NCBI RefSeq assembly: GCF_001427285.1 | Contig: NZ_LMFV01000012.1 | Location: 213,469 to 277,468 of the forward strand | Length of the DNA stretch: 64,000 nt | Reading direction: 5' to 3' | DNA from: Mesorhizobium sp. Root552 | GTDB lineage: Bacteria > Pseudomonadota > Alphaproteobacteria > Rhizobiales > Rhizobiaceae | The notes under the pieces: generated by a model | The model's database searches: none | Seen by the model: only the letters and a program-made list of their open reading frames with translations | What the model was told of the DNA's origin: nothing | Position numbers and translations under genes: made by a program | Shown here: one piece after another, positions 1 through 64,000 of the stretch | How positions within the stretch are numbered: the stretch's first letter is position 1 | Layout: every line of letters begins with the position of its first letter

Positions 1-889
1 CCTGCTCGCCATAGGGCTCAAGCAAGGAGTGCGCCTGCTCGACCAGGCCGTTCAGTTGCCGGCGTGCCCAGTCGGCGCCGTGAAGTGCCGTCAGCGTCGC
101 CTTGCCGGCGGCGGCATCCTTTCCGGTAGCCTTGCCGATCTGGCTGGCATCCGCCGTCATGTCGAGCAGGTCGTCGGCGAGTTGGAAGGCCAGCCCTATG
201 GCCGATCCGAATTCGGCCAACCGCTCCCGGTCCGACGGAGGCGCGTTGGCGAGGATCGCGCCGGCCTCGCAGGCAAAGCGGATCAGGGCGCCGGTTTTCA
301 TCGCTTGCAGGCGGATGATGCCGGCCTCATCGGGTGAGGCGTGTTCCGCCGCAAGGTCGAGCATCTGGCCGCCCGTCATGCCGCCTAGACCTGCTGCACG
401 CGCCAGACCCTTGACGAGGGCAAGGCGCGTAACTGCGGTCGACGGCGTTTTGCTTCTGCCTTGAGGTTCATTGGCAAGGATGTCGAAGGCAAGCGTGAGC
501 AGGCTGTCGCCCGCGAGAATGGCCGTCGCTTCATCATAGGCTTTGTGAACGGTCGGCTGACCGCGCCGCAAATCATCGTCGTCCATCGCCGGCAAATCGT
601 CATGAATGAGGGAGTAGCAGTGGATGCATTCCAGGGCTGCAGCCACCTCAAGCGCTACATCGGTTTCAGCATCCGGGGCAAACAGCGCCGCGCTTTCCAT
701 GACGAGGAACGGGCGCAACCGCTTGCCACCGTTAAGAACGCCGTGACGCATGGCCGCCAGCAGCCGCTCGGGCCTTGCAATCTCGCCCGAAAGCGGACGG
801 TCGTCGAGAAGACGCCGCAACTTTGCTTCAACGGCGCTTGCTTGCTCGGATAGCCGGGTTTCAAAGGCAATTTCGGCATCTGTACTCAT
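1..889 (-). CDS. ispA: Polyprenyl (farnesyl) diphosphate synthase, 3' end cut by window edge
   Basis: Condenses isopentenyl diphosphate with allylic diphosphates to give farnesyl diphosphate for quinones, undecaprenyl phosphate and other isoprenoids (cytosolic). Starts at the ATG read leftward from 889; 296 codons are open to the left edge, so only the last few residues can be missing compared with the usual about 300. Both aspartate-rich motifs are visible: DDLPAMDDDD at about residues 97-106 and DDLLD at about 239-243, with GGKRLRP at 54-60 for the diphosphate. The spacing and the motif HDDLPAMDDD are typical of bacterial IspA. It diverges from mtgA. Family assignment is firm. The exact chain length (farnesyl or geranyl) is inferred from similarity to IspA. 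Confidence 0.9.
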   Translation of the reverse strand, partial: MSTDAEIAFETRLSEQASAVEAKLRRLLDDRPLSGEIARPERLLAAMRHGVLNGGKRLRPFLVMESAALFAPDAETDVALEVAAALECIHCYSLIHDDLPAMDDDDLRRGQPTVHKAYDEATAILAGDSLLTLAFDILANEPQGRSKTPSTAVTRLALVKGLARAAGLGGMTGGQMLDLAAEHASPDEAGIIRLQAMKTGALIRFACEAGAILANAPPSDRERLAEFGSAIGLAFQLADDLLDMTADASQIGKATGKDAAAGKATLTALHGADWARRQLNGLVEQAHSLLEPYGEQ

Positions 890-1037
890 GGCGGCGAGCG
901 GTAGCCGACACTCAGACATTGCGCAAGCAGTCTGGCGCCGTTATGCCGAAAGGTGATTGGCAGGGGCAAGCCAGGTGTCGGAACCGATCATCGAGCAAGA
1001 GACTGAGGGATTGGTTCATGGAACCGAGGGACATCTC

Positions 1038-1748
1038 ATGTCGCGAGCGAAAAGGGGCGGTCTGACCGTCCTGCGCAAAGGCTGGCTCCGCGCCGTCGCG
1101 AAAGGTGCGGCTGTACTCGCGCTCGTTCCCGTGGTTTTGACCTTTCTGTATCTGCCGTCCTTCGTGCATCCGGTTTCAACATTCATGTTGAAGGATCTCG
1201 CGACATTCTCCGGCTACGACCGGCAATGGGTCAGCATCGATGATGTCGCCCCGGTCCTCGCCCACTCGGTCATCATGTCGGAAGATGGCCAGTTCTGCTC
1301 GCACTACGGTGTCGATCTGGGTGAATTGAAGGGAGTGGTGAGCGATGCAATGGCCGGCGAGGCAACGCGGGGCGCCTCGACCATCACCATGCAGACGGTC
1401 AAGAACCTCTATCTTTGGCAGCGGCCGTTCACCACTTTGCGCAAGGTGGTCGAGCTGCCCCTGGCGGTCTATTTCGACCTCGTCGTGCCGAAACGGCGGA
1501 TCATGGAAATCTATCTCAACATTGCCGAGTGGGGGCCGGGCATCTATGGCGTGGAGGCTGCGGCGCGGCATCATTTCGGCATTTCCGCCAGCAAGCTTTC
1601 ACGCCGGCAAGCCGCCCTTTTGGCTGTAACCTTGCCCAATCCCGCCGTGCGCAATCCCGGCAAGCCTGGCCGTGGGTTGCGGCAACTGGCAAGCATCATC
1701 GAGCGCAGGGCTGCAAGAGCCGGAGGCTATGTCGGCTGCCTCGACTAA
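1038..1748 (+). CDS. mtgA: Monofunctional biosynthetic peptidoglycan transglycosylase
   Basis: Polymerises lipid II glycan strands at the outer face of the inner membrane. 236 residues, the usual MtgA length. One N-terminal membrane anchor lies at about residues 21-40, followed by a glycosyltransferase-51 domain with [10 protein letters not shown] (catalytic Glu82), [13 protein letters not shown] (111-123) and [10 protein letters not shown] (152-161, second catalytic Glu). An in-frame ATG exists at 957, but the ATG at 1038 has a strong Shine-Dalgarno (gaggga, 6 nt upstream) and gives the family length, so it is preferred. No transpeptidase domain follows, which separates it from class A PBPs. 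Confidence 0.93.
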
Positions 1749-1920
1749 GGCGACCTCGACGTGGCCGAGATCATGAGCGATAGCGAGTTTTCCTGTCGCG
1801 TTTCGGCGGCAAGCCTTCAATCTCGTGAAAGTCAAAGCCGCCGGCGCAAAAAATCTCGCCATAGTGCTGGTCAAAGTGCCGTGGGCCGTGTATAGGCACG
1901 CCACTTTCTTCTAGAATTCG

Positions 1921-1960
1921 GCCCGCACACGGCCCTTTCACGAGGGCAATGCGGGCTTTT
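1921..1960 (+). terminator. Hairpin with T-run upstream of rpmF
   Basis: gcccgca (1921-1927) pairs perfectly with tgcgggc (1950-1956), and an inner gccct/agggc stem lies in the loop. The outer stem is followed by tttt. It sits 172 bp after mtgA and 24 bp before the rpmF start, so it is either the mtgA terminator or an attenuator in the rpmF leader. Confidence 0.5.
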
Positions 1961-1983
1961 GAACAGTTAAGTGGAGCATATCC

Positions 1984-2166
1984 ATGGCCGTACCGAAACG
2001 AAAAACCTCTCCCTCGAAGCGCGGCATGCGCCGTGCGGCCGATGCGCTCAAGGCACCGACCTATGTCGAGGACAAGAATTCCGGCGAAATGCGCCGTCCG
2101 CACCATATCGATCTGAAGACCGGTATGTATCGCGGCCGTCAGGTGCTGACGCCCAAGGAAGGCTGA
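1984..2166 (+). CDS. rpmF: 50S ribosomal protein L32
   Basis: Structural protein of the large ribosomal subunit, 60 residues. The N-terminus [17 protein letters not shown] is the L32 signature. There are no cysteines, so this is the zinc-free (C-minus) form. The ATG at 1984 is preceded by gtggag 8 nt upstream. The gene stands alone, between a leader hairpin and a rho-independent terminator. In enterobacteria rpmF precedes the plsX/fab genes; here it does not. Confidence 0.97.
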
Positions 2167-2194
2167 GCTCAGCTTCAGCCCTTGCAGTGCATTG

Positions 2195-2218
2195 AGGCCG
2201 CCTTCGGGCGGTCTTTTG
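2195..2218 (+). terminator. Rho-independent terminator of rpmF
   Basis: ggccgcc, loop ttcg, ggcggtc (one G-T pair), followed by tttt; it begins about 28 bp after the rpmF stop. Confidence 0.75.
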
Positions 2219-2366
2219 CTTTTCGGATCTGCGCCACGCCAAAAATCCGAATGTGCACCTTCCGGGACTTGACGGGCAAGGTGGCCTCTATTCTACAACT
2301 ACAGGCGGTGTGGTGCTCACACCAGCCGCATTGAAGTTGACCTACTGCCCTGCCCGGAGAGATGTC

Positions 2367-2774
2367 ATGCTGGCCAGCCTTCCGCTGCTGATTGTGCCCT
2401 TCATTATCTACAATCTGGGCCTTGCCGGATTTTTCGGCTCCGGCATCAATGGCGATCCCTGGGCCTCGGAGATACTCTCCATCGGCATGATGTCGGGTGG
2501 GGTCTTTTCGATGACACTGGGCGACCTGATGGTCGTGATCGGGCTGATCTTCTTCTTTATCGAAATCCTCAAATCGACCCGCACCAGCAACGCCTCGGTG
2601 ATTGATCACCTTTTATCGACTTTTGTATTCGTCGCTTTCCTGGTGGAGTTCCTGCTGGTCAAAGGCGCGGCGCACTCCGTGTTCTTCACGCTGATAATCA
2701 TTACGCTGATCGACGTTCTGGCCGGGTTCTCGGTGTCGATCCGCGCAGCAGGGCGGGACGTTAACCTGAACTGA
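2367..2774 (+). CDS. Conserved four-helix membrane protein of unknown function
   Basis: 135 residues with four predicted membrane segments (about residues 3-22, 47-70, 82-100 and 104-125) separated by short loops. The frame is open from 2253, but the ATG at 2367 has ggagag 6 nt upstream and begins directly with a hydrophobic segment, so it is preferred. I do not recognise a named family. Hydrophobic pattern and length suggest a small inner-membrane protein. It ends 4 bp before the convergent ArsR gene. Confidence 0.7.
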   Translation: MLASLPLLIVPFIIYNLGLAGFFGSGINGDPWASEILSIGMMSGGVFSMTLGDLMVVIGLIFFFIEILKSTRTSNASVIDHLLSTFVFVAFLVEFLLVKGAAHSVFFTLIIITLIDVLAGFSVSIRAAGRDVNLN

Positions 2775-2778
2775 CAGA

Positions 2779-3051
2779 TCAGGACGGCTGTGCGTCCCAG
2801 AACTGATCCAGCCAGATGTTCAGCTTGAGGAAGCCTGAATTGGTTACCGTGTAGACGCGGCGCGTGCCGTCTGCCCTTGCGCTGACCAGGCCGGCATCAA
2901 GCAGGACCTTGAGATGTTGGGAAACGGCCGGACGCGAGACCGGCAGGCCGGCTGCCAGCTCGTTAACGGTTTTCGGCCCCCGCCGAAGCTCTTCGAGAAG
3001 ATGTCGCCGGTTTGGATCGGCGATGGCCGTGAACGCATCGATCAGCATCAT
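2779..3051 (-). CDS. ArsR-family transcriptional regulator
   Basis: 90 residues, essentially only the winged helix-turn-helix: AIADPNRRHLLEEL (9-22), recognition-helix region SRPAVSQHLKVLLDAGLV (39-56) and wing ARADGTRRVYTVT. It lacks the paired cysteines of metal sensors (no ELCVC-like motif), so a metal ligand is unlikely. The C-terminal FLKLNIWLDQFWD resembles regulators of the SdpR/YczG type that sit beside membrane transport genes. It lies just downstream of, and on the same strand as, the MFS gene, but a 31-bp spacer with its own start allows separate expression. Ligand unknown. Confidence 0.85.
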   Translation of the reverse strand: MMLIDAFTAIADPNRRHLLEELRRGPKTVNELAAGLPVSRPAVSQHLKVLLDAGLVSARADGTRRVYTVTNSGFLKLNIWLDQFWDAQPS

Positions 3052-3082
3052 GGCCTAGTTGTGCTGTAAAGTTGTCTAAATC

Positions 3083-4330
3083 TCAACCATCGGTTTCATT
3101 TTTTGTCCGCGGATCGAGCCGCAGCGATTCCGGTGTTATCGAGCGTTCCACGGGCAAGGTCTTGAAAGCATCACGGTCTTCAATAGGAACCGGCGCGCGG
3201 CGCTTGATGCGCAGCATGGTGTAGCCGGCTAGGCAGATGTGCGCGAGCGCGGTTGCAAGAAACAGGCTTTCCGGACGCATCCATTCCATCAGTGCGGCTG
3301 CGACCAGCGGGCCGATGATGGTGCCGAAGCCATAGAGCAGCAGCAGCCCGCCCGAAACCTTGACGAAATCCTCTGCTCTGGCGTGGTCGTTGGCGTGGGC
3401 GACCGCGATCGAATAAAGCGTGTAGGCGAAGGCACCGTAAGCCGCCGTGGCCGGCAGTACGAACAGGCCGGAGCGCGGTTGCACCAAAAAGACGATCAAG
3501 CCGAACAATGCCGCGCCGAATGCCGCCCCAGCCAGCACGTAGCGCCGGTCGGTCCGGTCCGAGAGCCTGCCTGCGGGAAGCTGCATGACCGCCCCGGCGA
3601 CGACGACGAGGCTCATCATCAGCGCGATCTGCGCCGTCGAGATGCCGACACGCGCGCCGTAGACGGCGCCAAGCGTGCCCCAGGCCCCGTTGGCGATGCC
3701 GATCAAGAGGCAGGCGATCGCTGCGACAGGCGAGTTGGCGTAGAGACCTTTCAGGTCGAGTTTCACGTCCTGCAGCGGTTGCGGTGTGGATTGGGTGGAG
3801 ACTGCGGTGGGAATAAGCGACAGGCAAAAGAAGATGCCGGTGATCATGAACAGCGAGGCGGACTGCACGTCCCCGGCGGCGACGATCATCTGGCCGCCCA
3901 TGATGGAAGCATAGGTGACCATCATGTAAAGGCCGAAGACGGTGCCACGGTTCTCGTTGGTGGCCTTTTCGTTCAGCCAGCTTTCGATGATCATGAACGC
4001 GCCGGCCATGACGAAGCCGGTAAATGCACGCAGCGCTATCCAGGCATATTCGTCGATGATGAGCCCCGTGAGCAGGGCGATGATGGCGCCCGAGGCCGCA
4101 AACGTGCCGAAGGCCCGCACATGGCCGGCACGGCGAACGATGCGTGGAGCGAAATAGCAGCCGGCGACAAAGCCGGTCGCCCAGGCGGTTCCCATCAGGC
4201 CGAGCGAAGCGGTTGAAAACCCTTCCATCTGGCCCCGAAGCGGCAACAACAGGCCATGCAGACCGGATGCAGCCAGCAAAAAGGCGGTGCCGCGCAAGAG
4301 AGACAGGATAGGTCTGTAAGCTGCAAACAT
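3083..4330 (-). CDS. MFS transporter, YcaD-like
   Basis: 415 residues with about 12 membrane helices. The first conserved loop contains FAPRIVRRAGHVRAFG, and the central loop is followed by PAGRLSDRTDRRYVL (the second-half repeat of the MFS GxxxDRxGRR motif). Helix 4-5 motif RAFTGFVMAGAFMIIESWLN is characteristic of the YcaD group of putative efflux permeases. The C-terminal tail of about 35 residues is hydrophilic. Substrate unknown. The ArsR gene follows downstream. Confidence 0.87.
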   Translation of the reverse strand: MFAAYRPILSLLRGTAFLLAASGLHGLLLPLRGQMEGFSTASLGLMGTAWATGFVAGCYFAPRIVRRAGHVRAFGTFAASGAIIALLTGLIIDEYAWIALRAFTGFVMAGAFMIIESWLNEKATNENRGTVFGLYMMVTYASIMGGQMIVAAGDVQSASLFMITGIFFCLSLIPTAVSTQSTPQPLQDVKLDLKGLYANSPVAAIACLLIGIANGAWGTLGAVYGARVGISTAQIALMMSLVVVAGAVMQLPAGRLSDRTDRRYVLAGAAFGAALFGLIVFLVQPRSGLFVLPATAAYGAFAYTLYSIAVAHANDHARAEDFVKVSGGLLLLYGFGTIIGPLVAAALMEWMRPESLFLATALAHICLAGYTMLRIKRRAPVPIEDRDAFKTLPVERSITPESLRLDPRTKNETDG

Positions 4331-4422
4331 CTACACTGTCCGGCGGAGGAATCGAAGCTGGCGGAAATTGCCTGGAACAGTTTGTTTCAGGCTTTTCAGG
4401 GGCATATGCTGCTGTCTGCGAC

Positions 4423-4617
4423 CTAACCTCGTCGGAAAAGCGCTTCCGCTGCGGATTTGGTCGAACCCTTGGCTTGCAACTCGGCCTCGATGCGCTCGAT
4501 CTCGGCACGCAGGATACCTATGCGTTCCTCAAGTTCTCCCACCGAGAGCAGAGCCAGATCCTGGCCGATCTCATGCGGCTGGGGCTTTCTCCTGGGCTCG
4601 TCGTCGAAGATCGCCAT
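4423..4617 (-). CDS. DUF1192 family small protein
   Basis: 64 residues. Signature LALLSVGELEERIGILRAEIERIEAEL is the DUF1192 core, predicted as a coiled helix. The ATG at 4617 has ggggag 4 nt upstream; the longer frame to 4650 has no such site. DUF1192 proteins are confined to alphaproteobacteria and have no known function. The gene lies between the MFS gene and the divergent quinone oxidoreductase gene, a common rhizobial order. Confidence 0.85.
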   Translation of the reverse strand: MAIFDDEPRRKPQPHEIGQDLALLSVGELEERIGILRAEIERIEAELQAKGSTKSAAEALFRRG

Positions 4618-4741
4618 GTCGCTCCCCGATAAACAGTTGGTAGCCTGCATCAGGCGGTTTGCCTGACTCGTCAGTCAGCATACATAGGGCAGGGGCTGCG
4701 ATGCAAACAGTCGGCACGTGCCGCAAAGAGGAGACGGGACA

Positions 4742-5752
4742 ATGGCGAAGGGACAAAAGATTCCCGAGAAGATGACGGCAGTTGCCATTTCGGAGCCGGG
4801 CGGTCCGCTGGTGCTGAAAGCGGAAAAGCGCGATGTTCCCCAGCCAGGGCCGGGAGAGATACTGATCAGGGTCCACGCCGCCGGCGTAAATCGACCCGAT
4901 ATATTGCAGCGCAAGGGGGCCTACCCGGCACCGCCCGGCGCATCCGACCTGCCAGGGCTGGAAGTGGCGGGTGAGGTTGCGGCGCTTGGCGAAGGCGCCC
5001 TGCGCTGGCGCATCGGCGACCAGGTCTGTGCGCTGACGCCGGGTGGGGGCTATGCGGAATATGCGGTGGTTCACGCAAGCCATGCGCTGCCGGTGCCGGC
5101 CGGCTTCACCTATACGGAAGCAGCCGCGGTTCCCGAAACCTACTTCACCGTGTGGCACAATGTGTTCGAGCGCGGCGCACTGAAAGCTGGCGAGACGCTG
5201 CTGGTGCATGGCGGGTCGTCGGGTATCGGTACGGCGGCGATCCAGCTTGCCTCGGCTTTCGGCGCGCGCGTCATCGCAACCGCCGGCTCGCCGGAGAAAT
5301 GCGATACCTGCCTCAAGCTCGGCGCCAGCCGCGCGGTGAACTATCGCGAGGAGGATTTCGTGCAGGCGGTCAAGGACGCGACCGATGGCAAGGGCGCGAA
5401 TGTCATCCTAGACATGGTCGGCGGCGACTATGTCGGCAGGAATTATTCGGCAGCGGCCGTCGAGGGACGCATTGTCCAGATCGCCACGCAGGCGGGAGCG
5501 GTGGCCAGCGCCGACTTTTCCAAGCTTATGGTCAAGCGACTGGTCCATACGGGCTCGACGCTGCGGCCGCGCAGCATCGAGTTCAAAGGCGCGGTGGCGG
5601 CCGCGCTCGAGGTGCAGGTCTGGCCGCTGCTTGCCGCGCGCAAGATCGCGCCGGTGATGGATATGATCTTTCCGCTCAAGGAAGCCTGGCGGGCACACGA
5701 GCGAATGGAAGAAGGAGACCTCATCGGCAAGATCGTGCTCGACGTCGGCTAA
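4742..5752 (+). CDS. NAD(P)H quinone oxidoreductase (zinc-free MDR family)
   Basis: 336 residues. GroES-like N-terminal domain (VHAAGVNRPDILQRKGAYP at about 45-63) and Rossmann domain with LLVHGGSSGIGTAAIQLA for NADPH. The structural and catalytic zinc cysteines of alcohol dehydrogenases are absent, as in quinone oxidoreductases of the QOR/PIG3 type. It probably reduces quinones or enones in the cytosol. A GTG lies in frame at 4718, but the ATG at 4742 is preceded by gaggagacggga and is preferred; ATG 4772 would also be compatible with the family. Transcribed away from DUF1192. Confidence 0.88.
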   Translation: MAKGQKIPEKMTAVAISEPGGPLVLKAEKRDVPQPGPGEILIRVHAAGVNRPDILQRKGAYPAPPGASDLPGLEVAGEVAALGEGALRWRIGDQVCALTPGGGYAEYAVVHASHALPVPAGFTYTEAAAVPETYFTVWHNVFERGALKAGETLLVHGGSSGIGTAAIQLASAFGARVIATAGSPEKCDTCLKLGASRAVNYREEDFVQAVKDATDGKGANVILDMVGGDYVGRNYSAAAVEGRIVQIATQAGAVASADFSKLMVKRLVHTGSTLRPRSIEFKGAVAAALEVQVWPLLAARKIAPVMDMIFPLKEAWRAHERMEEGDLIGKIVLDVG

Positions 5753-5796
5753 GGCGCTTCGAGGGAAGTTTTCGAGTCTTTTACCAGTCGTTCATG

Positions 5797-5830
5797 TTGC
5801 AATGCAGCAAGCGCATTCCCGCTATGCAAA
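5797..5830 (+). promoter_or_regulatory. Candidate LysR-type operator and promoter of the DUF1127 gene
   Basis: ttgcaatgcagcaa (5797-5810) has inverted ends ttgc/gcaa and is followed by tatgca (5823-5828), a plausible -10 box about 75 bp before the DUF1127 ATG. From memory, DUF1127 genes in Brucella are controlled by a LysR regulator (VtlR). This assignment is inferred from position and symmetry only. Confidence 0.35.
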
Positions 5831-5905
5831 AGCGTCTGTTCAATGTTCGCGCGAGAAAGCCTATCTGAGCGTCATCGAATTCAACCGAACTTGCTGGAGG
5901 CAAAC

Positions 5906-6046
5906 ATGAACCTGATCCGCTCTTACAAAAACTGGCGCCGCTACTCGGAAACCGTCCGTGAGCTGAACCGTCTCAACACCCGCGAACTCAACGATCTCGG
6001 CATCAATCGCGCCGACATCGCCAAGGTTGCCCGCGCCGCTCTCTAA
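5906..6046 (+). CDS. DUF1127 (YjiS-like) small protein
   Basis: 46 residues: NLIRSYKNWRRYSETVREL, then LNTRELNDLGINRADI, the DUF1127 signature with the arginine-rich first half. The start at 5906 is fixed by ggagg 6 nt upstream, although the frame is open from 5843. Some short DUF1127 proteins of Agrobacterium and Brucella influence RNA turnover, sRNA abundance and carbon or phosphate metabolism; this specific role is inference here. The gene is monocistronic and ends in a clear terminator. Confidence 0.9.
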   Translation: MNLIRSYKNWRRYSETVRELNRLNTRELNDLGINRADIAKVARAAL

Positions 6047-6107
6047 GCGACGTTGGATTGAAAGCAGAACCGACGCCTGGCGCAACCATCGCGCCTCCGG
6101 TTCCGAG

Positions 6108-6134
6108 CCCGCTGGACCCCGTCCGGCGGGTTTT
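6108..6134 (+). terminator. Rho-independent terminator of the DUF1127 gene
   Basis: cccgctgga (6108-6116), loop ccccg, tccggcggg (6122-6130) with one G-T pair, then ttttgtttta. Confidence 0.85.
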
Positions 6135-6263
6135 GTTTTAGATGGCCGGAAATTCTTGCCCCGAACGGCGAACCCGGTTATACAGGCCTCGATTTTCCCA
6201 TTTTGGTGGCTCTAGAAACCACCGCCCGCGCGGGAACGCGGGCGAACGAGAAGGGTTTTTTCG

Positions 6264-6956
6264 ATGGCAAATACGCTTCTGATGCCGAAGGCGACCGCAG
6301 TCTGGCTGGTCGACAACACGGCGCTGTCATTCGACCAGATCGCGCAGTTCTGCGGGTTGCATCCGCTCGAGGTCAAGGCGATCGCCGACGGCGAGTCGGC
6401 GCAGGGCATCAAGGGCATGGATCCTGTGATGACCGGCCAGTTGACGCGCGAAGAGATCGCGCGCGCCGAAAAGGACCAGAACCATCGCCTCAAGCTGTCC
6501 GAGCCAAAGGTGAGGGTGCCGGAATCCAAGAGAAAGGGTCCGCGCTATACACCGCTTTCCAAGCGTCAGGACCGGCCCAATGCCATTTTGTGGCTGGTTC
6601 GCAACCATCCGGAACTGAAGGACGCCCAGATATCGCGCCTAGTCGGCACTACCAAGTCGACCATCGAGCAGATCCGCGAGCGCAAGCACTGGAATGCCGC
6701 CAACCTTGTGCCGATGGACCCGGTGACACTCGGCCTGACGTCGCAGATCGATCTCGATATCGAAGTGCAGCGCGCCTCGCGCGGTCGCGAACAGGCACAG
6801 CCGGTGGGTGATACTCTGTTGCCGGCATCCTTGACCGAGCGGCTGACGCCGGAAGTCGAAAAGCCGAAGGACGAGGACGCAGAACTCGACGCCAATGCCG
6901 TGTTCGCCAAGCTCTCGGCGTTGAAGTCGAGCGATCAGGATCAGGACGACGAATGA
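6264..6956 (+). CDS. trcR: Cell-cycle transcriptional regulator TrcR (DUF1013)
   Basis: 230 residues matching the DUF1013 family throughout: the conserved opening PKATAVWLVDNTALSFDQIA, the central GPRYTPLSKRQDRPNAILWL and the GTTKSTIEQIRERKHWN segment that looks like a helix-turn-helix. DUF1013 proteins are restricted to alphaproteobacteria. The Caulobacter member TrcR associates with RNA polymerase and affects cell-cycle genes. The C-terminal 45 residues are acidic and disordered. Monocistronic; preceded by the DUF1127 terminator and followed by a convergent dipeptidase gene separated by palindromic repeats. Confidence 0.88.
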   Translation: MANTLLMPKATAVWLVDNTALSFDQIAQFCGLHPLEVKAIADGESAQGIKGMDPVMTGQLTREEIARAEKDQNHRLKLSEPKVRVPESKRKGPRYTPLSKRQDRPNAILWLVRNHPELKDAQISRLVGTTKSTIEQIRERKHWNAANLVPMDPVTLGLTSQIDLDIEVQRASRGREQAQPVGDTLLPASLTERLTPEVEKPKDEDAELDANAVFAKLSALKSSDQDQDDE

Positions 6957-7039
6957 TCTGATGGCGCGCCCGCCGACCCGCTTTTGCGGGCCGGATCGGC
7001 ACCTCGATCAGAAATGCGCTCTATCCCTTTATTTTAGCC

Positions 7040-7083
7040 GCATTTCCGGGCGCAAAACCGTTTCACACTTTTGCTGGAAATGC
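7040..7083. repeat. Palindromic intergenic module (catttcc/ggaaatg)
   Basis: catttcc at 7040 and ggaaatg at about 7077-7083 form the ends of an imperfect palindrome, with a cgcaaaa/cttttgc inner match. It resembles a module frequent between rhizobial genes. It lies immediately upstream of the two-module repeat 7085-7189. Confidence 0.6.
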
Positions 7084-7084
7084 T

Positions 7085-7189
7085 CCTAAAGCGTTTTGCG
7101 ATCTTTCAGATTCGCTTAACACGCTTTAGCTCCTTGATTTTATGCATGTCTTTATCCGGAAACCGGTTCCCACTTTCGGGAGACATGCA
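7085..7189. repeat. Repeat family A, copy 1 (two palindromic modules)
   Basis: Module 1: ctaaagcg (7085-7092) ... cgctttag (7122-7129). Module 2: tgcatgtct at 7143 ... agacatgca (7181-7189), with aaaccggtt in the middle. Very similar copies lie at 51491-51592 and 54284-54379. This copy ends exactly one base before the stop codon (7190-7192) of the leftward dipeptidase gene, between two convergent genes. Confidence 0.85.
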
Positions 7190-8248
7190 TTAGGCTCCGA
7201 GCGTGCGTTCGATCACGTTGACCCAATTTTTCCAGGCAATTTTCTCGATCAGCTCGCGCCCGTAGCCATGCTGCTCGAATGCCGCGATCAGCTTCGGCAA
7301 TCCGGCGACGTCGCCGATTGGGGCGGGGATCATGGCGCCGTCAAAATCGGAGCCCAACCCGACCCCGTCCTCTCCGAGCGCTTCCAGGAGCGCATCGACA
7401 TGGCGAACCATGACATCGAGCCCTGTATCGGCATTCATCCGGCCATCCTCGCGCAAAAAACCGGTGGCGTAGTTCAGCCCGACCATGCCTTTCGTTTCCC
7501 GTATAGCGCCGAGCTGCCAGTCGGTCAGATTGCGTGCGTGCGGACATATGGAATGGGCGTTGGAATGGGTGGCAACCAGCGGTGCATCGCTTATGCCCGC
7601 CACGTCGCGAAAGCCCTTTTCGTTGAGGTGAGACAGGTCGATCATCACCTTGAGATCGTTGCAGGCCCTGACCAGCGCTTTGCCGGCATCGGTCAAGCCG
7701 GGGCCAATGTCCGGGGAGGACGGAAAGCGGAAGGGTACGCCATGGCCGAAAGCGTTGGGACGGCTCCAGACGATGCCGAGAGAGCGCAGGCCGGCAGCAT
7801 GGAGTACATCGAGCATGGCAAGATCGGTGTCGATCGCTTCGGCTCCCTCGATATGGAAGACGGCGGCAAGCGAGCCTTTTGCCATGGCTGTCCGTATATC
7901 GGCCGCACTGCGGCAAACGGACAACGCGCCGGCACGCTCCAGCCGGAACAGGATGGACGCCATGCCAAGGGTGGATGCCCTGGCCTCCTCCATGGAAAGT
8001 TGGGGGGCCATCGGTTCGTTCGCGCCGGAACTTGCCGCATGCTTTTTCGGCTTCTCGACCGGTGGCGGGAAGATGGCAAACATGCCGCCCGCAAAGCCGC
8101 CTTTTCTCGCTCGAGGCAAATCGATGTGCCAATCGGCCGGGCTGCCGTCGATAAACAGCTTTTCCTTGCCGGCATCCTGCGTGACGTAAAGCTTGAGCAG
8201 CGTATCGTTATGGCCGTCGAAAACCGGGACAAGGGTTTGGTCTGTCAT
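7190..8248 (-). CDS. Membrane-dipeptidase family peptidase (M19)
   Basis: 352 residues, the usual length for bacterial renal-dipeptidase homologues. All binuclear zinc ligands are seen: H13 and D15 in DGHNDTL, bridging E134 in FHIEGAEAI, H207 in IDLSHLN, H228 in VATHSNAH, and the acid D301 in GLGSDFDG. It hydrolyses dipeptides, in some members D-amino-acid-containing ones. No signal peptide, so probably cytoplasmic. The stop codon directly abuts a family A repeat. Its divergent neighbour is matB. Confidence 0.92.
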   Translation of the reverse strand: MTDQTLVPVFDGHNDTLLKLYVTQDAGKEKLFIDGSPADWHIDLPRARKGGFAGGMFAIFPPPVEKPKKHAASSGANEPMAPQLSMEEARASTLGMASILFRLERAGALSVCRSAADIRTAMAKGSLAAVFHIEGAEAIDTDLAMLDVLHAAGLRSLGIVWSRPNAFGHGVPFRFPSSPDIGPGLTDAGKALVRACNDLKVMIDLSHLNEKGFRDVAGISDAPLVATHSNAHSICPHARNLTDWQLGAIRETKGMVGLNYATGFLREDGRMNADTGLDVMVRHVDALLEALGEDGVGLGSDFDGAMIPAPIGDVAGLPKLIAAFEQHGYGRELIEKIAWKNWVNVIERTLGA

Positions 8249-8424
8249 GGGACACCATTTGGAATGATTGAATGCGGGCGCCGGGAATCGCTATTGTCGG
8301 TCCTGTGGAACGTCCTGTTTAGGCAAGACCAGTGTTCACCGCAAATACCAGCATGCCGTTTGCTGTTGTGGCTGCACATAGGTGAGGCAGCCAAGGGCGT
8401 CAGAATTTGTCGTGGAAGAGGCGG

Positions 8425-9942
8425 ATGACCAATACCCTTTATGATGCGCTTTTGCTGCCCCACCAAGGCAGAGAGAAGACTTTCCTGACCCTGAAGGATG
8501 GTAGAACGATCACTTACGACGCGTTCTTGCGCATAGCCGCGCGGTTCGCCAATGCGATGACAAAACTTGGCATCGGCTCCGGGGATCGCGTCGCCGTTCA
8601 GGTGAAGAAATCGCCTGAGGCCCTGGCTGTTTATGCCGCGTGCCTTGGCTCTGGCGCGATCTTCCTGCCGCTCAATACAGCCTATACGCCTGCAGAGGTC
8701 GAGTACTTCGTGACCGATGCCGAGGCAAAACTGCTCATATGCGACGGATCGAGTGCCGAAGCGCTGAAGCCGGTTGCCAACAAGGCCGGCGCTCTACTGC
8801 TGACATTGAATGCGGACGGGTCCGGCAGCTTCGCCGAGCTTGCCGAAGGCATGCCGCAAATTCTCTCGCCGGCTCCGCGCGGACCGCACGATCTCGCTGC
8901 ATTCCTCTACACATCGGGAACAACAGGCCGCTCGAAGGGGGCCATGCTTACCCACGACAACCTGCTGTCCAATGCCGAGGCGCTTGCAAAGGCGTGGCGG
9001 TTTACGTCCAGCGACGTGTTGCTGCACGCGTTGCCGATCTTTCACACGCACGGCCTGTTTGTCGCCACCAACACCATCCTGCTTGCCGGCGCGTCGATGG
9101 TTTTCCTGCCGGGCCTTGACCTCGACGACCTTGTCGCCTGGATGCCGCAAGCCACCACCATGATGGGCGTGCCGACTTTTTACACGCGGCTTCTGTCAGA
9201 CGCTCGTCTCGACCGCGATTTGACCCGCCACATGCGCCTGTTCATATCCGGGTCTGCACCTTTGCTTGCCGAGACCCATCGGGATTTCGAGGCGCGCACG
9301 GGCCATCGCATCCTCGAGCGCTACGGCATGACCGAGACCAACATGAACATCTCGAACCCTTACGAGGGCGAACGCCGCGCCGGTACTGTCGGCTTGCCTC
9401 TGCCCGGTATCAGCGTGCGCATCTGCGATCCCGAATCCGGTGCGGAGGTCCCAGCAGGTGAAATCGGCGTGATCGAGATCAAGGGGCGCAACGTCTTCAA
9501 AGGCTATTGGCGCATGCCTGAAAAGACGGCGCAGGAATTCCGGCCGGATGGCTATTTCATTTCCGGCGACCTGGCGACAAAGGATGCCGACGGCTACGTC
9601 ACCATCGTCGGCCGTGCCAAGGACCTCATCATTTCGGGTGGCTACAACATCTATCCCAAGGAGATCGAGCTTCTGCTCGACGAGCAGCCCGGTGTGCTCG
9701 AATCGGCGATAATCGGCGTCGATCATCCCGATCTCGGCGAGGGTGTCGTCGGGGTGGTCGTTGCCAAAGCCGGTGTACGGCTTGAGGAGACCATCTTGCT
9801 TGCCGGCATTGCCGGCAGCCTTGCCCGCTTCAAGCAACCCCGCCGCATTTTCATCGCTGACGAATTGCCTCGCAACACGATGGGCAAGGTGCAGAAAGCG
9901 ATGCTGCGCGAACGCTACGCCACCACCTTTATGAGTTCATGA
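8425..9942 (+). CDS. matB: Malonyl-CoA synthetase (acyl-adenylate family)
   Basis: 505 residues. ATP P-loop-like TSGTTGRSKGAM at about 163-174, YGMTETN at about 307, the GRAKDLIISGGYNIYPKEIE hinge, and the adenylation lysine in PRNTMGKVQKAML near residue 489. The pocket segment ERYGMTETNMNISNPYEGERRAGTVG closely resembles MatB of Rhizobium, which makes malonyl-CoA from malonate, ATP and CoA. An in-frame TTG lies at 8407, but the ATG at 8425 follows ggaagaggcgg. matC and matA are not adjacent. Methylmalonate or another short dicarboxylate is an alternative substrate. Confidence 0.85.
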   Translation: MTNTLYDALLLPHQGREKTFLTLKDGRTITYDAFLRIAARFANAMTKLGIGSGDRVAVQVKKSPEALAVYAACLGSGAIFLPLNTAYTPAEVEYFVTDAEAKLLICDGSSAEALKPVANKAGALLLTLNADGSGSFAELAEGMPQILSPAPRGPHDLAAFLYTSGTTGRSKGAMLTHDNLLSNAEALAKAWRFTSSDVLLHALPIFHTHGLFVATNTILLAGASMVFLPGLDLDDLVAWMPQATTMMGVPTFYTRLLSDARLDRDLTRHMRLFISGSAPLLAETHRDFEARTGHRILERYGMTETNMNISNPYEGERRAGTVGLPLPGISVRICDPESGAEVPAGEIGVIEIKGRNVFKGYWRMPEKTAQEFRPDGYFISGDLATKDADGYVTIVGRAKDLIISGGYNIYPKEIELLLDEQPGVLESAIIGVDHPDLGEGVVGVVVAKAGVRLEETILLAGIAGSLARFKQPRRIFIADELPRNTMGKVQKAMLRERYATTFMSS

Positions 9943-9943
9943 C

Positions 9944-10552
9944 CTAGGACAAGGTATCAAGCTTGCGCTGCATCGCAGCGATCTGTTCCTTCAGATCCTG
10001 AAGATCGTCTCCCTTTTCGGCAGGCTCCTTGCGTGCCGGCGCAGGCTCTGGCGCCGGCGTGGGAGATGCGCCTGCAGTGGGGAACGGCGTGAACATGCGC
10101 ATCGCGTTCTGGAACATCTCCATGTTGCGGCGCGTCTGTTCTTCCAGCGCCTTCATCGGCGTCATCTTCATCACGTCTATCGGCGATTTGCCGATGGCAC
10201 CTTTCATCTGTTCGCGAAAACGTTCCTGTTCCTTGGAAAAGGCAAGCATCGACTGCTCAAGAAAGGAAGGAACGATCATCTGCATCTGGTCGCCATAGAA
10301 GGCGATGAGCTGGCGAAGGAAGGATATGGGCAACATGTTCTGCCCATCCTTGTTTTCGAGTTCGAAAATGATCTGGGTCAGCACCGGGTGGGTGATGTCG
10401 TCGCCCGTCTTGGCGTCCAGGACGGTGAATTCCTCGCCCTTCTTGACCATGTCGGCCAAGTCCTCGAGCGTGACGTAAGTGCTTGTGCCAGTGTTGTAGA
10501 GGCGGCGGTTGGCGTATTTCTTGATCACCACCGGTTCGTCTTTCGCGGCCAT
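9944..10552 (-). CDS. phaR: Polyhydroxyalkanoate synthesis repressor PhaR
   Basis: 202 residues. N-terminal DNA-binding domain IKKYANRRLYNTGTSTYVTLEDLA (about 10-33) and the PHB-accumulation regulatory domain with FLRQLIAFYGDQMQ. The C-terminus ends in a proline/alanine linker and a short coiled coil (LQDLKEQIAAMQRKLDTL). PhaR proteins bind both PHB granules and TGC-rich operators of phasin and phaR genes, releasing DNA when polymer is present. It diverges from phaA across 284 bp that contain a TGC palindrome, and its stop lies 2 bp from the end of the convergent matB gene. Confidence 0.94.
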   Translation of the reverse strand: MAAKDEPVVIKKYANRRLYNTGTSTYVTLEDLADMVKKGEEFTVLDAKTGDDITHPVLTQIIFELENKDGQNMLPISFLRQLIAFYGDQMQMIVPSFLEQSMLAFSKEQERFREQMKGAIGKSPIDVMKMTPMKALEEQTRRNMEMFQNAMRMFTPFPTAGASPTPAPEPAPARKEPAEKGDDLQDLKEQIAAMQRKLDTLS

Positions 10553-10695
10553 CAGTTTCCTCCCGCAAAGCCCTGATATTTTTCGTAAGCCTCTGCTTAC
10601 AATCTAGTGTTTTCATCAGGATATGCGCAAACCGAGTGGAATTCCAAGCAATTTGTGCAGTGCGGAAGGATTGATGCTGCTTTCGGCGTCGCAAA

Positions 10696-10709
10696 ATGCT
10701 GCGCAGCAT
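10696..10709. promoter_or_regulatory. 14-bp perfect palindrome, candidate PhaR operator
   Basis: atgctgc/gcagcat between phaR and phaA. Neighbouring TGC-rich stretches (tgtgcagtgcgg near 10652 and gatgctgc near 10673) fit the TGC-rich sites known for PhaR of Paracoccus. The assignment is inference. Confidence 0.45.
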
Positions 10710-10836
10710 AAGCGAGCCGGCTCTTGGCAAGAAGTCGAAGCCCTCGATTTCCGGTTTGACTCAGGTTCTGGAAAGGGCAACAAAAGTCGTCACAACCTTA
10801 TCGGGAACTTATTTTCCGCAGAGTCTGGAGAAGAAA

Positions 10837-12024
10837 ATGTCCGCTTCCAACGCCATCGTTGTCGCCAGTGCCGCACGCACGCCTGTTGGCTCTTTTAACG
10901 GCGCTTTCGCCAATACGCCGGCGCATGAGCTGGGTGCGGCTGCGATCAGGGAGGTGTTGAGCCGGGCCGGCGTCGACGCCAAGGAGGTCGATGAAGTCAT
11001 TCTCGGACAGATCCTGACGGCTGGACAGGGGCAGAATCCGGCGCGCCAGGCGGCAATGGCGGCAGGCATTCCGCAAGAGGCGACGGCATGGGGGCTCAAC
11101 CAGCTTTGCGGCTCCGGCCTGCGCACCATAGCCATCGGCATGCAGCAAATTGCGCAGGGTGATGCCAAGGTCATCGTTGCCGGCGGGCAGGAATCGATGT
11201 CGATGGCTCCGCATGCCCAGCATCTGCGCGGTGGCACCAAGATGGGCGATCTGAAGCTTATCGATACGATGATCAAGGACGGCCTGACCGATGCGTTCTA
11301 CGGCTACCACATGGGCAACACCGCCGAAAACGTCGCCCGCCAGTGGCAGTTGACCCGCGACGACCAGGACAAGTTCGCTGTCGCATCGCAAAACAAGGCC
11401 GAAGCCGCCCAGAAGGCCGGCAAGTTCAAGGACGAGATCGTTCCGTTCACGGTCAAGACCCGCAAGGGCGACACTGTCGTCGATCAGGACGAGTATATCC
11501 GCCACGGCGCGACGTTGGACGGCATGACCAAGCTGAAGCCTGCCTTCGACAAGGAAGGCACGGTGACGGCGGGCAACGCTTCCGGCATCAATGATGGCGC
11601 GGCGGCAGTCGTGCTGATGACCGAGGCGGAGGCCACGCGTCGCGGGATCACACCGCTGGTGCGCATCGTGTCGTGGGCGACGGCCGGCGTCGACCCGCAG
11701 ATCATGGGCACAGGCCCGATCCCGGCATCGCGCAAGGCGCTGCAGAAGGCCGGCTGGTCGGTGGGCGATCTCGATCTGGTCGAGGCGAACGAGGCATTCG
11801 CCGCGCAGGCCTGCGCCGTCAACAAGGACATGGGCTGGGATCCGGCAATCGTCAACGTCAATGGCGGTGCAATTGCCATCGGCCATCCGGTCGGCGCCTC
11901 CGGTGCGCGCATCTTCAACACGCTGGTGTTCGAAATGAAGCGCCGTGGCGCGAAGAAGGGCCTCGCCACGCTGTGCATCGGTGGCGGCATGGGCGTTGCC
12001 ATGTGCGTTGAGGCGATGAATTAG
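10837..12024 (+). CDS. phaA: Acetyl-CoA C-acetyltransferase (beta-ketothiolase)
   Basis: 395 residues. Condenses two acetyl-CoA to acetoacetyl-CoA, the first step of PHB synthesis. Nucleophile Cys91 in NQLCGSGLRT, catalytic His in NGGAIAIGHPVGASG (about 351) and second Cys in TLCIGGGMGVA (about 381). The start at 10837 has ggag 6 nt upstream; the longer open frame from 10696 would run through the palindromic regulatory site and is unlikely. phaB follows 116 bp downstream on the same strand, and phaR diverges upstream. Confidence 0.95.
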   Translation: MSASNAIVVASAARTPVGSFNGAFANTPAHELGAAAIREVLSRAGVDAKEVDEVILGQILTAGQGQNPARQAAMAAGIPQEATAWGLNQLCGSGLRTIAIGMQQIAQGDAKVIVAGGQESMSMAPHAQHLRGGTKMGDLKLIDTMIKDGLTDAFYGYHMGNTAENVARQWQLTRDDQDKFAVASQNKAEAAQKAGKFKDEIVPFTVKTRKGDTVVDQDEYIRHGATLDGMTKLKPAFDKEGTVTAGNASGINDGAAAVVLMTEAEATRRGITPLVRIVSWATAGVDPQIMGTGPIPASRKALQKAGWSVGDLDLVEANEAFAAQACAVNKDMGWDPAIVNVNGGAIAIGHPVGASGARIFNTLVFEMKRRGAKKGLATLCIGGGMGVAMCVEAMN

Positions 12025-12140
12025 GCTGCTGCCGTGAGGGTGGCGGCTATGGCAAGAATGAAAGACTGAACCTGACAACAGTCTGTATTGCCGCTGCTCT
12101 CGGCGCTAGCTTCTCTGTCATTCATTGAAGGAGGACTGGA

Positions 12141-12866
12141 ATGAGCAAAGTGGCAATCGTGACCGGCGGCTCGCGCGGCATAGGGGCGGCGATATCGATC
12201 GGCCTGAAGAATGCCGGCTATCAGGTTGCGGCCAACTATGCCGGCAACGATGAGGCCGCGCAGAAGTTCAAGGCCGAGACAGGCATTCCCGTCTACAAGT
12301 GGTCGGTCGCTGACTACGACGCTTGCGCGGCGGGGATCAAGCAGGTCGAGGCCGACCTCGGGCCGGTAAGCGTATTGGTCAACAATGCGGGCATCACCCG
12401 GGACGCTATGTTCCACAAGATGACGCCCCAGCAATGGAACGAGGTTATAGGCACCAACCTCAGCGGCGTATTCAACATGACGCATCCGCTGTGGAGCGGC
12501 ATGCGCGATCGCAAGTTTGGCCGCATCGTTACGATTTCATCGATCAACGGGCAGAAGGGGCAGGCCGGACAGGTCAATTATTCTGCCTCGAAGGCCGGCG
12601 ATATCGGCTTCACGAAAGCTCTGGCGCAGGAAGGCGCGCGCGCTGGAATCACGGTCAACGTGATTTGCCCGGGTTATATCGCGACAGATATGGTGAAGGC
12701 GATCGACGAGAAGGTGCTCAACGAGCGCATCATTCCGCAAATTCCTGTCGGCCGCTTGGGTGAGCCGGAGGAAATCGCGCGTTGCGTCGTTTTCCTGGCC
12801 TCTGAGGAAGCTGGCTTCATTACGGGTTCAACGATTTCAGCCAATGGCGGCCAGTATTTCGCCTGA
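12141..12866 (+). CDS. phaB: Acetoacetyl-CoA reductase
   Basis: 241 residues, classical short-chain dehydrogenase. Reduces acetoacetyl-CoA to (R)-3-hydroxybutyryl-CoA with NADPH. TGGSRGIG (8-15) binds the cofactor, NNAG at 81-84, and the Ser-Tyr-Lys triad is Ser in TISSING with Y148 and K151 in YSASK. The closing segment ITGSTISANGGQYFA is diagnostic of PhaB rather than FabG. RBS ggagga lies 8 nt before the ATG. Ends in a strong terminator; phaC is not in this window. Confidence 0.94.
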   Translation: MSKVAIVTGGSRGIGAAISIGLKNAGYQVAANYAGNDEAAQKFKAETGIPVYKWSVADYDACAAGIKQVEADLGPVSVLVNNAGITRDAMFHKMTPQQWNEVIGTNLSGVFNMTHPLWSGMRDRKFGRIVTISSINGQKGQAGQVNYSASKAGDIGFTKALAQEGARAGITVNVICPGYIATDMVKAIDEKVLNERIIPQIPVGRLGEPEEIARCVVFLASEEAGFITGSTISANGGQYFA

Positions 12867-12889
12867 TCCGATATGCAGTGTGCAAGAAT

Positions 12890-12913
12890 GGCCCGGGAGA
12901 CCGGGCCTTTTTT
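12890..12913 (+). terminator. Rho-independent terminator of phaAB
   Basis: ggcccgg (12890-12896), loop gaga, ccgggcc (12901-12907), then tttttt: a perfect 7-bp stem 24 bp after the phaB stop. Confidence 0.95.
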
Positions 12914-13078
12914 GTGTGCCTCTCCCGAGAAAATGGTTCCGGTTTGGACCGATGAGAGCCAATTGCAGCGTCTCATCCAATCTTTGCCTTTGATTGGCCT
13001 TGGTCGGATCGAATCTCGGCTTCGTTCGTTATGGGCGTGGCGGCGAGGATTTGTGTTCCGCTTGCGAGAGGTAAGACG

Positions 13079-13426
13079 ATGAAGAAGTTGGTTGTGTTGA
13101 TGGCGTTGCTTTTACCGCTCGGCGCCTGTTCACAGACAGAACAAGGTGCTGCGATTGGCGGCTTGGGCGGTGCTGCGATTGGTAGCGCGGTCGCTTCGCC
13201 TGGAAACCGTGCAGAAGGCGCGCTTGTCGGCGGAGCGGTAGGCGCTGTCGCTGGCGCTCTCATTGGTTCGGCCAATGAACCCAACAGATGCCGGTATCGC
13301 GATGGCTATGGCCGCGTCTACATAGCGGCGTGCCCTCGCAGCTATGATGACGGATATTACGCGCGTCGCTATGAAGATCGTCGCTATCCGCGTCGCTACT
13401 ACAACCGCTACGACCCGTACTACTGA
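13079..13426 (+). CDS. Glycine-zipper outer-membrane lipoprotein
   Basis: 115 residues. Lipoprotein signal peptide MKKLVVLMALLLPLGAC with lipobox LGAC (Cys17). Glycine-zipper helices AAIGGLGGAAIGSAVA and GALVGGAVGAVAGALIG at about 23-60 resemble the 17-kDa antigen / OmpX-like osmotic lipoprotein group. The C-terminal half is rich in Tyr and Arg (YYARRYEDRRYPRRYYNRYDPYY). The ATG at 13079 begins the signal peptide; the frame upstream to 13031 does not. Function unknown; such proteins probably stabilise the envelope. Confidence 0.82.
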   Translation: MKKLVVLMALLLPLGACSQTEQGAAIGGLGGAAIGSAVASPGNRAEGALVGGAVGAVAGALIGSANEPNRCRYRDGYGRVYIAACPRSYDDGYYARRYEDRRYPRRYYNRYDPYY

Positions 13427-13449
13427 TAGCGGTAGTTACCATTTCACGC

Positions 13450-13485
13450 AAAAGCGGCGCCGGCCGGCAGGCTAGCGCCGCTTTT
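13450..13485. terminator. Bidirectional terminator between the lipoprotein gene and rpsP
   Basis: aaaagcggcgc (13450-13460) pairs perfectly over 11 bp with gcgccgctttt (13475-13485), giving a T-run in both directions between convergent genes. Confidence 0.9.
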
Positions 13486-13502
13486 CTTGCAGTTTGAAAT
13501 GC

Positions 13503-13892
13503 TTACTCGGCAGAGGCTTCTGCGGGAGCGCTTGCCGCCGCGACCGCAGCCGCCGCATCTTCCTGCGCCTTCTTCAAAAGGGCGGCGCGTTCCTGCGCCT
13601 TCTTGCCCGGAAGCGCCTTGGTCGGATTGCTGCGGGCCTCACGGGTAGCAAGGCCGGCTTCGCTCAGGAAGCGGGCAACGCGGTCGGTCGGCAGCGCGCC
13701 GTTGCCCAGCCAGTGCTTGACGCGGTCGGCGTCGATCTTGACGCGATCGCCGTCCTTGGGCAGCAGCGGGTTCCAGGCGCCAATCGCTTCGATGAAGCGG
13801 CCATCGCGCGGCGAACGCACGTCGGCAACGACGATGTGGTAGTAAGGACGCTTCTTCGAGCCTGCGCGGGCCAGTCTGATCTTCAGTGCCAT
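13503..13892 (-). CDS. rpsP: 30S ribosomal protein S16
   Basis: 129 residues. The core (residues 1-80) has [35 protein letters not shown], unmistakable S16. An Ala/Glu/Lys-rich tail of about 45 residues is usual in alphaproteobacteria. The ATG is preceded by aggagaaaa. It follows chorismate mutase and ffh on the same strand. rimM, trmD and rplS, which follow rpsP in many bacteria, are absent: a terminator and an opposing gene come next. Confidence 0.97.
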
Positions 13893-13939
13893 GTTTTTCT
13901 CCTAAAAGCTCTGATTTTGGTGGTGGTTACGGCTGGCTA

Positions 13940-14269
13940 TCAGCCGGATCTGGACGCGCCGCCATTTGCGGCGGCGATGTTTTCGTGATGGCGGATAACC
14001 TCACGGATGACGAAGTTGAGAAATTTTTCCGCGAAATCGGGGTCGAGGTGGGCATCGTTGGCGAGCCGGCGCAGCCGCTCGATCTGCTGGGACTCGCGCG
14101 CCGGATCGGCAGGCGGCAGCCCATGCGTCGCCTTCAATACTCCGACAGCCTTTGTGCAACGGAAACGTTCGGCCAGCATGTGAATGAGCGCCGCGTCGAT
14201 ATTGTCGATCGAGGCGCGGTAGTCCGCGAGGGTCTTTTTCGCTTCCGCGATATCGTGTTCTTCGTTCAT
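13940..14269 (-). CDS. Chorismate mutase, AroQ class
   Basis: 109 residues. Converts chorismate to prephenate for Phe and Tyr. Helical AroQ fold with YRASIDNIDAALIHMLAERFRCTKAVGVLKATHGLPPADPARESQQ: the Arg, Asp, Lys and Arg-Glu positions of the active site are kept. The start at 14269 uses gagga that overlaps the ffh stop codon (tgaggacgcgATG), so translation is probably coupled to ffh. The longer frame to 14314 would overlap ffh by 38 bp and is less likely. It may work with TyrC encoded at 39-40 kb. Confidence 0.87.
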   Translation of the reverse strand: MNEEHDIAEAKKTLADYRASIDNIDAALIHMLAERFRCTKAVGVLKATHGLPPADPARESQQIERLRRLANDAHLDPDFAEKFLNFVIREVIRHHENIAAANGGASRSG

Positions 14270-14276
14270 CGCGTCC

Positions 14277-15857
14277 TCACTTCTTCTTGCCGAGGCCGGG
14301 CAGTCCGCCGCCAAGACCCGGAAGCTTCATGCCACCCGGCAGGCCCGGAAGCCCGCCTCCACCCAAACCCGGCAGTCCGCCGGGCAGACCTTTGCCCAGC
14401 CCCGCTGCCTCGGCCTGCTTCTTGAGCGCTTCAAGCTGCTTGGGGTCCATCTTCGACAGGTCAGGCATGCCGCCTCCCATCATGCCGCCAAGGCCGCCCA
14501 TGCCCATCTTCGAGGCAAGGCCACCCATCAGGCCGCGCATCATGCCGCCGCCCTTACCCTTGCCGCCCATCGCCTTCATCATGTCGGCCATGCCACGATG
14601 CATCTTCAAGAGCTTGTTGATCTCGGCCGCATCCGTTCCCGAACCGGCGGCAATGCGTTTCTTGCGGGAATGCTTCAGAATATCGGGATTGGCGCGCTCG
14701 GCCCTGGTCATCGACGAGATGATGGCAAGCTGACGCCCGAACATCTTGTCGTCGAGGCCAGCAGCAGCCATCTGGTCCTTCATCTTGCCCATGCCGGGCA
14801 TCATGCCCATGATGCCGCCCATGCCGCCCATTTTCGACATCTGCTGCAATTGCGAGGCAAGGTCGTTGAGGTCGAACTTGCCCGACTGCATCTTCTTGGC
14901 CATCGCAGCCGCCTGTTCGGCGTCGATGTTTTCCGCGGCCTTCTCGACGAGCGAGACGATGTCGCCCATGCCGAGGATGCGGTCGGCGATGCGCTTGGGA
15001 TAGAATTCCTCGAGCGCGTCCATCTTTTCACCAGTACCGATCAGCTTGATCGGCTTGCCGGTAACGGCGCGCATGGACAGAGCCGCGCCGCCACGACCGT
15101 CACCGTCCATGCGGGTCAGGACAAGGCCGGTGATGCCGACGCGCTCATCAAAACTCTTGGCGAGGTTGACTGCGTCCTGACCAGTCAGCGAATCCGCGAC
15201 GAGCAGGATTTCGTGCGGCGCGGACACCTTCTTGATGTCCGCCATTTCGACCATCAGCGGCTCGTCGATATGGGTGCGGCCGGCAGTGTCGAGGATGACG
15301 ACGTCGTGGCCGCCGAGCCTGGCGGCCTGCACGGCGCGCTTGGCAATGTCGACCGGCGTCTGACCGGCGATAACCGGCAGCGTCGCGACGCTCACCTGTT
15401 CGCCCAACTGGCGCAACTGTTCCTGCGCGGCCGGACGGCGCGTGTCGAGCGAGGCCATCAGAACCTTCTTGTTCTGGCGGTCTGTCAAACGCTTGGCGAT
15501 TTTGGCAGAGGTGGTGGTCTTGCCTGAGCCCTGCAGGCCGACCATCATGACGACGACCGGAGCCGGCGCGTTGAGATCGACGGCCACGCCTTCGGCGCCG
15601 AGCATCTCGACCAGTTCGTCGTGGACGATCTTGACGACCATCTGGCCGGGCTTGATCGACTTCAGGACTTCGGCCCCGACAGCCTTTTCACGCACCTTGT
15701 CGGTGAAGGAACGCACGACTTCCAGCGCGACGTCGGCTTCCAGCAGGGCTCGGCGCACTTCACGCAATGCTGCGGAAACATCGGCCTCGGACAGCGCGCC
15801 ACGGCCGGTCAGGCCGTTCAGGATCGAACCCAGGCGTTCCTGTAGCGATTCAAACAT
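14277..15857 (-). CDS. ffh: Signal recognition particle protein Ffh (SRP54)
   Basis: 526 residues. N domain (1-90), then GTPase G domain with VGLQGSGKTTTSAKIA (about 107-122), DTRRPAAQEQL, DTAGRTHID and TRMDGDGRGGAAL, then the methionine-rich M domain (about 300-430) that binds 4.5S RNA and signal peptides. It targets inner-membrane proteins to FtsY/SecYEG. The last 90 residues are unusually rich in Gly, Met, Pro and Leu with GGLPGL repeats, a longer tail than in E. coli (453 residues). Chorismate mutase and rpsP follow. Confidence 0.97.
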   Translation of the reverse strand: MFESLQERLGSILNGLTGRGALSEADVSAALREVRRALLEADVALEVVRSFTDKVREKAVGAEVLKSIKPGQMVVKIVHDELVEMLGAEGVAVDLNAPAPVVVMMVGLQGSGKTTTSAKIAKRLTDRQNKKVLMASLDTRRPAAQEQLRQLGEQVSVATLPVIAGQTPVDIAKRAVQAARLGGHDVVILDTAGRTHIDEPLMVEMADIKKVSAPHEILLVADSLTGQDAVNLAKSFDERVGITGLVLTRMDGDGRGGAALSMRAVTGKPIKLIGTGEKMDALEEFYPKRIADRILGMGDIVSLVEKAAENIDAEQAAAMAKKMQSGKFDLNDLASQLQQMSKMGGMGGIMGMMPGMGKMKDQMAAAGLDDKMFGRQLAIISSMTRAERANPDILKHSRKKRIAAGSGTDAAEINKLLKMHRGMADMMKAMGGKGKGGGMMRGLMGGLASKMGMGGLGGMMGGGMPDLSKMDPKQLEALKKQAEAAGLGKGLPGGLPGLGGGGLPGLPGGMKLPGLGGGLPGLGKKK

Positions 15858-15948
15858 GCGTTTCCCTTTTCCCTGCCAACCGGATTATGGCCGAGAGGTA
15901 GTGCGTTTGCGGCAATCCTCCAAGCAAAGCTGTCGGGCATGGCCCAAA

Positions 15949-15987
15949 ACCAGAAAGCACCCGGGGGCGCACAGCGCTGCCGGGTGT
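15949..15987 (-). terminator. Possible terminator downstream of the CPBP protease gene
   Basis: Read leftward, cacccgg and ccgggtg form a 7-bp stem (about 15958-15985) followed by ctttctggtttt. It lies about 135 bp after the CPBP stop and before the ffh start. Confidence 0.45.
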
Positions 15988-16120
15988 TGGCCTCCGGGAT
16001 CGATTTTACAGCTCCAGGCCAATATGGCCACGGCGTCCCGGTCAGCTTCGCGAAAGTGAACTTGTCGCGGAATTGCGGCGTGTAGACAGGAAAATAGCGC
16101 CAGAGTCAAGCTTGCGCCAG

Positions 16121-17089
16121 CTAGCTACCTTGTACGGCTGCGTGCGGGAGGTCGGCCTCGACCCGCAGGAAAGACAGGGGATGCACGAGCAGGAGCAATG
16201 TCAGCGCACTTGCGATGATGCCGATTGCAGTAACCAGCAACGCGTCGGTCGAGCCCCATCCCGGCCCTTCCAGCGGAGCCGCAGTGAACAAGGCGAAAGC
16301 ATTGTAGCTTTCCTGATGCGAGATCAGCAAAAATCCGAAAAGGTTGTTGCCGAGGTGGGCGCCAAAGGCCGCGCCGAGATTGCCCGTCGCATAGACAAGG
16401 ACCATCAACACGATTGCGAAAGCCCCGATGGCGCCGAGCCCTGCAAGGTTCATTGCGGGGCCTGTCGTCGGGCTCCAGTGGAGCGAGGTAAATACCACCA
16501 GCGGGACCGCGCCCCAGATTATCGGGCTTTTGAACAGCTTGGCGAGGCCGCGCGGCAGGTAGCCGCGGAAGAGCAACTCCTCCGATGAGGTCTGCACGAA
16601 GGTCAGAAGGCCGATTGGGATCAGAAAGAGCAACCATGAGCCGATCGAGATCGATCCGCGTGCGATTTCCGGACGCAGCAAATACAGCAGAACCTCTGAC
16701 ACAAGCGAGGTGATGACGACCGCGACAAATCCCTTGATGAATGCGTCGCGGGATATGCGGCGGCTGTTGCCAAACAAGGCGGCGATGCGTTCCCGGTGAA
16801 TCCACCGCATGACAATCCAGACACCGAGCCAGATGCCCGCAAAGGACATCAGGGCGGTCAGGATGCCGGCGGGCGACGTCATGAAGGACGTCATGACATT
16901 CGAATTCACGGCCTCGCCGGAATTGGCCAGTTGCACAGCGTGAAAATAGGCACCGGCCGAAACGGTGATCAGCGTTGCGCCCGTCCAGGCGATCACGACG
17001 ATCACGGTTCCAAGGATTAGGCGTAAAAGCGTGGTCTTGTCGTTTGGCGAATGCCGATACTGCTCGAAAGCCTGCGGATCGATCTGCAC
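16121..17089 (-). CDS. CPBP-family intramembrane glutamic endopeptidase
   Basis: 322 residues with about eight membrane helices. The CAAX/Abi (CPBP) motifs are complete: EELLFRG with E170-E171 and R175, H204 in FTSLHW, and H245-N248 in HLGNN. These form the glutamate-histidine active site of Rce1-type proteases. In bacteria such proteins act in peptide maturation, immunity to bacteriocins, or protein anchoring. The substrate here is unknown, and the gene stands alone with no bacteriocin cluster nearby. Confidence 0.87.
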   Translation of the reverse strand: MQIDPQAFEQYRHSPNDKTTLLRLILGTVIVVIAWTGATLITVSAGAYFHAVQLANSGEAVNSNVMTSFMTSPAGILTALMSFAGIWLGVWIVMRWIHRERIAALFGNSRRISRDAFIKGFVAVVITSLVSEVLLYLLRPEIARGSISIGSWLLFLIPIGLLTFVQTSSEELLFRGYLPRGLAKLFKSPIIWGAVPLVVFTSLHWSPTTGPAMNLAGLGAIGAFAIVLMVLVYATGNLGAAFGAHLGNNLFGFLLISHQESYNAFALFTAAPLEGPGWGSTDALLVTAIGIIASALTLLLLVHPLSFLRVEADLPHAAVQGS

Positions 17090-17212
17090 GCGTCCCCCTG
17101 CGTTCCAATCTCGTCAGGAATGACTAGCGCATGCGCCGCCAAAGTTGAATTCACCTGGGCGACGCAATTGTTGACAGGGTAAACGGTCCAGAATCCCTGA
17201 ACCGGGCGTGGG

Positions 17213-17812
17213 TCACCGAACCACGTAGACGATGCGGCGAGTCGCCGGGTCGATCAGGGCGGGTTGGCCGTTCACGTAGACGTAGCGATAGTCGTAGTCG
17301 GGAATCTCACCAAGGACGACGTCGTCCGGCAATGACGAGCCCGTCACGACCTCGCCTTCGAGATAGACTGGTTCCATCGAGTGCTCGGTGACATAGGTGC
17401 GCACGGCTTGTGGCGGGGCATCGATCACTTCGACAGGTTCGCCTGGAACAATGGCGGCCGTATAGGTGGACGGATATTGGCCAACGTCAGCCGGCGGCGG
17501 GACGATTGCAATGCCGGCATCAACCGGTCTTTGGGTGACGATAACGCGGGAGCCGGCAAATTCGGCGGTCACGTAGTCGGAATAGACCCATCCTTGCCCG
17601 CCTGCTTCGGCAATCGTGCACCATTTGGAGTTTTCGAGGCATCCGGTCAGTGTTGCCGGTTGTCCGGCCTTGAGCACGCCCGTGACCGGATATTGAGGAC
17701 CGGGACCTGCGCGCACGTTAAGGTCTGTCACTGCGGAAACCGAGGTGTCGGCGAGCGCGGCACCTGAAAACAGGGCAAGCGCCCCGGCAATCGGCAGCAA
17801 GAGCGGTTTCAT
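17213..17812 (-). CDS. Secreted SH3-domain protein with DUF1236-like C-terminus
   Basis: 199 residues. Sec signal peptide (MKPLLLPIAGALALFSGAALA), bacterial SH3 domain at about 25-85 (VTDLNVRAGPGPQYPVTGVLKAG ... WCTIAEAGGQGWVYSDYVTAEF) and a C-terminal stretch ending YVYVNGQPALIDPATRRIVYVVR, the DUF1236 signature. The ATG at 17812 has ggagag 4 nt upstream; the frame to 17863 adds no signal. Probably a periplasmic protein that binds peptidoglycan. It faces away from the lytic transglycosylase gene at 18061. Confidence 0.84.
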   Translation of the reverse strand: MKPLLLPIAGALALFSGAALADTSVSAVTDLNVRAGPGPQYPVTGVLKAGQPATLTGCLENSKWCTIAEAGGQGWVYSDYVTAEFAGSRVIVTQRPVDAGIAIVPPPADVGQYPSTYTAAIVPGEPVEVIDAPPQAVRTYVTEHSMEPVYLEGEVVTGSSLPDDVVLGEIPDYDYRYVYVNGQPALIDPATRRIVYVVR

Positions 17813-18060
17813 GTTTCTCTCCGTTTTGAATTGTCCCTCAGTGGGGCCAAACGGAGCGGACAACCATTAGTTCCGGCTAATCCAGCTGGACTGCCTCACG
17901 AATTGTTAAGCGCTGCAGTGTGCAGGCTGCCACATTTAGAGCGTGTTCGTGAGACACAGAGCCGCCTTCGCGAAGGGGCGGGGCCAAAGAGCGATGACAA
18001 AGGCGAGTTTCGCTGGCAAATTCGCGTGCAAGGTGTGATTCCGGCAACCAGGAGACAGAT

Positions 18061-18876
18061 ATGGCAGTTATTGCCAAGGACAGATTTTTTGTTGCAACTG
18101 CGCTGGCAGCGCTGGTGATCAGCACTGGAGCGCAGGCCGCAGGCCAATGTGGCAAGGATGGCAGCGGCTTCGCTGCCTGGGTCGAAGCCTACAAGGCGGA
18201 TGCGCAAGCGCGCGGCATCGATACCGGGCCGATGAAGGGCGTCAAATACGATACCGGCGTCATCAGGATCGATCGCAGCCAGCACAAGGCGTTCAAAGGC
18301 ACGGTTGAGCAGTTCCTGGCGCGCCGCGCGCCAGCCTCCTATGTCAGCAAGGCCAAGGGTTATATGAAATCGCAGGCAGGCCTGCTGAGGAAGATCGAGG
18401 CGAAGTTCGGCGTGCAGCCGGAAGTTCTGCTGGCGATCTGGGGCATGGAGACCGGCTTCGGCGCCAATTCCGGCAACAAGAGCGTGTTCGGCCCGCTGGC
18501 CACGCTTGCCTATGACTGCCGCCGTTCCGAGTTCTTCACCAACGAGTTGGATTCGGCGCTCGAGATTGCCCAGAAGGGCTATATTTCAGCTGCTCAGATG
18601 CGGGGAGCCGGCTTCGGCGAACTTGGCCAGACCCAGTTCCTTCCGTCCAAGTATCTGCAATATGCGGTTGATTTCGACGGCGACGGCCGCCGCGACCTGA
18701 TCCACTCGCGCGCTGACGTATTGGCTTCGACAGCCAATTTCCTTCGCGGGCACGGCTGGAGCGCTGGCGGCGGCTACGGGCCGGGCGAGGCCAATTATGG
18801 CGTCTGGAACGACTGGAACCGGGCAACGATCTATCAGAAAGCACTGGCCGAATTCGCGCACCGCATCGCAAATTAA
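18061..18876 (+). CDS. Lytic murein transglycosylase (MltB-type, SLT_2)
   Basis: 271 residues. Signal peptide to about residue 26 (ALAALVISTGAQA). The catalytic Glu130 is in IWGMETGFGANSGNKSVFGPLATLAYD, and GELGQTQFLPSKYLQYAVDFDGDGRRDL is the MltB-family substrate groove. It cleaves glycan strands with formation of 1,6-anhydro-MurNAc. No lipobox, and no C-terminal peptidoglycan-binding domain as found in longer homologues. RBS ggagacag lies 5-8 nt before the ATG. Followed after 25 bp by the convergent ugpC. Confidence 0.9.
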   Translation: MAVIAKDRFFVATALAALVISTGAQAAGQCGKDGSGFAAWVEAYKADAQARGIDTGPMKGVKYDTGVIRIDRSQHKAFKGTVEQFLARRAPASYVSKAKGYMKSQAGLLRKIEAKFGVQPEVLLAIWGMETGFGANSGNKSVFGPLATLAYDCRRSEFFTNELDSALEIAQKGYISAAQMRGAGFGELGQTQFLPSKYLQYAVDFDGDGRRDLIHSRADVLASTANFLRGHGWSAGGGYGPGEANYGVWNDWNRATIYQKALAEFAHRIAN

Positions 18877-18901
18877 CTTGCTTCTGGGAGGAATGCGGGT
18901 T

Positions 18902-19957
18902 TCAGACCCGCTTTCCTGCTGCATCGAACCAGTGAATCTTGTCCGGGCTCGCCGTTATGTCGAGCTTGTCGCCGGGCCTTGCCGTGGCGCGGCCTGAAAC
19001 GCGAACCAGAACCCGTCCACCAGCGGCTGCGCAATGCAGGAAGCTCTCGGCGCCAACCGGCTCTACCGCTTCGACAACCGCAGGCAAGACCAGACCGCGT
19101 TTCCCTTCAACCTGTCCGACAATGGCATCTTCAGGACGGAAACCAAGCGTTGCGGCCGCGGCCGGAGGCTCGGCCCCGAGTTCCAGCCCATCTGCCAAGC
19201 GCGCATGTCCGCCCTCGCGCTTCAAAGCCATCAGGTTCATCGGTGGCGCGCCGATAAAGGATGCCACGAAGGTCGAAGCGGGCTTTTCGTAGATGTCGAG
19301 CGGTGCGCCCATCTGCTCAACGAGGCCGGCATTCATCACCACGAGTATGTCGGCCAGCGTCATGGCCTCGAGCTGGTCATGGGTAACGTAGACGGAAGTC
19401 ACGCCCAGATTGCGCTGCAGGTTCTTGATCTCGACCCGCATCTGTCCGCGCAGCTTGGCATCGAGGTTACTCAGCGGTTCGTCGAATAAAAATACTTTCG
19501 GATTGCGCACGATGGCGCGACCCATGGCGACGCGCTGGCGCTGGCCGCCTGACAGTTCGCGTGGACGCCGCTCCAGCAGATGAGCGAGTTCGAGAACCTT
19601 GGCTGTCGAGCGGACGCGGCTGTCTATTTCCGGTTTTGGCGTGCCGCGGTTGCGCAAGCCGTAAGCCATGTTGTCGTAGACGTTCATGTGCGGATAGAGC
19701 GCGTAGTTCTGGAACACCATGGCGATGTCGCGGTCTGTCGGGCTGATCGCGTTCACCACCTTGCCATCGATCGAGACGGTGCCGGACGAAATGGCTTCCA
19801 GCCCCGCAATCATGCGCAGCAAAGTGGATTTGCCGCAGCCCGATGGCCCGACCAGGACGCACAATTCCTTGTCCGGAATGGCGATGCTGACGCCCTTCAC
19901 GGCTTCGACGCCGCCCGCGTAGACCTTTTTGACATCCTTCAGATCGACAGTTGCCAT
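18902..19957 (-). CDS. ugpC: Glycerol-3-phosphate ABC transporter ATP-binding protein
   Basis: 351 residues. Walker [10 protein letters not shown] (37-45), Q-loop [11 protein letters not shown], signature LSGGQRQRV, Walker [14 protein letters not shown]-loop [15 protein letters not shown], and the C-terminal TOBE/MalK-type regulatory domain. The ATG at 19957 is the first codon giving an UgpC-like N-terminus ([13 protein letters not shown]). Last gene of ugpBAEC, 5 bp after ugpE. It energises uptake of sn-glycerol-3-phosphate and glycerophosphodiesters across the inner membrane. Confidence 0.93.
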
Positions 19958-19962
19958 GGGAT

Positions 19963-20810
19963 CTACTTCTCCGACTCGACAAGACCGCGCACGAACCACC
20001 GCTGCATGGCCACGACGACGAGGATTGGCGGCACGATGGCGAGCATGGCGGTCACCATGACGAGGTGCCATTGCGTATCGGCATCGGCGAACGACACCAT
20101 TTTGCGCAGCGCGATGACGATGGTGTTCATGTCGTTGTGGTTGGTGACCAGAAGCGGCCACAGATATTGCGTCCAGCCGTAGATGAAGAGGATGACGAAC
20201 AGCGCCGCAATGTTGGTGCGCGACAAGGGCAACAGGATATCGAAGAAGAAGCGCCATGGTCCCGCACCGTCGACACGCGCCGCCTCGACCAGTCTCCAGG
20301 AATGGTCATGAAGAATTGCCGGAACAAAAGCGTTGCCGTGGCCGACGCGATCAGGGGGACGATCAGCCCGGCATAGGTGTCGATGAGGTTGAGATCGACC
20401 ATCACCTTGTAGGTGGGCAGGATGCGGACTTCGACCGGCAGCATCAGCGTTATGAAGATCAGCCAGAAGAACACCATCCTGAGCGGAAAGCGGAAGAAGA
20501 CGATGGCGTAGGCCGACAGGATCGAGATGCAGATCTTGCCGATGGCGATGCCGAGCGCCATCACCAGCGTGTTGAACAAAAGCACGTCGACGCCGACGCC
20601 GCCGATGCGGTTGACGCCACCCAGCAGCGCCTCCGAGTAGTTGTTCCAGAATTCGCCGCCGGGCAGGAGCGGCAAGGGCGGGCGCAGGATAGTCTGCAGC
20701 GTGTGGGTGGACGCAACGAAGGTGTAGTAGATCGGGAACGCGATAACCAGGATGCCGACAAGCAGGACGACGTGGGCAAGGTAGGTGCGGAAGCGGGAGG
20801 AGCCGATCAT
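19963..20810 (-). pseudogene. ugpE: Glycerol-3-phosphate ABC transporter permease UgpE, interrupted by a one-base frameshift
   Basis: Two overlapping frames together make a full UgpE. From 20810 the frame reads MIGSSRFRTYLAHVV ... [12 protein letters not shown] and then turns to nonsense. From about 20296 a second frame reads [20 protein letters not shown] ... [12 protein letters not shown]. The join should read IP-G-(D/E)[10 protein letters not shown], and the DNA has five bases where six are needed (20294-20302). The whole span is 848 nt, one short of the 849 that would give 282 residues, the size of E. coli UgpE. Both halves are otherwise well conserved, including the [13 protein letters not shown] loop that docks on UgpC. 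So this is either a very recent mutation or a base-calling error. If real, the importer lacks one channel subunit. Confidence 0.88.
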
Positions 20811-20819
20811 GGTTTGATC

Positions 20820-21704
20820 TCACCCATAATGCACCTTCCTTTCCACGTAGCGGAACTGGATGGCGGTAAGGGCAATGACGATGACCATGAGGATCACCGA
20901 TTGTGCTGCTGAATCGCCGAGGATCAGGTTGACGAAGCCGTCATTGTAGACCTTGTAGACCAGCGTCTCGGTAGCCTTGCCCGGCCCACCGCCGGTTACG
21001 GCGTGGATGATGCCGAACGTGTCGAAAAAGGCGTAGGTGGTGTTGATGACCAGCAGGAAGAACGTCGTCGGCGCAAGCAGTGGGAAGACGATTGTCCAGA
21101 AGCGCTTGGTCTCGCCGGCTCCGTCGATTGCAGCCGCCTCGATCAAGCTCTTGGGGATAGCTTGCAGCCCCGCGACGAAGAACAGGAAATTATAGCTGAT
21201 CTGCTTCCACGCCGCGGCCGTGACGACGAGAACCATGGCGTCGGTGCCGTCCAGCAACGGGTCCCAGGCGATGCCAGCCTTGCGCATGAGCACGGCCAGC
21301 GTGCCGATGGATGGGTTGAACAGGAACAGGAACAGCATGCCGGCGATCGCTGGTGCGACCGCGTACGGCCAGATCATCAAGGTGCGGTAGACGCCTTTGC
21401 CGCGGACCACCTTCTCGGCCATCACTGCAAGCAACAGCGCGACGCTCATGGCGACGAGCGCAGTCGCAAGCGAGAAAACTGCCGTGACCTTGATCGAGTT
21501 GACGTAAGCGGGGTCGGCGAGAACTTTCTCGAAATTCGCGAACCAGACGAACTTCGATTTCAGGCCGAACGGATCTTCCTTCAGCATCGACTGGTAGAGC
21601 GCCTGGCCCGCCGGCCAGTAGAAGAAGACGAGCGTGATGGCGAGTTGCGGCGCCACCAAGAGGTAGGGCAGGACCTTGTTGGGGAAGACGACACGGGGGG
21701 TCAT
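20820..21704 (-). CDS. ugpA: Glycerol-3-phosphate ABC transporter permease UgpA
   Basis: 294 residues, six membrane helices, matching UgpA length (295). The EAA loop [25 protein letters not shown] is intact. N-terminal [34 protein letters not shown] is typical of UgpA. It pairs with UgpE to form the channel and lies second in the operon, 151 bp downstream of ugpB and 9 bp upstream of ugpE. Confidence 0.93.
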
Positions 21705-21775
21705 GCGCAGCCTGTCGTTTCGATAGGCGAGATGCCGGCGTTGTCTTCGCCCCTGGAACAGTAAGCGAGCGTGAA

Positions 21776-21809
21776 CCCCGGCTCTCTCTTTTGCAAGCGA
21801 GAGCCGGGG
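21776..21809 (-). promoter_or_regulatory. Intercistronic hairpin between ugpB and ugpA
   Basis: ccccggctctc (21776-21786) and gagagccgggg (21799-21809) form a perfect 11-bp stem with a 12-nt loop. No T-run follows on the minus strand, so it more probably protects the 3' end of ugpB mRNA than terminates. Such hairpins commonly follow binding-protein genes in ABC operons. Confidence 0.7.
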
Positions 21810-21855
21810 AACGTGCGAACCGGAAGGGTTTTCACCTCAGGCACGATCAGTCAGA

Positions 21856-23166
21856 TCAGTTGCCCATGGCGTCCTTGATTGCCGCATTGCCGCGCTGGAC
21901 CACGTTGTCGAGCGCCTGCTGTGCGGTTTGCTGGCCGGCCAGCATCTTCTCGAACTCCTCGTTCTCGATATCGCGAACCTGCGGCAGGTTGGGCAGGCGG
22001 ACACCCTTGGAATTTTCCGTCGGCGCCTTGCCCATCATCTGTAGGATAGGCGTTTCCCGACCAGGGTTCTTGTCATAGAAGCCGGATGCCTTGGTTGCTT
22101 CGTAGGCCGCCAGCGTAACCGGCAGGTAACCGGATTTCTGATGCAGGTATTCCTGCACCTCAGTCTTCGACAGATAGGTGAAGAAGGCCGCTACGCCCTT
22201 GTACTGTTCGTCCGTCTTGCCGCCGAAGACCCAAAGGCTGGCGCCGCCCGGCGTGGTGTTCTGCGGAGCGCCCGGTGCGTCGCTGTCATAGGGAAGCTGA
22301 CCGATGCCGTAGTTCATGCCGGACTTCACGATGTCGCCAAGGCCACCGGAAGATTCGGTAAAGATGCCGCATTCGCCGGCAAGGAAGATCTGCTTGGCCT
22401 CCGAGGTACGGCCGCCATATTTGAAGGTGCCATCCTTGGCGAGATCGGCCAGCGCCTGGAAGTGATTGACGTAGAGAGGCGCGTTTATCTTCAGCTCGAC
22501 CTCGCCGCCGGCCAGACCATTCTCACCGGTTGCCCAGGAAACGTTGTTCCAGGCAGCGAAATTCTCGGTGTGAATCCATGTCAGCCAGGTGGAGGTATAG
22601 CCACAGGCCGCCGCGCCGCTGGTCTTGATCTTCTTGGCGGCGTCCCAGACCTCGTTCCAGGTCTTGGGCGGGTTGTTAACGTCCAGCCCAGCCTTCTGGA
22701 AGATATCCTTGTTGTAGTAGAGGATCGGCGAGGAGGAGTTGTAGGGGAACGACAGCATGGTGCCGTCCGGCTTGGAGTAGTAGCCGACGATACCGGGGAG
22801 ATATTGGCTCTTGTCGAATTTGAGGCCGGCGCCTTCGAGAACTTCGGCGACTGGCTTGATCGCGCCCTCGGCGGCCATCATGACGCCGGTTCCTACGTCG
22901 AAAACCTGGATGATGTCAGGAGACTGGCCTGCGCGGAAAGCGGCGATGCCGGCATTCAGCGTTTCAGGATAGGTGCCCTTGAACACCGGAACGATCTCGT
23001 AGTCGCTCTGGCTGGCATTGAAATCCTTGGAAATCTTGTCGACGACCTCGGCATTGGCACCGGTCATTGCGTGCCACCAGCTGATCTGGGTGACGGCGAA
23101 GGCCGATGTCGTGGAAAACAAGGTCAATGTAGCGGCGACACCGGCCGCAACGCCGTGGAATCTCAT
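21856..23166 (-). CDS. ugpB: Glycerol-3-phosphate ABC transporter periplasmic binding protein
   Basis: 436 residues (E. coli UgpB 438). Signal peptide MRFHGVAAGVAATLTLFSTTSAFA, then family-1 solute-binding protein: TQISWWHAMTGANAEVVDKI, SPDIIQVFDVGTGVMMAA, PYNSSSPILYYNKDIFQKAGL and GGASLWVFGG are all UgpB hallmarks. It captures glycerol-3-phosphate in the periplasm for UgpAEC. The ATG at 23166 follows gggagag. First gene of the ugpBAEC operon. Confidence 0.94.
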   Translation of the reverse strand: MRFHGVAAGVAATLTLFSTTSAFAVTQISWWHAMTGANAEVVDKISKDFNASQSDYEIVPVFKGTYPETLNAGIAAFRAGQSPDIIQVFDVGTGVMMAAEGAIKPVAEVLEGAGLKFDKSQYLPGIVGYYSKPDGTMLSFPYNSSSPILYYNKDIFQKAGLDVNNPPKTWNEVWDAAKKIKTSGAAACGYTSTWLTWIHTENFAAWNNVSWATGENGLAGGEVELKINAPLYVNHFQALADLAKDGTFKYGGRTSEAKQIFLAGECGIFTESSGGLGDIVKSGMNYGIGQLPYDSDAPGAPQNTTPGGASLWVFGGKTDEQYKGVAAFFTYLSKTEVQEYLHQKSGYLPVTLAAYEATKASGFYDKNPGRETPILQMMGKAPTENSKGVRLPNLPQVRDIENEEFEKMLAGQQTAQQALDNVVQRGNAAIKDAMGN

Positions 23167-23270
23167 CTCTCTCTCCCGGTTTGTCATTGGCGAAATGGGT
23201 TCGCCGCGGGAGTATCGGTGCATTGTGACAGTAGCACAATAGTTTTGTTACGCGCTCATGAACCTTCAAT

Positions 23271-23285
23271 CCAATTGCGAATTGG
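23271..23285. promoter_or_regulatory. Palindromic operator-like site upstream of ugpB
   Basis: ccaatt-gcg-aattgg, a perfect 6-bp inverted repeat about 105 bp before the ugpB ATG. A single PHO-box-like half (ctgtcac on the minus strand, 23225-23231) lies between it and the gene. The function is inferred from position only. Confidence 0.4.
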
Positions 23286-23398
23286 TTTCGTTTATGAGGA
23301 ATGGCAAATATGACCTACCCGCAACGGCAGAAAACCGCACGGGACAAGCATCCGCGGCCTGACTGCACTTCAGCGCAGTTTTGCACCTGTCGAGGTTG

Positions 23399-24079
23399 CT
23401 AGGGTTTGAGCGCGGTTTCGATCAATTTTTTGGCATCGGCACCCGACCACTCGGCTGGGCCGTTCATGTGGGCGATCAGGCAACCCTCGGCGTCAATCAG
23501 CATCGTCACCGGCAGTCCGAGCGCAAGGCCGCGCTCCTTGACGTCGTTGAACAGGGCCAGTGAATGATCGCTGTAGTAGTTCAGCTTCTCGACGCCAATT
23601 TCCTTGAGGAAGGCTTTTGGTTTGGTATCGTCGCCGGTATCGACATTGACGGCGACTACTTCGAATTTGGCGCCACCCAATTCTTGTTGCAGCGTGTCGA
23701 GCGCCGGCATTTCGGCGCGGCATGGAGCGCACCACGTGGCCCACAGGTTGAGCAGCACCGTCTTGCCCGTGTGTCCGGCCAAGCCGAACGGCTTGCCGTC
23801 AGGTCCGTTGAAGGCAAGCGACTTTAAGGATTGCGGCGGGTCGGCGGGCATCAGGGCGGCGACCTGACCTGTGGCAGCGGCCGCAACAGTCTTGGCGCGA
23901 TCGGCCTTGGCCGTGCAAACCGTGTCGTCGCCTGCTTGTGCCACAACATCGGCCGGTGCTGCGTTGTTGCCAGCAAGCCTGCCGCTGACATATACCGCGA
24001 CCGCGCCAGTCACTGCTCCCGCGACGAGAGCCGCAAGGATCAGGCGCGTGGTGGGAAAGAGTTTTCTGCCGTTTGCCAT
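23399..24079 (-). CDS. tlpA: TlpA-type membrane-anchored thiol:disulfide interchange protein
   Basis: 226 residues. An N-terminal anchor at about 12-32 ([21 protein letters not shown]) puts the thioredoxin-like domain in the periplasm. Active site WATWCAPC with Cys117 and Cys120; cis-proline loop in GLPVTMLID. Cys55 (DTVC) and Cys near EGCLIA resemble the extra cysteine pair of TlpA. In Bradyrhizobium TlpA reduces the copper chaperone ScoI and CoxB for cytochrome oxidase assembly. It diverges from argH with only 33 bp between starts. Confidence 0.88.
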
Positions 24080-24112
24080 TTTTTGAACTGCTCCGGGACA
24101 CGGGTTATAGCG

Positions 24113-25513
24113 ATGAGCGACAAGAAGGCCAGCAACCAGATGTGGGGCGGACGTTTTGCCTCGGGCCCGGCGGCGATCATGGAGGCGATCAACGCTTCCA
24201 TCGGCTTCGACCGCAAGCTCTATGCGCAGGATATCCGCGGCTCCATCGCCCACAGCGAGATGCTGGCGAAAACGGGCATCATTTCGGCAGTGGATCAAGA
24301 AAAGATCGCTCACGGCCTGAACACGATTTTGAAAGAGATCGAGGCAGGCAAGTTCGAATTCTCGACACGGCTGGAGGACATCCACATGAATGTCGAGGCA
24401 AGGCTGGCAGAGCTGATCGGCCCGGCGGCCGGGCGGCTGCATACCGCACGGTCACGCAACGACCAGGTTGCAGTCGATTTCCGGCTGTGGGTAAAGGATG
24501 AATTCCATCGGGTCGCCGAAGCTCTGAAGGGCCTGATGGCGGCTTTCGTCGAGCGCGCCGAGGAACATGCGGCAACGATCATGCCGGGCTTCACCCATCT
24601 GCAGACAGCGCAGCCGGTGACTTTCGGCCACCATTGCCTTGCATACGTGGAGATGTTTGCCCGTGACCTTTCGAGGGTGCGCGACGCAATCGAGCGGATG
24701 GACGAAAGCCCGCTCGGTGCAGCGGCGCTTGCCGGCACAGGCTTTCCGATCGACCGTCACATGACGGCGAAGGCGCTTGGCTTTCGCGAGCCGACGCGCA
24801 ATTCGCTGGATAGCGTCTCCGACCGCGACTACGCGCTGGAGTTCCTGTCGGTCGCTTCGATTGCGGCTACGCACCTTTCGCGGCTTGCTGAAGAGATCGT
24901 CATCTGGTCGACGCCGCAATTCGGCTTCGTTCGCCTGTCCGACAGCTATTCCACCGGCTCGTCGATCATGCCGCAGAAGAAGAACCCGGATGCAGCCGAA
25001 CTGGTGCGGGCAAAGACAGGCCGCGTGAATGGCCACCTGATCGGCTTGCTGACGGTGATGAAGGGCCTGCCTCTGACCTATTCCAAGGATATGCAGGAAG
25101 ACAAGGAGGCCGTCTTCGATGCGGCGGAGACGCTCGACCTCATGCTTGCGGCAATGACCGGCATGGTGTGCGATCTTACCGTCAACCAAGCCGCGATGAA
25201 GAAGGCTGCGGGATCCGGCTATGCAACCGCGACCGACCTTGCCGACTGGCTGGTGCGCAGCCTCGGGATGCCGTTCCGCGAGGCGCACCATGTCACCGGC
25301 CGGGCCGTTGCGCTGGCCGAGCAGAAAAAGGTCAGCCTTGAAAAGCTGTCGCTTGAAGATTTGCAGTCCATCCATTCCGGCATTACCGGCGACATCTTCT
25401 CGGTGCTGTCGGTGCAAAATTCGGTCAAAAGCCGGGAGAGCTTCGGGGGCACTTCGCCCGCCCAGGTGCGCCGGCAGGTACGCTACTGGAAAAAGCGGCT
25501 TGCCAAGGCGTGA
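24113..25513 (+). CDS. argH: Argininosuccinate lyase
   Basis: 466 residues, the normal length. Splits argininosuccinate to arginine and fumarate. Fumarase/aspartase superfamily signature [12 protein letters not shown] at about 282-293; [13 protein letters not shown] at the N-terminus; [16 protein letters not shown] and [17 protein letters not shown] (catalytic His) in the middle. The ATG at 24113 is the first in the ArgH-like sequence, and the frame upstream overlaps tlpA in antisense. It begins the argH-lptM-lysA cluster. Confidence 0.97.
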
Positions 25514-25580
25514 TGCCGGGGTGCAATGCGTTTAAAACTTGGCTAAAAGCGTCGTACGAAAAGTACAAACAGGTGAACCG

Positions 25581-25787
25581 ATGACCGCGGGCAGGATACT
25601 GGTTACGCTTACGCTTCTGACGGCGATGGCCACAGTTGCCGCTTGCGGACGCAAGTCTGGCCTCGATACGCCCTATGAGGCTGCGGTCCAGGCGCGCGAG
25701 GATGCGCAAAAGGCCAAGGAGCCGGTGCCGCCGGAACCGGCGAAACCGGAGGCGGACAAGCCCTTCATCCTCGACCCGCTGATTTGA
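25581..25787 (+). CDS. Small LptM-like lipoprotein
   Basis: 68 residues. Lipoprotein signal peptide MTAGRILVTLTLLTAMATVAACG with the lipid-modified Cys22 followed by GRKSGLDTP, similar to the CGxKGPLxxP motif of LptM/YifL, which in E. coli helps fold the LPS translocon LptDE. The rest is a Pro/Glu/Lys-rich tail. It sits 67 bp after argH and 19 bp before lysA, the usual place for this lipoprotein in proteobacteria (next to lysA/dapF). The function assignment is inference from motif and place. Confidence 0.75.
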   Translation: MTAGRILVTLTLLTAMATVAACGRKSGLDTPYEAAVQAREDAQKAKEPVPPEPAKPEADKPFILDPLI

Positions 25788-25806
25788 TCTTTCCGGAAAC
25801 ACTCTC

Positions 25807-27072
25807 TTGAACCATTTCGACTATCGCGACGGCGTGCTCCATGCCGAGGACGTGGCGATCCCCGAGATCGCCGCGCAGGTTGGAACGCCCTTCTACTGCT
25901 ATTCCACCGCAACGCTGACGCGGCATTTCAAGGTATTTTCGCACGCATTCGCCGGTCTTGATGCCCTTGTCTGTTACGCCATGAAAGCGAACTCCAACCA
26001 GGCGGTGCTGAAGACGCTGGCCAAGCTCGGCGCCGGGGCTGATGTGGTTTCGGAGGGCGAGTTGCGCCGGGCGCTGGCGGCAGGCATTCCGGCCGGCAAA
26101 ATCCTGTTCTCAGGTGTCGGCAAGACGGCGCAGGAAATGGATTTTGCGCTCCACGCCGGGATTCTTTGCTTCAATGTCGAATCCGAGCCGGAACTCGAGC
26201 TGCTATCGACGCGGGCAACGGCGCTTGGCAAGATCGCGCCGGTTTCCCTGCGAATCAATCCGGATGTGGACGCCAAGACTCACAGGAAGATTTCCACCGG
26301 CAAAGCCGAGAACAAATTCGGCATCCCGTGGCAGCGGGCGCGTGAAGTCTATGCGCGCGCCGCCCGATTGCCCGGCATCAAGGTGAACGGCATCGATACG
26401 CATATCGGCAGCCAGATCACGGAACTGCAGCCGTTTGACGATGCATTCGGGTTGCTGGTCGAACTTATCGGCACGCTTCGGGCCGACGGGCATGACATCA
26501 GCCATGTTGATCTCGGCGGTGGCCTCGGCATTCCCTATCGCTTCGACAACGATCCGCCGCCCTTGCCGGATGCCTATGCGGCAATCGTGCGCAAGCACGT
26601 CACGGCTCTTGGCATCAAGGTGATGTTCGAGCCAGGCCGGCTCATCGTCGGCAATGCCGGCATCCTGGTCTCGCAGGTGATCTTCGTGAAAGAAGGCGAT
26701 GCCAAGAACTTCCTTATCGTCGATGCGGCGATGAACGACCTGATCCGGCCGACGCTCTACGACGCATTCCACGACATTCGGCCGGTGGTGCAGCCGGCAG
26801 TGAATGCTCCGCGCATGAAGGTCGATGTGGTCGGGCAGGTCTGTGAAACCGGTGATTTCCTCGGGCTTGACCGCGATCTTCCGCAACTCAAGACCGGCGA
26901 CCTGATCGCCGTTGGCACTGCCGGAGCTTACGGCGCCGTGCAGGCCGGCACCTACAATACGCGCCTTCTGGTGCCTGAAGTGCTGGTTGACGGCGATCGG
27001 TTCGCGGTAGTCAGGAAGCGGCAGACTTATGAGGAATTGATCGGGCTCGATTCCATCCCTGAATGGCTTTGA
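25807..27072 (+). CDS. lysA: Diaminopimelate decarboxylase, TTG start
   Basis: 421 residues. Last step of lysine synthesis, decarboxylating meso-diaminopimelate with PLP. PLP lysine K60 in CYAMKANSNQ; HIGSQI for the phosphate; VDLGGGLGIPY; FEPGRLIVGNAG; catalytic Cys in GQVCETGDFLG (about 345); and C-terminal GAYGAVQAGTYNTR. The only start that gives the conserved N-terminus NHFDYRDGVLHAED is TTG at 25807, since the next ATG falls at the PLP lysine region. Possibly translated weakly or coupled to the lipoprotein gene. Confidence 0.95.
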   Translation: MNHFDYRDGVLHAEDVAIPEIAAQVGTPFYCYSTATLTRHFKVFSHAFAGLDALVCYAMKANSNQAVLKTLAKLGAGADVVSEGELRRALAAGIPAGKILFSGVGKTAQEMDFALHAGILCFNVESEPELELLSTRATALGKIAPVSLRINPDVDAKTHRKISTGKAENKFGIPWQRAREVYARAARLPGIKVNGIDTHIGSQITELQPFDDAFGLLVELIGTLRADGHDISHVDLGGGLGIPYRFDNDPPPLPDAYAAIVRKHVTALGIKVMFEPGRLIVGNAGILVSQVIFVKEGDAKNFLIVDAAMNDLIRPTLYDAFHDIRPVVQPAVNAPRMKVDVVGQVCETGDFLGLDRDLPQLKTGDLIAVGTAGAYGAVQAGTYNTRLLVPEVLVDGDRFAVVRKRQTYEELIGLDSIPEWL

Positions 27073-27174
27073 ACAGGCGTTCACGTTTTCGGGAAGTTGC
27101 CTCGCCTTTGCCGTGTTTGCTGCTATTGTTTGGGAAGTGAGGCCACGGCGTAGCGGCCGGGCCCGGAAAGGCCG

Positions 27175-29742
27175 ATGACAGAATCTGCCGCAAGCACACA
27201 AAGACAGCTGCCGAAAGGGTTGGCGCTAAGCCGTGCCGCGACGCGGCTTGCCATTATTGTGGAGCGCGCCTGGCCGCTTCTCCTGCCGTTTGTGATCCTA
27301 GCGAGCGTGTTCGCCAGCCTATCGTGGTTCGGCCTGCTCGGACGTCTACCCGATCTGCCGCGCTTCCTTGTTCTGGCGGGCTTTGGCGTTCTGGCCCTGG
27401 CTGCACTCTACCCGTGGCGTCGCTTCCGGCTGCCTTCGGCTGTCGAGGTCGACCGACGCATCGAGAGCGCCAACAAGCTGCTGCATAGTCCGGTTCTGGT
27501 TCAGACCGATCGTCCGAGCGGCACACACACTGGTTTTGCCCAGGCCCTGTGGCAAGAACATCAAAAGCGTATGGCAGCAAGGCTCGGCCGGTTAGGTTCG
27601 GACCTGCCCTCCGCCCGTATTCCGGATCGGGATCCGTGGGGTCTGCGCGCCGTGGCGGCACTGATGTTGGCCGTTGCCTTCGCTTTCTCCTTCGGTCCGC
27701 TAGGCGGAAGCCTGGCCGATGGCTTCCAGCCAAGGGCGAGCGCTGAGGTTATTCCGCCGCGTATCGATGCATGGATAACGCCGCCGGCTTATACCGGCAA
27801 GGCGCCGATATTCCTGACTGCGGACGCCAATCAGGCAACTGCAACTTTCACCGTTCCGCAAAACAGCGACCTGTCGTTGCGCGTGACGGGTGGGTCGGGG
27901 GCGGAAACGCTGGTTTACCAGCCTGCCGATGGCGAGGCGCTCAATATCGAGCCTTCCGGAACGGAAGGTGCCGCGACCGATGCAAAACAGCAATCCGGTT
28001 CTTCGGTCATGCAGTTCGCCAGCAAGCTCGTTGGTGATGGTCAATTGATGTTGAAATCCGGCGAGCAGGAAATCGGCCAGTGGGCTTTTGCCGTAACGCC
28101 CGACAAGCCGCCATCGATACGATTTGCCAGCGAACCGAAAAGGGCAGCGAACGGTTCGCTCGAACTGCAATATCAGATCGAGGATGACTATGGTGCGGCC
28201 TCGGCCAAGGGCGAGTTCGCGTTGGCGGATACGCCGGCGTCTGGCACCCGGCCGCTCTACGATGCTCCGGAAATGCCTCTGTCGCTGCCTCGGCGCGGCT
28301 CGAAGGCTAACGCGGCCAAGACCACCAAGGATTTGACGGAACATGTCTGGGCGGGTGCCCAGATCAAACTTGCGTTAGTGGCAACGGATGGGGCCGACCA
28401 GATCGGTCGCAGCGCGACCAAGACGCTGGTGATGCCGGAGCGCAGCTTTACCAATCCTCTGGCTCGTGCGGTGATCGAGCAGCGACGGTTGCTCGGGCTC
28501 GACGCAAACGCCAAGCCGCATGTGCTCGATCTTATGGATGCAATCACGTTGCGTCCCGAGGACACGTTCGACAACATGGCCCACTATCTGGCCATTATGA
28601 GTGCGCGCACCCGTCTCAAGATGGCGGGTAGCGACGATCAGCTTCGTGAGGTTGTCTCTTACCTTTGGGAAGTGGCTCTCGGCATCGAGGAAGGCGATCT
28701 TTCCGCCGCTGAAAAGCGCATGCGTCAGGCGCAGCAAGCGTTGCAGGACGCGCTGAAGAACGGCGCGAGCGATGAGGAAATCGAAAAGCTGATGCAGGAA
28801 CTGCGTCAGGCCATGAATGATTTCCTGCGTGAGTTTGCCGAGCGCAACCAGCAGAACCAGAACACCGCGCAGATGCCGCAGAACGGTCAGGAATTGCGCC
28901 AAAGCGATCTCGATCGGATGCTGGATCAAATCGAAAACCTGGCCAAGTCCGGTAATCGCGACCGGGCGCAGGAGCTGCTTTCGCAATTGCAGGACATGAT
29001 GAACAACCTGCAGGCAGGCCGGCAGGGACAGCAGGGCCAGCAGAACAGCGAGCTTCGCCAGCAAATGGACAAGCTTGGCGAGATCATGCGGCGCCAGCAG
29101 GAGATGATGAATGAGACCTTCCGCATGGATCAGATGCAGCGTGGCGACAATGGCGACGGGCAGATGGGCGAAGGCGAGCAGCAGCAAGGCCAGGGTCAGC
29201 AGGGCGAAGGTCAACAAGGGCAGGGCCAAGGTCGCCCGATGACGCCTGAGGAGTTTGCCGAAGCCCTGAAACAGCTTCAGGAAGGACAAGGCAAGCTTCA
29301 GGGCGACCTGCAGCAACTGGGCAAGGACCTCGAGGGCATGGGCATGGAGCCCAATCAGGGCTTCGGTCAGGCCGGGCGTTCGATGGGTGATGCGCAACAG
29401 TCGCTCGGGCAGGGCGAAGGCGAGCGTGCCGTTGGCCATCAGGGGCGGGCCCTCGAAGCCTTGCGCCAAGGTGCCAAGGAGATGATGCAGCAGTTGCAGG
29501 CGATGCAAGGTGATCAGGGCGGCAGCGAGCAAGGCGGACGCCAGCAAAACGCGGACCGTGATCCGCTTGGACGGCCGCGTGCCACGCAAGGTCCGGATTT
29601 CGGCGATTCGGTGAAGGTTCCAGACGAGATCGATGTTCAGCGGGCCCGCCAGATCCTCGAGGCTATCCGCAAGCGTCTCGGCAATGCGCTCTCGCCCGAC
29701 GTGGAGCGCAGCTATCTCGAGCGATTGCTGGAACTTAAATGA
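27175..29742 (+). CDS. TIGR02302 family (DUF4175) membrane protein
   Basis: 855 residues. Three hydrophobic segments at about 40-62, 64-82 and 162-183, then a periplasmic region beginning with immunoglobulin-like repeats (PPRIDAWITPPAYTGKAPIFL at about 195-215; DKPPSIRFASEP), a helical region (about 430-560) and an extreme Gln/Gly/Glu-rich stretch (about 560-800). It ends in a conserved C-terminal helix (VPDEIDVQRARQILEAIRKRLG). This is the alphaproteobacterial TIGR02302 family, function unknown. It commonly lies downstream of lysA, as here (102 bp). Its PPxxxAWxxPPAYTG motif resembles BatD-like envelope proteins. Confidence 0.85.
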   Translation: MTESAASTQRQLPKGLALSRAATRLAIIVERAWPLLLPFVILASVFASLSWFGLLGRLPDLPRFLVLAGFGVLALAALYPWRRFRLPSAVEVDRRIESANKLLHSPVLVQTDRPSGTHTGFAQALWQEHQKRMAARLGRLGSDLPSARIPDRDPWGLRAVAALMLAVAFAFSFGPLGGSLADGFQPRASAEVIPPRIDAWITPPAYTGKAPIFLTADANQATATFTVPQNSDLSLRVTGGSGAETLVYQPADGEALNIEPSGTEGAATDAKQQSGSSVMQFASKLVGDGQLMLKSGEQEIGQWAFAVTPDKPPSIRFASEPKRAANGSLELQYQIEDDYGAASAKGEFALADTPASGTRPLYDAPEMPLSLPRRGSKANAAKTTKDLTEHVWAGAQIKLALVATDGADQIGRSATKTLVMPERSFTNPLARAVIEQRRLLGLDANAKPHVLDLMDAITLRPEDTFDNMAHYLAIMSARTRLKMAGSDDQLREVVSYLWEVALGIEEGDLSAAEKRMRQAQQALQDALKNGASDEEIEKLMQELRQAMNDFLREFAERNQQNQNTAQMPQNGQELRQSDLDRMLDQIENLAKSGNRDRAQELLSQLQDMMNNLQAGRQGQQGQQNSELRQQMDKLGEIMRRQQEMMNETFRMDQMQRGDNGDGQMGEGEQQQGQGQQGEGQQGQGQGRPMTPEEFAEALKQLQEGQGKLQGDLQQLGKDLEGMGMEPNQGFGQAGRSMGDAQQSLGQGEGERAVGHQGRALEALRQGAKEMMQQLQAMQGDQGGSEQGGRQQNADRDPLGRPRATQGPDFGDSVKVPDEIDVQRARQILEAIRKRLGNALSPDVERSYLERLLELK

Positions 29743-29777
29743 CCATCTTGCGTGGCCTGTCTTCCAAGTGAGCAGAA

Positions 29778-30146
29778 ATGATCAAGCTCGGTAGCGTCAC
29801 ACCAATCCTGCGTATGTTCGATATCGTTAAGGCACGTGAGTTTTACCTCGATTTCCTTGGCTTCCAGATCGAGTTCGAGCATCGCTTCGCCGACAAGGCG
29901 CCCCTATACATGGGCATCGTTCGCGACGGTTGTATCTTGCACTTAAGCGAGCATCATGGTGACGGCAGCCCTGGGGCTGCAGCACGCATCGAGGTCAAGG
30001 ATATCGATGGGCTGTATCAGGAACTGATCGGCAAAAGATATGCTTACGCAAGGCCCGGCCTTGAGCACACGCCTTGGGAGACAAAGGAGATCACGGTCAA
30101 CGATCCCTTTGGCAACCGCCTGACCTTCTTTGAGCTTAGCGATTGA
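29778..30146 (+). CDS. Glyoxalase/bleomycin-resistance superfamily protein (VOC)
   Basis: 122 residues, a single VOC domain built from two beta-alpha-beta-beta-beta repeats: VTPILRMFDIVKAREFYLDFLGFQIEFE at the start and EITVNDPFGNRLTFFE at the end. His55 in CILHLSEHHGD and the terminal Glu are candidate metal ligands. Members with this sequence are often called bleomycin-resistance-like, but the substrate cannot be deduced. Lies 36 bp after TIGR02302, and its last 11 bp overlap the 3' end of the convergent LysR gene. Confidence 0.83.
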   Translation: MIKLGSVTPILRMFDIVKAREFYLDFLGFQIEFEHRFADKAPLYMGIVRDGCILHLSEHHGDGSPGAAARIEVKDIDGLYQELIGKRYAYARPGLEHTPWETKEITVNDPFGNRLTFFELSD

Positions 30147-31002
30147 TGAAAGCCTCGCGGATGGCTTCTTCCATGCCGTCGATAGCCTCGCCGCGGGCCA
30201 AGGCATTACGGCGAAGGACGACGTTTGAGGAATCGACATCGCCAAAGCCGTCGGCTGCGGTCAGTGCGCGGCAGCCTTCCGGTATGTTGCTGCGAGAGAT
30301 GGGTGCGATCGCAAGGCCTGATGTCACGGCCAGTTTGAGGCCGCCATTGGTGTCGCTGGTATAGGCGATGCGGTAGGCGAGGCCGTTGCGCTCCAGCGAC
30401 CTGATTGCGAAATCGCGGCACCAGCCTTCCCGGTTGTAGAGTGCGATCGGAACAGGTTGCTGCTCGTGCACCTTGTGAGACGCAGAAGTTACCCAGACGG
30501 TCGGGTCGTGCATGAGAACCTCACCGCCGGAAAAATCCTGCCATTCGAAAATCACTGCGAGATCCAGTTGACCATCGGCGAGCGCCTGCTTCTGCGACCA
30601 GGAGTGCGCGTAGCGAACTGTAACCTCGACCTGGGGATGACGCTTGGCGAAGGCGCTAAGCGCGCGCGACAGGATCGAGTGTCCATATTCTTCCGGAATA
30701 CCGATCCGTACCGGGCCTCCAAGCGGCGGGGCACCCATTGCGGCGGCGGTTTCGTCGAGCAGTGCGATGATGCGCCGGGCGTTGCCGATGAGTTCGTCCC
30801 CATGACGGCTCAGCGTCACACCTCGCGAGCTGCGCTCGAAAAGCGAATGACCGATCAGGCCTTCCAGTTTCTTGATCTGCATGGAGATGGCGGATTGCGT
30901 TCGTCCAGCCTGCTCGGCTGCCTTGGTAAAGTTGCCGGTTTCAACCACGGCCACAAAGGTTCTCAAGAGATCGCTGTCCAGGGGAGGTCGCATGGCAGTC
31001 AT
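30136..31002 (-). CDS. LysR-family transcriptional regulator
   Basis: 288 residues from the ATG at 31002 (ATGs at 30993 and 31032 are also possible, and none has a clear ribosome site). N-terminal winged helix: LLRTFVAVVETGNFTKAAEQAGRTQSAISMQIKKLEGLIGHSLFERSSRGVTLS is textbook LysR. The C-terminal two-lobed effector domain starts at about 95 (GPVRIGIPEEYG). The group with PEEYG and TKAAEQAGRTQSAISMQI resembles LrhA/NodD-like regulators. No gene diverges from it nearby, so targets are unknown. Confidence 0.85.
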   Translation of the reverse strand: MTAMRPPLDSDLLRTFVAVVETGNFTKAAEQAGRTQSAISMQIKKLEGLIGHSLFERSSRGVTLSRHGDELIGNARRIIALLDETAAAMGAPPLGGPVRIGIPEEYGHSILSRALSAFAKRHPQVEVTVRYAHSWSQKQALADGQLDLAVIFEWQDFSGGEVLMHDPTVWVTSASHKVHEQQPVPIALYNREGWCRDFAIRSLERNGLAYRIAYTSDTNGGLKLAVTSGLAIAPISRSNIPEGCRALTAADGFGDVDSSNVVLRRNALARGEAIDGMEEAIREAFINR

Positions 31003-31131
31003 AAGAAAATTTGATTGCAACCATAATTTCAATTCGTTTGCATCATGTCAAACGAAGGAAGATAGTTTGCATACCCATTGGATATGCAGCCTTGGTGGGC
31101 TGCGGACCAATCTTTTGAGTCCTCACTCGCA

Positions 31132-31168
31132 CCCGCACCCCGAAAGAGGCTGCGGGTTCTTTTTCACC
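31132..31168 (-). terminator. Hairpin with T-run between the LysR and cpdR genes
   Basis: acccgca and tgcgggt (7 bp) followed on the plus strand by tctttttc. Both flanking genes run leftward, so on their strand it has no T-run. It may instead mark an unannotated plus-strand RNA. No other feature is visible in 31003-31192. Confidence 0.3.
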
Positions 31169-31192
31169 TGAAGAGATTTGCTGTTGTGAAGG

Positions 31193-31576
31193 TCAGGCAG
31201 CGGTCCTGACCGGGCAGGAAAGCGCCGCGTCCACCCGGCTGCGGATTTCCGCCAGCGTGAACGGCTTTTGCACGACGTCGAGAATGATACCGTTCAATTC
31301 CTCCGCCCGTTCGCGCTGCTCGGCATAGCCGGTCATCAGCATGATTTTCATCGTCGGGAAAAGGCTTGCTGCTGCCTTGGCCATTTCGATGCCGTCCATT
31401 TCCGGCATTCGGATATCAGAGACGACAAGGTCGTAGCAGCCCTGTGCGGCGTCGATGAATTCCAGGCCCTGGGCCCCGTCGGCGGCGACATCGATCTGGT
31501 GGCCTGCGCGCTGTAGCGCGCGGCTAACAAACATGCGAACGGACTCGTCGTCCTCGACAATCAGAAGCTTGGCCAT
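31193..31576 (-). CDS. cpdR: Single-domain response regulator CpdR
   Basis: 127 residues, one receiver domain without output domain. Acidic pocket E8-D9-D10, phospho-acceptor D54 in VVSDIRMPEMDGIEMAK, conserved Thr/Ser in MLMTGYA and Lys in VQKPF. The sequence VRMFVSRALQRAGHQIDVAADG is characteristic of CpdR. In Caulobacter unphosphorylated CpdR brings ClpXP to the pole and primes degradation of cell-cycle proteins; ChpT is its phosphodonor. The ATG at 31576 is the first codon of the conserved sequence. hpt lies upstream on the same strand. Confidence 0.88.
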   Translation of the reverse strand: MAKLLIVEDDESVRMFVSRALQRAGHQIDVAADGAQGLEFIDAAQGCYDLVVSDIRMPEMDGIEMAKAAASLFPTMKIMLMTGYAEQRERAEELNGIILDVVQKPFTLAEIRSRVDAALSCPVRTAA

Positions 31577-31641
31577 GGCGCCGATATTTGGCGACCAAAC
31601 GTTGACGTTTCCTGAATTTGCCAAGCCCGATTGTACAGTAA

Positions 31642-32184
31642 TCAGGCGTCGCCGCGCACGATGCCGACAAATGGCAATTCGCGGAAAGCGTGGGCGACGT
31701 CCATGCCGTAGCCGACGACGAAATAGTCCGGGCAATCGAAGCCGACATAGTCGGCGTTCAATGTCGTCTGGCGGCGCATGCGCTTGTCGAGAAGTACCGC
31801 GATGGAGCAGCTTTTCGCGCCGCGGGACATCATCAATTCGCGGGTGAATTTAAGCGTCTTGCCCGATTCCAATATGTCGTCGATCAGCAGTACGTCGCGA
31901 CCGGCAACCTCATTGTCGATGTCGCGCAGCACGCGGACTTCGCCGCTTTTCGTGCCGGCGCCATAGCTCGAGATGAAGATGAACTCGACTTCCGGCGATA
32001 AGCCGACGTCATGCATGGCGCGGATCAGGTCGGCGGCGAAGATAAAGGAGCCTTTCAGCACAGAAATGACCAGCAGGTCGTTATATTCCTTACCGGCGAT
32101 TTCCTTGGCGAGCTCCAGATTGCGGCGTGCGATTGCTGACGCCGAAAACAAGACCTCGATCTCCTTGCCGCGTACGACTGGCAT
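31642..32184 (-). CDS. hpt: Hypoxanthine phosphoribosyltransferase
   Basis: 180 residues. Salvages hypoxanthine or guanine to IMP or GMP with PRPP. PRPP-binding motif DVLLIDDILESGKTL at about 96-110, flexible loop SSYGAGTKSG (about 72-81), and the base-binding segment VGFDCPDYFVVGYGMD (Lys/Asp positions kept). Length and motifs match bacterial Hpt. The 65-bp spacer to cpdR allows separate expression. Confidence 0.94.
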   Translation of the reverse strand: MPVVRGKEIEVLFSASAIARRNLELAKEIAGKEYNDLLVISVLKGSFIFAADLIRAMHDVGLSPEVEFIFISSYGAGTKSGEVRVLRDIDNEVAGRDVLLIDDILESGKTLKFTRELMMSRGAKSCSIAVLLDKRMRRQTTLNADYVGFDCPDYFVVGYGMDVAHAFRELPFVGIVRGDA

Positions 32185-32212
32185 TTAATGGTACTCCAGG
32201 AAGTAACTTCGC

Positions 32213-32869
32213 TCAGCCGGCGAAGGTGACCGATACGGTCTTCACCCCGTTTTTAGGCACCTCTACGCGGCTCGAAAAGGCGAATCTTTCGCCCGGAGCC
32301 AGCGTACGCTCAGATGTCCCCAACCTGTAGCGGGTGATGCTGCCGTCATTGCCTGTAACGCTGATCTCCAGGGGCGGCAGAGCGGTAGTCGATAGGCCGT
32401 CGTTGCCTGCTTCCCCATCAACGAACAGCACCGGCCGCTCACCGGATGCATCCACATGTGAGGTGAAGGCAGAGATCACGAGTGCCGAGGGTGGGGTGCC
32501 TTGCGTTGCAAAGGCCGTCTGGCTTACCAGCGCGTGGCCACCTGCGATCCAGAATGCGGCAGCGGCAAGACCCGTTCCAACAACCCAGAATGCCGGGCCG
32601 CCTCGCTGAGCGAACGGCCGTGTCGGCGGGGAATCTGCCTTGCGCAACATGTCCATGCCATCGGCAGATGGCTGCCCGATGGTTGGTGCGCTTTGCAAAG
32701 GCGCCTGATATTCGGCTGAAGAAGAGCGCGGCAGTGTCACAAAGTCGGCATCGAGAATATCGCCGGATATCACCGCATCAAGTCGAACAGCCAAACCTGC
32801 ATCAGGCCTGTCCTGTGGGCCGGTCATGATTTCGCCGGAAACCGGTCGTGCCTTTAGCTGGTCAACCAT
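32213..32869 (-). CDS. Single-pass membrane protein of unknown function upstream of ftsE
   Basis: 218 residues. A disordered cytoplasmic N-terminal region of about 90 residues, one membrane helix at about 93-112 (AFWVVGTGLAAAAFWIAGGHALV), and a periplasmic beta-rich domain (ALVISAFTSHVDASGERPVLFVDGEAGN ... LAPGERFAFSSRVEVPKNGVKTVSVTFAG). The last domain looks like the DUF3426/FxLYD type found in MJ0042 zinc-ribbon proteins that commonly lie beside ftsE in alphaproteobacteria. Here the N-terminal zinc ribbon is absent (no cysteine pairs). Role unknown. It diverges from ftsE across 181 bp. Confidence 0.65.
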   Translation of the reverse strand: MVDQLKARPVSGEIMTGPQDRPDAGLAVRLDAVISGDILDADFVTLPRSSSAEYQAPLQSAPTIGQPSADGMDMLRKADSPPTRPFAQRGGPAFWVVGTGLAAAAFWIAGGHALVSQTAFATQGTPPSALVISAFTSHVDASGERPVLFVDGEAGNDGLSTTALPPLEISVTGNDGSITRYRLGTSERTLAPGERFAFSSRVEVPKNGVKTVSVTFAG

Positions 32870-33050
32870 GCTGGGCCCTGTTCGCCTTCTGTTTCTTTCT
32901 GGTAAGCAAAATTGGTTAACGCTTCACCACCGAAGCCGTTTTGACGGTTCAGAAAGTGCCAGAATTTAACCAATGGTTAACCATGCCGGCTGATGGTCCT
33001 TTCGAGAAGAAGGGCGCACATTCGCCGTTTCAACCTTCAGGTCGTTCAAC

Positions 33051-33710
33051 GTGATCCGCTTCGAAAATGTCGGTCTGCGCTATGGTATGGGTCCGGAGAT
33101 CCTCCGTGACATCTCCTTGCACATCCCGCCTCGGTCGTTCCAGTTCTTGAGCGGGCCGTCCGGCGCGGGCAAGACGACACTGCTGCGCCTCCTGTTCATG
33201 TCGCTCAAGCCGACGCGCGGCCTCATAACCATGTTTGGAAAGGATCGGACCCGGATCTCGCGGACGGAACTGCCGCTCTTGCGCCGTCGCATAGGGGTTG
33301 TGTTCCAGGATTTCCGCCTGCTTGACCATATGACCACCTACGAGAATGTGGCGCTGCCGCTGCGTGTAAGGGGGCGCGAGGAATCCAGCTACCGCACCGA
33401 TGTGGTCGAATTGTTGAAATGGGTCGGGCTTGGTGAGCGCATGCACGTATTGCCGCCGGTATTGTCAGGCGGTGAAAAGCAGCGCACTGCCATCGCCCGC
33501 GCGCTTATCGAACAGCCAGAAATCCTGCTCGCAGACGAGCCGACAGGCAATGTCGATCCGCAACTTGCCCGGCGCCTCTTGCGATTGTTCATCGAATTGA
33601 ACAGGTTGGGTACGGCGGTCGTCATCGCCACGCACGACCTTGCCTTGATGGAACAGGTCGATGCCCGCCGGCTGATCCTGACCAATGGGAGGCTCGACGT
33701 TTATGACTGA
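33051..33710 (+). CDS. ftsE: Cell division ATP-binding protein FtsE, GTG start
   Basis: 219 residues. ABC ATPase: Walker A GPSGAGKTT (35-43), VVFQDFRLLDHMTTYENVALPL, signature LSGGEKQRTAIARALI, Walker B ILLADEPTGNVD, H-loop VIATHD. With FtsX it controls periplasmic cell-wall hydrolases at the division site. The conserved start (MIRFENVGLRYG) requires GTG at 33051. Overlaps ftsX by 8 bp, so the two are translationally coupled. Confidence 0.95.
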   Translation: MIRFENVGLRYGMGPEILRDISLHIPPRSFQFLSGPSGAGKTTLLRLLFMSLKPTRGLITMFGKDRTRISRTELPLLRRRIGVVFQDFRLLDHMTTYENVALPLRVRGREESSYRTDVVELLKWVGLGERMHVLPPVLSGGEKQRTAIARALIEQPEILLADEPTGNVDPQLARRLLRLFIELNRLGTAVVIATHDLALMEQVDARRLILTNGRLDVYD

Positions 33711-34695
33711 TCAGTTCGACAGTCAGCATGACGATGCCGACATCCTGCAACAGGCCGAGCCGCGCGAGCGGGCGCTGCGCAGGACCGCTCCAATTGTACC
33801 GGCGCAGAATGTGGTTGGCAGGGCGCTGGTGGTCGTCGTCGCCATCATGACATTTCTGTCCTGCATCACCTTCGGGGCAGTGACGCTGGTGCGCGATACG
33901 GCGTCGGTCTGGGAAAACCAGATTTCGACGGAAGCCACGATCCAGATCAAACCCGCCGACGGTCTCGACATGGAAGCCGCGCTTGCCACGGCTGCTGGCA
34001 TCGCCAGCGAGTTTCCGGGCGTGAAGGCGACCCGGATCGTCGACCGCACGGCGACCGCGCGCCTGCTCGAACCCTGGCTCGGTTCAGGCCTCGACATCGA
34101 TCAATTGCCTGTTCCGCGTCTCATCGTGGTCACCATAGACGAGACCAGTCCCCCGGATTTCGACGCGATTCGCGCGGCATTCGCGCCCAAGCTGCCGACG
34201 GCCTCGCTCGACGATCATCGCACCTGGGTCAACCGGCTCGTGGCGATGGCGCACACAACCGTGACCATCGGCGTCGCCATATTGGCGCTGATGCTGTCAG
34301 CGACCGTCATGACGGTGGTATTCGCCACCCGCGGCGCGATGGCCGGAAACGGCCATATCATCGAAGTGCTGCATTTCGTCGGCGCGGAGGCGCGATTCAT
34401 CGCCCGCCAGTTCCACAAGCAGTTCCTTCTCACCGGCATGAAGGGGGCTGCGATCGGCGGTGTTGCGGCAGTCGTCGTGTTCATCGTCTTTTCGTGGTGG
34501 TCGTCGCGCAACATGGCGACCCCGGAAGGCGACCAAGCCGCTGCTTTATTTGGTAATTTCGCCATAGGCTCGGCCGGATATCTGGGGGTCGTCCTGATGG
34601 TCGTCGTCATCGGTGCGCTGACCGCGGCCACTTCACATGCAACGGTTATTGCCTATCTCAATGAGATCGACGATCGCCAGACCGACATCGCCTAG
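33703..34695 (+). CDS. ftsX: Cell division protein FtsX
   Basis: 330 residues, four membrane helices (about 44-68, 186-210, 245-270 and 295-318), with a periplasmic loop of about 110 residues between the first two (ASVWENQISTEATIQIKP ... FAPKLPTASLDDHRTWVNRL). The C-terminal FtsX permease domain has the VLHFVGAEARFIARQF motif. It relays ATP hydrolysis by FtsE to amidase activators or endopeptidases. The ATG at 33703 lies inside the ftsE end (ttATGACTGA). Confidence 0.93.
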   Translation: MTDQFDSQHDDADILQQAEPRERALRRTAPIVPAQNVVGRALVVVVAIMTFLSCITFGAVTLVRDTASVWENQISTEATIQIKPADGLDMEAALATAAGIASEFPGVKATRIVDRTATARLLEPWLGSGLDIDQLPVPRLIVVTIDETSPPDFDAIRAAFAPKLPTASLDDHRTWVNRLVAMAHTTVTIGVAILALMLSATVMTVVFATRGAMAGNGHIIEVLHFVGAEARFIARQFHKQFLLTGMKGAAIGGVAAVVVFIVFSWWSSRNMATPEGDQAAALFGNFAIGSAGYLGVVLMVVVIGALTAATSHATVIAYLNEIDDRQTDIA

Positions 34696-34788
34696 GATGC
34701 ATGGCAATTCGATCACGGACAAAGACGATTCGTAATACAATGTGCTAGGCCCGCTTATCCAACAATGTAAATCACGGTTTACCATGAC

Positions 34789-35505
34789 ATGATGAACGGG
34801 AAGGATTTGAACGGAACGGTCGAGATGGCAGCAGCGCCCCGCGTGGCAATGCGTGCGCCTCATCGCATATGGTCCGTTCTGCGCATTTGCGCCTTTCTGA
34901 TTGTTGGTGTTGCCACGCTGTTTGTCGGCGGCTTCGGCTGGTTCTCCAACCATGTCAGCCGCCTTTCAACGCCTGCCGATCCGCAAAAGGCCGATGCCAT
35001 CATCGTTTTGACGGGCGGCCAGTCGCGCCTCGATGCGGCGATGGAACTGCTCGAATCAGGCAAGGGCGAGCGGCTTTTGATCAGCGGTGTGCATCCGGCT
35101 GCCAGCCGGCGGCAACTGCAACTGGCGACGGGCGGCGACACCAAGTTGTTTTCCTGCTGCGTCGATATCGATCGCGCTGCGCTGGACACAATCGGCAATG
35201 CCGAGGAAAGCGCCAAGTGGGTCGAACGCCATGCCTATGGCAGCGTGATCCTCGTGACCAACAACTATCACATGCCGCGCAGCCTGCTGGAAATGAGCCG
35301 GCTTTTGCACAATGCCCGGCTTGAACCGTATCCGGTCGTCAACTCCAAACTCGACGACGGGAGCTGGCTGACCAAGCCGGAAGCGCTGCGCGTCCTATTC
35401 ACCGAATACAACAAATACCTGCTGGCGCTGGTGCGCGGCGTGGTTCCGATGCGCGCCACGCATGACGGTGTCTCGCTGGCCGAAGCATCGGTAATCGAGA
35501 ACTGA
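34789..35505 (+). CDS. YdcF/ElyC family (DUF218) envelope protein
   Basis: 238 residues. One membrane anchor at about 28-50 (WSVLRICAFLIVGVATLFVGGFGWF), then a DUF218 domain: DAIIVLTGGQSRLDAAMELLESGKGERLLISGVH, and VILVTNNYHMPRSLLEMSRLL. DUF218 proteins such as ElyC and SanA affect peptidoglycan assembly and envelope integrity at the lipid-carrier step. Two adjacent ATGs at 34789 and 34792, or one at 34825 after ggaacgg, are all possible starts. It lies 93 bp after ftsX and 92 bp before plsC, a standard rhizobial order. Confidence 0.83.
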   Translation: MMNGKDLNGTVEMAAAPRVAMRAPHRIWSVLRICAFLIVGVATLFVGGFGWFSNHVSRLSTPADPQKADAIIVLTGGQSRLDAAMELLESGKGERLLISGVHPAASRRQLQLATGGDTKLFSCCVDIDRAALDTIGNAEESAKWVERHAYGSVILVTNNYHMPRSLLEMSRLLHNARLEPYPVVNSKLDDGSWLTKPEALRVLFTEYNKYLLALVRGVVPMRATHDGVSLAEASVIEN

Positions 35506-35597
35506 CAAAAGCGTATAGCGGCCTCCTCGGCCCGTTTCCATTTTGCCCACGCATGGTGTAACCAAGCGCCACCTTCGTCCTCGGGCTATCCTCGCAA

Positions 35598-36392
35598 ATG
35601 CTCTACATCCGTTCGCTGGCATTCAACTTCGTCTTCTATGTCAGCCTGATCGTCCAGATGATCTTCTGGGCGCCGTTCTACTTCCTGTCGTCGCGCCGGC
35701 GGGCATGGTTCGTGCCGAAATTCTGGTCGCGCTCGAGCCTGTGGCTCTATGAGAAGATGGCGTTGACGAAGAGCGACATCAGCGGACAGGAGAACTTGCC
35801 CGAAGGCTCGTTCATCCTCGCGCCCAAGCATCAATCCTTCTGGGACGCGATCGCCTTTTTTCCCTTTCTCAAGGACCCGCTTTACATCCTGAAGCGCGAA
35901 CTGACGTGGATTCCGTTTTTCGGCTGGTATGTGCTGAAGATGCGCATGATCCCGGTCCACCGTGGCAGCCGGTCGAGGGCCCTGAAGGCCGTCGTGGCCG
36001 CTACGAAGGCGGAGATGGCGCGCAATCCCCGCCAGCTTATCATTTATCCAGAAGGCACGCGCCGGGCGCCTGGCGATGAACCCAACTACAAATGGGGCAT
36101 CGTCGAGCTTTATTCCGAACTTGGCGTTCCGGTGGTTCCGGTCGCTCACATGGCCGGACTCTATTGGCCGCGCCGCAAGTTCCTGCGGTTTCCCGGCACC
36201 GTCAAGGCGCGGTTCCTCGAACCGATCCCGGCCGGTCTCGGCAAGGAAGAATTCATGAAGCGGCTGATTTCGGAAACGGAGACGGCCTGCGACAAGATAT
36301 TGATCGACATCGCACAGGCACCGAACCCGCCTCCGCTGCCCCCCACTGCCGTCAAACGGCTGAAGGAACTGGGCGTCCAGGTTTCACACTGA
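35598..36392 (+). CDS. plsC: 1-acyl-sn-glycerol-3-phosphate acyltransferase
   Basis: 264 residues. Acylates lysophosphatidate to phosphatidate at the inner membrane. HX4D motif H78-QSFW-D83, the glycerol-3-phosphate-binding IPVHRGSRSRAL, the substrate motif IIYPEGTRRAPG (about 146-157) and VPVVPVAHMAG. One N-terminal membrane helix (6-30). It may belong to one of several PlsC paralogues in rhizobia, so a role in ornithine lipids (OlsA) cannot be excluded. Confidence 0.9.
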   Translation: MLYIRSLAFNFVFYVSLIVQMIFWAPFYFLSSRRRAWFVPKFWSRSSLWLYEKMALTKSDISGQENLPEGSFILAPKHQSFWDAIAFFPFLKDPLYILKRELTWIPFFGWYVLKMRMIPVHRGSRSRALKAVVAATKAEMARNPRQLIIYPEGTRRAPGDEPNYKWGIVELYSELGVPVVPVAHMAGLYWPRRKFLRFPGTVKARFLEPIPAGLGKEEFMKRLISETETACDKILIDIAQAPNPPPLPPTAVKRLKELGVQVSH

Positions 36393-36395
36393 GGT

Positions 36396-37385
36396 TCAGG
36401 GCGCGCTTGCCGTATCGAGCTGATCCATGTCCGCGCCGGTCAGTTGCAGTGAAACAGCCTTGATCAGGCTGTTCACCTGCTCGACCGAAGTTGCACTGGC
36501 AATCGGCGCCGTGATGCCGGTACGAGCCAAGATCCACGCGAGCGCAATCTCGGTCTGAGTGGCGGCATGGCGATTGGCGACACTGTCCAGAGCTGCCAGT
36601 ATGCGCGTGCCGCGTTTGTTCAGATAGGAGCGGATACTGCCGCCACGCGCGCTTTTGCCAAGGTCGGCTTCGCTGCGGTATTTGCCGCTCAAGAACCCTT
36701 TGGCCAACCCGTAATAGCTGATGACGCCGATCTGGTTGGCCATGCAAAGGTCGCGCAAGGGACCGTCAAAATCGCTGCGATCATAGAGATTGTAGGCAGG
36801 TTGCAGCACTTCATAGCGCGGCAGACCATGATGACTAGCAGCATCCAGAGCCGCTTTCAGCTGGCCGGCGTCCAGATTACAGGCACCGGCAAAACGTATC
36901 TTGCCTTTCTCGATCAGGCGCTGGTAAGCGCCCAGCGTTTCGGTATAGGGCACGGTCGGATCGGCCCAATGCGAAAGATAGAGGTCGATCGCATCGGTCT
37001 GCAGCCGCTTCAACGAAGCCTCGACAGCGCGCTCGATGTAGACTGGGGAAAGATCGGTGCGGCCTTGTCCCATATCGGAGCCGACCTTGGTGACGAGGAC
37101 AATCCGGTCGCGGTTGCCGCGCTTTTTCATCCATTTGCCGATGATGGTTTCCGACTCGCCGCCACTGTTGCCCGGCACCCAGCGGGAATAGGAATCGGCC
37201 GTGTCGATGGCGTTCAATCCGGCGTCGAAGAAACGGTCCAGCAGGTCGAAGGACGTATTTTCGTCGGCGGTCCAGCCGAACACATTGCCGCCAAACACCA
37301 GTGGAGCGATTTCAAGGTCGGTGCGACCAAGGCGGCGCTTTTGCAACGTCAAGTCTCCCTGTACCAGCGCTGCACGAAGCAGCAT
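36396..37385 (-). CDS. Aldo/keto reductase
   Basis: 329 residues from the ATG at 37385; a TTG near 37346 preceded by gggag would give MQKRRLGRTDLEIAPLVFGG, the usual family N-terminus, and may be the real start. Catalytic tetrad: Asp and Tyr in NAIDTADSYSRW, Lys in VLVTKVG and His in LYLSHWADP. NADPH-binding segment near ISYYGLAKGFLSGKYR, as in the YajO/Tas branch. Substrate unknown. Convergent with plsC (3 bp apart). Confidence 0.86.
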   Translation of the reverse strand: MLLRAALVQGDLTLQKRRLGRTDLEIAPLVFGGNVFGWTADENTSFDLLDRFFDAGLNAIDTADSYSRWVPGNSGGESETIIGKWMKKRGNRDRIVLVTKVGSDMGQGRTDLSPVYIERAVEASLKRLQTDAIDLYLSHWADPTVPYTETLGAYQRLIEKGKIRFAGACNLDAGQLKAALDAASHHGLPRYEVLQPAYNLYDRSDFDGPLRDLCMANQIGVISYYGLAKGFLSGKYRSEADLGKSARGGSIRSYLNKRGTRILAALDSVANRHAATQTEIALAWILARTGITAPIASATSVEQVNSLIKAVSLQLTGADMDQLDTASAP

Positions 37386-37453
37386 GCCCGGCGCAGCCTA
37401 AGGATTGGATCGGCCGGGTCAAACCCCGTTGCGGAAATCGCCGCAAGTCGCCT

Positions 37454-37975
37454 TCACAAATGCGCGACCTGTTTTGCCACACCTTCGAGCCAGTGGTCGC
37501 GAATGCCCAGCTTGTGAAGGTGCTCGACGGTGCTGGCCAGATATTCCTCGTTGCGCCCGGATTGGCCGACAGCGCCTTGCACCACGGTTGCAGCTTCGGT
37601 TTCGCTCAGTGCACCGGCATATTGCTCGTGGGCGCGGTCGGCGACGTAGGCAACCGCTTCTACCGTTTCACCAGTCTCGAGACGCGCCGTCAGTGTCTTT
37701 TCCAGATAGACGCTTGTTACCTGCTCACGCTCGCGCAAATAGCCGATGACCTCCTCGCGTGCCGCTCCATCGACCTTGAACGCCACGCCGACGCAGGAGC
37801 CGCCCCGGTCCAGTCCAAGCACCAGCCCTGGCCGCTCGCGTGTCCCGCGATGGACGAAGGAATAGACGCAAAGCGAGCGCCGGTAGCCGAACAGCCGGGC
37901 GCGGCGTGTTTCCAGATGCGGGAAACCGGGTCGCCAGATCAGAGACCCGTAGCCAAAAACCCAAAAATCGCCCAT
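37454..37975 (-). CDS. ChaC-type gamma-glutamylcyclotransferase
   Basis: 173 residues from the ATG at 37975, which gives the family start MGDFWVFGYGSLIWRPGF. FGYGSLIW (about 6-13) forms the substrate loop, and the catalytic Glu is expected in the VYLEKTL region after LREREQVTSVY. It probably degrades glutathione to 5-oxoproline and Cys-Gly in the cytosol. The frame is open to 38053, but the extra 26 residues are unlike the family. It diverges from the DUF2125 gene. Confidence 0.87.
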   Translation of the reverse strand: MGDFWVFGYGSLIWRPGFPHLETRRARLFGYRRSLCVYSFVHRGTRERPGLVLGLDRGGSCVGVAFKVDGAAREEVIGYLREREQVTSVYLEKTLTARLETGETVEAVAYVADRAHEQYAGALSETEAATVVQGAVGQSGRNEEYLASTVEHLHKLGIRDHWLEGVAKQVAHL

Positions 37976-38073
37976 ATCGCCAAGCCAAGTTGAAAGGCGC
38001 GCGGCGGTGGCCGTGAGCCGGTCAGAAAAGCGACGGGAATCCGGCGCACCCACGGGTTAGCGAGAGCCGCAGC

Positions 38074-39075
38074 ATGACGTCAAGTGAGCAAGTGGTATCA
38101 AAGCGGCGGCGCGGTCTGCTGCCGTGGCTTCTCATTCTGCTGGTGCTGCTGTTTGGCCTCTATAGCGCCGGATGGTTCTATCTGGCCGACAAGATCAGGA
38201 CCGAGTTTGGCCAGACGATTTCCGAACTGGGTGCGAGAGGCGTCGAGGCCGATTGCGCGAATTTTCGCGTCAGCGGCTATCCACTGCGGCTCGCTATCGA
38301 TTGCGACGGCATGGCTTACGAGGACGATGCCCGCAACGTTGCCGCCTCCGCCGGAGCGTTGGCAGCCGTAACCAGCCTCGCCCGACCGCTGGTGGCTGAT
38401 GCCGCACTTCGCGGACCGTTGCGCACCGTAGCGCCCGGCATGCCGCCGCTGTGGCTGGACTGGGATAATCTCAACGCCAGCGCAAAGCTGTTCTGGCCGC
38501 TGCCACGCAAGGTTTCGCTGGTGGCGGATGGCTTTTCCGGGCAGACGGACCCGGCCGACGATAGCGATCCGGTACAATTGTTCAGCGCGACCAGGGCGCA
38601 GGTCGATCTGGAACCCAACGGCCCGGATATCGCTTATGCGGGCCAGTTCGAGGATCTAGAGATCCCCCCCGAGGCGATCAATGGACGCACGGTTCCGCCA
38701 CTTGACGGGATCGGTGCGGTCACACTGAAGAACGGTGTCGCCCTTATCCGCTCCCGTCCGAAGAGCTTGCGCGGGCAAGCCGTGGAGATCGCCAATCTCG
38801 AGCTTTCATCGGGTGAAGCTCATGTTTCGGTCTCCGGCCCGGCTGCGGTCGATGCCGATGGCCTGGTCGATGCCGATCTGGTCATCAAGCTGCGCAACCC
38901 GCAAGCCGTGGCTGCAATCCTCGCCACAGCCATTCCCGAGCAGGCAGGCAAGATCAATCAGGGCTTTGCCGCGCTGACCATGCTCGGCAGCGAACCGTCG
39001 CTGCCGCTCAAGGTGGTCAAGGGCAAGGCCGTGCTGGGCTTCATTCCACTCGGCAACATCAAGCCGATCGACTAG
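38074..39075 (+). CDS. DUF2125 family membrane-anchored protein
   Basis: 333 residues. Short basic cytoplasmic N-terminus, one membrane helix at about 15-35 (LLPWLLILLVLLFGLYSAGWFYL), then a periplasmic beta-rich domain with GVEADCANFRVSGYPLRLAIDC, the DUF2125 hallmark including its conserved cysteine pair. Function unknown; the fold is thought to be AsmA-like in character. The gene lies tail-to-tail with tyrC, an arrangement common in rhizobia. Confidence 0.85.
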   Translation: MTSSEQVVSKRRRGLLPWLLILLVLLFGLYSAGWFYLADKIRTEFGQTISELGARGVEADCANFRVSGYPLRLAIDCDGMAYEDDARNVAASAGALAAVTSLARPLVADAALRGPLRTVAPGMPPLWLDWDNLNASAKLFWPLPRKVSLVADGFSGQTDPADDSDPVQLFSATRAQVDLEPNGPDIAYAGQFEDLEIPPEAINGRTVPPLDGIGAVTLKNGVALIRSRPKSLRGQAVEIANLELSSGEAHVSVSGPAAVDADGLVDADLVIKLRNPQAVAAILATAIPEQAGKINQGFAALTMLGSEPSLPLKVVKGKAVLGFIPLGNIKPID

Positions 39076-39093
39076 GCCCCTGGCTCCGGAAAA

Positions 39094-40029
39094 TCAGGCT
39101 TTCGCCGGATGCTCGACAGCTTGACGGCCGAAGTCGGGGGCATCGATGTCCTGTCCCGCTTCGATGATCGACCTTCGAACGGCGCGGGTGCGGGTGAAAA
39201 GGTCGAAAAGCTTGTCACCGTCGCCCCAGCGGATCGCCCTTTGCAGGGAGGCGAGATCCTCCGAGAAGCGTGCGAGCATTTCCAGGATTGCATCCTTGTT
39301 GTGCAGGCAGACATCGCGCCACATGGTTGGATCGGAGGCGGCAAGACGTGTGAAATCGCGGAAGCCGGAAGCCGAATATTTGATCACTTCCGACTTGGTG
39401 ACGGTTTCCAGATCATCCGCCGTGCCGACGATATTGTAGGCGATGATATGCGGCAGGTGCGAGACGATGGCCAGCGTCATGTCATGGTGGTTCGGGTCCA
39501 TCGTATCGATGTTGGCGCCGCAGCGGCGCCAGAAATCCGACAGTTTCTCAAGCGCCGCCGGATCGGTGTCGGGCAGGGGCGTGAAGATGCACCAACGGTT
39601 CTGGAACAGGTCGGCAAAGCCCGCGTCCGGGCCGGACTTTTCCGTACCCGCAAGCGGATGGCCGGGAATGAAATGCACGCCTTCGGGAATATGCGGCTGC
39701 ATCTGGGCGATAACGGATGCCTTGGTGGAGCCCACGTCGGTGACGATCGCTCCTTTCTTCAGTGCCGGCGTGATTTCTTTCGCCACTTGTTCCGAGGCGC
39801 CGACGGGCACCGAGATGATCACCAGATCGGCGTTGCCTACAGCTTCGGTGGCTTTGGTGGTGTAGCTGTCGCCGAGACCGAGCTGCTCGGCGCGGTTGAG
39901 CGTTATGGCGCTGCGGGTGGAGATGGCGATGTGGCTGGCAAGTCCTTCGCGGCGGATGACGCGCGCCAATGACGAGCCGATCAGGCCGATGCCGATCAGC
40001 GCGATCTTTTCAAACATGGGTTTGGGCAT
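39094..40029 (-). CDS. tyrC: Prephenate/arogenate dehydrogenase
   Basis: 311 residues. NAD-binding Rossmann motif IGIGLIGSSLARVI (about 11-24), SVPVGASEQVAKEI, TDVGSTKASVI, catalytic His in FIPGHPLAGTEKSGPDAG, and SHLPHIIAYNIV in the helical C-terminal domain. It oxidises prephenate (or arogenate) toward tyrosine. It starts 4 bp after the hisC stop (ATG at 40029 or 40017), so it is in an operon with hisC. No chorismate-mutase domain is fused; a separate mutase is encoded at 13.9 kb. Confidence 0.92.
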   Translation of the reverse strand: MPKPMFEKIALIGIGLIGSSLARVIRREGLASHIAISTRSAITLNRAEQLGLGDSYTTKATEAVGNADLVIISVPVGASEQVAKEITPALKKGAIVTDVGSTKASVIAQMQPHIPEGVHFIPGHPLAGTEKSGPDAGFADLFQNRWCIFTPLPDTDPAALEKLSDFWRRCGANIDTMDPNHHDMTLAIVSHLPHIIAYNIVGTADDLETVTKSEVIKYSASGFRDFTRLAASDPTMWRDVCLHNKDAILEMLARFSEDLASLQRAIRWGDGDKLFDLFTRTRAVRRSIIEAGQDIDAPDFGRQAVEHPAKA

Positions 40030-40033
40030 AATT

Positions 40034-41143
40034 CTATCTTTTCAGGAATTCGGTGAGTGCGGCGACTACGCCGCGATTGGCCTCTTCGGTTCCGACCGTC
40101 ATCCGCAGCGCGTTGGGAAAACCGTAGCCGGCAACGCGCCGCAGAATATAGCCGCGGGCCGTCAGATAGGCGTCTGCTTCCGCTGCCGAGCGAGAAGCCT
40201 CGTTCGGGAAATGGATCAGGATGAAATTGCCGACGCTGGGTGTCACGCGCAGGCCAAGCCTGGTGAACTGCTCGGTAAGCCACGGCAGCCAGGTTTCGTT
40301 ATGGGCAATGGCGCGCTCGACATGGGCACGGTCGCGCACTGCCGCCGAGCCGGCGGCAATCGCGGTTGCCGTGACGTTGAAAGGGTCGCGCACACGCTCG
40401 ACGGCGTCGACGATGTGAGCCGGGGCATACATCCAGCCGATGCGGGCGCCGCCAAGGCCGTAGACCTTGGAGAAGGTGCGGGTCATGACCACGTTTTCGG
40501 CCCCGGCGACCAGTTCGACGCCGGCTTCATAGTCGTTGCGGCGCACGAATTCGGCATAGGCGGCGTCGAGGATCAGCAAGACATTCTTGGGCAAGGCCGC
40601 ATGGAGACGACGCACTTCGTCGAACGGCACATAAGTGCCGGTCGGATTGTTGGGGTTGGCAAGGAAAACCATTTTCGTGCGCGGCGTCACGGCGGTGAGG
40701 ATCGCATCGACATCGACGCGCTCGTCCTTTTCCTTGGCAATGACAAAGGAAGCGCCGGCCGCCAGAATGCAGATCTTGTAGGCGAGGAAGCCGTGCTCGG
40801 TGTAGATCGCCTCATCTCCGGGTTGGAGATAGATGCGTGACAACAACGTCAACGCCTCGTCCGAGCCATTGAAGCAGACGATGTTTGCGGCATTCAACCC
40901 ATGCACTTCGGCGATTGCCTCGCGCAGTTTCAGCGACGAGCCGTCGGGATAAAATTCCAGCCTGCCGGCCACGTCGCGGGCCGCCTCGACCGCCTTGGGA
41001 GAGGGGCCGAGGGGATTTTCGTTCGACGACAGCTTGTGCAGCTTCACGCCGGCGGGGGCCGCGCTCTTGCCCGGCACGTAGGCCTCAATGTCCCTGATCC
41101 CGGAGCGGGGTTGCGGACGCGCTTGATCCTGTGCCGTGGTCAT
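40034..41143 (-). CDS. hisC: Histidinol-phosphate / aromatic aminotransferase
   Basis: 369 residues. Class I/II PLP aminotransferase: [51 protein letters not shown] lysine in [17 protein letters not shown] (about residue 225), and the C-terminal Arg in [16 protein letters not shown]. Coupling to tyrC suggests it serves phenylalanine and tyrosine synthesis as much as histidine. The ATG at 41143 is the first codon of the conserved sequence; upstream lies the leader region of the divergent metA gene. Confidence 0.9.
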
Positions 41144-41284
41144 CGTGCCAATTCCATAGGAGAACGAAGGTGTGAAAGGACGGAGCCGAAATACAAGCCG
41201 CGACCGGCAATGTCGAGGGCCAAGCGCTGGCCGGTCGCACGAGCCGTTGACGAGGTGCATGGCCAGGACTAGATAGAAGGCTGT

Positions 41285-41343
41285 TCCGTGGTGATTTGGC
41301 CGGTCGGCTTGCAGCCACGTTAAAGAAGTCGCTAAACAGGCCG
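41285..41343 (+). ncRNA. SAM-II riboswitch controlling metA
   Basis: P1: cgtgg (41287-41291) pairs with ccacg (41315-41319). Pseudoknot: ggcc (41298-41301) pairs with ggcc (41339-41342). The conserved tgattt after P1, ttgcag before its 3' strand, and ttaaagaagtcgctaaa between match the SAM-II consensus. It lies 64 nt before the metA start. SAM-II elements occur mainly in alphaproteobacteria before met genes and shut translation when S-adenosylmethionine binds. Confidence 0.92.
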
Positions 41344-41406
41344 AGGATGACAAATCCATTCAGACCTGCTGCGGTTTCGTCGCCGTTTCTGTTTGGAGTT
41401 TGTCCA

Positions 41407-42336
41407 ATGCCGATCAAGATACCCGATCAGCTTCCCGCCCGCGAGATACTCGTTCGCGAAGGCGTCTCCGTGATGGACGAGCGCACGGCAATGCGGCAGG
41501 ACATCCGTCCGTTGCAGATCGGCTTGCTCAATCTCATGCCCAACAAGATCCGCACCGAGACGCAGTTCGCACGCCTGATGGGGGCGACGCCGCTTCAGGT
41601 GGAACTGACGCTGGTGCGCATCGGCAACCACAAGGCCCGGAATACGTCCGAAGAGCATCTCATCTCGTTCTACCAGACGTGGGAGCAGGTCCGGCACCGC
41701 AAGTTCGACGGCTTCATCATCACGGGTGCACCGATCGAACTGTTGCCGTTCGAGGAGGTCACCTACTGGAAGGAACTGGAGCGCATTCTGGACTGGACGG
41801 TGACGAATGTTCACTCCTCATTCTTCATCTGCTGGGGCGCGATGGCTGCCGCCTGGCACTTCCATCGCATCCCGAAGTATACCCTTGGGAACAAAGCCTT
41901 CGGCGTCTTCCGGCATCGCAACAACGCGCCTGCGTCGCCCTACCTGGCCGGGTTCTCGGACGACTTCGCCATTCCGGTTTCCCGATGGACGGAGGTTCGC
42001 AAGGCCGACATTCCGGACGGCTCCGGCCTCGATGTCTTGATGGAGTCGGAGGTGACCGGACCTTGCCTTTTGGCCGGCGATGTCGGCAACCGGCTCTATA
42101 TGTTCAATCACATCGAATACGATTCCACATCGCTCAAGGAAGAGTACGATCGCGACGTTGCAACCGGCGTCGAGATCGAGGTGCCGCACGGTTACTATCC
42201 GGACGACGATCCGGCGCGCCCGCCACTCAACCGCTGGCGCTCGCATGCGCATTTGCTGTTCGGCAACTGGATCAACCGGGTCTATCAGACGACGTCATAC
42301 GACCTTGAAAATGTCGGCGAGGATTCGAAGGTCTAG
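41407..42336 (+). CDS. metA: Homoserine O-acyltransferase MetA, predicted acetyl-CoA-dependent
   Basis: 309 residues. First committed step of methionine synthesis. Nucleophile Cys142 in [10 protein letters not shown] and the His-Glu pair in MFNHIEYDS (about 235-237) give the catalytic triad. Residue 111 is Glu ([12 protein letters not shown]); in studied MetA enzymes Glu111 goes with acetyl-CoA and Gly111 with succinyl-CoA, so acetylation is predicted. The ATG at 41407 lies downstream of the SAM-II riboswitch, and the open frame from 41296 runs through the riboswitch and cannot be the start. Confidence 0.94.
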
Positions 42337-42375
42337 AAATCCCGAGCGGTTTCACCACGCTTTCGCCGGTGTCGG

Positions 42376-43146
42376 TCATGGCTGACGCGGATCGCCATCC
42401 GCTTCAAAACGCATGCCGAGCCCCGTCACTCCCTGGGGAGATAGCGCAGGCACGAAAACGCGGCGCGAGGTGCGTTGGGCGATTGGTACACCCTGGTAGA
42501 GCCGCTTTTGCGCTTCCACGACTATGACGCCTGAAAAGATTGGCCATAGTTTGCGCCCGGCACTTTCCATGATGTTGTGAAGGCGCATCATGAACCGCCG
42601 GCGCGACGGCGGAAAGAACAGAGCGTCCGACCATGCCGCCGGGGTGAAGTTGGTTTCCCTGAGCAACTCGGCAAGCTGGGAACGCGAATAGGGCCTGCCG
42701 GTGCCGAAAGGCGTGTGTTCGAACCGTGCCCAAACGCCGCGCCGATTGGGAACAACGATTACAACCCGTCCCGCCGGGGAAAGCACGCGCCAGATCTCGT
42801 TCAGCGTCTCGCGAGGATTTTCCGCGTGTTCAAGCGAGTGGACCATGAGCATGCGATCGATGGAGGCATCGACAAGCGGCAGTTCCTCGTCGAACACCAA
42901 CGCAGTGGCGGTAGGGCCGTTCGGAGGCCACACGACCGCGCCCTGCGTGGCTGGCATGAAAGCGAACACCCGCTCGGCATCGGTTCCGAACCGTTCAAGC
43001 CAAGGCAACGCATAACCGAGGCCGACCAGCCGCTCGTTCGGTACATTTGCCCAGATCGACGAAAGCGCCATCGTGATCGAGCGCTCGGCAAGACGACCAA
43101 GCGGCGAGGCATAGAAGGAACGCAGGTCGACAATGTCGGTATGCAT
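42376..43146 (-). CDS. SAM-dependent methyltransferase (class I)
   Basis: 256 residues. LVGLGYALPWLERFG is the glycine-rich SAM motif I in a slightly unusual form. LPLVDASIDRMLMVHSLEHAENPRETLNEIWRVLSPAGRVVIVVPNRRG contains motifs II and III of Methyltransf_11. The target is unknown; rhizobial homologues regularly lie next to gloB. The ATG at 43146 is preferred to the ATG at 43161, though either may be used. It diverges from gloB over 142 bp. Confidence 0.83.
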   Translation of the reverse strand: MHTDIVDLRSFYASPLGRLAERSITMALSSIWANVPNERLVGLGYALPWLERFGTDAERVFAFMPATQGAVVWPPNGPTATALVFDEELPLVDASIDRMLMVHSLEHAENPRETLNEIWRVLSPAGRVVIVVPNRRGVWARFEHTPFGTGRPYSRSQLAELLRETNFTPAAWSDALFFPPSRRRFMMRLHNIMESAGRKLWPIFSGVIVVEAQKRLYQGVPIAQRTSRRVFVPALSPQGVTGLGMRFEADGDPRQP

Positions 43147-43288
43147 GGAAAACCGTATCATGATCCCAGGTCGGATCGGGACGGTAGCGGCGATGCAGTG
43201 CGAGTTCAACCAAGCCCACCCAATCGAGGGGGTGACATAACCGGACGCGCACCCTATGTCTGCGGCGACATCGACAGGAGAAATCAGT

Positions 43289-44056
43289 ATGGCCATCGAG
43301 ATCGAACAGTTCATGTGCCGCGAGGACAATTTTGGTGTCCTGTTGCGCGACCGGGATAGTGGCGAGGTGGCACTCATCGATGCGCCTGAGGAAGCACCCA
43401 TCCTTGCCGCGATAGAGCGCACCGGCTGGAAGCCGGGCACCCTGTTCATCACCCATCATCATGTCGACCATGTTGAAGCCAACCTTGCCTTGAAGGAGCG
43501 CTTCAAGCTGCGCATCGTTGGCCCTGAGGCGGAAAAGGCAAAGATCCCGGGGATCGACGAGACGGTCGAGGGCGGCTCGGTTATTTCGTTCGGCGGCGAG
43601 AAGATTGAGGTCATCTTCACGCCGGGCCACACGGCGGGCCACATCACCTATCACATGCCCAAGGCGAAGCAGCTGTTTGCCGCCGATACGCTGTTTGCAC
43701 TCGGCTGCGGCAGGCTGCTCGAATGCCCGCCGCCGGTGATGTTCGAATCGCTCAAGAAGCTTGCCGTTCTTCCGGCCGAAACGGCCGTTTACTGCGGTCA
43801 TGAATATACGCTTTCCAATGCCCGCTTTGCGCTCACCATCGATCCGGGCAACACCGCCCTGCAGGCACGGGCCAAGAAAATCGAGGCGCTGAGAGCGGAA
43901 GGGAAAGCCACGCTACCGACTACAATCGGTGAGGAGCTGGCGACAAATCCATTCCTGCGCTGGGCCGATCCGGCAATCCGCAAGAACCTCGGCATGGAAA
44001 ATGCAGCGGATGTCGAGGTGTTCGCGGAAATCCGCAAGCGCAAGGACAATTTCTGA
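43289..44056 (+). CDS. gloB: Hydroxyacylglutathione hydrolase (glyoxalase II)
   Basis: 255 residues. Binuclear-metal motif THHHVDH at 55-61, GHTAGH at about 112, the bridging Asp in FAADTLFALGCGRLLE, and CGHEYT with the last His ligand. The C-terminal glutathione-binding region contains KNPF-like ATNPFLRW. Hydrolyses S-lactoylglutathione to lactate and glutathione in methylglyoxal detoxification. RBS ggaga lies before the ATG at 43289. The DUF985 cupin gene follows 16 bp downstream, so they are likely cotranscribed. Confidence 0.95.
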   Translation: MAIEIEQFMCREDNFGVLLRDRDSGEVALIDAPEEAPILAAIERTGWKPGTLFITHHHVDHVEANLALKERFKLRIVGPEAEKAKIPGIDETVEGGSVISFGGEKIEVIFTPGHTAGHITYHMPKAKQLFAADTLFALGCGRLLECPPPVMFESLKKLAVLPAETAVYCGHEYTLSNARFALTIDPGNTALQARAKKIEALRAEGKATLPTTIGEELATNPFLRWADPAIRKNLGMENAADVEVFAEIRKRKDNF

Positions 44057-44072
44057 GCCGGGCAAGGCTGCG

Positions 44073-44489
44073 ATGAGCTCCGCCGAAATCATTGCTGCGC
44101 TCGGCATGAGGCCGCATCCGGAAGGCGGCTGGTATGTCGAGACGTTTCGCGACGCGCCGAACGGTGGGCGGGGCCATTCGACCGCGATCTATTTCCTCCT
44201 CGAGCGTGGCCAGGCTTCGGCCTGGCATCGGGTAAAGGACGCTGCCGAGGTCTGGCATTTTTATGCCGGGGCGGCGCTTTTGGTATCGATGTGCGCCGAC
44301 GGAGGAAAGGTCAGCGAGCATCGACTCGGCACGGACATTCTTTCCGGCGAGCGGCCGCAATTGCTGGTACCGGCGGGTTGGTGGCAGACGGCGCGCAGCA
44401 CAGGCGATTGGACGCTGGTCGGATGTACAGTCGCGCCGGGATTCGATTTTGCCCAGTTCGAAATGGCTGAACCGGGCTGGAAACCGTGA
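44073..44489 (+). CDS. DUF985 family cupin
   Basis: 138 residues. LGMRPHPEGGWYVETFRD opens the DUF985 (cupin_5) family, followed by STAIYFLLERGQASAWHRVKDAAEVWHFYAGAAL, where the two His and Glu positions of a cupin metal site are seen, and LVPAGWWQTARSTGDWTLVGCTVAPGFDFAQFE. Some members act on nucleotide-sugar or UDP-glucose-like compounds; the substrate here is unknown. Cotranscribed with gloB by position. Confidence 0.88.
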   Translation: MSSAEIIAALGMRPHPEGGWYVETFRDAPNGGRGHSTAIYFLLERGQASAWHRVKDAAEVWHFYAGAALLVSMCADGGKVSEHRLGTDILSGERPQLLVPAGWWQTARSTGDWTLVGCTVAPGFDFAQFEMAEPGWKP

Positions 44490-44493
44490 CCGA

Positions 44494-45156
44494 CTAGAGC
44501 ACCGCGCCCAGCGCTATTGCGAGATGGCCCGCATAGCGCAGCACCCATGTGGCGTACGGCCACAGCGCCTGTTGCGGGGAAGCCTCTGGAGCAGGCAGCC
44601 TCGCCGCAAGGCCAGCGGCACCAGACCCCGTCAACAGCAGGGCGCCGGCTATGATAGTCGGTGTGGTCATCAAGGCTGACAACGCCATGACCAGCAATGC
44701 GAGTGCATAGGCCCAGACGGGCAAACGCAGACGGCGGCCAATGCGCCCCCATGAGCGGATCAGGGCGACGCTGGTCAAGACGATCATTGCGGCAGCGAGC
44801 GCCGGTCGCCAAGGCTCCGACACGATGAAGCCGAACGCGCCATAGGTGAGAAAAAGCAGGCCGAAGGCGAGGAAGCCGCCAACGGCTGCCACGAAGCCCG
44901 CAACGGACATTTTGGCGTTGGGTTGCGAGGAAAATGCATCCGAAGCCGCGCTCAGCCCCAGTGCCCCGGCCAGCAACAGCGGCGCGTCCTGCTCGAAAGC
45001 GAGGACGGCGAGCAGGCCGATGGCCGATGTCTTGACGACTGAACGGCGCAGCGACGGCTGCATGGGAAGGCTGAAGATGTAGCCCATGGCCGCCAACGCG
45101 GAGAAGACCAGCGTGGCGTTGGCGAATGTTTCGATGCCGCCGGGAAACGGCATCAT
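44494..45156 (-). CDS. YhhN/TMEM86-family membrane protein (putative lysoplasmalogenase)
   Basis: 220 residues, about eight membrane helices. The family pattern DAPLLLAGALGLSAASDAF (helix with conserved Asp) and FGLLFLTYGAFGF is seen. Human TMEM86B hydrolyses lysoplasmalogen; the bacterial activity is by analogy only. Its ATG overlaps the stop of the upstream EamA gene (ATGATG with TGA shared), so the two are translationally coupled. Confidence 0.8.
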   Translation of the reverse strand: MMPFPGGIETFANATLVFSALAAMGYIFSLPMQPSLRRSVVKTSAIGLLAVLAFEQDAPLLLAGALGLSAASDAFSSQPNAKMSVAGFVAAVGGFLAFGLLFLTYGAFGFIVSEPWRPALAAAMIVLTSVALIRSWGRIGRRLRLPVWAYALALLVMALSALMTTPTIIAGALLLTGSGAAGLAARLPAPEASPQQALWPYATWVLRYAGHLAIALGAVL

Positions 45157-46043
45157 GCTTTTGCGCTCGCTGTGCCGGTTCGCTTTGGAAACAGCAATGA
45201 TTTTGCCGCGAGCACCGCGCCGCCGGTGATGAGCAGGCAGGCAGCGAGGATGCGCAGGCTGGGCTCGGCAAAGCCAGCGACAATCAGCACCAGCGTCGAC
45301 AATAGCGGCGCGGCATAGCTGGCCGCGCCCAGCACCTGGATATTGCCGCGCTTGACGCCGATGTCCCAGGCATAGAAGGCAGCGCCTACCGGCATCAGGC
45401 CGAGGCCGAGCACCGCCAGCCATTGGGCTGCATTTGCCGGAAGGACGGTATCTTCAAGCGCGAAGTGGCAGGCAAGCGACAGGATCGCGGTTGCCGCGCA
45501 AAACCATGTAACGATTGTGGTCGGCACCGAGGGAAAGCGCCGCGACAAAAGCGAGTAGGACGACCACAGTACCGCGCAGACGGCGGCCATGGCGTAGCCG
45601 AAGGCATAGCGCGCATCGAAGGCGAGGCCGGCGCCCTTGGTGACGATCAGGAACGTGCCGGCAAGCCCGAGCAAGGCGCCGACGATATGGTTCCAGGCCA
45701 GTCGTTCGCCCGGCATCAGGGCGGAACCCAGCACGATAAGCAGCGGCCACATATAGGCGATGAGGCTTGCCTCCACCGCCGGGGCGTTGCGCAGCGCGGT
45801 AAAGTAGAAGAAGTGATAGCCGAACAGGCCGGCAATGCCGATGACCCAGACCTGCGGGGGTATTTTCTCAACTGTTGCCGGCTTCGGCATCATCAGGCGG
45901 GCAAAAAGGCCGACGCAGGTGCCAATGGAAAAGGTGATTGCCGAGAGCAGGAACGGCGGCACCTGACCGGATGCGTCGGTCAAAAGCGCCAGCAGCGCCC
46001 ACATGGCGACCGCCGAAAAGCCTATCAGTGTCGCCCGCCCCAT
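45153..46043 (-). CDS. EamA/DMT transporter, YddG-like
   Basis: 296 residues, ten membrane helices in two EamA halves. The N-terminus ATLIGFSAVAMWALLALLT, GYHFFYFTALRNAPAVEASLIAYMWPLLIVL and WSSYSLLSRRFPSVPT are close to YddG of enterobacteria, an aromatic amino-acid exporter. Export of aromatic amino acids or related amphipathic molecules is inferred. Upstream of, and coupled to, the YhhN gene. Confidence 0.84.
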   Translation of the reverse strand: MGRATLIGFSAVAMWALLALLTDASGQVPPFLLSAITFSIGTCVGLFARLMMPKPATVEKIPPQVWVIGIAGLFGYHFFYFTALRNAPAVEASLIAYMWPLLIVLGSALMPGERLAWNHIVGALLGLAGTFLIVTKGAGLAFDARYAFGYAMAAVCAVLWSSYSLLSRRFPSVPTTIVTWFCAATAILSLACHFALEDTVLPANAAQWLAVLGLGLMPVGAAFYAWDIGVKRGNIQVLGAASYAAPLLSTLVLIVAGFAEPSLRILAACLLITGGAVLAAKSLLFPKRTGTASAKA

Positions 46044-46073
46044 GATTTTGTCCCGACGGCGCGCCTGTCGCGC

Positions 46074-46871
46074 CTAGTTGGTTGTTTCGAAGCGGCGTGC
46101 GCGCACGGTGATGGTGCCGATCTCCGTGCCGACGGTCGCGTGGATCGGGGCATATACTCCGGTTTGGCCAAGCGGCGCAAACGTCACCATGATGCGGCTG
46201 CGGTTCTTCAGATAGTCCAGAGCGCGCTTACCCTGCCGGTAGCCGGAGACAGGCTCGAAGCCCATGCGGCAGGTGACGGTCGGTCCCTCGTAGCCTTCGA
46301 CCGAAATCCTGTCCTTCTTGACGAAGCTCAGCTTCAGGTCGGCGCGCAACTCGCCGTCGTACATCTTCACCGTGCGGCCGCAGACTTCATCGAGGCTCGG
46401 CGCGCGCACGACCGTTGCCGTGATCGGGTCGAGGGCGCTTCTGAGATCGGCCGCGTTGAGCGCTACCCAGTCCTTGCCGCGCTTTTTCGGCGCCGGCACG
46501 ACTTTGGTGGAGGCGACAGTGCCGTTGGCGAAGCGGATGTCGACCAGCGAAGCCTTCTTGCCGGAGGTGTAGTCGGCGCGAAAGGCGCGGGGCTGGAGAC
46601 CTTCGGCAGCAAGCCTGCCCGAGGCTACGATGGTGCCCTTGGTATCGTCGAATATCTGGGCCAGACCCGCGCTGGCGACGGAGCCGTCAATGCGGTACGC
46701 CGCGCCGTCATAGCGGCTTTGGAAGGCCGCGCGGGCAATCGGCAGGCCGAGGAAGGAGACGGTGTATTCGCCGCGGAACGATTGCGGGGCGGCGTAGCCG
46801 GGACCGGACCAGGTGGTGGTCAGGCCGGCCAGGCAAAGAGCTGCGGAGCAAAGGGCTATGGGGCGAAACAT
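46074..46871 (-). CDS. DUF3108 family secreted protein
   Basis: 265 residues. Signal peptide MFRPIALCSAALCLAGLTTTWSGPGYA, then the DUF3108 domain: FRGEYTVSFLGLPIARAAFQSRYDG, DIRFANGTVASTKV, LDPITATVVRA and RYDYLKN-like KRALDYLKNRSRIMVTFAPLG. A predicted periplasmic beta-rich (lipocalin-like) protein of unknown role. The start at 46871 is chosen for its signal peptide; aaggtga lies 10 nt upstream. It diverges from rpmB. Confidence 0.85.
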   Translation of the reverse strand: MFRPIALCSAALCLAGLTTTWSGPGYAAPQSFRGEYTVSFLGLPIARAAFQSRYDGAAYRIDGSVASAGLAQIFDDTKGTIVASGRLAAEGLQPRAFRADYTSGKKASLVDIRFANGTVASTKVVPAPKKRGKDWVALNAADLRSALDPITATVVRAPSLDEVCGRTVKMYDGELRADLKLSFVKKDRISVEGYEGPTVTCRMGFEPVSGYRQGKRALDYLKNRSRIMVTFAPLGQTGVYAPIHATVGTEIGTITVRARRFETTN

Positions 46872-47000
46872 TCTTGCGAATTCACCTTGATGCTGATCAT
46901 GCCGGACGGGTCCGGCATCCGATGTCCCTTGGCCCTTGCATATAGGCCGGATTCCGGCCTTTGTGTGAAGCTGCCGCTTTGCGCCGGGGCAAGCTTGCGC

Positions 47001-47029
47001 TTGACGCCTCGCCCAAATGACACTATGGA
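47001..47029 (+). promoter_or_regulatory. rpmB: Sigma-70-type promoter of rpmB
   Basis: -35 ttgacg (47001-47006), spacer 17 bp, -10 tatgga (47024-47029). Predicted start of transcription near 47036, giving a leader of about 88 nt. Confidence 0.6.
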
Positions 47030-47052
47030 ACGCCAACTTTTCCATGAGGCCG

Positions 47053-47091
47053 CTTGCTGGAAACCGCGCGCCATGCGGCGCGGGCAGCAAG
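47053..47091 (+). ncRNA. Structured 5' leader of rpmB
   Basis: cttgctg (47053-47059) pairs with cagcaag (47085-47091). Inside, ccgcgc (about 47064-47069) pairs with gcgcgg (about 47078-47083), leaving an asymmetric internal loop (gaaa against g). It is 33 nt before the L28 start codon and could be a ribosomal-protein autoregulatory site. This is inferred from pairing only. Confidence 0.5.
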
Positions 47092-47123
47092 ATTTGGCCA
47101 GACCGAGAACCTGAAGGTGCATT

Positions 47124-47420
47124 ATGTCCCGCGCTTGCGAACTTACCGGCAAAGCCGTCCTGACTGGCAATAACGTCAGCCACGCCAACAACAAGACCCG
47201 CCGCCGCTTCCTGCCCAATCTGGTCAATGTCACGCTGATCTCGGAAGCGCTGAACCAGAATGTGCGCCTGCGCATCTCCGCCAACGCACTGCGTTCGGTC
47301 GAGCATCGCGGTGGTCTCGACGCATTCCTTGCCAAGGCCGACACGGCCGAGCTTTCGCAGCGTGCGCGCCTGTTGAAGAAGCAGATCGCCAAGAAGCTCG
47401 CCGAACAGCCGGCAGCCTGA
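47124..47420 (+). CDS. rpmB: 50S ribosomal protein L28
   Basis: 98 residues. [33 protein letters not shown] is diagnostic of L28, and [23 protein letters not shown] completes it. No CxxC zinc pairs. Monocistronic: rpmG, often next to it elsewhere, is absent. A stem aaggcgg/ccgcctt (47432-47452) follows the stop. Confidence 0.97.
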
Positions 47421-47482
47421 AGCAGACTTCCAAGGCGGGGGACGACCGCCTTCCACGGAACGTCGTCTTCTCGGTCGATGTT

Positions 47483-47516
47483 CCACTGGTTCCATAACCC
47501 AGGATAAAAAAATGAG
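47483..47516 (+). ncRNA. preQ1-I riboswitch controlling yhhQ
   Basis: P1: ctgg (47486-47489) pairs with ccag (47499-47502). ggttc, then accc and gataaaaaa are the conserved features of class I preQ1 aptamers. The pseudoknot strand that normally follows the A-rich tail is atg at 47512-47514, which pairs with cat in the loop (47493-47495): this is the start codon of the queuosine-precursor transporter. Ligand binding would therefore hide the start codon itself and the nearby agga. Confidence 0.85.
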
Positions 47517-48189
47517 TTTCCTTACTCGTTACCTGCCCTTCGTGGCTGCCATGGCGGTTGTCGTGGTCGCCTCCAACATACTCGTGCAATTTCCGCTGCA
47601 AGGCGAGGTGGCCGGCCTGGCGCTCGCCGACGTGCTGACCTGGGGCGCGTTCACCTATCCGTTCTCTTTCCTGATCACCGACCTTGCCAATCGGCGCTAC
47701 GGGCCATCCGTTGCGCGGCGCATCGTCTTCGTCGGCTTCATGACGGCGGTGGTATGTTCCATCCTCATCCCGCCGTTGCTGTTCAGGCTCGGCCTGATCG
47801 AGTTCGACACGGCGGCGGCGCGGCTCGTGCGCATTGCCTGCGCGTCGGGCGCAGCATTTCTTTCGGCGCAACTGCTCGACGTCACGGTGTTCAACCGGCT
47901 GCGCCGGCAAAGCTGGTGGCGTGCGCCGATCTTCGGCACGCTGGCCGGTTCCGTCGTCGATACGGCGGTGTTTTTCTCGGTCGCCTTTGCCGCCGCTTTC
48001 GCCCTTCTCGGCCCTGATGACGGCTTCGCGCTGGAGACGGCGCCGCTGATGGGTGTCTTTTCGGTCGAGGCGGCGCGCTGGGTGTCGTGGGCGCTCGGCG
48101 ACCTCACGGTCAAGCTCGCCATCGCCGTCTTCGCGCTGATCCCCTACCGGCTGATCGCCGCGCGCTGGAGTCAGCCGGCGGTCGCGTGA
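47512..48189 (+). CDS. yhhQ: Queuosine precursor transporter (VUT family)
   Basis: 225 residues, six membrane helices. VVVASNILVQFPLQG, LTWGAFTYPFSFLITDLANRRYG and LLDVTVFNRLRRQSWWRAPIFGTLAGSVVDTAVFFSVAF are the COG1738/YhhQ signatures. Imports preQ0 or preQ1 for tRNA queuosine. The start codon is part of a preQ1-I riboswitch, which independently supports the substrate assignment. Confidence 0.93.
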   Translation: MSFLTRYLPFVAAMAVVVVASNILVQFPLQGEVAGLALADVLTWGAFTYPFSFLITDLANRRYGPSVARRIVFVGFMTAVVCSILIPPLLFRLGLIEFDTAAARLVRIACASGAAFLSAQLLDVTVFNRLRRQSWWRAPIFGTLAGSVVDTAVFFSVAFAAAFALLGPDDGFALETAPLMGVFSVEAARWVSWALGDLTVKLAIAVFALIPYRLIAARWSQPAVA

Positions 48190-48209
48190 TCTTGCCGGAT
48201 TGCCAGGGG

Positions 48210-48584
48210 CTACATGTTGTTCAAGTGCAGGATGTTGCCATCCGGGTCCTTGAACCACACCATTTTCATGTCGCCGCTGACGTGGATGTCGCCCTTGAGG
48301 TCGCCGATCCCGTCATAGTGCTCGAAGCCGACGCCCCTGGCCTTGAGGGTTGCAGTGATTGCGTCGATGTCGTTGCCGACATCCCAGACAACGGCATTGG
48401 CCTGGTTGGTGCCGGCGTAGTCTGAGCGATAGACGATGAGGGAAGTTGCGCCGGTGCGAAAGACCAGAACGTCTCCCATGCTGTCGTCTTCGAGTTCGAG
48501 GCCCAGAGTATCGGCGTAGAAGGCGCGCGCCCTGCCGATATCGCTGACGGCGATGATGGCGGATGAAGACTTGTCCTTGAGCAT
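48210..48584 (-). CDS. VOC superfamily protein (glyoxalase fold)
   Basis: 124 residues. SSAIIAVSDIGRARAFYADTLGLELEDD begins the first half-domain; MKMVWFKDPDGNILHLNNM ends the second. One domain only. The ATG at 48584 has agga 7 nt upstream. The first-half position where glyoxalase I has a His ligand is Ile/Ala here, so it is probably not lactoylglutathione lyase. Substrate unknown. Its promoter lies in the repeat-rich region to the right. Confidence 0.83.
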   Translation of the reverse strand: MLKDKSSSAIIAVSDIGRARAFYADTLGLELEDDSMGDVLVFRTGATSLIVYRSDYAGTNQANAVVWDVGNDIDAITATLKARGVGFEHYDGIGDLKGDIHVSGDMKMVWFKDPDGNILHLNNM

Positions 48585-48689
48585 GACATTTCCTTTCCGT
48601 TGGCTTTTGTCCTGAACGCGGCTGCGCGGTCGTGGTTGCCTGCTTGCAGCCTTGCGCATTCAAAGGACGTTCGGATGCAGGTCGATCCG

Positions 48690-48860
48690 ACAAGGCGGGG
48701 CCAGACGGCTATCGGAGTTCGTGCTTTATGGTTGCCACGCCCGGCTAAAGCCGTCTGGCCATTGTCAAAGAACGGACCTCGGTTGAGAGGTCGGGAGGAC
48801 GGGCGGCCGTTCGGTCGCTCGTTTAGATAGTTAGTGCGGCCTTGCGGCCGCCCGTCCGGT
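48690..48860. repeat. Tandem inverted-repeat cluster in the 48.6-49.5 kb non-coding region
   Basis: Two separate perfect inverted repeats: ggccagacggct (48699-48710) with agccgtctggcc (48749-48760), and ggacgggcggccg (48797-48809) with cggccgcccgtcc (48845-48857). The 917-bp interval 48585-49501 holds no convincing gene; it is made of such repeats, a stem ccctctcc/ggagaggg near 49150-49190, and the element at 49207-49474. Confidence 0.7.
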
Positions 48861-49206
48861 GGTCTTGCCTCACCGGGGGCAGCAATGACGCTGAAAGCCC
48901 CGATCAAGGCCCGGACTTGGGGGCTCATCACCCAGCCGCACACCGTCATGCGACCAATCCGGCACCGACGCCCTTCCCTGATACCCGGTGCGCACCAGGT
49001 CTCCCGCAAGGGCGATGGCATGAGTATGGCGGAGGCGGAGACGGTGGGGATAAGGGAGGGTGAAGTTTTTGCGGGAAGTGAGTGGGATCAAGGGGTTGGG
49101 CGGGAGCTTGGCTCGCGTTTACTCCACATCCGCCAGTTTGGCGCTGCCCCTCACCCTTACCCTCTCCTCCTAAGCAGGGGAGAGGGGCGCGTCAGCGTTT
49201 GCGCTC

Positions 49207-49474
49207 AAACACCCCTCATCCGACCTCGCTTTGCTCGGCCACTGCCCAGCCTTTCGTTATGGCTTAGGGCGTTCGTCGTTCGAAAAGCCCATTTAGGGGC
49301 TTTTCGTGCGCTCCGCGCACCACTTCTCACCCCACAAGGGGCGAAGGCAGGTAGGCGCAACCACTCCTGCTAATCTCTAACGACAGTGATTGGCGGATAA
49401 GTCGATGCAGGCGTCCCCTTCGTCCCTTGTGGGAGAAGGTGGCCGAGCGCAGCGAGGTCGGATGAGGGGTGTTT
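49207..49474. mobile_element. MITE-like element with 36-bp terminal inverted repeats
   Basis: The ends 49207-49242 and 49439-49474 are inverted copies matching at 34 of 36 positions. A further inner match (ttctcaccccacaaggggcgaagg against the complement of ccttcgtcccttgtgggagaag) continues the symmetry. The left arm holds about 80 extra bases with a perfect 10-bp hairpin, cgaaaagccc (49281-49290) / gggcttttcg (49297-49306). No transposase gene. The total of 268 bp fits a non-autonomous element. Confidence 0.65.
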
Positions 49475-49501
49475 CGTTAAAGTCGGTGTCTAAGCCGCGA
49501 A

Positions 49502-50341
49502 TTACCCGTTGCGGCGGGCCATGAAGGCGAGGCGCTCGAACAGGTGCACGTCCTGCTCGTTCTTCAACAATGCGCCGTGCAAGCGCGGCAGGGCGCTCTT
49601 GGCATCACCGCGCAGATCGGCGGGGTCAATGTCGTCGGCGACCAGCAGCCTGATCCAGTCCAGCGCCTCCGATGTCGATGGCTTCTTCTTCAGGCCGGGC
49701 ACGTCCCGGATTTCGTAGAACTGGGTGAGTGCTGCCCGCACCAGCGCCTGCTTGATGCCCGGATAATGGACCTCGACGATCCTGTGCAGCGTGTCGGCGT
49801 CGGGGAAGCGGATATAATGGAAGAAGCAGCGGCGCAGGAAGGCGTCCGGCAGTTCCTTTTCGTTGTTTGAGGTGATGATGACGATGGGGCGCACGGCGGC
49901 GCGGACGGTTTCGCCGGTCTCGTAGACGAAGAATTCCATCTTATCGAGTTCCTGCAACAGGTCGTTGGGGAACTCGATGTCGGCCTTGTCGATCTCGTCG
50001 ATGAGCAGGACGACTTTCCTGTCGGCGGCGAAGGCATCCCACAATTTGCCGCGCTTGATGTAGTTCCTGATGTCGTTGAAGCGTTCGTCGCCGAGCTGGC
50101 TGTCGCGCAGGCGCGAGACGGCATCGTACTCGTAAAGGCCCTGCTGGGCGCGGGTGGTGGACTTGACGTGCCATTCCAGAAGGTCGAGGCCGAGGGCGGC
50201 TGCGACCTGCCTGGCCAACTCGGTCTTGCCCGTGCCGGGCTCACCCTTGACCAGCAACGGCCTTTCGAGCGCGATGGCGGCATTGACCGCCACCATCAGA
50301 TCCTTGTCGGCGACATAGGCCGCAGTGCCTTCGAAACGCAT
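49502..50341 (-). CDS. MoxR-family AAA+ ATPase
   Basis: 279 residues. Walker A VKGEPGTGKTELARQVAAALG (about 32-52), Walker B VVLLIDEIDKAD, sensor 1 PIVIITSNNEKELPDAFLRRCFFHYIRFP with arginine finger. MoxR proteins are chaperone-like ATPases that usually act with a von Willebrand A protein encoded next door (CoxD/CoxE type). Here no VWA gene follows: the downstream side is the 917-bp repeat region. The ATG at 50341 is the first codon of the conserved sequence. Confidence 0.88.
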   Translation of the reverse strand: MRFEGTAAYVADKDLMVAVNAAIALERPLLVKGEPGTGKTELARQVAAALGLDLLEWHVKSTTRAQQGLYEYDAVSRLRDSQLGDERFNDIRNYIKRGKLWDAFAADRKVVLLIDEIDKADIEFPNDLLQELDKMEFFVYETGETVRAAVRPIVIITSNNEKELPDAFLRRCFFHYIRFPDADTLHRIVEVHYPGIKQALVRAALTQFYEIRDVPGLKKKPSTSEALDWIRLLVADDIDPADLRGDAKSALPRLHGALLKNEQDVHLFERLAFMARRNG

Positions 50342-50486
50342 TTTCTTGTCCCTGATTTCGCGGCGAACCGTAGAAAGATGGCTTCGGACACGCAAGCAAA
50401 ACCGTTGCGGCACAAAGCGCATTGCACGAGCGCCCGGCGACGACGGTTCCTGTTTGCCGGCGCTGGCGTTGGCGCGTGCTTCAACC

Positions 50487-50492
50487 TATATT
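50487..50492 (+). promoter_or_regulatory. ssrS: -10 box of the 6S RNA gene
   Basis: tatatt, 7-8 bp before the predicted 5' end of 6S RNA. A ctggcg 18 bp upstream may serve as -35. Confidence 0.5.
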
Positions 50493-50498
50493 GATGGG

Positions 50499-50656
50499 GA
50501 CGGTCTGCGCCTCGCGACAGGAGAGACATTTCCCCGGGGCCTTATTGATCCCTAGGGAGCTGTCCCTGACCGGGCCCGTGGGCTCGGACATATGGCGCCC
50601 ACCTACTTTGTAGGTTCCCGGGATCAACTTCTCCATCGGTTGCGTGGATCGTCGCT
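50499..50656 (+). ncRNA. ssrS: 6S RNA
   Basis: Closing stem: gacggtctgcgc (50500-50511) pairs over 12 positions (three G-U) with gcgtggatcgtc (50642-50653). Next, ggaga pairs with tctcc. The central bubble is bounded by ttgatccc/gggatcaa. The 3' arm has the alphaproteobacterial hallmark cacctactttgtaggttcc before the gggatcaa strand. It lies immediately upstream of the 5-formyltetrahydrofolate cyclo-ligase gene, the conserved place of 6S RNA across proteobacteria. It binds the sigma-70 holoenzyme in stationary phase. The usual upstream gene zapA is absent. Confidence 0.88.
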
Positions 50657-50816
50657 TTTCAATCGGGCGGCCCGGATATCGCCGTCAGGCGGCCATTTCT
50701 TTCCCAGCAATAATGATGATTTCCCCTCGGGCAGGGCGCGGCTTTTGACCTCGCCCGATCCCCTTGACCTCAGCGCCAAGTTGCGATTTTTCTCCGCTGC
50801 AGGGGAGGGGAGCGGC

Positions 50817-51392
50817 ATGACATCACTGAAAGAGCAGAAGCAAAGCGTGCGGCAGGAAGCGCTCGGGCGGCGCGATGCGCTGGACCCGATGTGGCGCATC
50901 GAGATTTCGCTGCGCATTGCCGAAGTGGGCGAACCTGCGATCAATTTCGCGCCGAACACGGTGATAGCGGGGTTCCTGCCGATCCGCTCGGAGATCGACC
51001 TTCGGCCGCTGATGTTCGCGCTGGGTGAAAAAGGCGCGCGGCTTTGCCTGCCGGTGGTGCTGGACAAGGAGACGATCGTCTTTCGCGAACTGGTGCGCGG
51101 CACGCCGATGGTTTCGACCGGCTTCGGCACCAGTGGGCCGGGACCGGATGCGAAGGTGCTGGACCCCGATATCATCCTGCTGCCGCTGGCTGCCTTCGAT
51201 CCGCGCGGGCACAGGCTGGGCTACGGCGCCGGCCACTACGACCGGGCGATTGCACGCCTGCATGCGCGCGGGCTGAAGCCCCGGCTGATCGGCACCGCCT
51301 TCAATTGCCAGCAGGTGAAGCGCGTGCCGGACGAACCGCACGACGTGATCCTGCCCGAAATCCTGACCGAGAGCGGGCTGCGGCGCTTTTGA
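50817..51392 (+). CDS. fau: 5-formyltetrahydrofolate cyclo-ligase
   Basis: 191 residues, normal length. LKEQKQSVRQEALGRRDAL at the N-terminus, IAGFLPIRSEIDLRPLM, the ATP-binding LLPLAAFDPRGHRLGYGAGHYDRAIA (GxGxGxYD-type motif) and AFNCQQV near the C-terminus are diagnostic. It recycles 5-formyl-THF to 5,10-methenyl-THF with ATP. The ATG at 50817 has ggggag 4 nt upstream. Directly downstream of 6S RNA, and probably on a processed readthrough transcript as in E. coli ygfA. Confidence 0.94.
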   Translation: MTSLKEQKQSVRQEALGRRDALDPMWRIEISLRIAEVGEPAINFAPNTVIAGFLPIRSEIDLRPLMFALGEKGARLCLPVVLDKETIVFRELVRGTPMVSTGFGTSGPGPDAKVLDPDIILLPLAAFDPRGHRLGYGAGHYDRAIARLHARGLKPRLIGTAFNCQQVKRVPDEPHDVILPEILTESGLRRF

Positions 51393-51396
51393 ACTT

Positions 51397-51622
51397 GATT
51401 CAGGTGAGGGCGGCCTGCGAAAGGCGGCTATCTGCGCTCGCCGAGGCTCATATACGACTATGTACATTCCGCTCCGGTTCTCGAATGCTAAAGCGTGGCG
51501 CGATCTTCCAGATTCGCTTCACACGCTTTAGCTCCTTGATTTTGTGCATGTCTTTATCCCGAAACCGGTACCCCCTTTCGGGAGACATGCACCGGCCTTC
51601 TCGGTTCGCCCTGACCTGAATC
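51397..51622. repeat. Repeat family B copy, split by an inserted family A copy
   Basis: Left terminal repeat gattcaggtgagggcg (51397-51412), right terminal repeat cgccctgacctgaatc (51607-51622), inverted with one mismatch. The left part runs to 51490 (ggttctcgaatgcta), the right part resumes at about 51593, and a family A repeat fills the gap. The intact copy at 52633-52724 shows the uninterrupted order. With its nested partner it fills most of the 416-bp gap between fau and ymdB. Confidence 0.75.
51491..51592. repeat. Repeat family A, copy 2, nested in a family B element
   Basis: aaagcgtg ... cacgcttt (module 1, ending about 51531) and gtgcatgtct ... agacatgcac (module 2, 51544-51592). Same layout as 7085-7189 and 54284-54379. 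Confidence 0.85.
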
Positions 51623-51808
51623 TCAGGCGGTACCGCATGGGTGTTGGTTCCTGGAGTTCGATCCACGAAAGTCGAATGGCTTTGACGGCGCGAACGTGCG
51701 GTGATTTACAGACCGGGCGGCGTGGCATGGCATAGCATGCCGCCGGAGATTTCAGCGATGCGTGACCTTCCCAAGAATGTCATGCGGCATTTTGGGGATT
51801 GGGTCTGC

Positions 51809-52633
51809 GTGAGACTGCTTTTTCTTGGTGACATGGTGGGCAAGACCGGGCGCACGGCGGTGCAGGAGCAATTGCCCGGACTGATTTCGGAACTCAAGCT
51901 GGATTTCGTCATCGTCAACGGCGAGAACGCGGCGGGCGGCTTCGGCATCACGGAGGACATCTTCCAGGCCACGATCGCCGCCGGCGCCGATGTCGTGACC
52001 ACCGGCAATCACGTCTGGGACAACCGCGACGCGCTGAACTTCGCGCCGCGCGAGGACAGGTTCCTGAGGCCGGCCAATTTCCCGAAGGGGACGCCCGGCA
52101 GGGGCTCGGGCGTCTACCTTGCCAAGAACGGGGCGCGGGTGATGGTGGCCAACATCATGGGCCGGGTGTTCATGCATCCCGAACTCGACGATCCGTTCCA
52201 GGCGGGCGAGCGCGAACTTGCCGCCTGCCCACTCGGCGAACAGGCCGATGCGGTGGTGATCGACTTCCATGCCGAGGCGACCAGCGAGAAGATGTGCTTT
52301 GCGCATTTCGTCGACGGGCGGGCGAGCTTCGTCGTCGGCACCCATACCCACCAGCCGACCGCCGACCACCATATCCTCAACGGCGGCACGGCCTATATTT
52401 CGGATGCCGGCATGTGCGGCGACTATGATTCCTCGCTCGGCATGGACAAGGAGGAACCGCTCAACCGCTTCCTGTCCAAGGTGCCGAAGGGCCGCTTCGA
52501 GGCGGCGAGCGGACCGGCGACGCTGTGTGGCGTCGGCGTCGAGATTTCCGACCGCACCGGCCTTGCCGAGAAGATCGCGCCGTTCCGGCGCGGGCCGCGG
52601 CTGGAGGAGACGGTGCCGGCGTTTTGGCGATAG
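51809..52633 (+). CDS. YmdB-type metallophosphoesterase (TIGR00282), GTG start
   Basis: 274 residues. Calcineurin-like phosphoesterase with LLFLGDMVGKTGRTAV, NGENAAGGFGIT, TTGNHVWDNRD, VDFHAEATSEK-like IDFHAEATSEKM, VVGTHTHQPTAD and DAGMCGDYDSSLGMD, supplying all metal ligands. In Bacillus YmdB hydrolyses 2',3'-cyclic nucleotides and affects biofilm choice. The conserved start (RLLFLGD) requires GTG at 51809; ATGs at 51758 and 51782 would add unrelated residues. The last base of its TAG stop is also the first base of a family B repeat. Confidence 0.9.
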   Translation: MRLLFLGDMVGKTGRTAVQEQLPGLISELKLDFVIVNGENAAGGFGITEDIFQATIAAGADVVTTGNHVWDNRDALNFAPREDRFLRPANFPKGTPGRGSGVYLAKNGARVMVANIMGRVFMHPELDDPFQAGERELAACPLGEQADAVVIDFHAEATSEKMCFAHFVDGRASFVVGTHTHQPTADHHILNGGTAYISDAGMCGDYDSSLGMDKEEPLNRFLSKVPKGRFEAASGPATLCGVGVEISDRTGLAEKIAPFRRGPRLEETVPAFWR

Positions 52634-52724
52634 ATTCAGGTGAGGGCGGCCTGCGAACGGCAGCCTTCCGCGCTCCGCTCCGGTTCTCGAACGCTACCGT
52701 TCTCAGCTCGCCCTGACCTGAATC
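52633..52724. repeat. Repeat family B, intact copy
   Basis: 92 bp bounded by gattcaggtgagggcg (52633-52648) and cgccctgacctgaatc (52709-52724), inverted with one mismatch; the interior contains gcgctccgctccggttctcg. It begins on the last base of the ymdB stop codon. A 14-bp internal piece (ggcctgcgaacggc) recurs at about 52740-52753. Confidence 0.85.
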
Positions 52725-52756
52725 CAGGCAAGCGCTAGCGGCCTGCGAACGGCTCG

Positions 52757-53380
52757 CTACAAATCCTGTTCGGTGCCCTTGATCGGCGGGCGCTCGGCGT
52801 CCGGGTCGGGCGGCAGCATCGTGCGCTCCTTCAGCCAGGGATGAATCCTGACCGCCTCGATCAGGGCGGCGTTGGCGGCCTCGGTGCGGCCACGGCGCGA
52901 AAGCACATGGAACAGGCCGGACAGCGCGCCGAAATGCTTCGGCTCCAGTTCCAGCGCGCGCAGGATGTCCTGCTCCGCGCCCTCGTCGTTTTCGCGCAGG
53001 AAGCGGATGAACGCGCGCTGGTTCCATGCCTCGGCGTAGTCCGGGGCCTGCTCGACGGCGCGGTCGAGCAAGGCTTCGGCAGAAGTGAAGTCATAGGCCT
53101 CGCGCCGGTCCATCGCCTGGTCGACAAGGCTGCGGACCCCGGGGTTCGGTGCAAGGTCGAGCCAGAAACGCCAGATCTCGTCTTCCAGCGCGCGCCCCTG
53201 CGCCTCGGTCGCGGCGGCGGCGAGATGCTGGAACAGCCTGTCGCGCAGCTTGGCCTTTGCGCCCGGCAAGGGCTGTGAAGTCTCGGCGCTTTTGGTGGGC
53301 GGGGTGGTGGCGGCATGGGTGCGGGGTAGCGGCGGCAGGCTTGCCGCAAGCAGGACAGCGAGGACGATCGCCCGTTTCAT
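52757..53380 (-). CDS. Secreted tetratricopeptide-repeat protein
   Basis: 207 residues. Signal peptide MKRAIVLAVLLAASLPPLPRTHA. About three TPR-like units in residues 90-185 (EAYDFTSAEALLDRAVEQAPDYAEAWNQRAFIRFLRENDEGAEQDILRALELEPKHFGALSGLFHVL). Probably a periplasmic protein-interaction adaptor; partner unknown. The ATG at 53380 gives the signal peptide. Diverges from the TerC gene. Confidence 0.85.
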   Translation of the reverse strand: MKRAIVLAVLLAASLPPLPRTHAATTPPTKSAETSQPLPGAKAKLRDRLFQHLAAAATEAQGRALEDEIWRFWLDLAPNPGVRSLVDQAMDRREAYDFTSAEALLDRAVEQAPDYAEAWNQRAFIRFLRENDEGAEQDILRALELEPKHFGALSGLFHVLSRRGRTEAANAALIEAVRIHPWLKERTMLPPDPDAERPPIKGTEQDL

Positions 53381-53530
53381 GTGGCCATCATAGCTTTTGC
53401 GGTGCGGTCGGAAATGCGCCATTGGTCGTGGATCTGATGCCGCTGGAGAAAAAATTCGGCCCGACATTGACGATCGGACAAGCCGTACCTACCTCTGCAC
53501 GACATTTTCAGACGGAGAGATTGCGAGCGC

Positions 53531-54286
53531 ATGCTGGAGTTCCTTGCCCCCCATTTTGCGTTCATCCATGATCCTACCGCCTGGGTTGCCCTTTTAACGC
53601 TCGTCGTACTCGAAGTCGTCCTGGGCATCGACAACCTGATTTTCATCTCGATCCTGACCAACAAGCTGCCGCCCGAGCACAGGGTAATGGCAAGGCGGCT
53701 CGGCATCGGCGCGGCGCTGATCATGCGGCTTTTGCTGCTGGCGACGATCTCCTTCATCGTGAAGCTGACGGCGCCCATCTTCACGGCCTTCGGCCACGGT
53801 TTCTCGTGGCGCGACCTGATCCTGATCGCCGGTGGCCTGTTTCTGGTGTGGAAGGCGACGCGGGAAATCCACCACACGGTCGATCCGTTGGACCACAAGG
53901 ACGAGATCGTCTCCAAGACCATCCAGGTGTCGCTGGTCGGCGCGATATTCCAGATATTGCTGCTCGACCTGGTGTTCTCAATCGATTCCATCATCACCGC
54001 GGTCGGCATGACCGACGAGATCGCCATCATGTACATCGCCGTCATCGTGGCGGTGACGGTGATGCTTGTGGCCGTCAATCCGCTGTCGGCCTTCATCGAG
54101 AAGAACCCGACCATCGTCATGCTGGCGCTCGGCTTCCTGTTGATGATCGGCATGACGCTGATCGCCGACGGCTTCGGCTTCCACGTGCCGAAGGGCTACA
54201 TCTACGCGGCGATGGGTTTCTCGGCGCTGGTCGAGGGGCTGAACATGCTGGCGCGCCGCCGAAAGACCAAGGGCAGCGAACACTAA
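53531..54286 (+). CDS. TerC-family integral membrane protein
   Basis: 251 residues, seven membrane helices. [27 protein letters not shown] and [20 protein letters not shown] carry the paired acidic residues conserved in TerC proteins. Members export manganese or insert metal into exoenzymes; YgjT/Alx and MeeF are relatives. No yybP-ykoY riboswitch is visible upstream. The TAA stop is contributed by the first bases of a family A repeat. Confidence 0.9.
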
Positions 54287-54379
54287 AGCGTGTCGCGATC
54301 TTCCAGGTTCGCTTAGCACGCTTCAGCTCCATGATTCATGCATGTCTCCCGAAACCGGTTCCCACTTTCGGGAGACATG
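54284..54379. repeat. Repeat family A, copy 3
   Basis: taaagcgtg ... cacgctt (module 1) and tgcatgtct ... agacatgca (module 2, with cccgaaaccggttcccactttcggg forming the inner stem). The TAA at its left end is the terC stop codon. Located between convergent genes, as copy 1 is. Confidence 0.85.
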
Positions 54380-54402
54380 CATCAGGGTTCGCTGCCGACC
54401 GC

Positions 54403-55215
54403 CTACACGCCTTGCAGGACGATGATGGTCGGCCGCTGCGGCAGGCTGCGCAATGAAATCGTCAGCGTGCGGCTGTCCCTGAAATCGACGGCGAAGCCCG
54501 GGCCCATCCTGCCAGTGAATTCGGCGATGCCGGTGGCGTGGCGGTGCATGGGCAGGATCACCGAAGAATAGAGCCTGTTAGCGATCTCGCTCATGGCGTC
54601 GAGCGACAGCGTCATGCCGCCGTCGATCGGCACCATGACGACGTCGAGGCGGCCGATGGCGGCGTAGTGGGCGGTTTCCAGCCGGTGATGCAGGTGGCCG
54701 AGATGGCCGATGCACAGGCCGGCGACCTCGAAGATGAAGATCGAATTGCCGTCGCGTTCCATGCCGCCGTCAAAGCCGCGTATATCGGTCGGCACGTTGC
54801 GGATATAGATGTCGCCGACGGTGAGCGCGTGCCGGGCCGGTCCGCCGCCAGGGTTCCAGCCGCGCAGGACATTGGCGATGCCGGTATCCGGCAGGTCGGT
54901 GAAATGGGTGCGGTGCGCCTTGTTCATGGTGACGACATCGGGCAGCGGATTTGAGCCGTAGACACCGCTGTAGTCGGTGGCGACGCGCACGCCAGCAGGC
55001 GTTTCGATGACGTAGGTCGAGTGGCCGGCATAGGTGATCGACACCTCGCCCGCGGCTTCTGCCTCAGCTGGCGTGAAGTTCGCATAGACGACGCCCGGCA
55101 CCGCGTTGGCCATGGCCAGACATCGCGACGGCGGCGGGGTTTCCTGCGCCCATGCCGGCAGCGGCATGGCGGCGAGGGACAGGAAGAAGGCGGCGAGCAG
55201 GCGCAGGAACGGCAT
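54403..55215 (-). CDS. Secreted MBL-fold hydrolase, UlaG-like, with non-canonical metal motif
   Basis: 270 residues. Signal peptide MPFLRLLAAFFLSLAAMPLPAWA. Beta-lactamase-fold pattern VSITYAGHSTYVIETPAGVRVATDYSG as in UlaG-like proteins, later GLCIGHLGHLHHRL and VILPMHRHATG. Where HxHxDH is expected the sequence reads MNKAHRTHFTDLPD, so metal binding may be altered. Substrate unknown. Periplasmic by prediction. Confidence 0.82.
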   Translation of the reverse strand: MPFLRLLAAFFLSLAAMPLPAWAQETPPPSRCLAMANAVPGVVYANFTPAEAEAAGEVSITYAGHSTYVIETPAGVRVATDYSGVYGSNPLPDVVTMNKAHRTHFTDLPDTGIANVLRGWNPGGGPARHALTVGDIYIRNVPTDIRGFDGGMERDGNSIFIFEVAGLCIGHLGHLHHRLETAHYAAIGRLDVVMVPIDGGMTLSLDAMSEIANRLYSSVILPMHRHATGIAEFTGRMGPGFAVDFRDSRTLTISLRSLPQRPTIIVLQGV

Positions 55216-55475
55216 ATCGGCCTCCAGGCATCCGGGCAGGCCGACTATGAATGACGCCGCCCGGACGCCCGAGTCACGTTTTCGCGAGCGACGGGGTGCG
55301 TGCGGCTGGACGAATTGAGCCGATTTCTCTATAAGCCCGCCATTCCGAGCATCGGCCCCCGTCAGCGAAAACCGGCTTTTCGGGCATCCGATGCCAACTC
55401 AACAGTCAGATCCGTTTTCTGGCGTCCGGTGGGCGCGGCGCGATCTGATCGCCGCGAACAGACGACAGGGGTCAC

Positions 55476-56225
55476 ATGGCCGGCCATTCACAGTTCAAGA
55501 ACATCATGCACCGCAAGGGTCGCCAGGATGCGGTCCGCTCGAAAATGTTTTCCAAGCTGGCGCGCGAAATCACCGTCGCTGCCAAGCTCGGCGCGCCCGA
55601 CCCGGCCATGAACCCGCGCCTCAGGCTGGCGGTGCAGGCGGCCAAGGCGGAGTCGATGCCCAAGGACAACATCCAGCGCGCCATCAACAAGGCGTCCGGC
55701 GGCGACACCGAGAACTACGAGGAAGTGCGCTATGAGGGCTACGGCCCCGGCGGCGTGGCGCTGATCGTCGAAGTCCTGACCGACAATCGCAACCGTTCCG
55801 CTTCGAATGTGCGCGCGGCCTTCACCAAGGCCGGCGGAGCGCTCGGCGAAACCGGCTCGGTTTCGTTCATGTGGGATCGCGCCGGCGAGATCTACTATCC
55901 GGCCTCGGCAGGAGATGCCGACAAGGTGATGGAAGCGGCCATCGAAGCCGGCGCCGACGACGTCGAAACCGACGAGGAAGGCCACACCATCTACTGTGCC
56001 TTCGAGAGCCTGAACGATGTTTCAAAGGCCCTGGAAGCCTCGCTCGGCGAGGCGGAATCGGCCAAGGTGATCTGGAAGCCGCAGAACAACGTGCCGGTGG
56101 ACGAGGAACGCGCGCAATCGCTGATGAAGCTGGTGGCGACGCTCGAAGACGACGACGACGTACAGAACGTCTACGCCAATTTCGAAGTCGATGAAGCCAC
56201 ATTGGCCAAGCTCAGCGCCGCGTAA
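55476..56225 (+). CDS. yebC: YebC/PmpR-type transcription/translation factor
   Basis: 249 residues. [38 protein letters not shown] is the invariant YebC start. [48 protein letters not shown] is the core. Earlier viewed as a DNA-binding regulator; recent work ties the family to relief of ribosome stalling at proline runs. ruvCAB, which follow in many alphaproteobacteria, are not here. A family B repeat begins 2-13 bp after the stop. Confidence 0.94.
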
Positions 56226-56226
56226 A

Positions 56227-56357
56227 TATCCGGGTGATATCCGGGTGATGGTGGTCTGCAAGCGGCAGCTTTCTGCGCTTCCGGTGCTCACGTACTTTAA
56301 TGTACGCTCCGCTCCGGTTCTCGAAAGCCACCACTTTCGACTCACCCTGACCCGGAT
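56227..56357. repeat. Repeat family B, third copy, with an 11-bp tandem duplication at its left end
   Basis: tatccgggtga occurs twice in direct tandem (56227-56237 and 56238-56248). The right end ctcaccctgacccggat (56341-56357) is the inverted counterpart. The interior shares gcggcagctttctgcgct and ctccgctccggttctcga with the other B copies. It begins directly after the yebC stop. Confidence 0.75.
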
Positions 56358-56415
56358 CTCGCACCATCTTGGCGCAGACAGTGCAGTGACCATCCTCTGA
56401 ACTTTGGTGATGTGC

Positions 56416-56706
56416 ATGACCGAGCGCCCAATCATCCGCATCAACTACTGCACCCAGTGCCAGTGGCTGCTGCGCGCCGGCTGGATGGCGCAGGAACTGC
56501 TCTCGACCTTCGGCACCGAACTTGGCGAAGTGGTGCTGGTGCCCGGCACCGGCGGCGTGTTCTCCATCACCTGCAATGACGAGCTGATCTGGGAACGCAA
56601 ACGCGACGGCGGCTTTCCCGAAGCCGCCAAGCTCAAGCAACTGGTACGCGACGTGATCGATCCGGGCCGCGACCTCGGCCATGCGGACCGCAAGACGAAG
56701 GGGTAG
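56416..56706 (+). CDS. SelT/SelW/SelH-type thioredoxin-fold protein (Rdx)
   Basis: 96 residues. RINYCTQCQWLLRAGWMAQELLSTFG has the CxxC redox pair (Cys12 and Cys15) where selenoprotein W has CxxU. GGVFSITCNDELIWERKRDGGFPEAAKLKQLVRDVIDPGRDLGHAD completes the Rdx family. No selenocysteine is present. Role in thiol redox inferred. ATG 56416 preferred, ATG 56410 possible. Confidence 0.87.
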   Translation: MTERPIIRINYCTQCQWLLRAGWMAQELLSTFGTELGEVVLVPGTGGVFSITCNDELIWERKRDGGFPEAAKLKQLVRDVIDPGRDLGHADRKTKG

Positions 56707-56852
56707 TTAGCTCCGCAGCTTTGCCCCTCACCCTTACCCTCTTCCCGTGAACGGGCGAGGGGGCGTCGGCGTCGCGGCCTTTAGTCTGCTGACAATGAGA
56801 CAGCTTCGTTGTTGCGGACAATCGACCGGCCCTCTGGACAGCAGGCAATAAA

Positions 56853-56875
56853 AAACCCGCCTCGAAGGCGGGTTT
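56853..56875 (-). terminator. Rho-independent terminator of rpmE
   Basis: aaacccgcc / ggcgggttt (9-bp perfect stem, loop of 5), followed on the minus strand by a run of T and attgcc. It begins 22 bp after the rpmE stop. Confidence 0.92.
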
Positions 56876-56896
56876 CTTGTTTCTATTCGATCCCGA

Positions 56897-57118
56897 TCAG
56901 AGACCGAAGCCCTCGAAGCGCTTCTTGAACTTGGACAGACGGCCACCGCGATCCAGCAGCGTCTGCTGGCCGCCGGTCCAGGCCGGGTGCGTGGTCGGGT
57001 CGATGTCGAGATTCATCGTGTCGCCTTCCTTGCCCCAGGTCGAGCGCGTGGTGTACTCGGTGCCGTCGGTCATGACGATCTTCACGGTGTGGTAGTCGGG
57101 ATGGATATCGGCCTTCAT
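56897..57118 (-). CDS. rpmE: 50S ribosomal protein L31
   Basis: 73 residues. [29 protein letters not shown] and [26 protein letters not shown] are diagnostic of type A L31, but the zinc-binding cysteines are absent (C-minus form). Preceded by a short A-rich ribosome site (aggaaaaatg). Diverges from the ABC exporter gene. Confidence 0.97.
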
Positions 57119-57321
57119 CGCATTTTTCCTGATCTGGCGGCGCAGCAGCGACCGGTTGGCCTGCGTCGAAGCGCCTCTTTCTAAAACTCGAAGCCGCAGC
57201 TATTCAAAAGCAGCGGCCTCTGAAACGGTCGGCGTGCCTATACATCAACCGAAATTGAATCACAAGGTCGGGTAAAAGGCATATTGATGTCCGTTAACGG
57301 GCTTGGACAGGGAAACAACAG

Positions 57322-59133
57322 ATGGCGCGAACAGAAAGCGCAGACGGGCGCAGCCGCTCGCTGAAGCCGTTGCGGCGCCTTGTTCCTTATATCGGCCGCT
57401 ACCGCAAGCTGGTGATCGGGGCGATGATCTCGCTGGTGGCGGCGGCAGTGACGACGCTTGCCGTGCCGCTTGCCGTGCGGCGCATGATCGACCACGGGTT
57501 TTCCGGCGCCGATTCGACCTTCATTTCCGAATATTTCTCCATGCTCGTGCTGATGGCGGCGCTTTTGGCATTGGCGTCGGCCGGCCGCTACTATTTCGTC
57601 ATCACATTGGGCGAGCGCGTGGTTTCGGATATCCGTCGCGACGTGTTCTCGCACGTCACGACGCTGTCGCCGGCCTTCTTCGACCATGTGCAATCGGGCG
57701 AAATCGTATCGCGGCTGGCAGCCGACACGACGCAGATCAAGTCCGCCGTCGGCGCAACCGCATCCGTTGCGCTGCGCAATGTCATCCTCGGCCTCGGCGC
57801 GCTGGCGATGATGGTGGTGACCAGCCCGAAGCTCTCCGGCCTTGTCATCGCGGCTATTCCCCTGATCGTGCTGCCGCTGGTCGGCTTCGGCCGCTCGGTG
57901 CGGCGCAAGTCGCGCATTGCGCAGGACACGCTTGCCCATGCAACAGCCTATGCCAGCGAGCAGATCGGCGCGGTGCGCACCTTGCAGGCGTTCACCAATG
58001 AAGGACTGGTGACCGGGCGGTTCGGCGCTGCGGTCGAGAACGCCTTTTCGGCGGCGCGCGCCTCGGTGCTGGCGCGGGCGTTTTTGACCTTTGTCGCCAT
58101 CTTCACGATCTTTGCCTCGGTGGTGGCCGTCCTGTGGTTCGGCTCACGCGACGTGCTGTCTGGCGTCTTGTCGCCGGGAACGCTCGGCCAGTTCCTGCTC
58201 TATGCGGTGTTTGCCGCCGGCGCGCTCGGCGCGCTGTCGGAAGTGTGGGGCGAGCTTTCGCAGGCGGCGGGCGCGGCGGAGCGCCTGACCGAGCTTCTGG
58301 ACGAGGAGCCGAATGTCGAGGCGCCGGCAAATCCGAAGCCGCTGCCGACAGTCGCGCAAGGGACGATCAGCTTCGACAAGGTTTCCTTCTCCTATCCGGC
58401 ACGGCCGGACCGGGCTGCCGTGCACGAGCTGGATTTTTCGGTGAAGCCGGGTGAAACGGTGGCGATCGTCGGTCCTTCGGGCGCGGGCAAGAGCACGATC
58501 TTTTCACTGATCCTGCGCTTCTACGACCCCGAGACGGGCTCGGTCCGGGTCGACGGCATCGATGTGCGCGACGCCGATCCGATAGAGCTGCGCCAGCGCA
58601 TGGCGATCGTGCCGCAGGACGTGACGATCTTCGCGGCCAGCGTGCGCGACAACATCGCCTTCGGCCGGCCCGGCGCATCGGATGCGGATATAGCGGCGGC
58701 GGCGAAAGCGGCACTTGCCGACGAATTCATCCTCAAGCTGGACAAGGGCTACGAGACCGAGGTTGGCGAACGCGGCGTGATGCTGTCGGGCGGCCAGCGC
58801 CAACGCATCGCCATTGCCCGCGCCATCCTGCGCGACGCGCCGATCCTTTTGCTCGACGAGGCGACCTCGGCGCTCGATGCAGCCAGCGAGACGCTGGTGC
58901 AGGAGGCGTTGGAGCACCTGATGCGCGGGCGCACGACGCTGGTCATCGCGCACCGCCTGGCGACGGTGCTGAAGGCGGACCGTATCCTCGTGGTGGACGA
59001 AGGCCGCATCGTCGAGGAAGGCACCCATGCCAGCCTCGTCGCCAAGGGCGGGCTTTATGCGCGGCTGGCGAGGCTGCAGTTCGACGCCGGGGCCGGCGTT
59101 TTCAACGAGCGCAAGGTTCAGGCGCTTCCGTAG
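57322..59133 (+). CDS. ABCB-type exporter, fused permease and ATPase (TIGR02204)
   Basis: 603 residues. Six membrane helices in residues 30-310, then the ATPase domain: Walker A GPSGAGKST (about 384-392), signature LSGGQRQR (about 488), Walker B ILLLDEATSALDA, H-loop VIAHRLATVLKADRI. TIGR02204 is a branch related to MsbA and lipid exporters, found mostly in alphaproteobacteria. It forms a homodimer in the inner membrane; substrate unknown. Its last 16 bp overlap the end of the convergent carboxypeptidase gene. Confidence 0.9.
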   Translation: MARTESADGRSRSLKPLRRLVPYIGRYRKLVIGAMISLVAAAVTTLAVPLAVRRMIDHGFSGADSTFISEYFSMLVLMAALLALASAGRYYFVITLGERVVSDIRRDVFSHVTTLSPAFFDHVQSGEIVSRLAADTTQIKSAVGATASVALRNVILGLGALAMMVVTSPKLSGLVIAAIPLIVLPLVGFGRSVRRKSRIAQDTLAHATAYASEQIGAVRTLQAFTNEGLVTGRFGAAVENAFSAARASVLARAFLTFVAIFTIFASVVAVLWFGSRDVLSGVLSPGTLGQFLLYAVFAAGALGALSEVWGELSQAAGAAERLTELLDEEPNVEAPANPKPLPTVAQGTISFDKVSFSYPARPDRAAVHELDFSVKPGETVAIVGPSGAGKSTIFSLILRFYDPETGSVRVDGIDVRDADPIELRQRMAIVPQDVTIFAASVRDNIAFGRPGASDADIAAAAKAALADEFILKLDKGYETEVGERGVMLSGGQRQRIAIARAILRDAPILLLDEATSALDAASETLVQEALEHLMRGRTTLVIAHRLATVLKADRILVVDEGRIVEEGTHASLVAKGGLYARLARLQFDAGAGVFNERKVQALP

Positions 59134-60605
59134 CGCTGTTTGAGATGGCCGATGAAGTGGCGGGCTTCGAGCGCTTCGCCGGTGGCGCGCTCGAGCAGGT
59201 CGGGCGTGGACCAGCGCGAGCCCTGCGACCAGATGCGCTCGCGCCGCCATGCGTTGACGCTTGAGAAATCGCCTTTGGCGATGTCGTCGTTGGCGTCAGG
59301 GTGATCGCGCACCAGCGCCGCCCATTGCTGCGCCGCCATCATTGCGCCCAGCGTATAGGACGGGAAATAGCCGAACGCGCCACTCGGCCAGTGGACGTCC
59401 TGCATCGGACCGTCAGCCGGGTTGTCGATGGTGGAAAGGCCGAGATATTCGCGCATGCCGGCATCCCAGGCTTCGGGCAGGTCGGCGACCTCGAGACGGC
59501 CCGAGACGAGATCCTGTTCCAGTTCGTAGCGCAAGATGACGTGCAGCGGATAAGTGACCTCGTCGGCATCGACGCGGATCAGGCCGCGCTCGACATGGAG
59601 GATGTGGGGCAAGATGTCGTCCATCGACCAGTCTTCGCCAAGGTGCTTTTCGACGATCGGCAGGGCCCAGCGCCAGAAGGCGGGGTTGCGGCCGAGCTGC
59701 TTTTCCACGAACAGGCTCTGGCTTTCGTGAATGGCCATGCCGCGCGCCTTGCCGAGCGGCCAGTGCGCCCACGCCTGCGGCAGGTTCTGTTCGTAGAGCG
59801 CGTGGCCGGCCTCGTGCAGCACGCCCATCATCGCCGAGAGGAATTCGTCGCTCCTGTAGCGGGTGGTGATGCGCACGTCGCTCGGCACGCCGCCGCAGAA
59901 GGGGTGGTGCGAGACCGACAGGCTGCCGTGGGTGAGATCGAAGCCGACGGCGCCCATCATGGCGAGGCCAAGCTCGCGCTGCCTGTCGATGGCGTAGCTG
60001 CCGGATAGCGGCTTCAATGCGCGCTTCGCCAACCGCTCTTCCTGCACGGCAAGCGCCTTTGGCACGAAGTCCTTCAGGAAGGTCTTCAGTTCGGCAAAGA
60101 CCGGCGTGATGCCGGCTGCGCGGTTGCCGGGATCATATTGCTCCATAAGCGCATCGTAGGGATCGAGCCCGAGCGCGCCGGCCCGCATGGCGGCTTCTTC
60201 GCGCACCAGTGCGACGATGCCTTCGAGCGCCGGCTGGAACGAAGACCAGTCGCCCTTGGCGCGCAGGTCGCGCCACAGTTGTTCCGAGCGCATGCGCGCG
60301 GCGGTCTGGCGCTCGACGAATTCCGCCGGAAGGCAGGTGAGGTTGGTGTAGTGGCGTTCGAACTCGCCAAGCGCCGCCTGTTGCTCGTCGTTGAGGTTTT
60401 CGCCCTTGGCGGCATCGATCCAGCCGGCGATTTCGGGCGCGGTCGCCTGGCGGTGATACATGCCGGCAAGGGCGGCCATCGCCTCGGCGCGCTTCTCGCC
60501 GCCGCCGACGGCCATGTGGGTGGCCTCGTCGGCACCCAAAATGGCTAGCGCATGTTCGAGCGCTTCGAGCTTATGGCCAAGGTCGTCGAGTCTGGCGAAG
60601 GACAT
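59118..60605 (-). CDS. Carboxypeptidase Taq (M32 metallopeptidase)
   Basis: 495 residues. HExxH in LHEAGHALYEQNL (His at about residue 264), then the downstream glutamate in MAIHESQSLFVEKQLGR, with HPFCGGVPSDVRITTRY and LHVILRYELEQDLVSG as M32 hallmarks. Removes C-terminal residues from peptides in the cytosol. The ATG at 60605 is the first codon of the family sequence (MSFARLDDLGHKLEALEHA). Confidence 0.93.
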   Translation of the reverse strand: MSFARLDDLGHKLEALEHALAILGADEATHMAVGGGEKRAEAMAALAGMYHRQATAPEIAGWIDAAKGENLNDEQQAALGEFERHYTNLTCLPAEFVERQTAARMRSEQLWRDLRAKGDWSSFQPALEGIVALVREEAAMRAGALGLDPYDALMEQYDPGNRAAGITPVFAELKTFLKDFVPKALAVQEERLAKRALKPLSGSYAIDRQRELGLAMMGAVGFDLTHGSLSVSHHPFCGGVPSDVRITTRYRSDEFLSAMMGVLHEAGHALYEQNLPQAWAHWPLGKARGMAIHESQSLFVEKQLGRNPAFWRWALPIVEKHLGEDWSMDDILPHILHVERGLIRVDADEVTYPLHVILRYELEQDLVSGRLEVADLPEAWDAGMREYLGLSTIDNPADGPMQDVHWPSGAFGYFPSYTLGAMMAAQQWAALVRDHPDANDDIAKGDFSSVNAWRRERIWSQGSRWSTPDLLERATGEALEARHFIGHLKQRYGSA

Positions 60606-60745
60606 GGTGCGATCCCGTGAATCTGATGGAGCGAAAAGACCCCGGGGCGGCGTGAATGGCAAGCCCTGACAAGCTGGGCCAGAGCCAAGCTTGCAAACGC
60701 CGCGCCGACTGTGTTCAGATGAACCAAGACGAGAGGGGGAACGCC

Positions 60746-61099
60746 ATGCTTGGCAATATCGTGGTCGCACTGGTCGCCCTCATCCACCTCTACATCGTCT
60801 ATCTGGAAATGGCGGCATGGGACACGCCGCGCGGCCACAAGGCGTTCAACCTGACGCCGGAGTTCGCCAAGGCGTCGAAGGTGCTCGCGGCCAATCAGGG
60901 ACTGTACAACGGCTTCCTCGCCGCCGGCCTGATCTGGGGACTTTATCTCGGAGCGGCAGGCTTCCAGGTGAAGGTGTTTTTTCTGCTGTGCGTGGCGATC
61001 GCCGGGCTCTACGGCGCGGCGACCGCATCGAGAAAGATCCTTTTCATCCAGACCGTGCCGGCGCTGCTTGGCCTCGCCCTGTTGTGGGCCGGCTGGTAG
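60746..61099 (+). CDS. DUF1304 family membrane protein
   Basis: 117 residues, four membrane helices. IVVALVALIHLYIVYLEMAAWDTPRGHKAFN and NQGLYNGFLAAGLIWGLYLG are DUF1304 signatures. Function unknown; often called an epimerase in databases without evidence. RBS gaggggga 5 nt upstream of the ATG at 60746. Confidence 0.87.
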   Translation: MLGNIVVALVALIHLYIVYLEMAAWDTPRGHKAFNLTPEFAKASKVLAANQGLYNGFLAAGLIWGLYLGAAGFQVKVFFLLCVAIAGLYGAATASRKILFIQTVPALLGLALLWAGW

Positions 61100-61118
61100 C
61101 GGCAACGGTCAATCAGCG

Positions 61119-61568
61119 TCAGCCGTTCGGATAGGCCATGCCGCCGGCATGGTCGTTCATCGAAAAGCCGCTTCCGGTATCGGTGAGGAGCGCCTGATCG
61201 AGGTTGTCGAGCTGGCCCATCAGCTTGCGATATTGCGGATTGGGCACACGGCCATGGTCGGCGCGGGCAACGCGTTCAGCCGATGCGCCGATGGTCGAGG
61301 CCTCTACTTGCAGGCTGCGGGCGGTGGCGGGCGTGATCTGTTTCTCCTGCCGGGCGTCCGCGATGCCCTGGTCGATGCCTTGCAGGTCGTTGAGGATGTT
61401 GGTGAGGCGCGCGCCGTGATCGACGGGCGCCATCTGCTCGTCCAGCCTGGTGGTGTGGTCGTCGTTGCCGGCAAGCGAGGCGCTATGGCCGGCGGCATAG
61501 GCGGTTGCAAGAGGAGTTGCCGCCAGAATCGAGGCAAGTGCGATTGTCGGTGCGAGGAAAGAGCGCAT
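61119..61568 (-). CDS. Secreted protein of unknown function
   Basis: 149 residues. Signal peptide MRSFLAPTIALASILAATPLATAYAAG. The mature part is hydrophilic and mostly helical (ARLTNILNDLQGIDQGIADARQEKQITPATARSLQVEASTIGASAERVA), ending in a Gly/Asn/His-rich tail. The ATG at 61568 has ggag 8 nt upstream. I do not recognise a named family. Convergent with DUF1304 (19 bp between stops). Confidence 0.75.
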   Translation of the reverse strand: MRSFLAPTIALASILAATPLATAYAAGHSASLAGNDDHTTRLDEQMAPVDHGARLTNILNDLQGIDQGIADARQEKQITPATARSLQVEASTIGASAERVARADHGRVPNPQYRKLMGQLDNLDQALLTDTGSGFSMNDHAGGMAYPNG

Positions 61569-61772
61569 CTTTGCGTCTCCTTTTTGAAGCAAGGTTGTTG
61601 CGGCCTTGCTGCATGGACCGTCCGGTTCCGTCGCGTCGCGGTGTCGGGGACACCGCCGGCGGTTCCCGGTCCGAGGCCAAGCTAGGAGCGGCGATCGGCA
61701 AAGTGTAATTACAAAAAGATAATTCTGGGCGGCCTTGCCGGCCTTATTTGAGGCCCTAAACGGGCACGGTCG

Positions 61773-61835
61773 GATTCGGGTGATTGCGGCCCGCAAAAGG
61801 CAGCTTTCCTGCGCTTTCGGTGCTCCAAGCGCCGC
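61773..61835. repeat. Truncated family B repeat
   Basis: gattcgggtga, then gcggcccgcaaaaggcagctttcctgcgct, matches the left half of family B. The right half is missing: the next bases are the stop of the OmpA-like gene at 61841. Confidence 0.55.
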
Positions 61836-61840
61836 GCAAC

Positions 61841-62872
61841 TCAGCGTTCGGTCAGCTTCAGCTCGATGCGGCGGTTCCTGGTGCGGGCCTCGTCGGTATC
61901 GGCCTCGTCGAGCGGCTGGAATTCGCCGAAGCCTGCGGCGACGAGCCGGTTGGCGGGCACGCCGCTGGCGATGAGATACTTCACCACCGAGGTGGCGCGG
62001 GCGCTGGAAAGCTCCCAGTTGTCCTTGTAGCGCCCGGTGCCGGACAAGGGCTTGGTGTCGGTGTGGCCATCGACGCGCAGCACCCAGTTGATCTCGGGCG
62101 GGATTTCCTTCTGCAACTCGATGATGGCGTCGGCGAGCTTCTTCATCTCGACCTGGCCGGCGTCGTTGATCTGGTCGGAGCCGGTCGGGAACAGGACTTC
62201 GGACTGGAACACGAAGCGGTCGCCGACGATGCGGATGTTTTCGCGGTCGGCGAGGATTTCGCGCAGCCGCCCGAAGAAATCGGAGCGGTAGCGGTTCAGT
62301 TCCTGCACGCGCTGGGCAAGCGCGACGTTGAGGCGGCGACCGAGGTCGGCGATCTTGGTGTTGGATTCGCGGTCGCGCTGTTCGGAGACGTCGAGCGCCT
62401 GCTCCAACGCCGCGATCTGCTTCCTCAGCGCGGAAATCTGCTGGTTGAGCAATTCGACCTGCGAGAGCGCGCGCTGGCTGATCTGGCGCTGGCTGTCGAG
62501 CTCGCCGGAAAGCTGGTCGGCGCGGGCATTCGCGGCGGAGCCGGCGCCCGCACCTTGCGACAGCAATTGTTCGAGCCGGCTCTTTTCAGCTTCGGCGGCG
62601 GACAGCGACGCCTGCAGGTTGGCCAGCGCGTCCTGCGCGTCCTGGGTGTTGCCCTTTTCGAGCGCCAGCAACTGGGTGAGTTCGTTGATCTGCGAGTTCA
62701 GCCGGTTCAGCACCTCGTCCTTGCCGGAAATCTCGCGGCTCAAGAGAAACTGCGCCAGCACAAAGACCGAGAGCAGGAACATGATGGCGAGCAGGAGCGT
62801 CGACAGAGCGTCGACGAACCCCGGCCAGTAGTCGATATGGCGGTCGCTGCGACGCCCGCGAGCTAACGCCAT
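61841..62872 (-). CDS. MotB/OmpA-like peptidoglycan-binding protein with coiled coil
   Basis: 343 residues. One membrane helix (about 16-43) begins YWPGFVDALSTLLLAIMFLLSVFVL, with Asp21 placed like the proton-carrying Asp of MotB/TolR. A long coiled coil follows (about 50-195), then an OmpA/MotB domain (about 215-340) with DGHTDTKPL, LSSARATSVVKYL and NRRIELKL. Expected to anchor to peptidoglycan and couple proton flow through the MotA-like partner encoded just upstream. It is not flagellar MotB or Pal by length and layout. The same architecture occurs in ZorB of the Zorya defence system. Confidence 0.88.
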   Translation of the reverse strand: MALARGRRSDRHIDYWPGFVDALSTLLLAIMFLLSVFVLAQFLLSREISGKDEVLNRLNSQINELTQLLALEKGNTQDAQDALANLQASLSAAEAEKSRLEQLLSQGAGAGSAANARADQLSGELDSQRQISQRALSQVELLNQQISALRKQIAALEQALDVSEQRDRESNTKIADLGRRLNVALAQRVQELNRYRSDFFGRLREILADRENIRIVGDRFVFQSEVLFPTGSDQINDAGQVEMKKLADAIIELQKEIPPEINWVLRVDGHTDTKPLSGTGRYKDNWELSSARATSVVKYLIASGVPANRLVAAGFGEFQPLDEADTDEARTRNRRIELKLTER

Positions 62873-62874
62873 CG

Positions 62875-63013
62875 GACCATGCTCCCGGTCCGGTTCGTGT
62901 CAAATCCTTCGGGCTTCGGCTTGGCCGTACTACCGGTACGACCTTCTCCGAACCCCTCGACCTTGCCGCGAACCAGCTCCGGCAGAATGGCCCAACTCGA
63001 CAGGAGCATGGTC
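62875..63013. repeat. Spacer bounded by an 11-bp inverted repeat
   Basis: gaccatgctcc (62875-62885) and ggagcatggtc (63003-63013) are perfect inverted copies that bound the spacer between the MotA-like and OmpA-like genes. No coding sequence inside. Possibly a regulatory or inserted element. Confidence 0.4.
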
Positions 63014-64000
63014 TAATTGACCCCCTGCTTCTTCAGGGCGTCGGCAATCTTGTCCAGCGTTTCACGCATGGCGCGCTGCTCGTCCGACTGGGCCTCGACC
63101 CAATCGCGCATGATCTGCTGCTCGGAGCGCATGTTCTTGACGAGGCCGGAGATGCCGTCGGCGAGGTTGGCCATGGCGGTTGCCACGCGCGGGTTTGCCC
63201 CGCCGGTTTCCTGCATCGAGCGCAGGCGTTCGGACAGCGCGCGGATCTCGTCGGAGGTTTCCGCCTTCAGGCCCTCGGGAACGGCGATGTCCGACGACAG
63301 GTCGGTGACGGAGGACAGCCAGTTTTCGAGCTCGGTATAGAAACGGTTCTGGGCGCGGCCGGACTGGAGGTCGAGGAAGCCCAGCACCAGCGAGCCGGAG
63401 AGGCCGAACAGCGAGGACGAAAAGGCCGTGCCCATGCCGGACAGCGGCGCGGCGAGGCCTTGCTTCAAGGCTTCGAGAACCGAAGCGGAATCGCCGGTGC
63501 CCGGATCGAGCGACTGGATGGTTTCGCCGATGGAGCCGATGGTATGCAGCAGGCCCCAGAAGGTGCCGAGCAGGCCGAGGAAGATCAGGAGCCCGACGAG
63601 ATAGCGCGAGGTGTCGCGGCTTTCGTCGAGGCGGGTCGCGATCGAATCCAGCATGGTGCGCATGGAACTGGTGGAGAAAGCCATCGAGGCCGAGCGCCCG
63701 AGCATCGCCTTCATCGGCGCCAGAAGCACGGGTTCGGTCGTTTCGGAACCGGCGCGGAAGGAATTGACCCAGCGCACTTCGCGAAACAGCCGTCCGACCT
63801 GAGCGAACGCCAGCAGGATGCCGACGATGAGAACGCCGAGGATCAGGCCGTTGAGGCCGGGATTGGTGACGAAGGCGGCCTGGATCTGGCGGGTGAGGAT
63901 GATGGCAATGAAGCCGACGATGGCAAGGAAGATGACCATCGTCAGCAGGAAGACTTGCGGGCTGGACAGCTTGTGCGGATCATAGCTCAGCACATCCGAG
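63013..64000 (-). CDS. MotA/TolQ/ExbB-like proton-channel protein, 5' end at the window edge
   Basis: At least 326 residues from a GTG at 63993. The frame stays open to the edge (SD before it), so the true start may lie outside. Membrane helices at about 14-34, 44-63, 133-153 and 192-212. GLLIFLGLLGTFWGLLHTIGSIG and PLSGMGTAFSSSLFGLSGSLVLGFLDLQ are the MotA/TolQ helix motifs. The C-terminal 90 residues are helical and cytoplasmic. Together with the downstream OmpA-like protein it should form a proton-driven motor across the inner membrane. Adjacent to, and on the same strand as, the OmpA-like gene. Confidence 0.85.
   Translation of the reverse strand, partial: SDVLSYDPHKLSSPQVFLLTMVIFLAIVGFIAIILTRQIQAAFVTNPGLNGLILGVLIVGILLAFAQVGRLFREVRWVNSFRAGSETTEPVLLAPMKAMLGRSASMAFSTSSMRTMLDSIATRLDESRDTSRYLVGLLIFLGLLGTFWGLLHTIGSIGETIQSLDPGTGDSASVLEALKQGLAAPLSGMGTAFSSSLFGLSGSLVLGFLDLQSGRAQNRFYTELENWLSSVTDLSSDIAVPEGLKAETSDEIRALSERLRSMQETGGANPRVATAMANLADGISGLVKNMRSEQQIMRDWVEAQSDEQRAMRETLDKIADALKKQGVN

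Follow-up and report, generated by a model that had tools for sequence, protein, structure and literature searches.

Control of yhhQ by preQ1 riboswitches is already known from various bacteria (PMC5372724). The closest described system to the one presented here is the type III preQ1-I riboswitch of Escherichia coli yhhQ, which has been crystallised (PDB 8fza; PMC10622847). The E. coli YhhQ protein is described as a preQ0/preQ1 transporter (PMC10622847; PMC5372724), and the E. coli type III RNA strongly prefers preQ1 (PMC10622847). The bases that contact the ligand or form the ceiling of its pocket in the crystal are U6, U7, C8, C14, the G5-C15 pair, and A25-A27, of which A27 contacts preQ1 and C8 belongs to the ceiling (PMC10622847). 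Type III, which McCown 2014 reportedly defined with 293 sequences, is almost exclusively gammaproteobacterial (PMC10622847). A survey including 15 Rhizobiales genomes found preQ1 switches mostly limited to Firmicutes (PMC3766115).

The control modes listed in a 2024 review of the preQ1 family are indirect, partial, and full occlusion of the Shine-Dalgarno (SD) sequence, termination, and domain docking (PMC11625349). Start-codon occlusion is not in Table 1 of that review, and the words 'start codon' were not found in its text. Parts of such a design have precedents: SAM-I switches with the ribosome-binding site in the 3' side of P1 (PMC2258182), an AUG hidden in the expression platform (PMC10907184), and the odc1 motif (PMC8632094). 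No description of an element like the one reported here was found in the open-access literature, which was searched by title and the start of the abstract; the search did not cover McCown 2014.

The element presented here lies in the yhhQ leader of Mesorhizobium sp. Root552. It is probably a type III-like preQ1-I riboswitch that serves as a translational OFF switch for yhhQ by occluding its start codon. We assign this reading a probability of about 0.82; ligand binding and repression are inferred, and there are no binding or expression data.

Organization of the element in the yhhQ leader

The analysed window is a 64,000-nucleotide stretch of contig NZ_LMFV01000012.1. Direct reading of its forward strand at positions 47486–47514 gives CTGG-TTCCATAAC-CCAG-GATAAAAAA-ATG, the 3' end of which is the yhhQ start codon (Table 1). 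The CTGG and CCAG strands form stem P1, and the CAT triplet of the loop pairs with the start codon to form P2 of an H-type pseudoknot, as shown by the comparison of relatives below. The initial annotation, made from sequence alone, had claimed a preQ1-I layout, a match between ligand and gene, and the CAT/ATG pairing. These claims were upheld by the family comparison, and the positions given for the stem, CAT, and ATG were exact. The SD-like AGGA overlapping P1, the closest relationship to type III, and the lineage with an apparently shifted start had not been mentioned.

Table 1. Features of the yhhQ leader and gene (window coordinates)
Feature	Position	Strand	Basis and remarks
Predicted hairpin P0, directly 5' of P1	47457..47484	+	accessory; absent from some relatives
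P1 5' strand CTGG	47486..47489	+	sequence; CTGG in 123/128 family leaders
9-nt aptamer loop TTCCATAAC	47490..47498	+	sequence and conservation
P2 5' strand CAT (anti-start-codon), pairs with ATG	47493..47495	+	invariant in 32 distinct elements
P1 3' strand CCAG	47499..47502	+	sequence, family comparison
SD-like AGGA, half in P1 (AG inside), 7 nt 5' of ATG	47501..47504	+	sequence
L3, A-rich linker GATAAAAAA	47503..47511	+	role from E. coli structure papers
P2 3' strand, yhhQ start codon ATG	47512..47514	+	sequence, ORF, family leaders
First base of codon 2 (+4), A here	47515	+	pairs with the base 5' of CAT in TGG and TGC subtypes, not in the TTC subtype of the window
yhhQ, queuosine precursor transporter, 225 aa	47512..48189	+	ORF, TIGR00697, PF02592

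The comparisons were based on several collections of loci. The 130 yhhQ leaders were chosen by protein match and comprise 30 from the genus (window included), 98 from other genera of the bacterial family of the window, called here the rhizobial family, and 2 from other families. For the genus, the 30 highest-scoring of 37 matches were used, and the 98 leaders were hand-picked, one to three per genus, from part of the protein matches. Pattern scans of genome contigs yielded at least 118 loci, and the 77 with a YhhQ match 3' of the motif were counted. Most of those listed by name among the 41 uncounted loci are from other phyla; one (L264) ends right after the motif, and another (L292) has no YhhQ match. 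A set of 149 dereplicated rows was derived from 206 loci, 161 of which have the motif and a YhhQ ORF of at least 150 aa; 12 of these were dropped because their last 150 residues were identical to those of another row. This set overlaps in part with the 123 motif-bearing leaders and the 77 genome-contig loci. The pattern scans fix most positions of the element, so that invariance there is partly by construction; the two bases 5' of CAT and position +4 were left free. The genome searches covered ATG starts with CAT loops, and GTG starts with a CAC loop were outside their scope.

P1 is paired in 32/32 distinct elements. The only change in its 5' strand is from C to T in four of the 149 rows, all from Bartonella, which retains a U.G pair. 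The loops fall into three subtypes, TTC, TGG, and TGC, according to the bases 5' of CAT. The SD-like site reads AGGA in 111 of the 123 family leaders, another AGG in 10, and AGCC in 2; CCAGG is found in 142/149 rows and CCAGC in the remaining 7, which are Aureimonas-type. Because the SD-like AGG(A) overlaps P1, the initiation region lies within the aptamer. L3 is nine nucleotides long in 144/149 rows, with its run of A partly fixed by the search pattern. The ATG of the element is in the YhhQ frame in all 73 TTC and TGG loci among the genome-contig motif matches and in 115 of 116 TTC and TGG family leaders, the last of which has no YhhQ match. A P0-type stem of seven or more is present in 37/70 TTC, 4/46 TGG, and 2/7 TGC leaders.

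The single-sequence fold of the 38-nucleotide element is unremarkable (z 0.52), and the folding energy therefore proves nothing. Window positions 47488–47500, GGTTCCATAACCC, share a CAU plus AACCC pattern with the anticodon stem-loop of initiator tRNA, in which CAU is followed by AACCC. The likeness beyond the shared CAU is likely to be coincidental, because loop positions 7 and 8 vary among relatives.

Comparison with the type III riboswitch of E. coli and with other systems

The Rfam preQ1-I family (RF00522) gave no match at its gathering threshold in the window, and none at E values up to 10 for positions 47200–47800. In Rfam 15, the E. coli K-12 yhhQ leader (L149:5175-5220) is likewise unmatched by RF00522 at E values of 10 or less. 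Since the model misses a proven type III riboswitch, the missing match says little against the riboswitch reading. The same scans gave no Rfam match for preQ1-II (RF01054) or preQ1-III (RF02680).

The E. coli leader reads TTGGG TTCCCTCAC CCCAA TGGTTAATCAAAA AGG. Both it and the rhizobial element precede the same gene family, yhhQ, whose control by the latter is inferred from this position, and both consist of a hairpin and an H-type pseudoknot with a nine-nucleotide loop TTCC[A/C]T(N)AC. The loop of the TTC subtype, TTCCAT(N)AC (TTCCATNAC), has the same length as TTCCCTCAC and differs from it in one base, the middle base of P2, and at the variable position; the TGG subtype is less pyrimidine-rich. 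Also shared are UU after the 5' strand of P1 (TTC subtype), AC before its 3' strand, an A-rich L3, and an A directly 5' of the 3' strand of P2. UU follows the P1 5' strand in the window and in all TTC rows (81/149), and UG in the other 68/149. The C before the P1 3' strand, the specificity base, is present in 149/149 rows, in part of which it is fixed by the pattern.

The mapping of the window onto the numbering of the E. coli crystal structure (PMC10622847) is our own. It equates T47490 with U6, T47491 with U7, C47492 with C8, C47498 with the preQ1 specificity base C14, A47511 with A27, and the last three A before ATG with A25, A26, and A27. The mapped loop order is U6, U7, C8, C9, C10 changed to A, U11, N, A13, and C14. 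The TTC subtype retains all of the E. coli contact bases listed above. Loop position 8, equivalent to the E. coli gatekeeper A13, is A in 127 of the 149 rows (77/81 TTC rows as opposed to 50/68 TG rows) and a pyrimidine, C or T, in the other 22. U7 is missing from TGG and TGC, and C8 from TGG as well; the pocket of these two subtypes must therefore differ.

The same pseudoknot might bind another ligand in place of preQ1. Candidates are preQ0, queuine, and other 7-deazaguanines, and the TTC and TG subtypes might not share one ligand. This alternative is favoured by the transport of both preQ0 and preQ1 ascribed to E. coli YhhQ and by the bases missing from the TG subtypes. However, the strong preference of the E. 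coli RNA for preQ1 and the contact bases retained in the TTC loop speak against it, and we consider it unlikely.

The main difference from the E. coli riboswitch is the target of P2. In E. coli, the loop CCT pairs with AGG of the SD sequence, whereas the rhizobial CAT pairs with AUG. The E. coli pairs U11-A28, C10-G29, and C9-G30 correspond to rhizobial U-A, A-U, and C-G, so that E. coli A28 G29 G30 becomes A U G, and the change of C10-G29 to A-U turns an anti-SD strand into an anti-AUG strand. L3 is nine nucleotides long, compared with 13 in E. coli (with a P1 of five base pairs). Only the rhizobial elements have the SD-like AGGA in P1/L3 and two extra loop subtypes with a fourth P2 pair reaching into codon 2. 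In place of the 3' tail AAGG (SD) that type III contributes to P2, the rhizobial tail is AAUG with the start codon. Because this defining tail is absent, the element was classed as a type III-like variant of preQ1-I and not as a member of type III.

The type III pattern GGTTCCCTCACC...AAAAGG matched 23 sites in 22/299 genomes of the phylum, none of them in the class of the window, and 21 of the 23 sites precede YhhQ. This comparison set has AAGG by construction of its pattern. The outer P1 pairs of type III vary yet remain paired in examples such as TTGGG/CCCAA (L336), CGGG/CCCG (L340), CTGGG/CCCAG (L343), and GCGGG/CCCGC (L344), which were not counted over all sites. A covariance model built from the 32 distinct rhizobial elements retrieves neither the E. 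coli nor other type III elements. Homology thus rests on the positional likeness of a short loop, and convergence is possible. Without statistical support for homology, both common descent with type III and convergence remain possible.

Other systems share individual features with the rhizobial element. PreQ1-I type II riboswitches (Bacillus subtilis, Thermoanaerobacter tengcongensis) have AC before the P1 3' strand, an A-rich L3, and a small H-type pseudoknot, but their P2 leads into a terminator or engages the first two bases of the SD sequence. In the Vibrio vulnificus add adenine riboswitch, both the ribosome-binding site and the AUG are hidden in the OFF state (PMC10907184). However, the AUG of that riboswitch is sequestered in a hairpin of its own, and the ligand switches expression ON, whereas the rhizobial AUG is in the putative ligand-binding pseudoknot and the ligand would switch expression OFF. 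The odc1 motif RNA (PMC8632094) is likewise a candidate cis element: its conserved part contains a start codon, and it has a pseudoknot and a ribosome-binding site at the shoulder of P1. It differs in gene and sequence, has two UUG starts and a uORF, and its ligand is unknown. SAM-II (SAM_alpha) is also a small H-type pseudoknot switch, with a different ligand and sequence and with direct occlusion of the ribosome-binding site (PMC10907184).

The window itself contains a SAM_alpha (SAM-II) riboswitch at 41278–41356 on the + strand (85.7 bits). It also contains 6S RNA at 50499–50654 on the + strand (79.6 bits) and a match to the Rfam 'ffh' sRNA at 15950–16001 on the – strand (56 bits).

Conservation and distribution

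The element is nearly invariant in the family of the window and tied to yhhQ. The motif is present in 123 of the 130 yhhQ leaders and in 123 of the 128 from the family, the window counted. Among the seven leaders without the regular motif, two are from other families (L147, L148), and in one (L078) the motif is present but its spacer is longer; the element is absent from four of the 128 family leaders (L080, L085, L109, L111). The exact pattern was found in 217/247 family genomes, at most once per genome, and a yhhQ match in 234/247; a reversed-pattern control had 0 matches in the same 247 genomes. Named carriers include Mesorhizobium, Rhizobium, Sinorhizobium, Neorhizobium, Shinella, Brucella, Bartonella, and Aureimonas. 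The conservation has sharp borders: the information per column rises from 0.10 bit upstream (-70 to -30) to 1.84 within the element and drops to 0.46 from +5 onwards. This profile was calculated from 116 leaders that passed a regular expression and a length filter, and part of the 1.84 is due to this selection. In its own genome the element has one strong copy in a covariance model scan (51.6 bits, E 4.9e-10). No second good copy was found there, the next site having 13.9 bits (E 5.7); the scan scored 150 of 1952 first-look candidates.

Nothing convincing was found outside the rhizobial family in the searches made of the class, the phylum, and other families. Inspection by eye of 30 other yhhQ leaders of the class, on both strands, and of 20 yhhQ leaders of other families revealed nothing similar, and the relaxed motif was matched in 0/30 and 0/20, respectively. 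A scan of 349 genomes of the phylum with a relaxed pattern gave 16 matches. The rhizobial element accounts for 10 of them, and the other 6, judged without a check of their genes, look like chance matches.

Pairing of the loop with the start codon and with codon 2

The three CAT/ATG pairs are invariant, and there is no covariation of these pairs within the family; the same holds for P1, apart from the U.G pair of Bartonella. The evidence for the pairing comes from the neighbouring position, where the base before CAT faces the first base of codon 2. In the 123 leaders, TGGCAT occurs with ATGC in 46/46 and TGCCAT with ATGG in 7/7, whereas TTCCAT is followed by ATGA in 44, ATGC in 18, ATGT in 8, and ATGG in 0. 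The 77 YhhQ-linked genome-contig loci are distributed in the same manner, with TGG and C in 37/37, TGC and G in 4/4, and TTC with A in 21, T in 9, C in 6, and G in 0. Among the 149 dereplicated rows, TGG is found with C in 53/53, TGC with G in 15/15, and TTC with A in 48, C in 17, T in 16, and G in 0/81, so that the three-way rule is obeyed in 149/149 rows. The comparison shows that a fourth P2 pair extends into codon 2 in two of the three subtypes; it is unformed in 16/32 distinct elements. The role of C8 in the pocket ceiling in E. coli would explain why the TTC rows avoid G at +4.

On the best YhhQ tree, 11 changes of loop subtype are counted, of which at least 3 are forced by starred branches. 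This tree is of 'quick' quality and its branches are long; 11 is the count on the best tree and 3 the supported floor. Within TTC, whose pruned tree has a length of 15.5, position +4 changes 22 times; it changes 0 times within TGG (12.9) and 0 times within TGC (7.0). The probability of such a split under one uniform rate is approximately (15.5/35.4)^22, near 1e-8, which is rough arithmetic because the pruned subtype trees may share inner branches. The variation of +4 in TTC and its fixation in TGG and TGC indicate that the first base of codon 2 is fixed only in the subtypes whose fold uses it and can vary in the others.

The slid-register control gave 5–54% of paired cells, as opposed to 93.7% in the true register, and no both-sided change. 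In the shuffle control, the observed covariation score was reached in 3/500 shuffles; on two of its five measures, it was reached in 500/500. A test of independent pairs with 110 rows provided only 2–3 pairs, too few for significance, and rows were then added. The covariation and the register control are the strongest evidence that the pairing of the loop with the start codon is real.

The leader could alternatively be an ordinary conserved ribosome-binding site, in which AGGA and ATG are separated by an A-rich spacer, the hairpin is due to chance, and the complementarity of CAT and ATG is coincidental. In its favour are the good SD spacing of AGGA, the lack of covariation in P1 and CAT/ATG, and the non-significant single-sequence fold. 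However, CTGG-T..CAT..C-CCAG is conserved as strongly as the SD sequence and spacer, the base before CAT follows the codon 2 rule throughout, and the genome has no second good copy among the candidates scored. This explanation is all but excluded.

A lineage with an apparently shifted start codon

The TGC rows are of two kinds. In the eight rows with CCAGG (L236, L357-L360, L364-L366), the motif ATG is in frame in 8/8. In the seven rows with CCAGC (L193, L240, L269, L361-L363, L367), of which L193, L240, and L269 are Aureimonas, AGG is lost. The motif ATG is out of the YhhQ frame in six of these seven (L193, L240, L269, L361, L362, L367), and the CCAT/ATGG pairing is retained. All seven have an ATG or GTG in the YhhQ frame, located 13–16 nucleotides downstream of the A of the motif ATG, and a GGA lies 8–11 nucleotides 5' of this candidate start. 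The Aureimonas-type lineage thus appears to have shifted its yhhQ start downstream of the ATGG strand, the starts being inferred from the frame. On the same inference, the P2 strand would cover an SD sequence in this lineage, as in the E. coli mode. Since the start is apparently downstream, annotation of yhhQ from the first ATG would be wrong in these genomes.

These rows bear on the possibility that only P1 and the ligand pocket matter, with indirect occlusion like that of type I, and that the start-codon pairing is a bystander. In type I, the pseudoknot outweighs SD pairing in importance (PMC11625349), and in one lineage the CCAT/ATGG pairing persists even though the ATG is out of frame in most rows. 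On the other hand, the three invariant P2 pairs and the fourth pair maintained through swaps argue that P2 itself is selected, and the pairing is retained even where the start seems to have shifted. We therefore regard the bystander explanation as unlikely.

The yhhQ gene, its neighbourhood, and probable queuosine salvage

The identification of the gene as a queuosine precursor transporter, made in the initial annotation, held. The protein matches TIGR00697 with 102.2 bits, above the cut-off of 50.95, and passes Pfam PF02592 (Vut_1); it reaches 120.1 bits against the narrower NF008406, below the cut-off of 252.

The gene rpmB, encoding L28, is immediately upstream in 61/61 testable loci, with six further loci too short. 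The gap between the end of the L28 match and P1 ranges from 28 to 183 nucleotides across loci, whereas the distance of the element to the yhhQ ATG is fixed. In the window, the gap is filled by hairpins at 47432–47452 and 47457–47484 (MFE -42.5 versus -30.8 for shuffled sequences). The first is a strong AAGGCGG/CCGCCTT hairpin 3' of rpmB without a T run, and similar GGCGGGGGACGACCGCC stretches were seen by eye 3' of rpmB in several relatives. It may be an element of the rpmB 3' end.

The constant presence of rpmB and the hairpins between it and the element raise the possibility that the element is a conserved cis signal recognised by a protein or an sRNA, for example in autoregulation by L28. 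Against this, its distance to the yhhQ ATG is constant while that to L28 varies. Furthermore, rpmB is upstream of yhhQ in 14 of the 20 leaders from other families, where not even the relaxed motif occurs (0/20), and the loop agrees with the pocket of the E. coli switch, whose yhhQ gene is preceded by tusA and not by rpmB. This explanation is very unlikely.

The genome of Mesorhizobium sp. Root552 encodes QueF (E 5.6e-30) and TGT (E 1.4e-153). A good QueC was not found in it: the best candidate reaches 26.5 bits, whereas the cut-off of TIGR00364 is 150.3. A match to PF06508 (QueC) is weak and formally exceeds its cut-off by a small margin (22.3 versus 22 with neighbours). The presence of QueF and TGT without a good QueC indicates that the organism probably depends on import. 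It likely lacks de novo synthesis of preQ0 and salvages preQ0 or preQ1 with YhhQ as the import gate, which is not proven in view of the weak PF06508 match. Feedback by preQ1 makes sense for such a salvager. Sinorhizobium meliloti, in contrast, has queCDE and queF (PMC3568095), and the element is also present in another S. meliloti strain (L251).

Proposed mechanism and implications

In the riboswitch reading, the aptamer and the translation initiation region are the same 29 nucleotides. Abundant preQ1 (or preQ0) would pair with C47498 and sit between P1 and P2, touched by A47511. The bound ligand would lock the pseudoknot, with the AUG buried in P2 and the SD-like sequence partly in P1, and the 30S subunit could not initiate. 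When the ligand is scarce, P2 would open, yhhQ would be translated, and the precursor would be imported. The ligand, the direction of control, and blocking by burial of the AUG rather than by general compaction are all inferred.

The initial annotation had proposed that preQ1 binding directly blocks the initiation codon. This is supported as a reading, with binding and repression only inferred. Of the checks it named, the search with RF00522 gave no match, yet is not decisive because the E. coli type III riboswitch is missed too, and the leader proved to be conserved in relatives (123/128 family leaders). As for compensatory change in the ATG-pairing loop, CAT/ATG is invariant in the family, the fourth pair swaps between G-C and C-G, and the middle pair has changed from C-G to A-U relative to E. 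coli.

A bolder reading, to be taken as one joint claim, is that most of the rhizobial family carries a further preQ1-I subtype in which the aptamer is the ribosome entry site. The SD sequence in P1, the spacer in L3, and the start codon as a P2 strand would be compressed into 29 nucleotides, with P2 reaching codon 2 in two subtypes. Start-codon and SD occlusion would interconvert by small steps via the shifted-start lineage, and both the pocket and the ligand preference may differ in the TG subtypes. We lean towards this claim by a narrow margin.

RF00522 has a gap, since it misses yhhQ switches, including the proven one of E. coli. The elements provide a natural series for asking how expression platforms get retargeted. 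If the interpretation is true, this is a natural switch that pairs the initiation codon within the ligand-binding pseudoknot and thereby constrains the first base of codon 2. Rhizobia, relatives of Brucella, and Bartonella would then possess a switch, invisible to Rfam, for the uptake of queuosine precursors.
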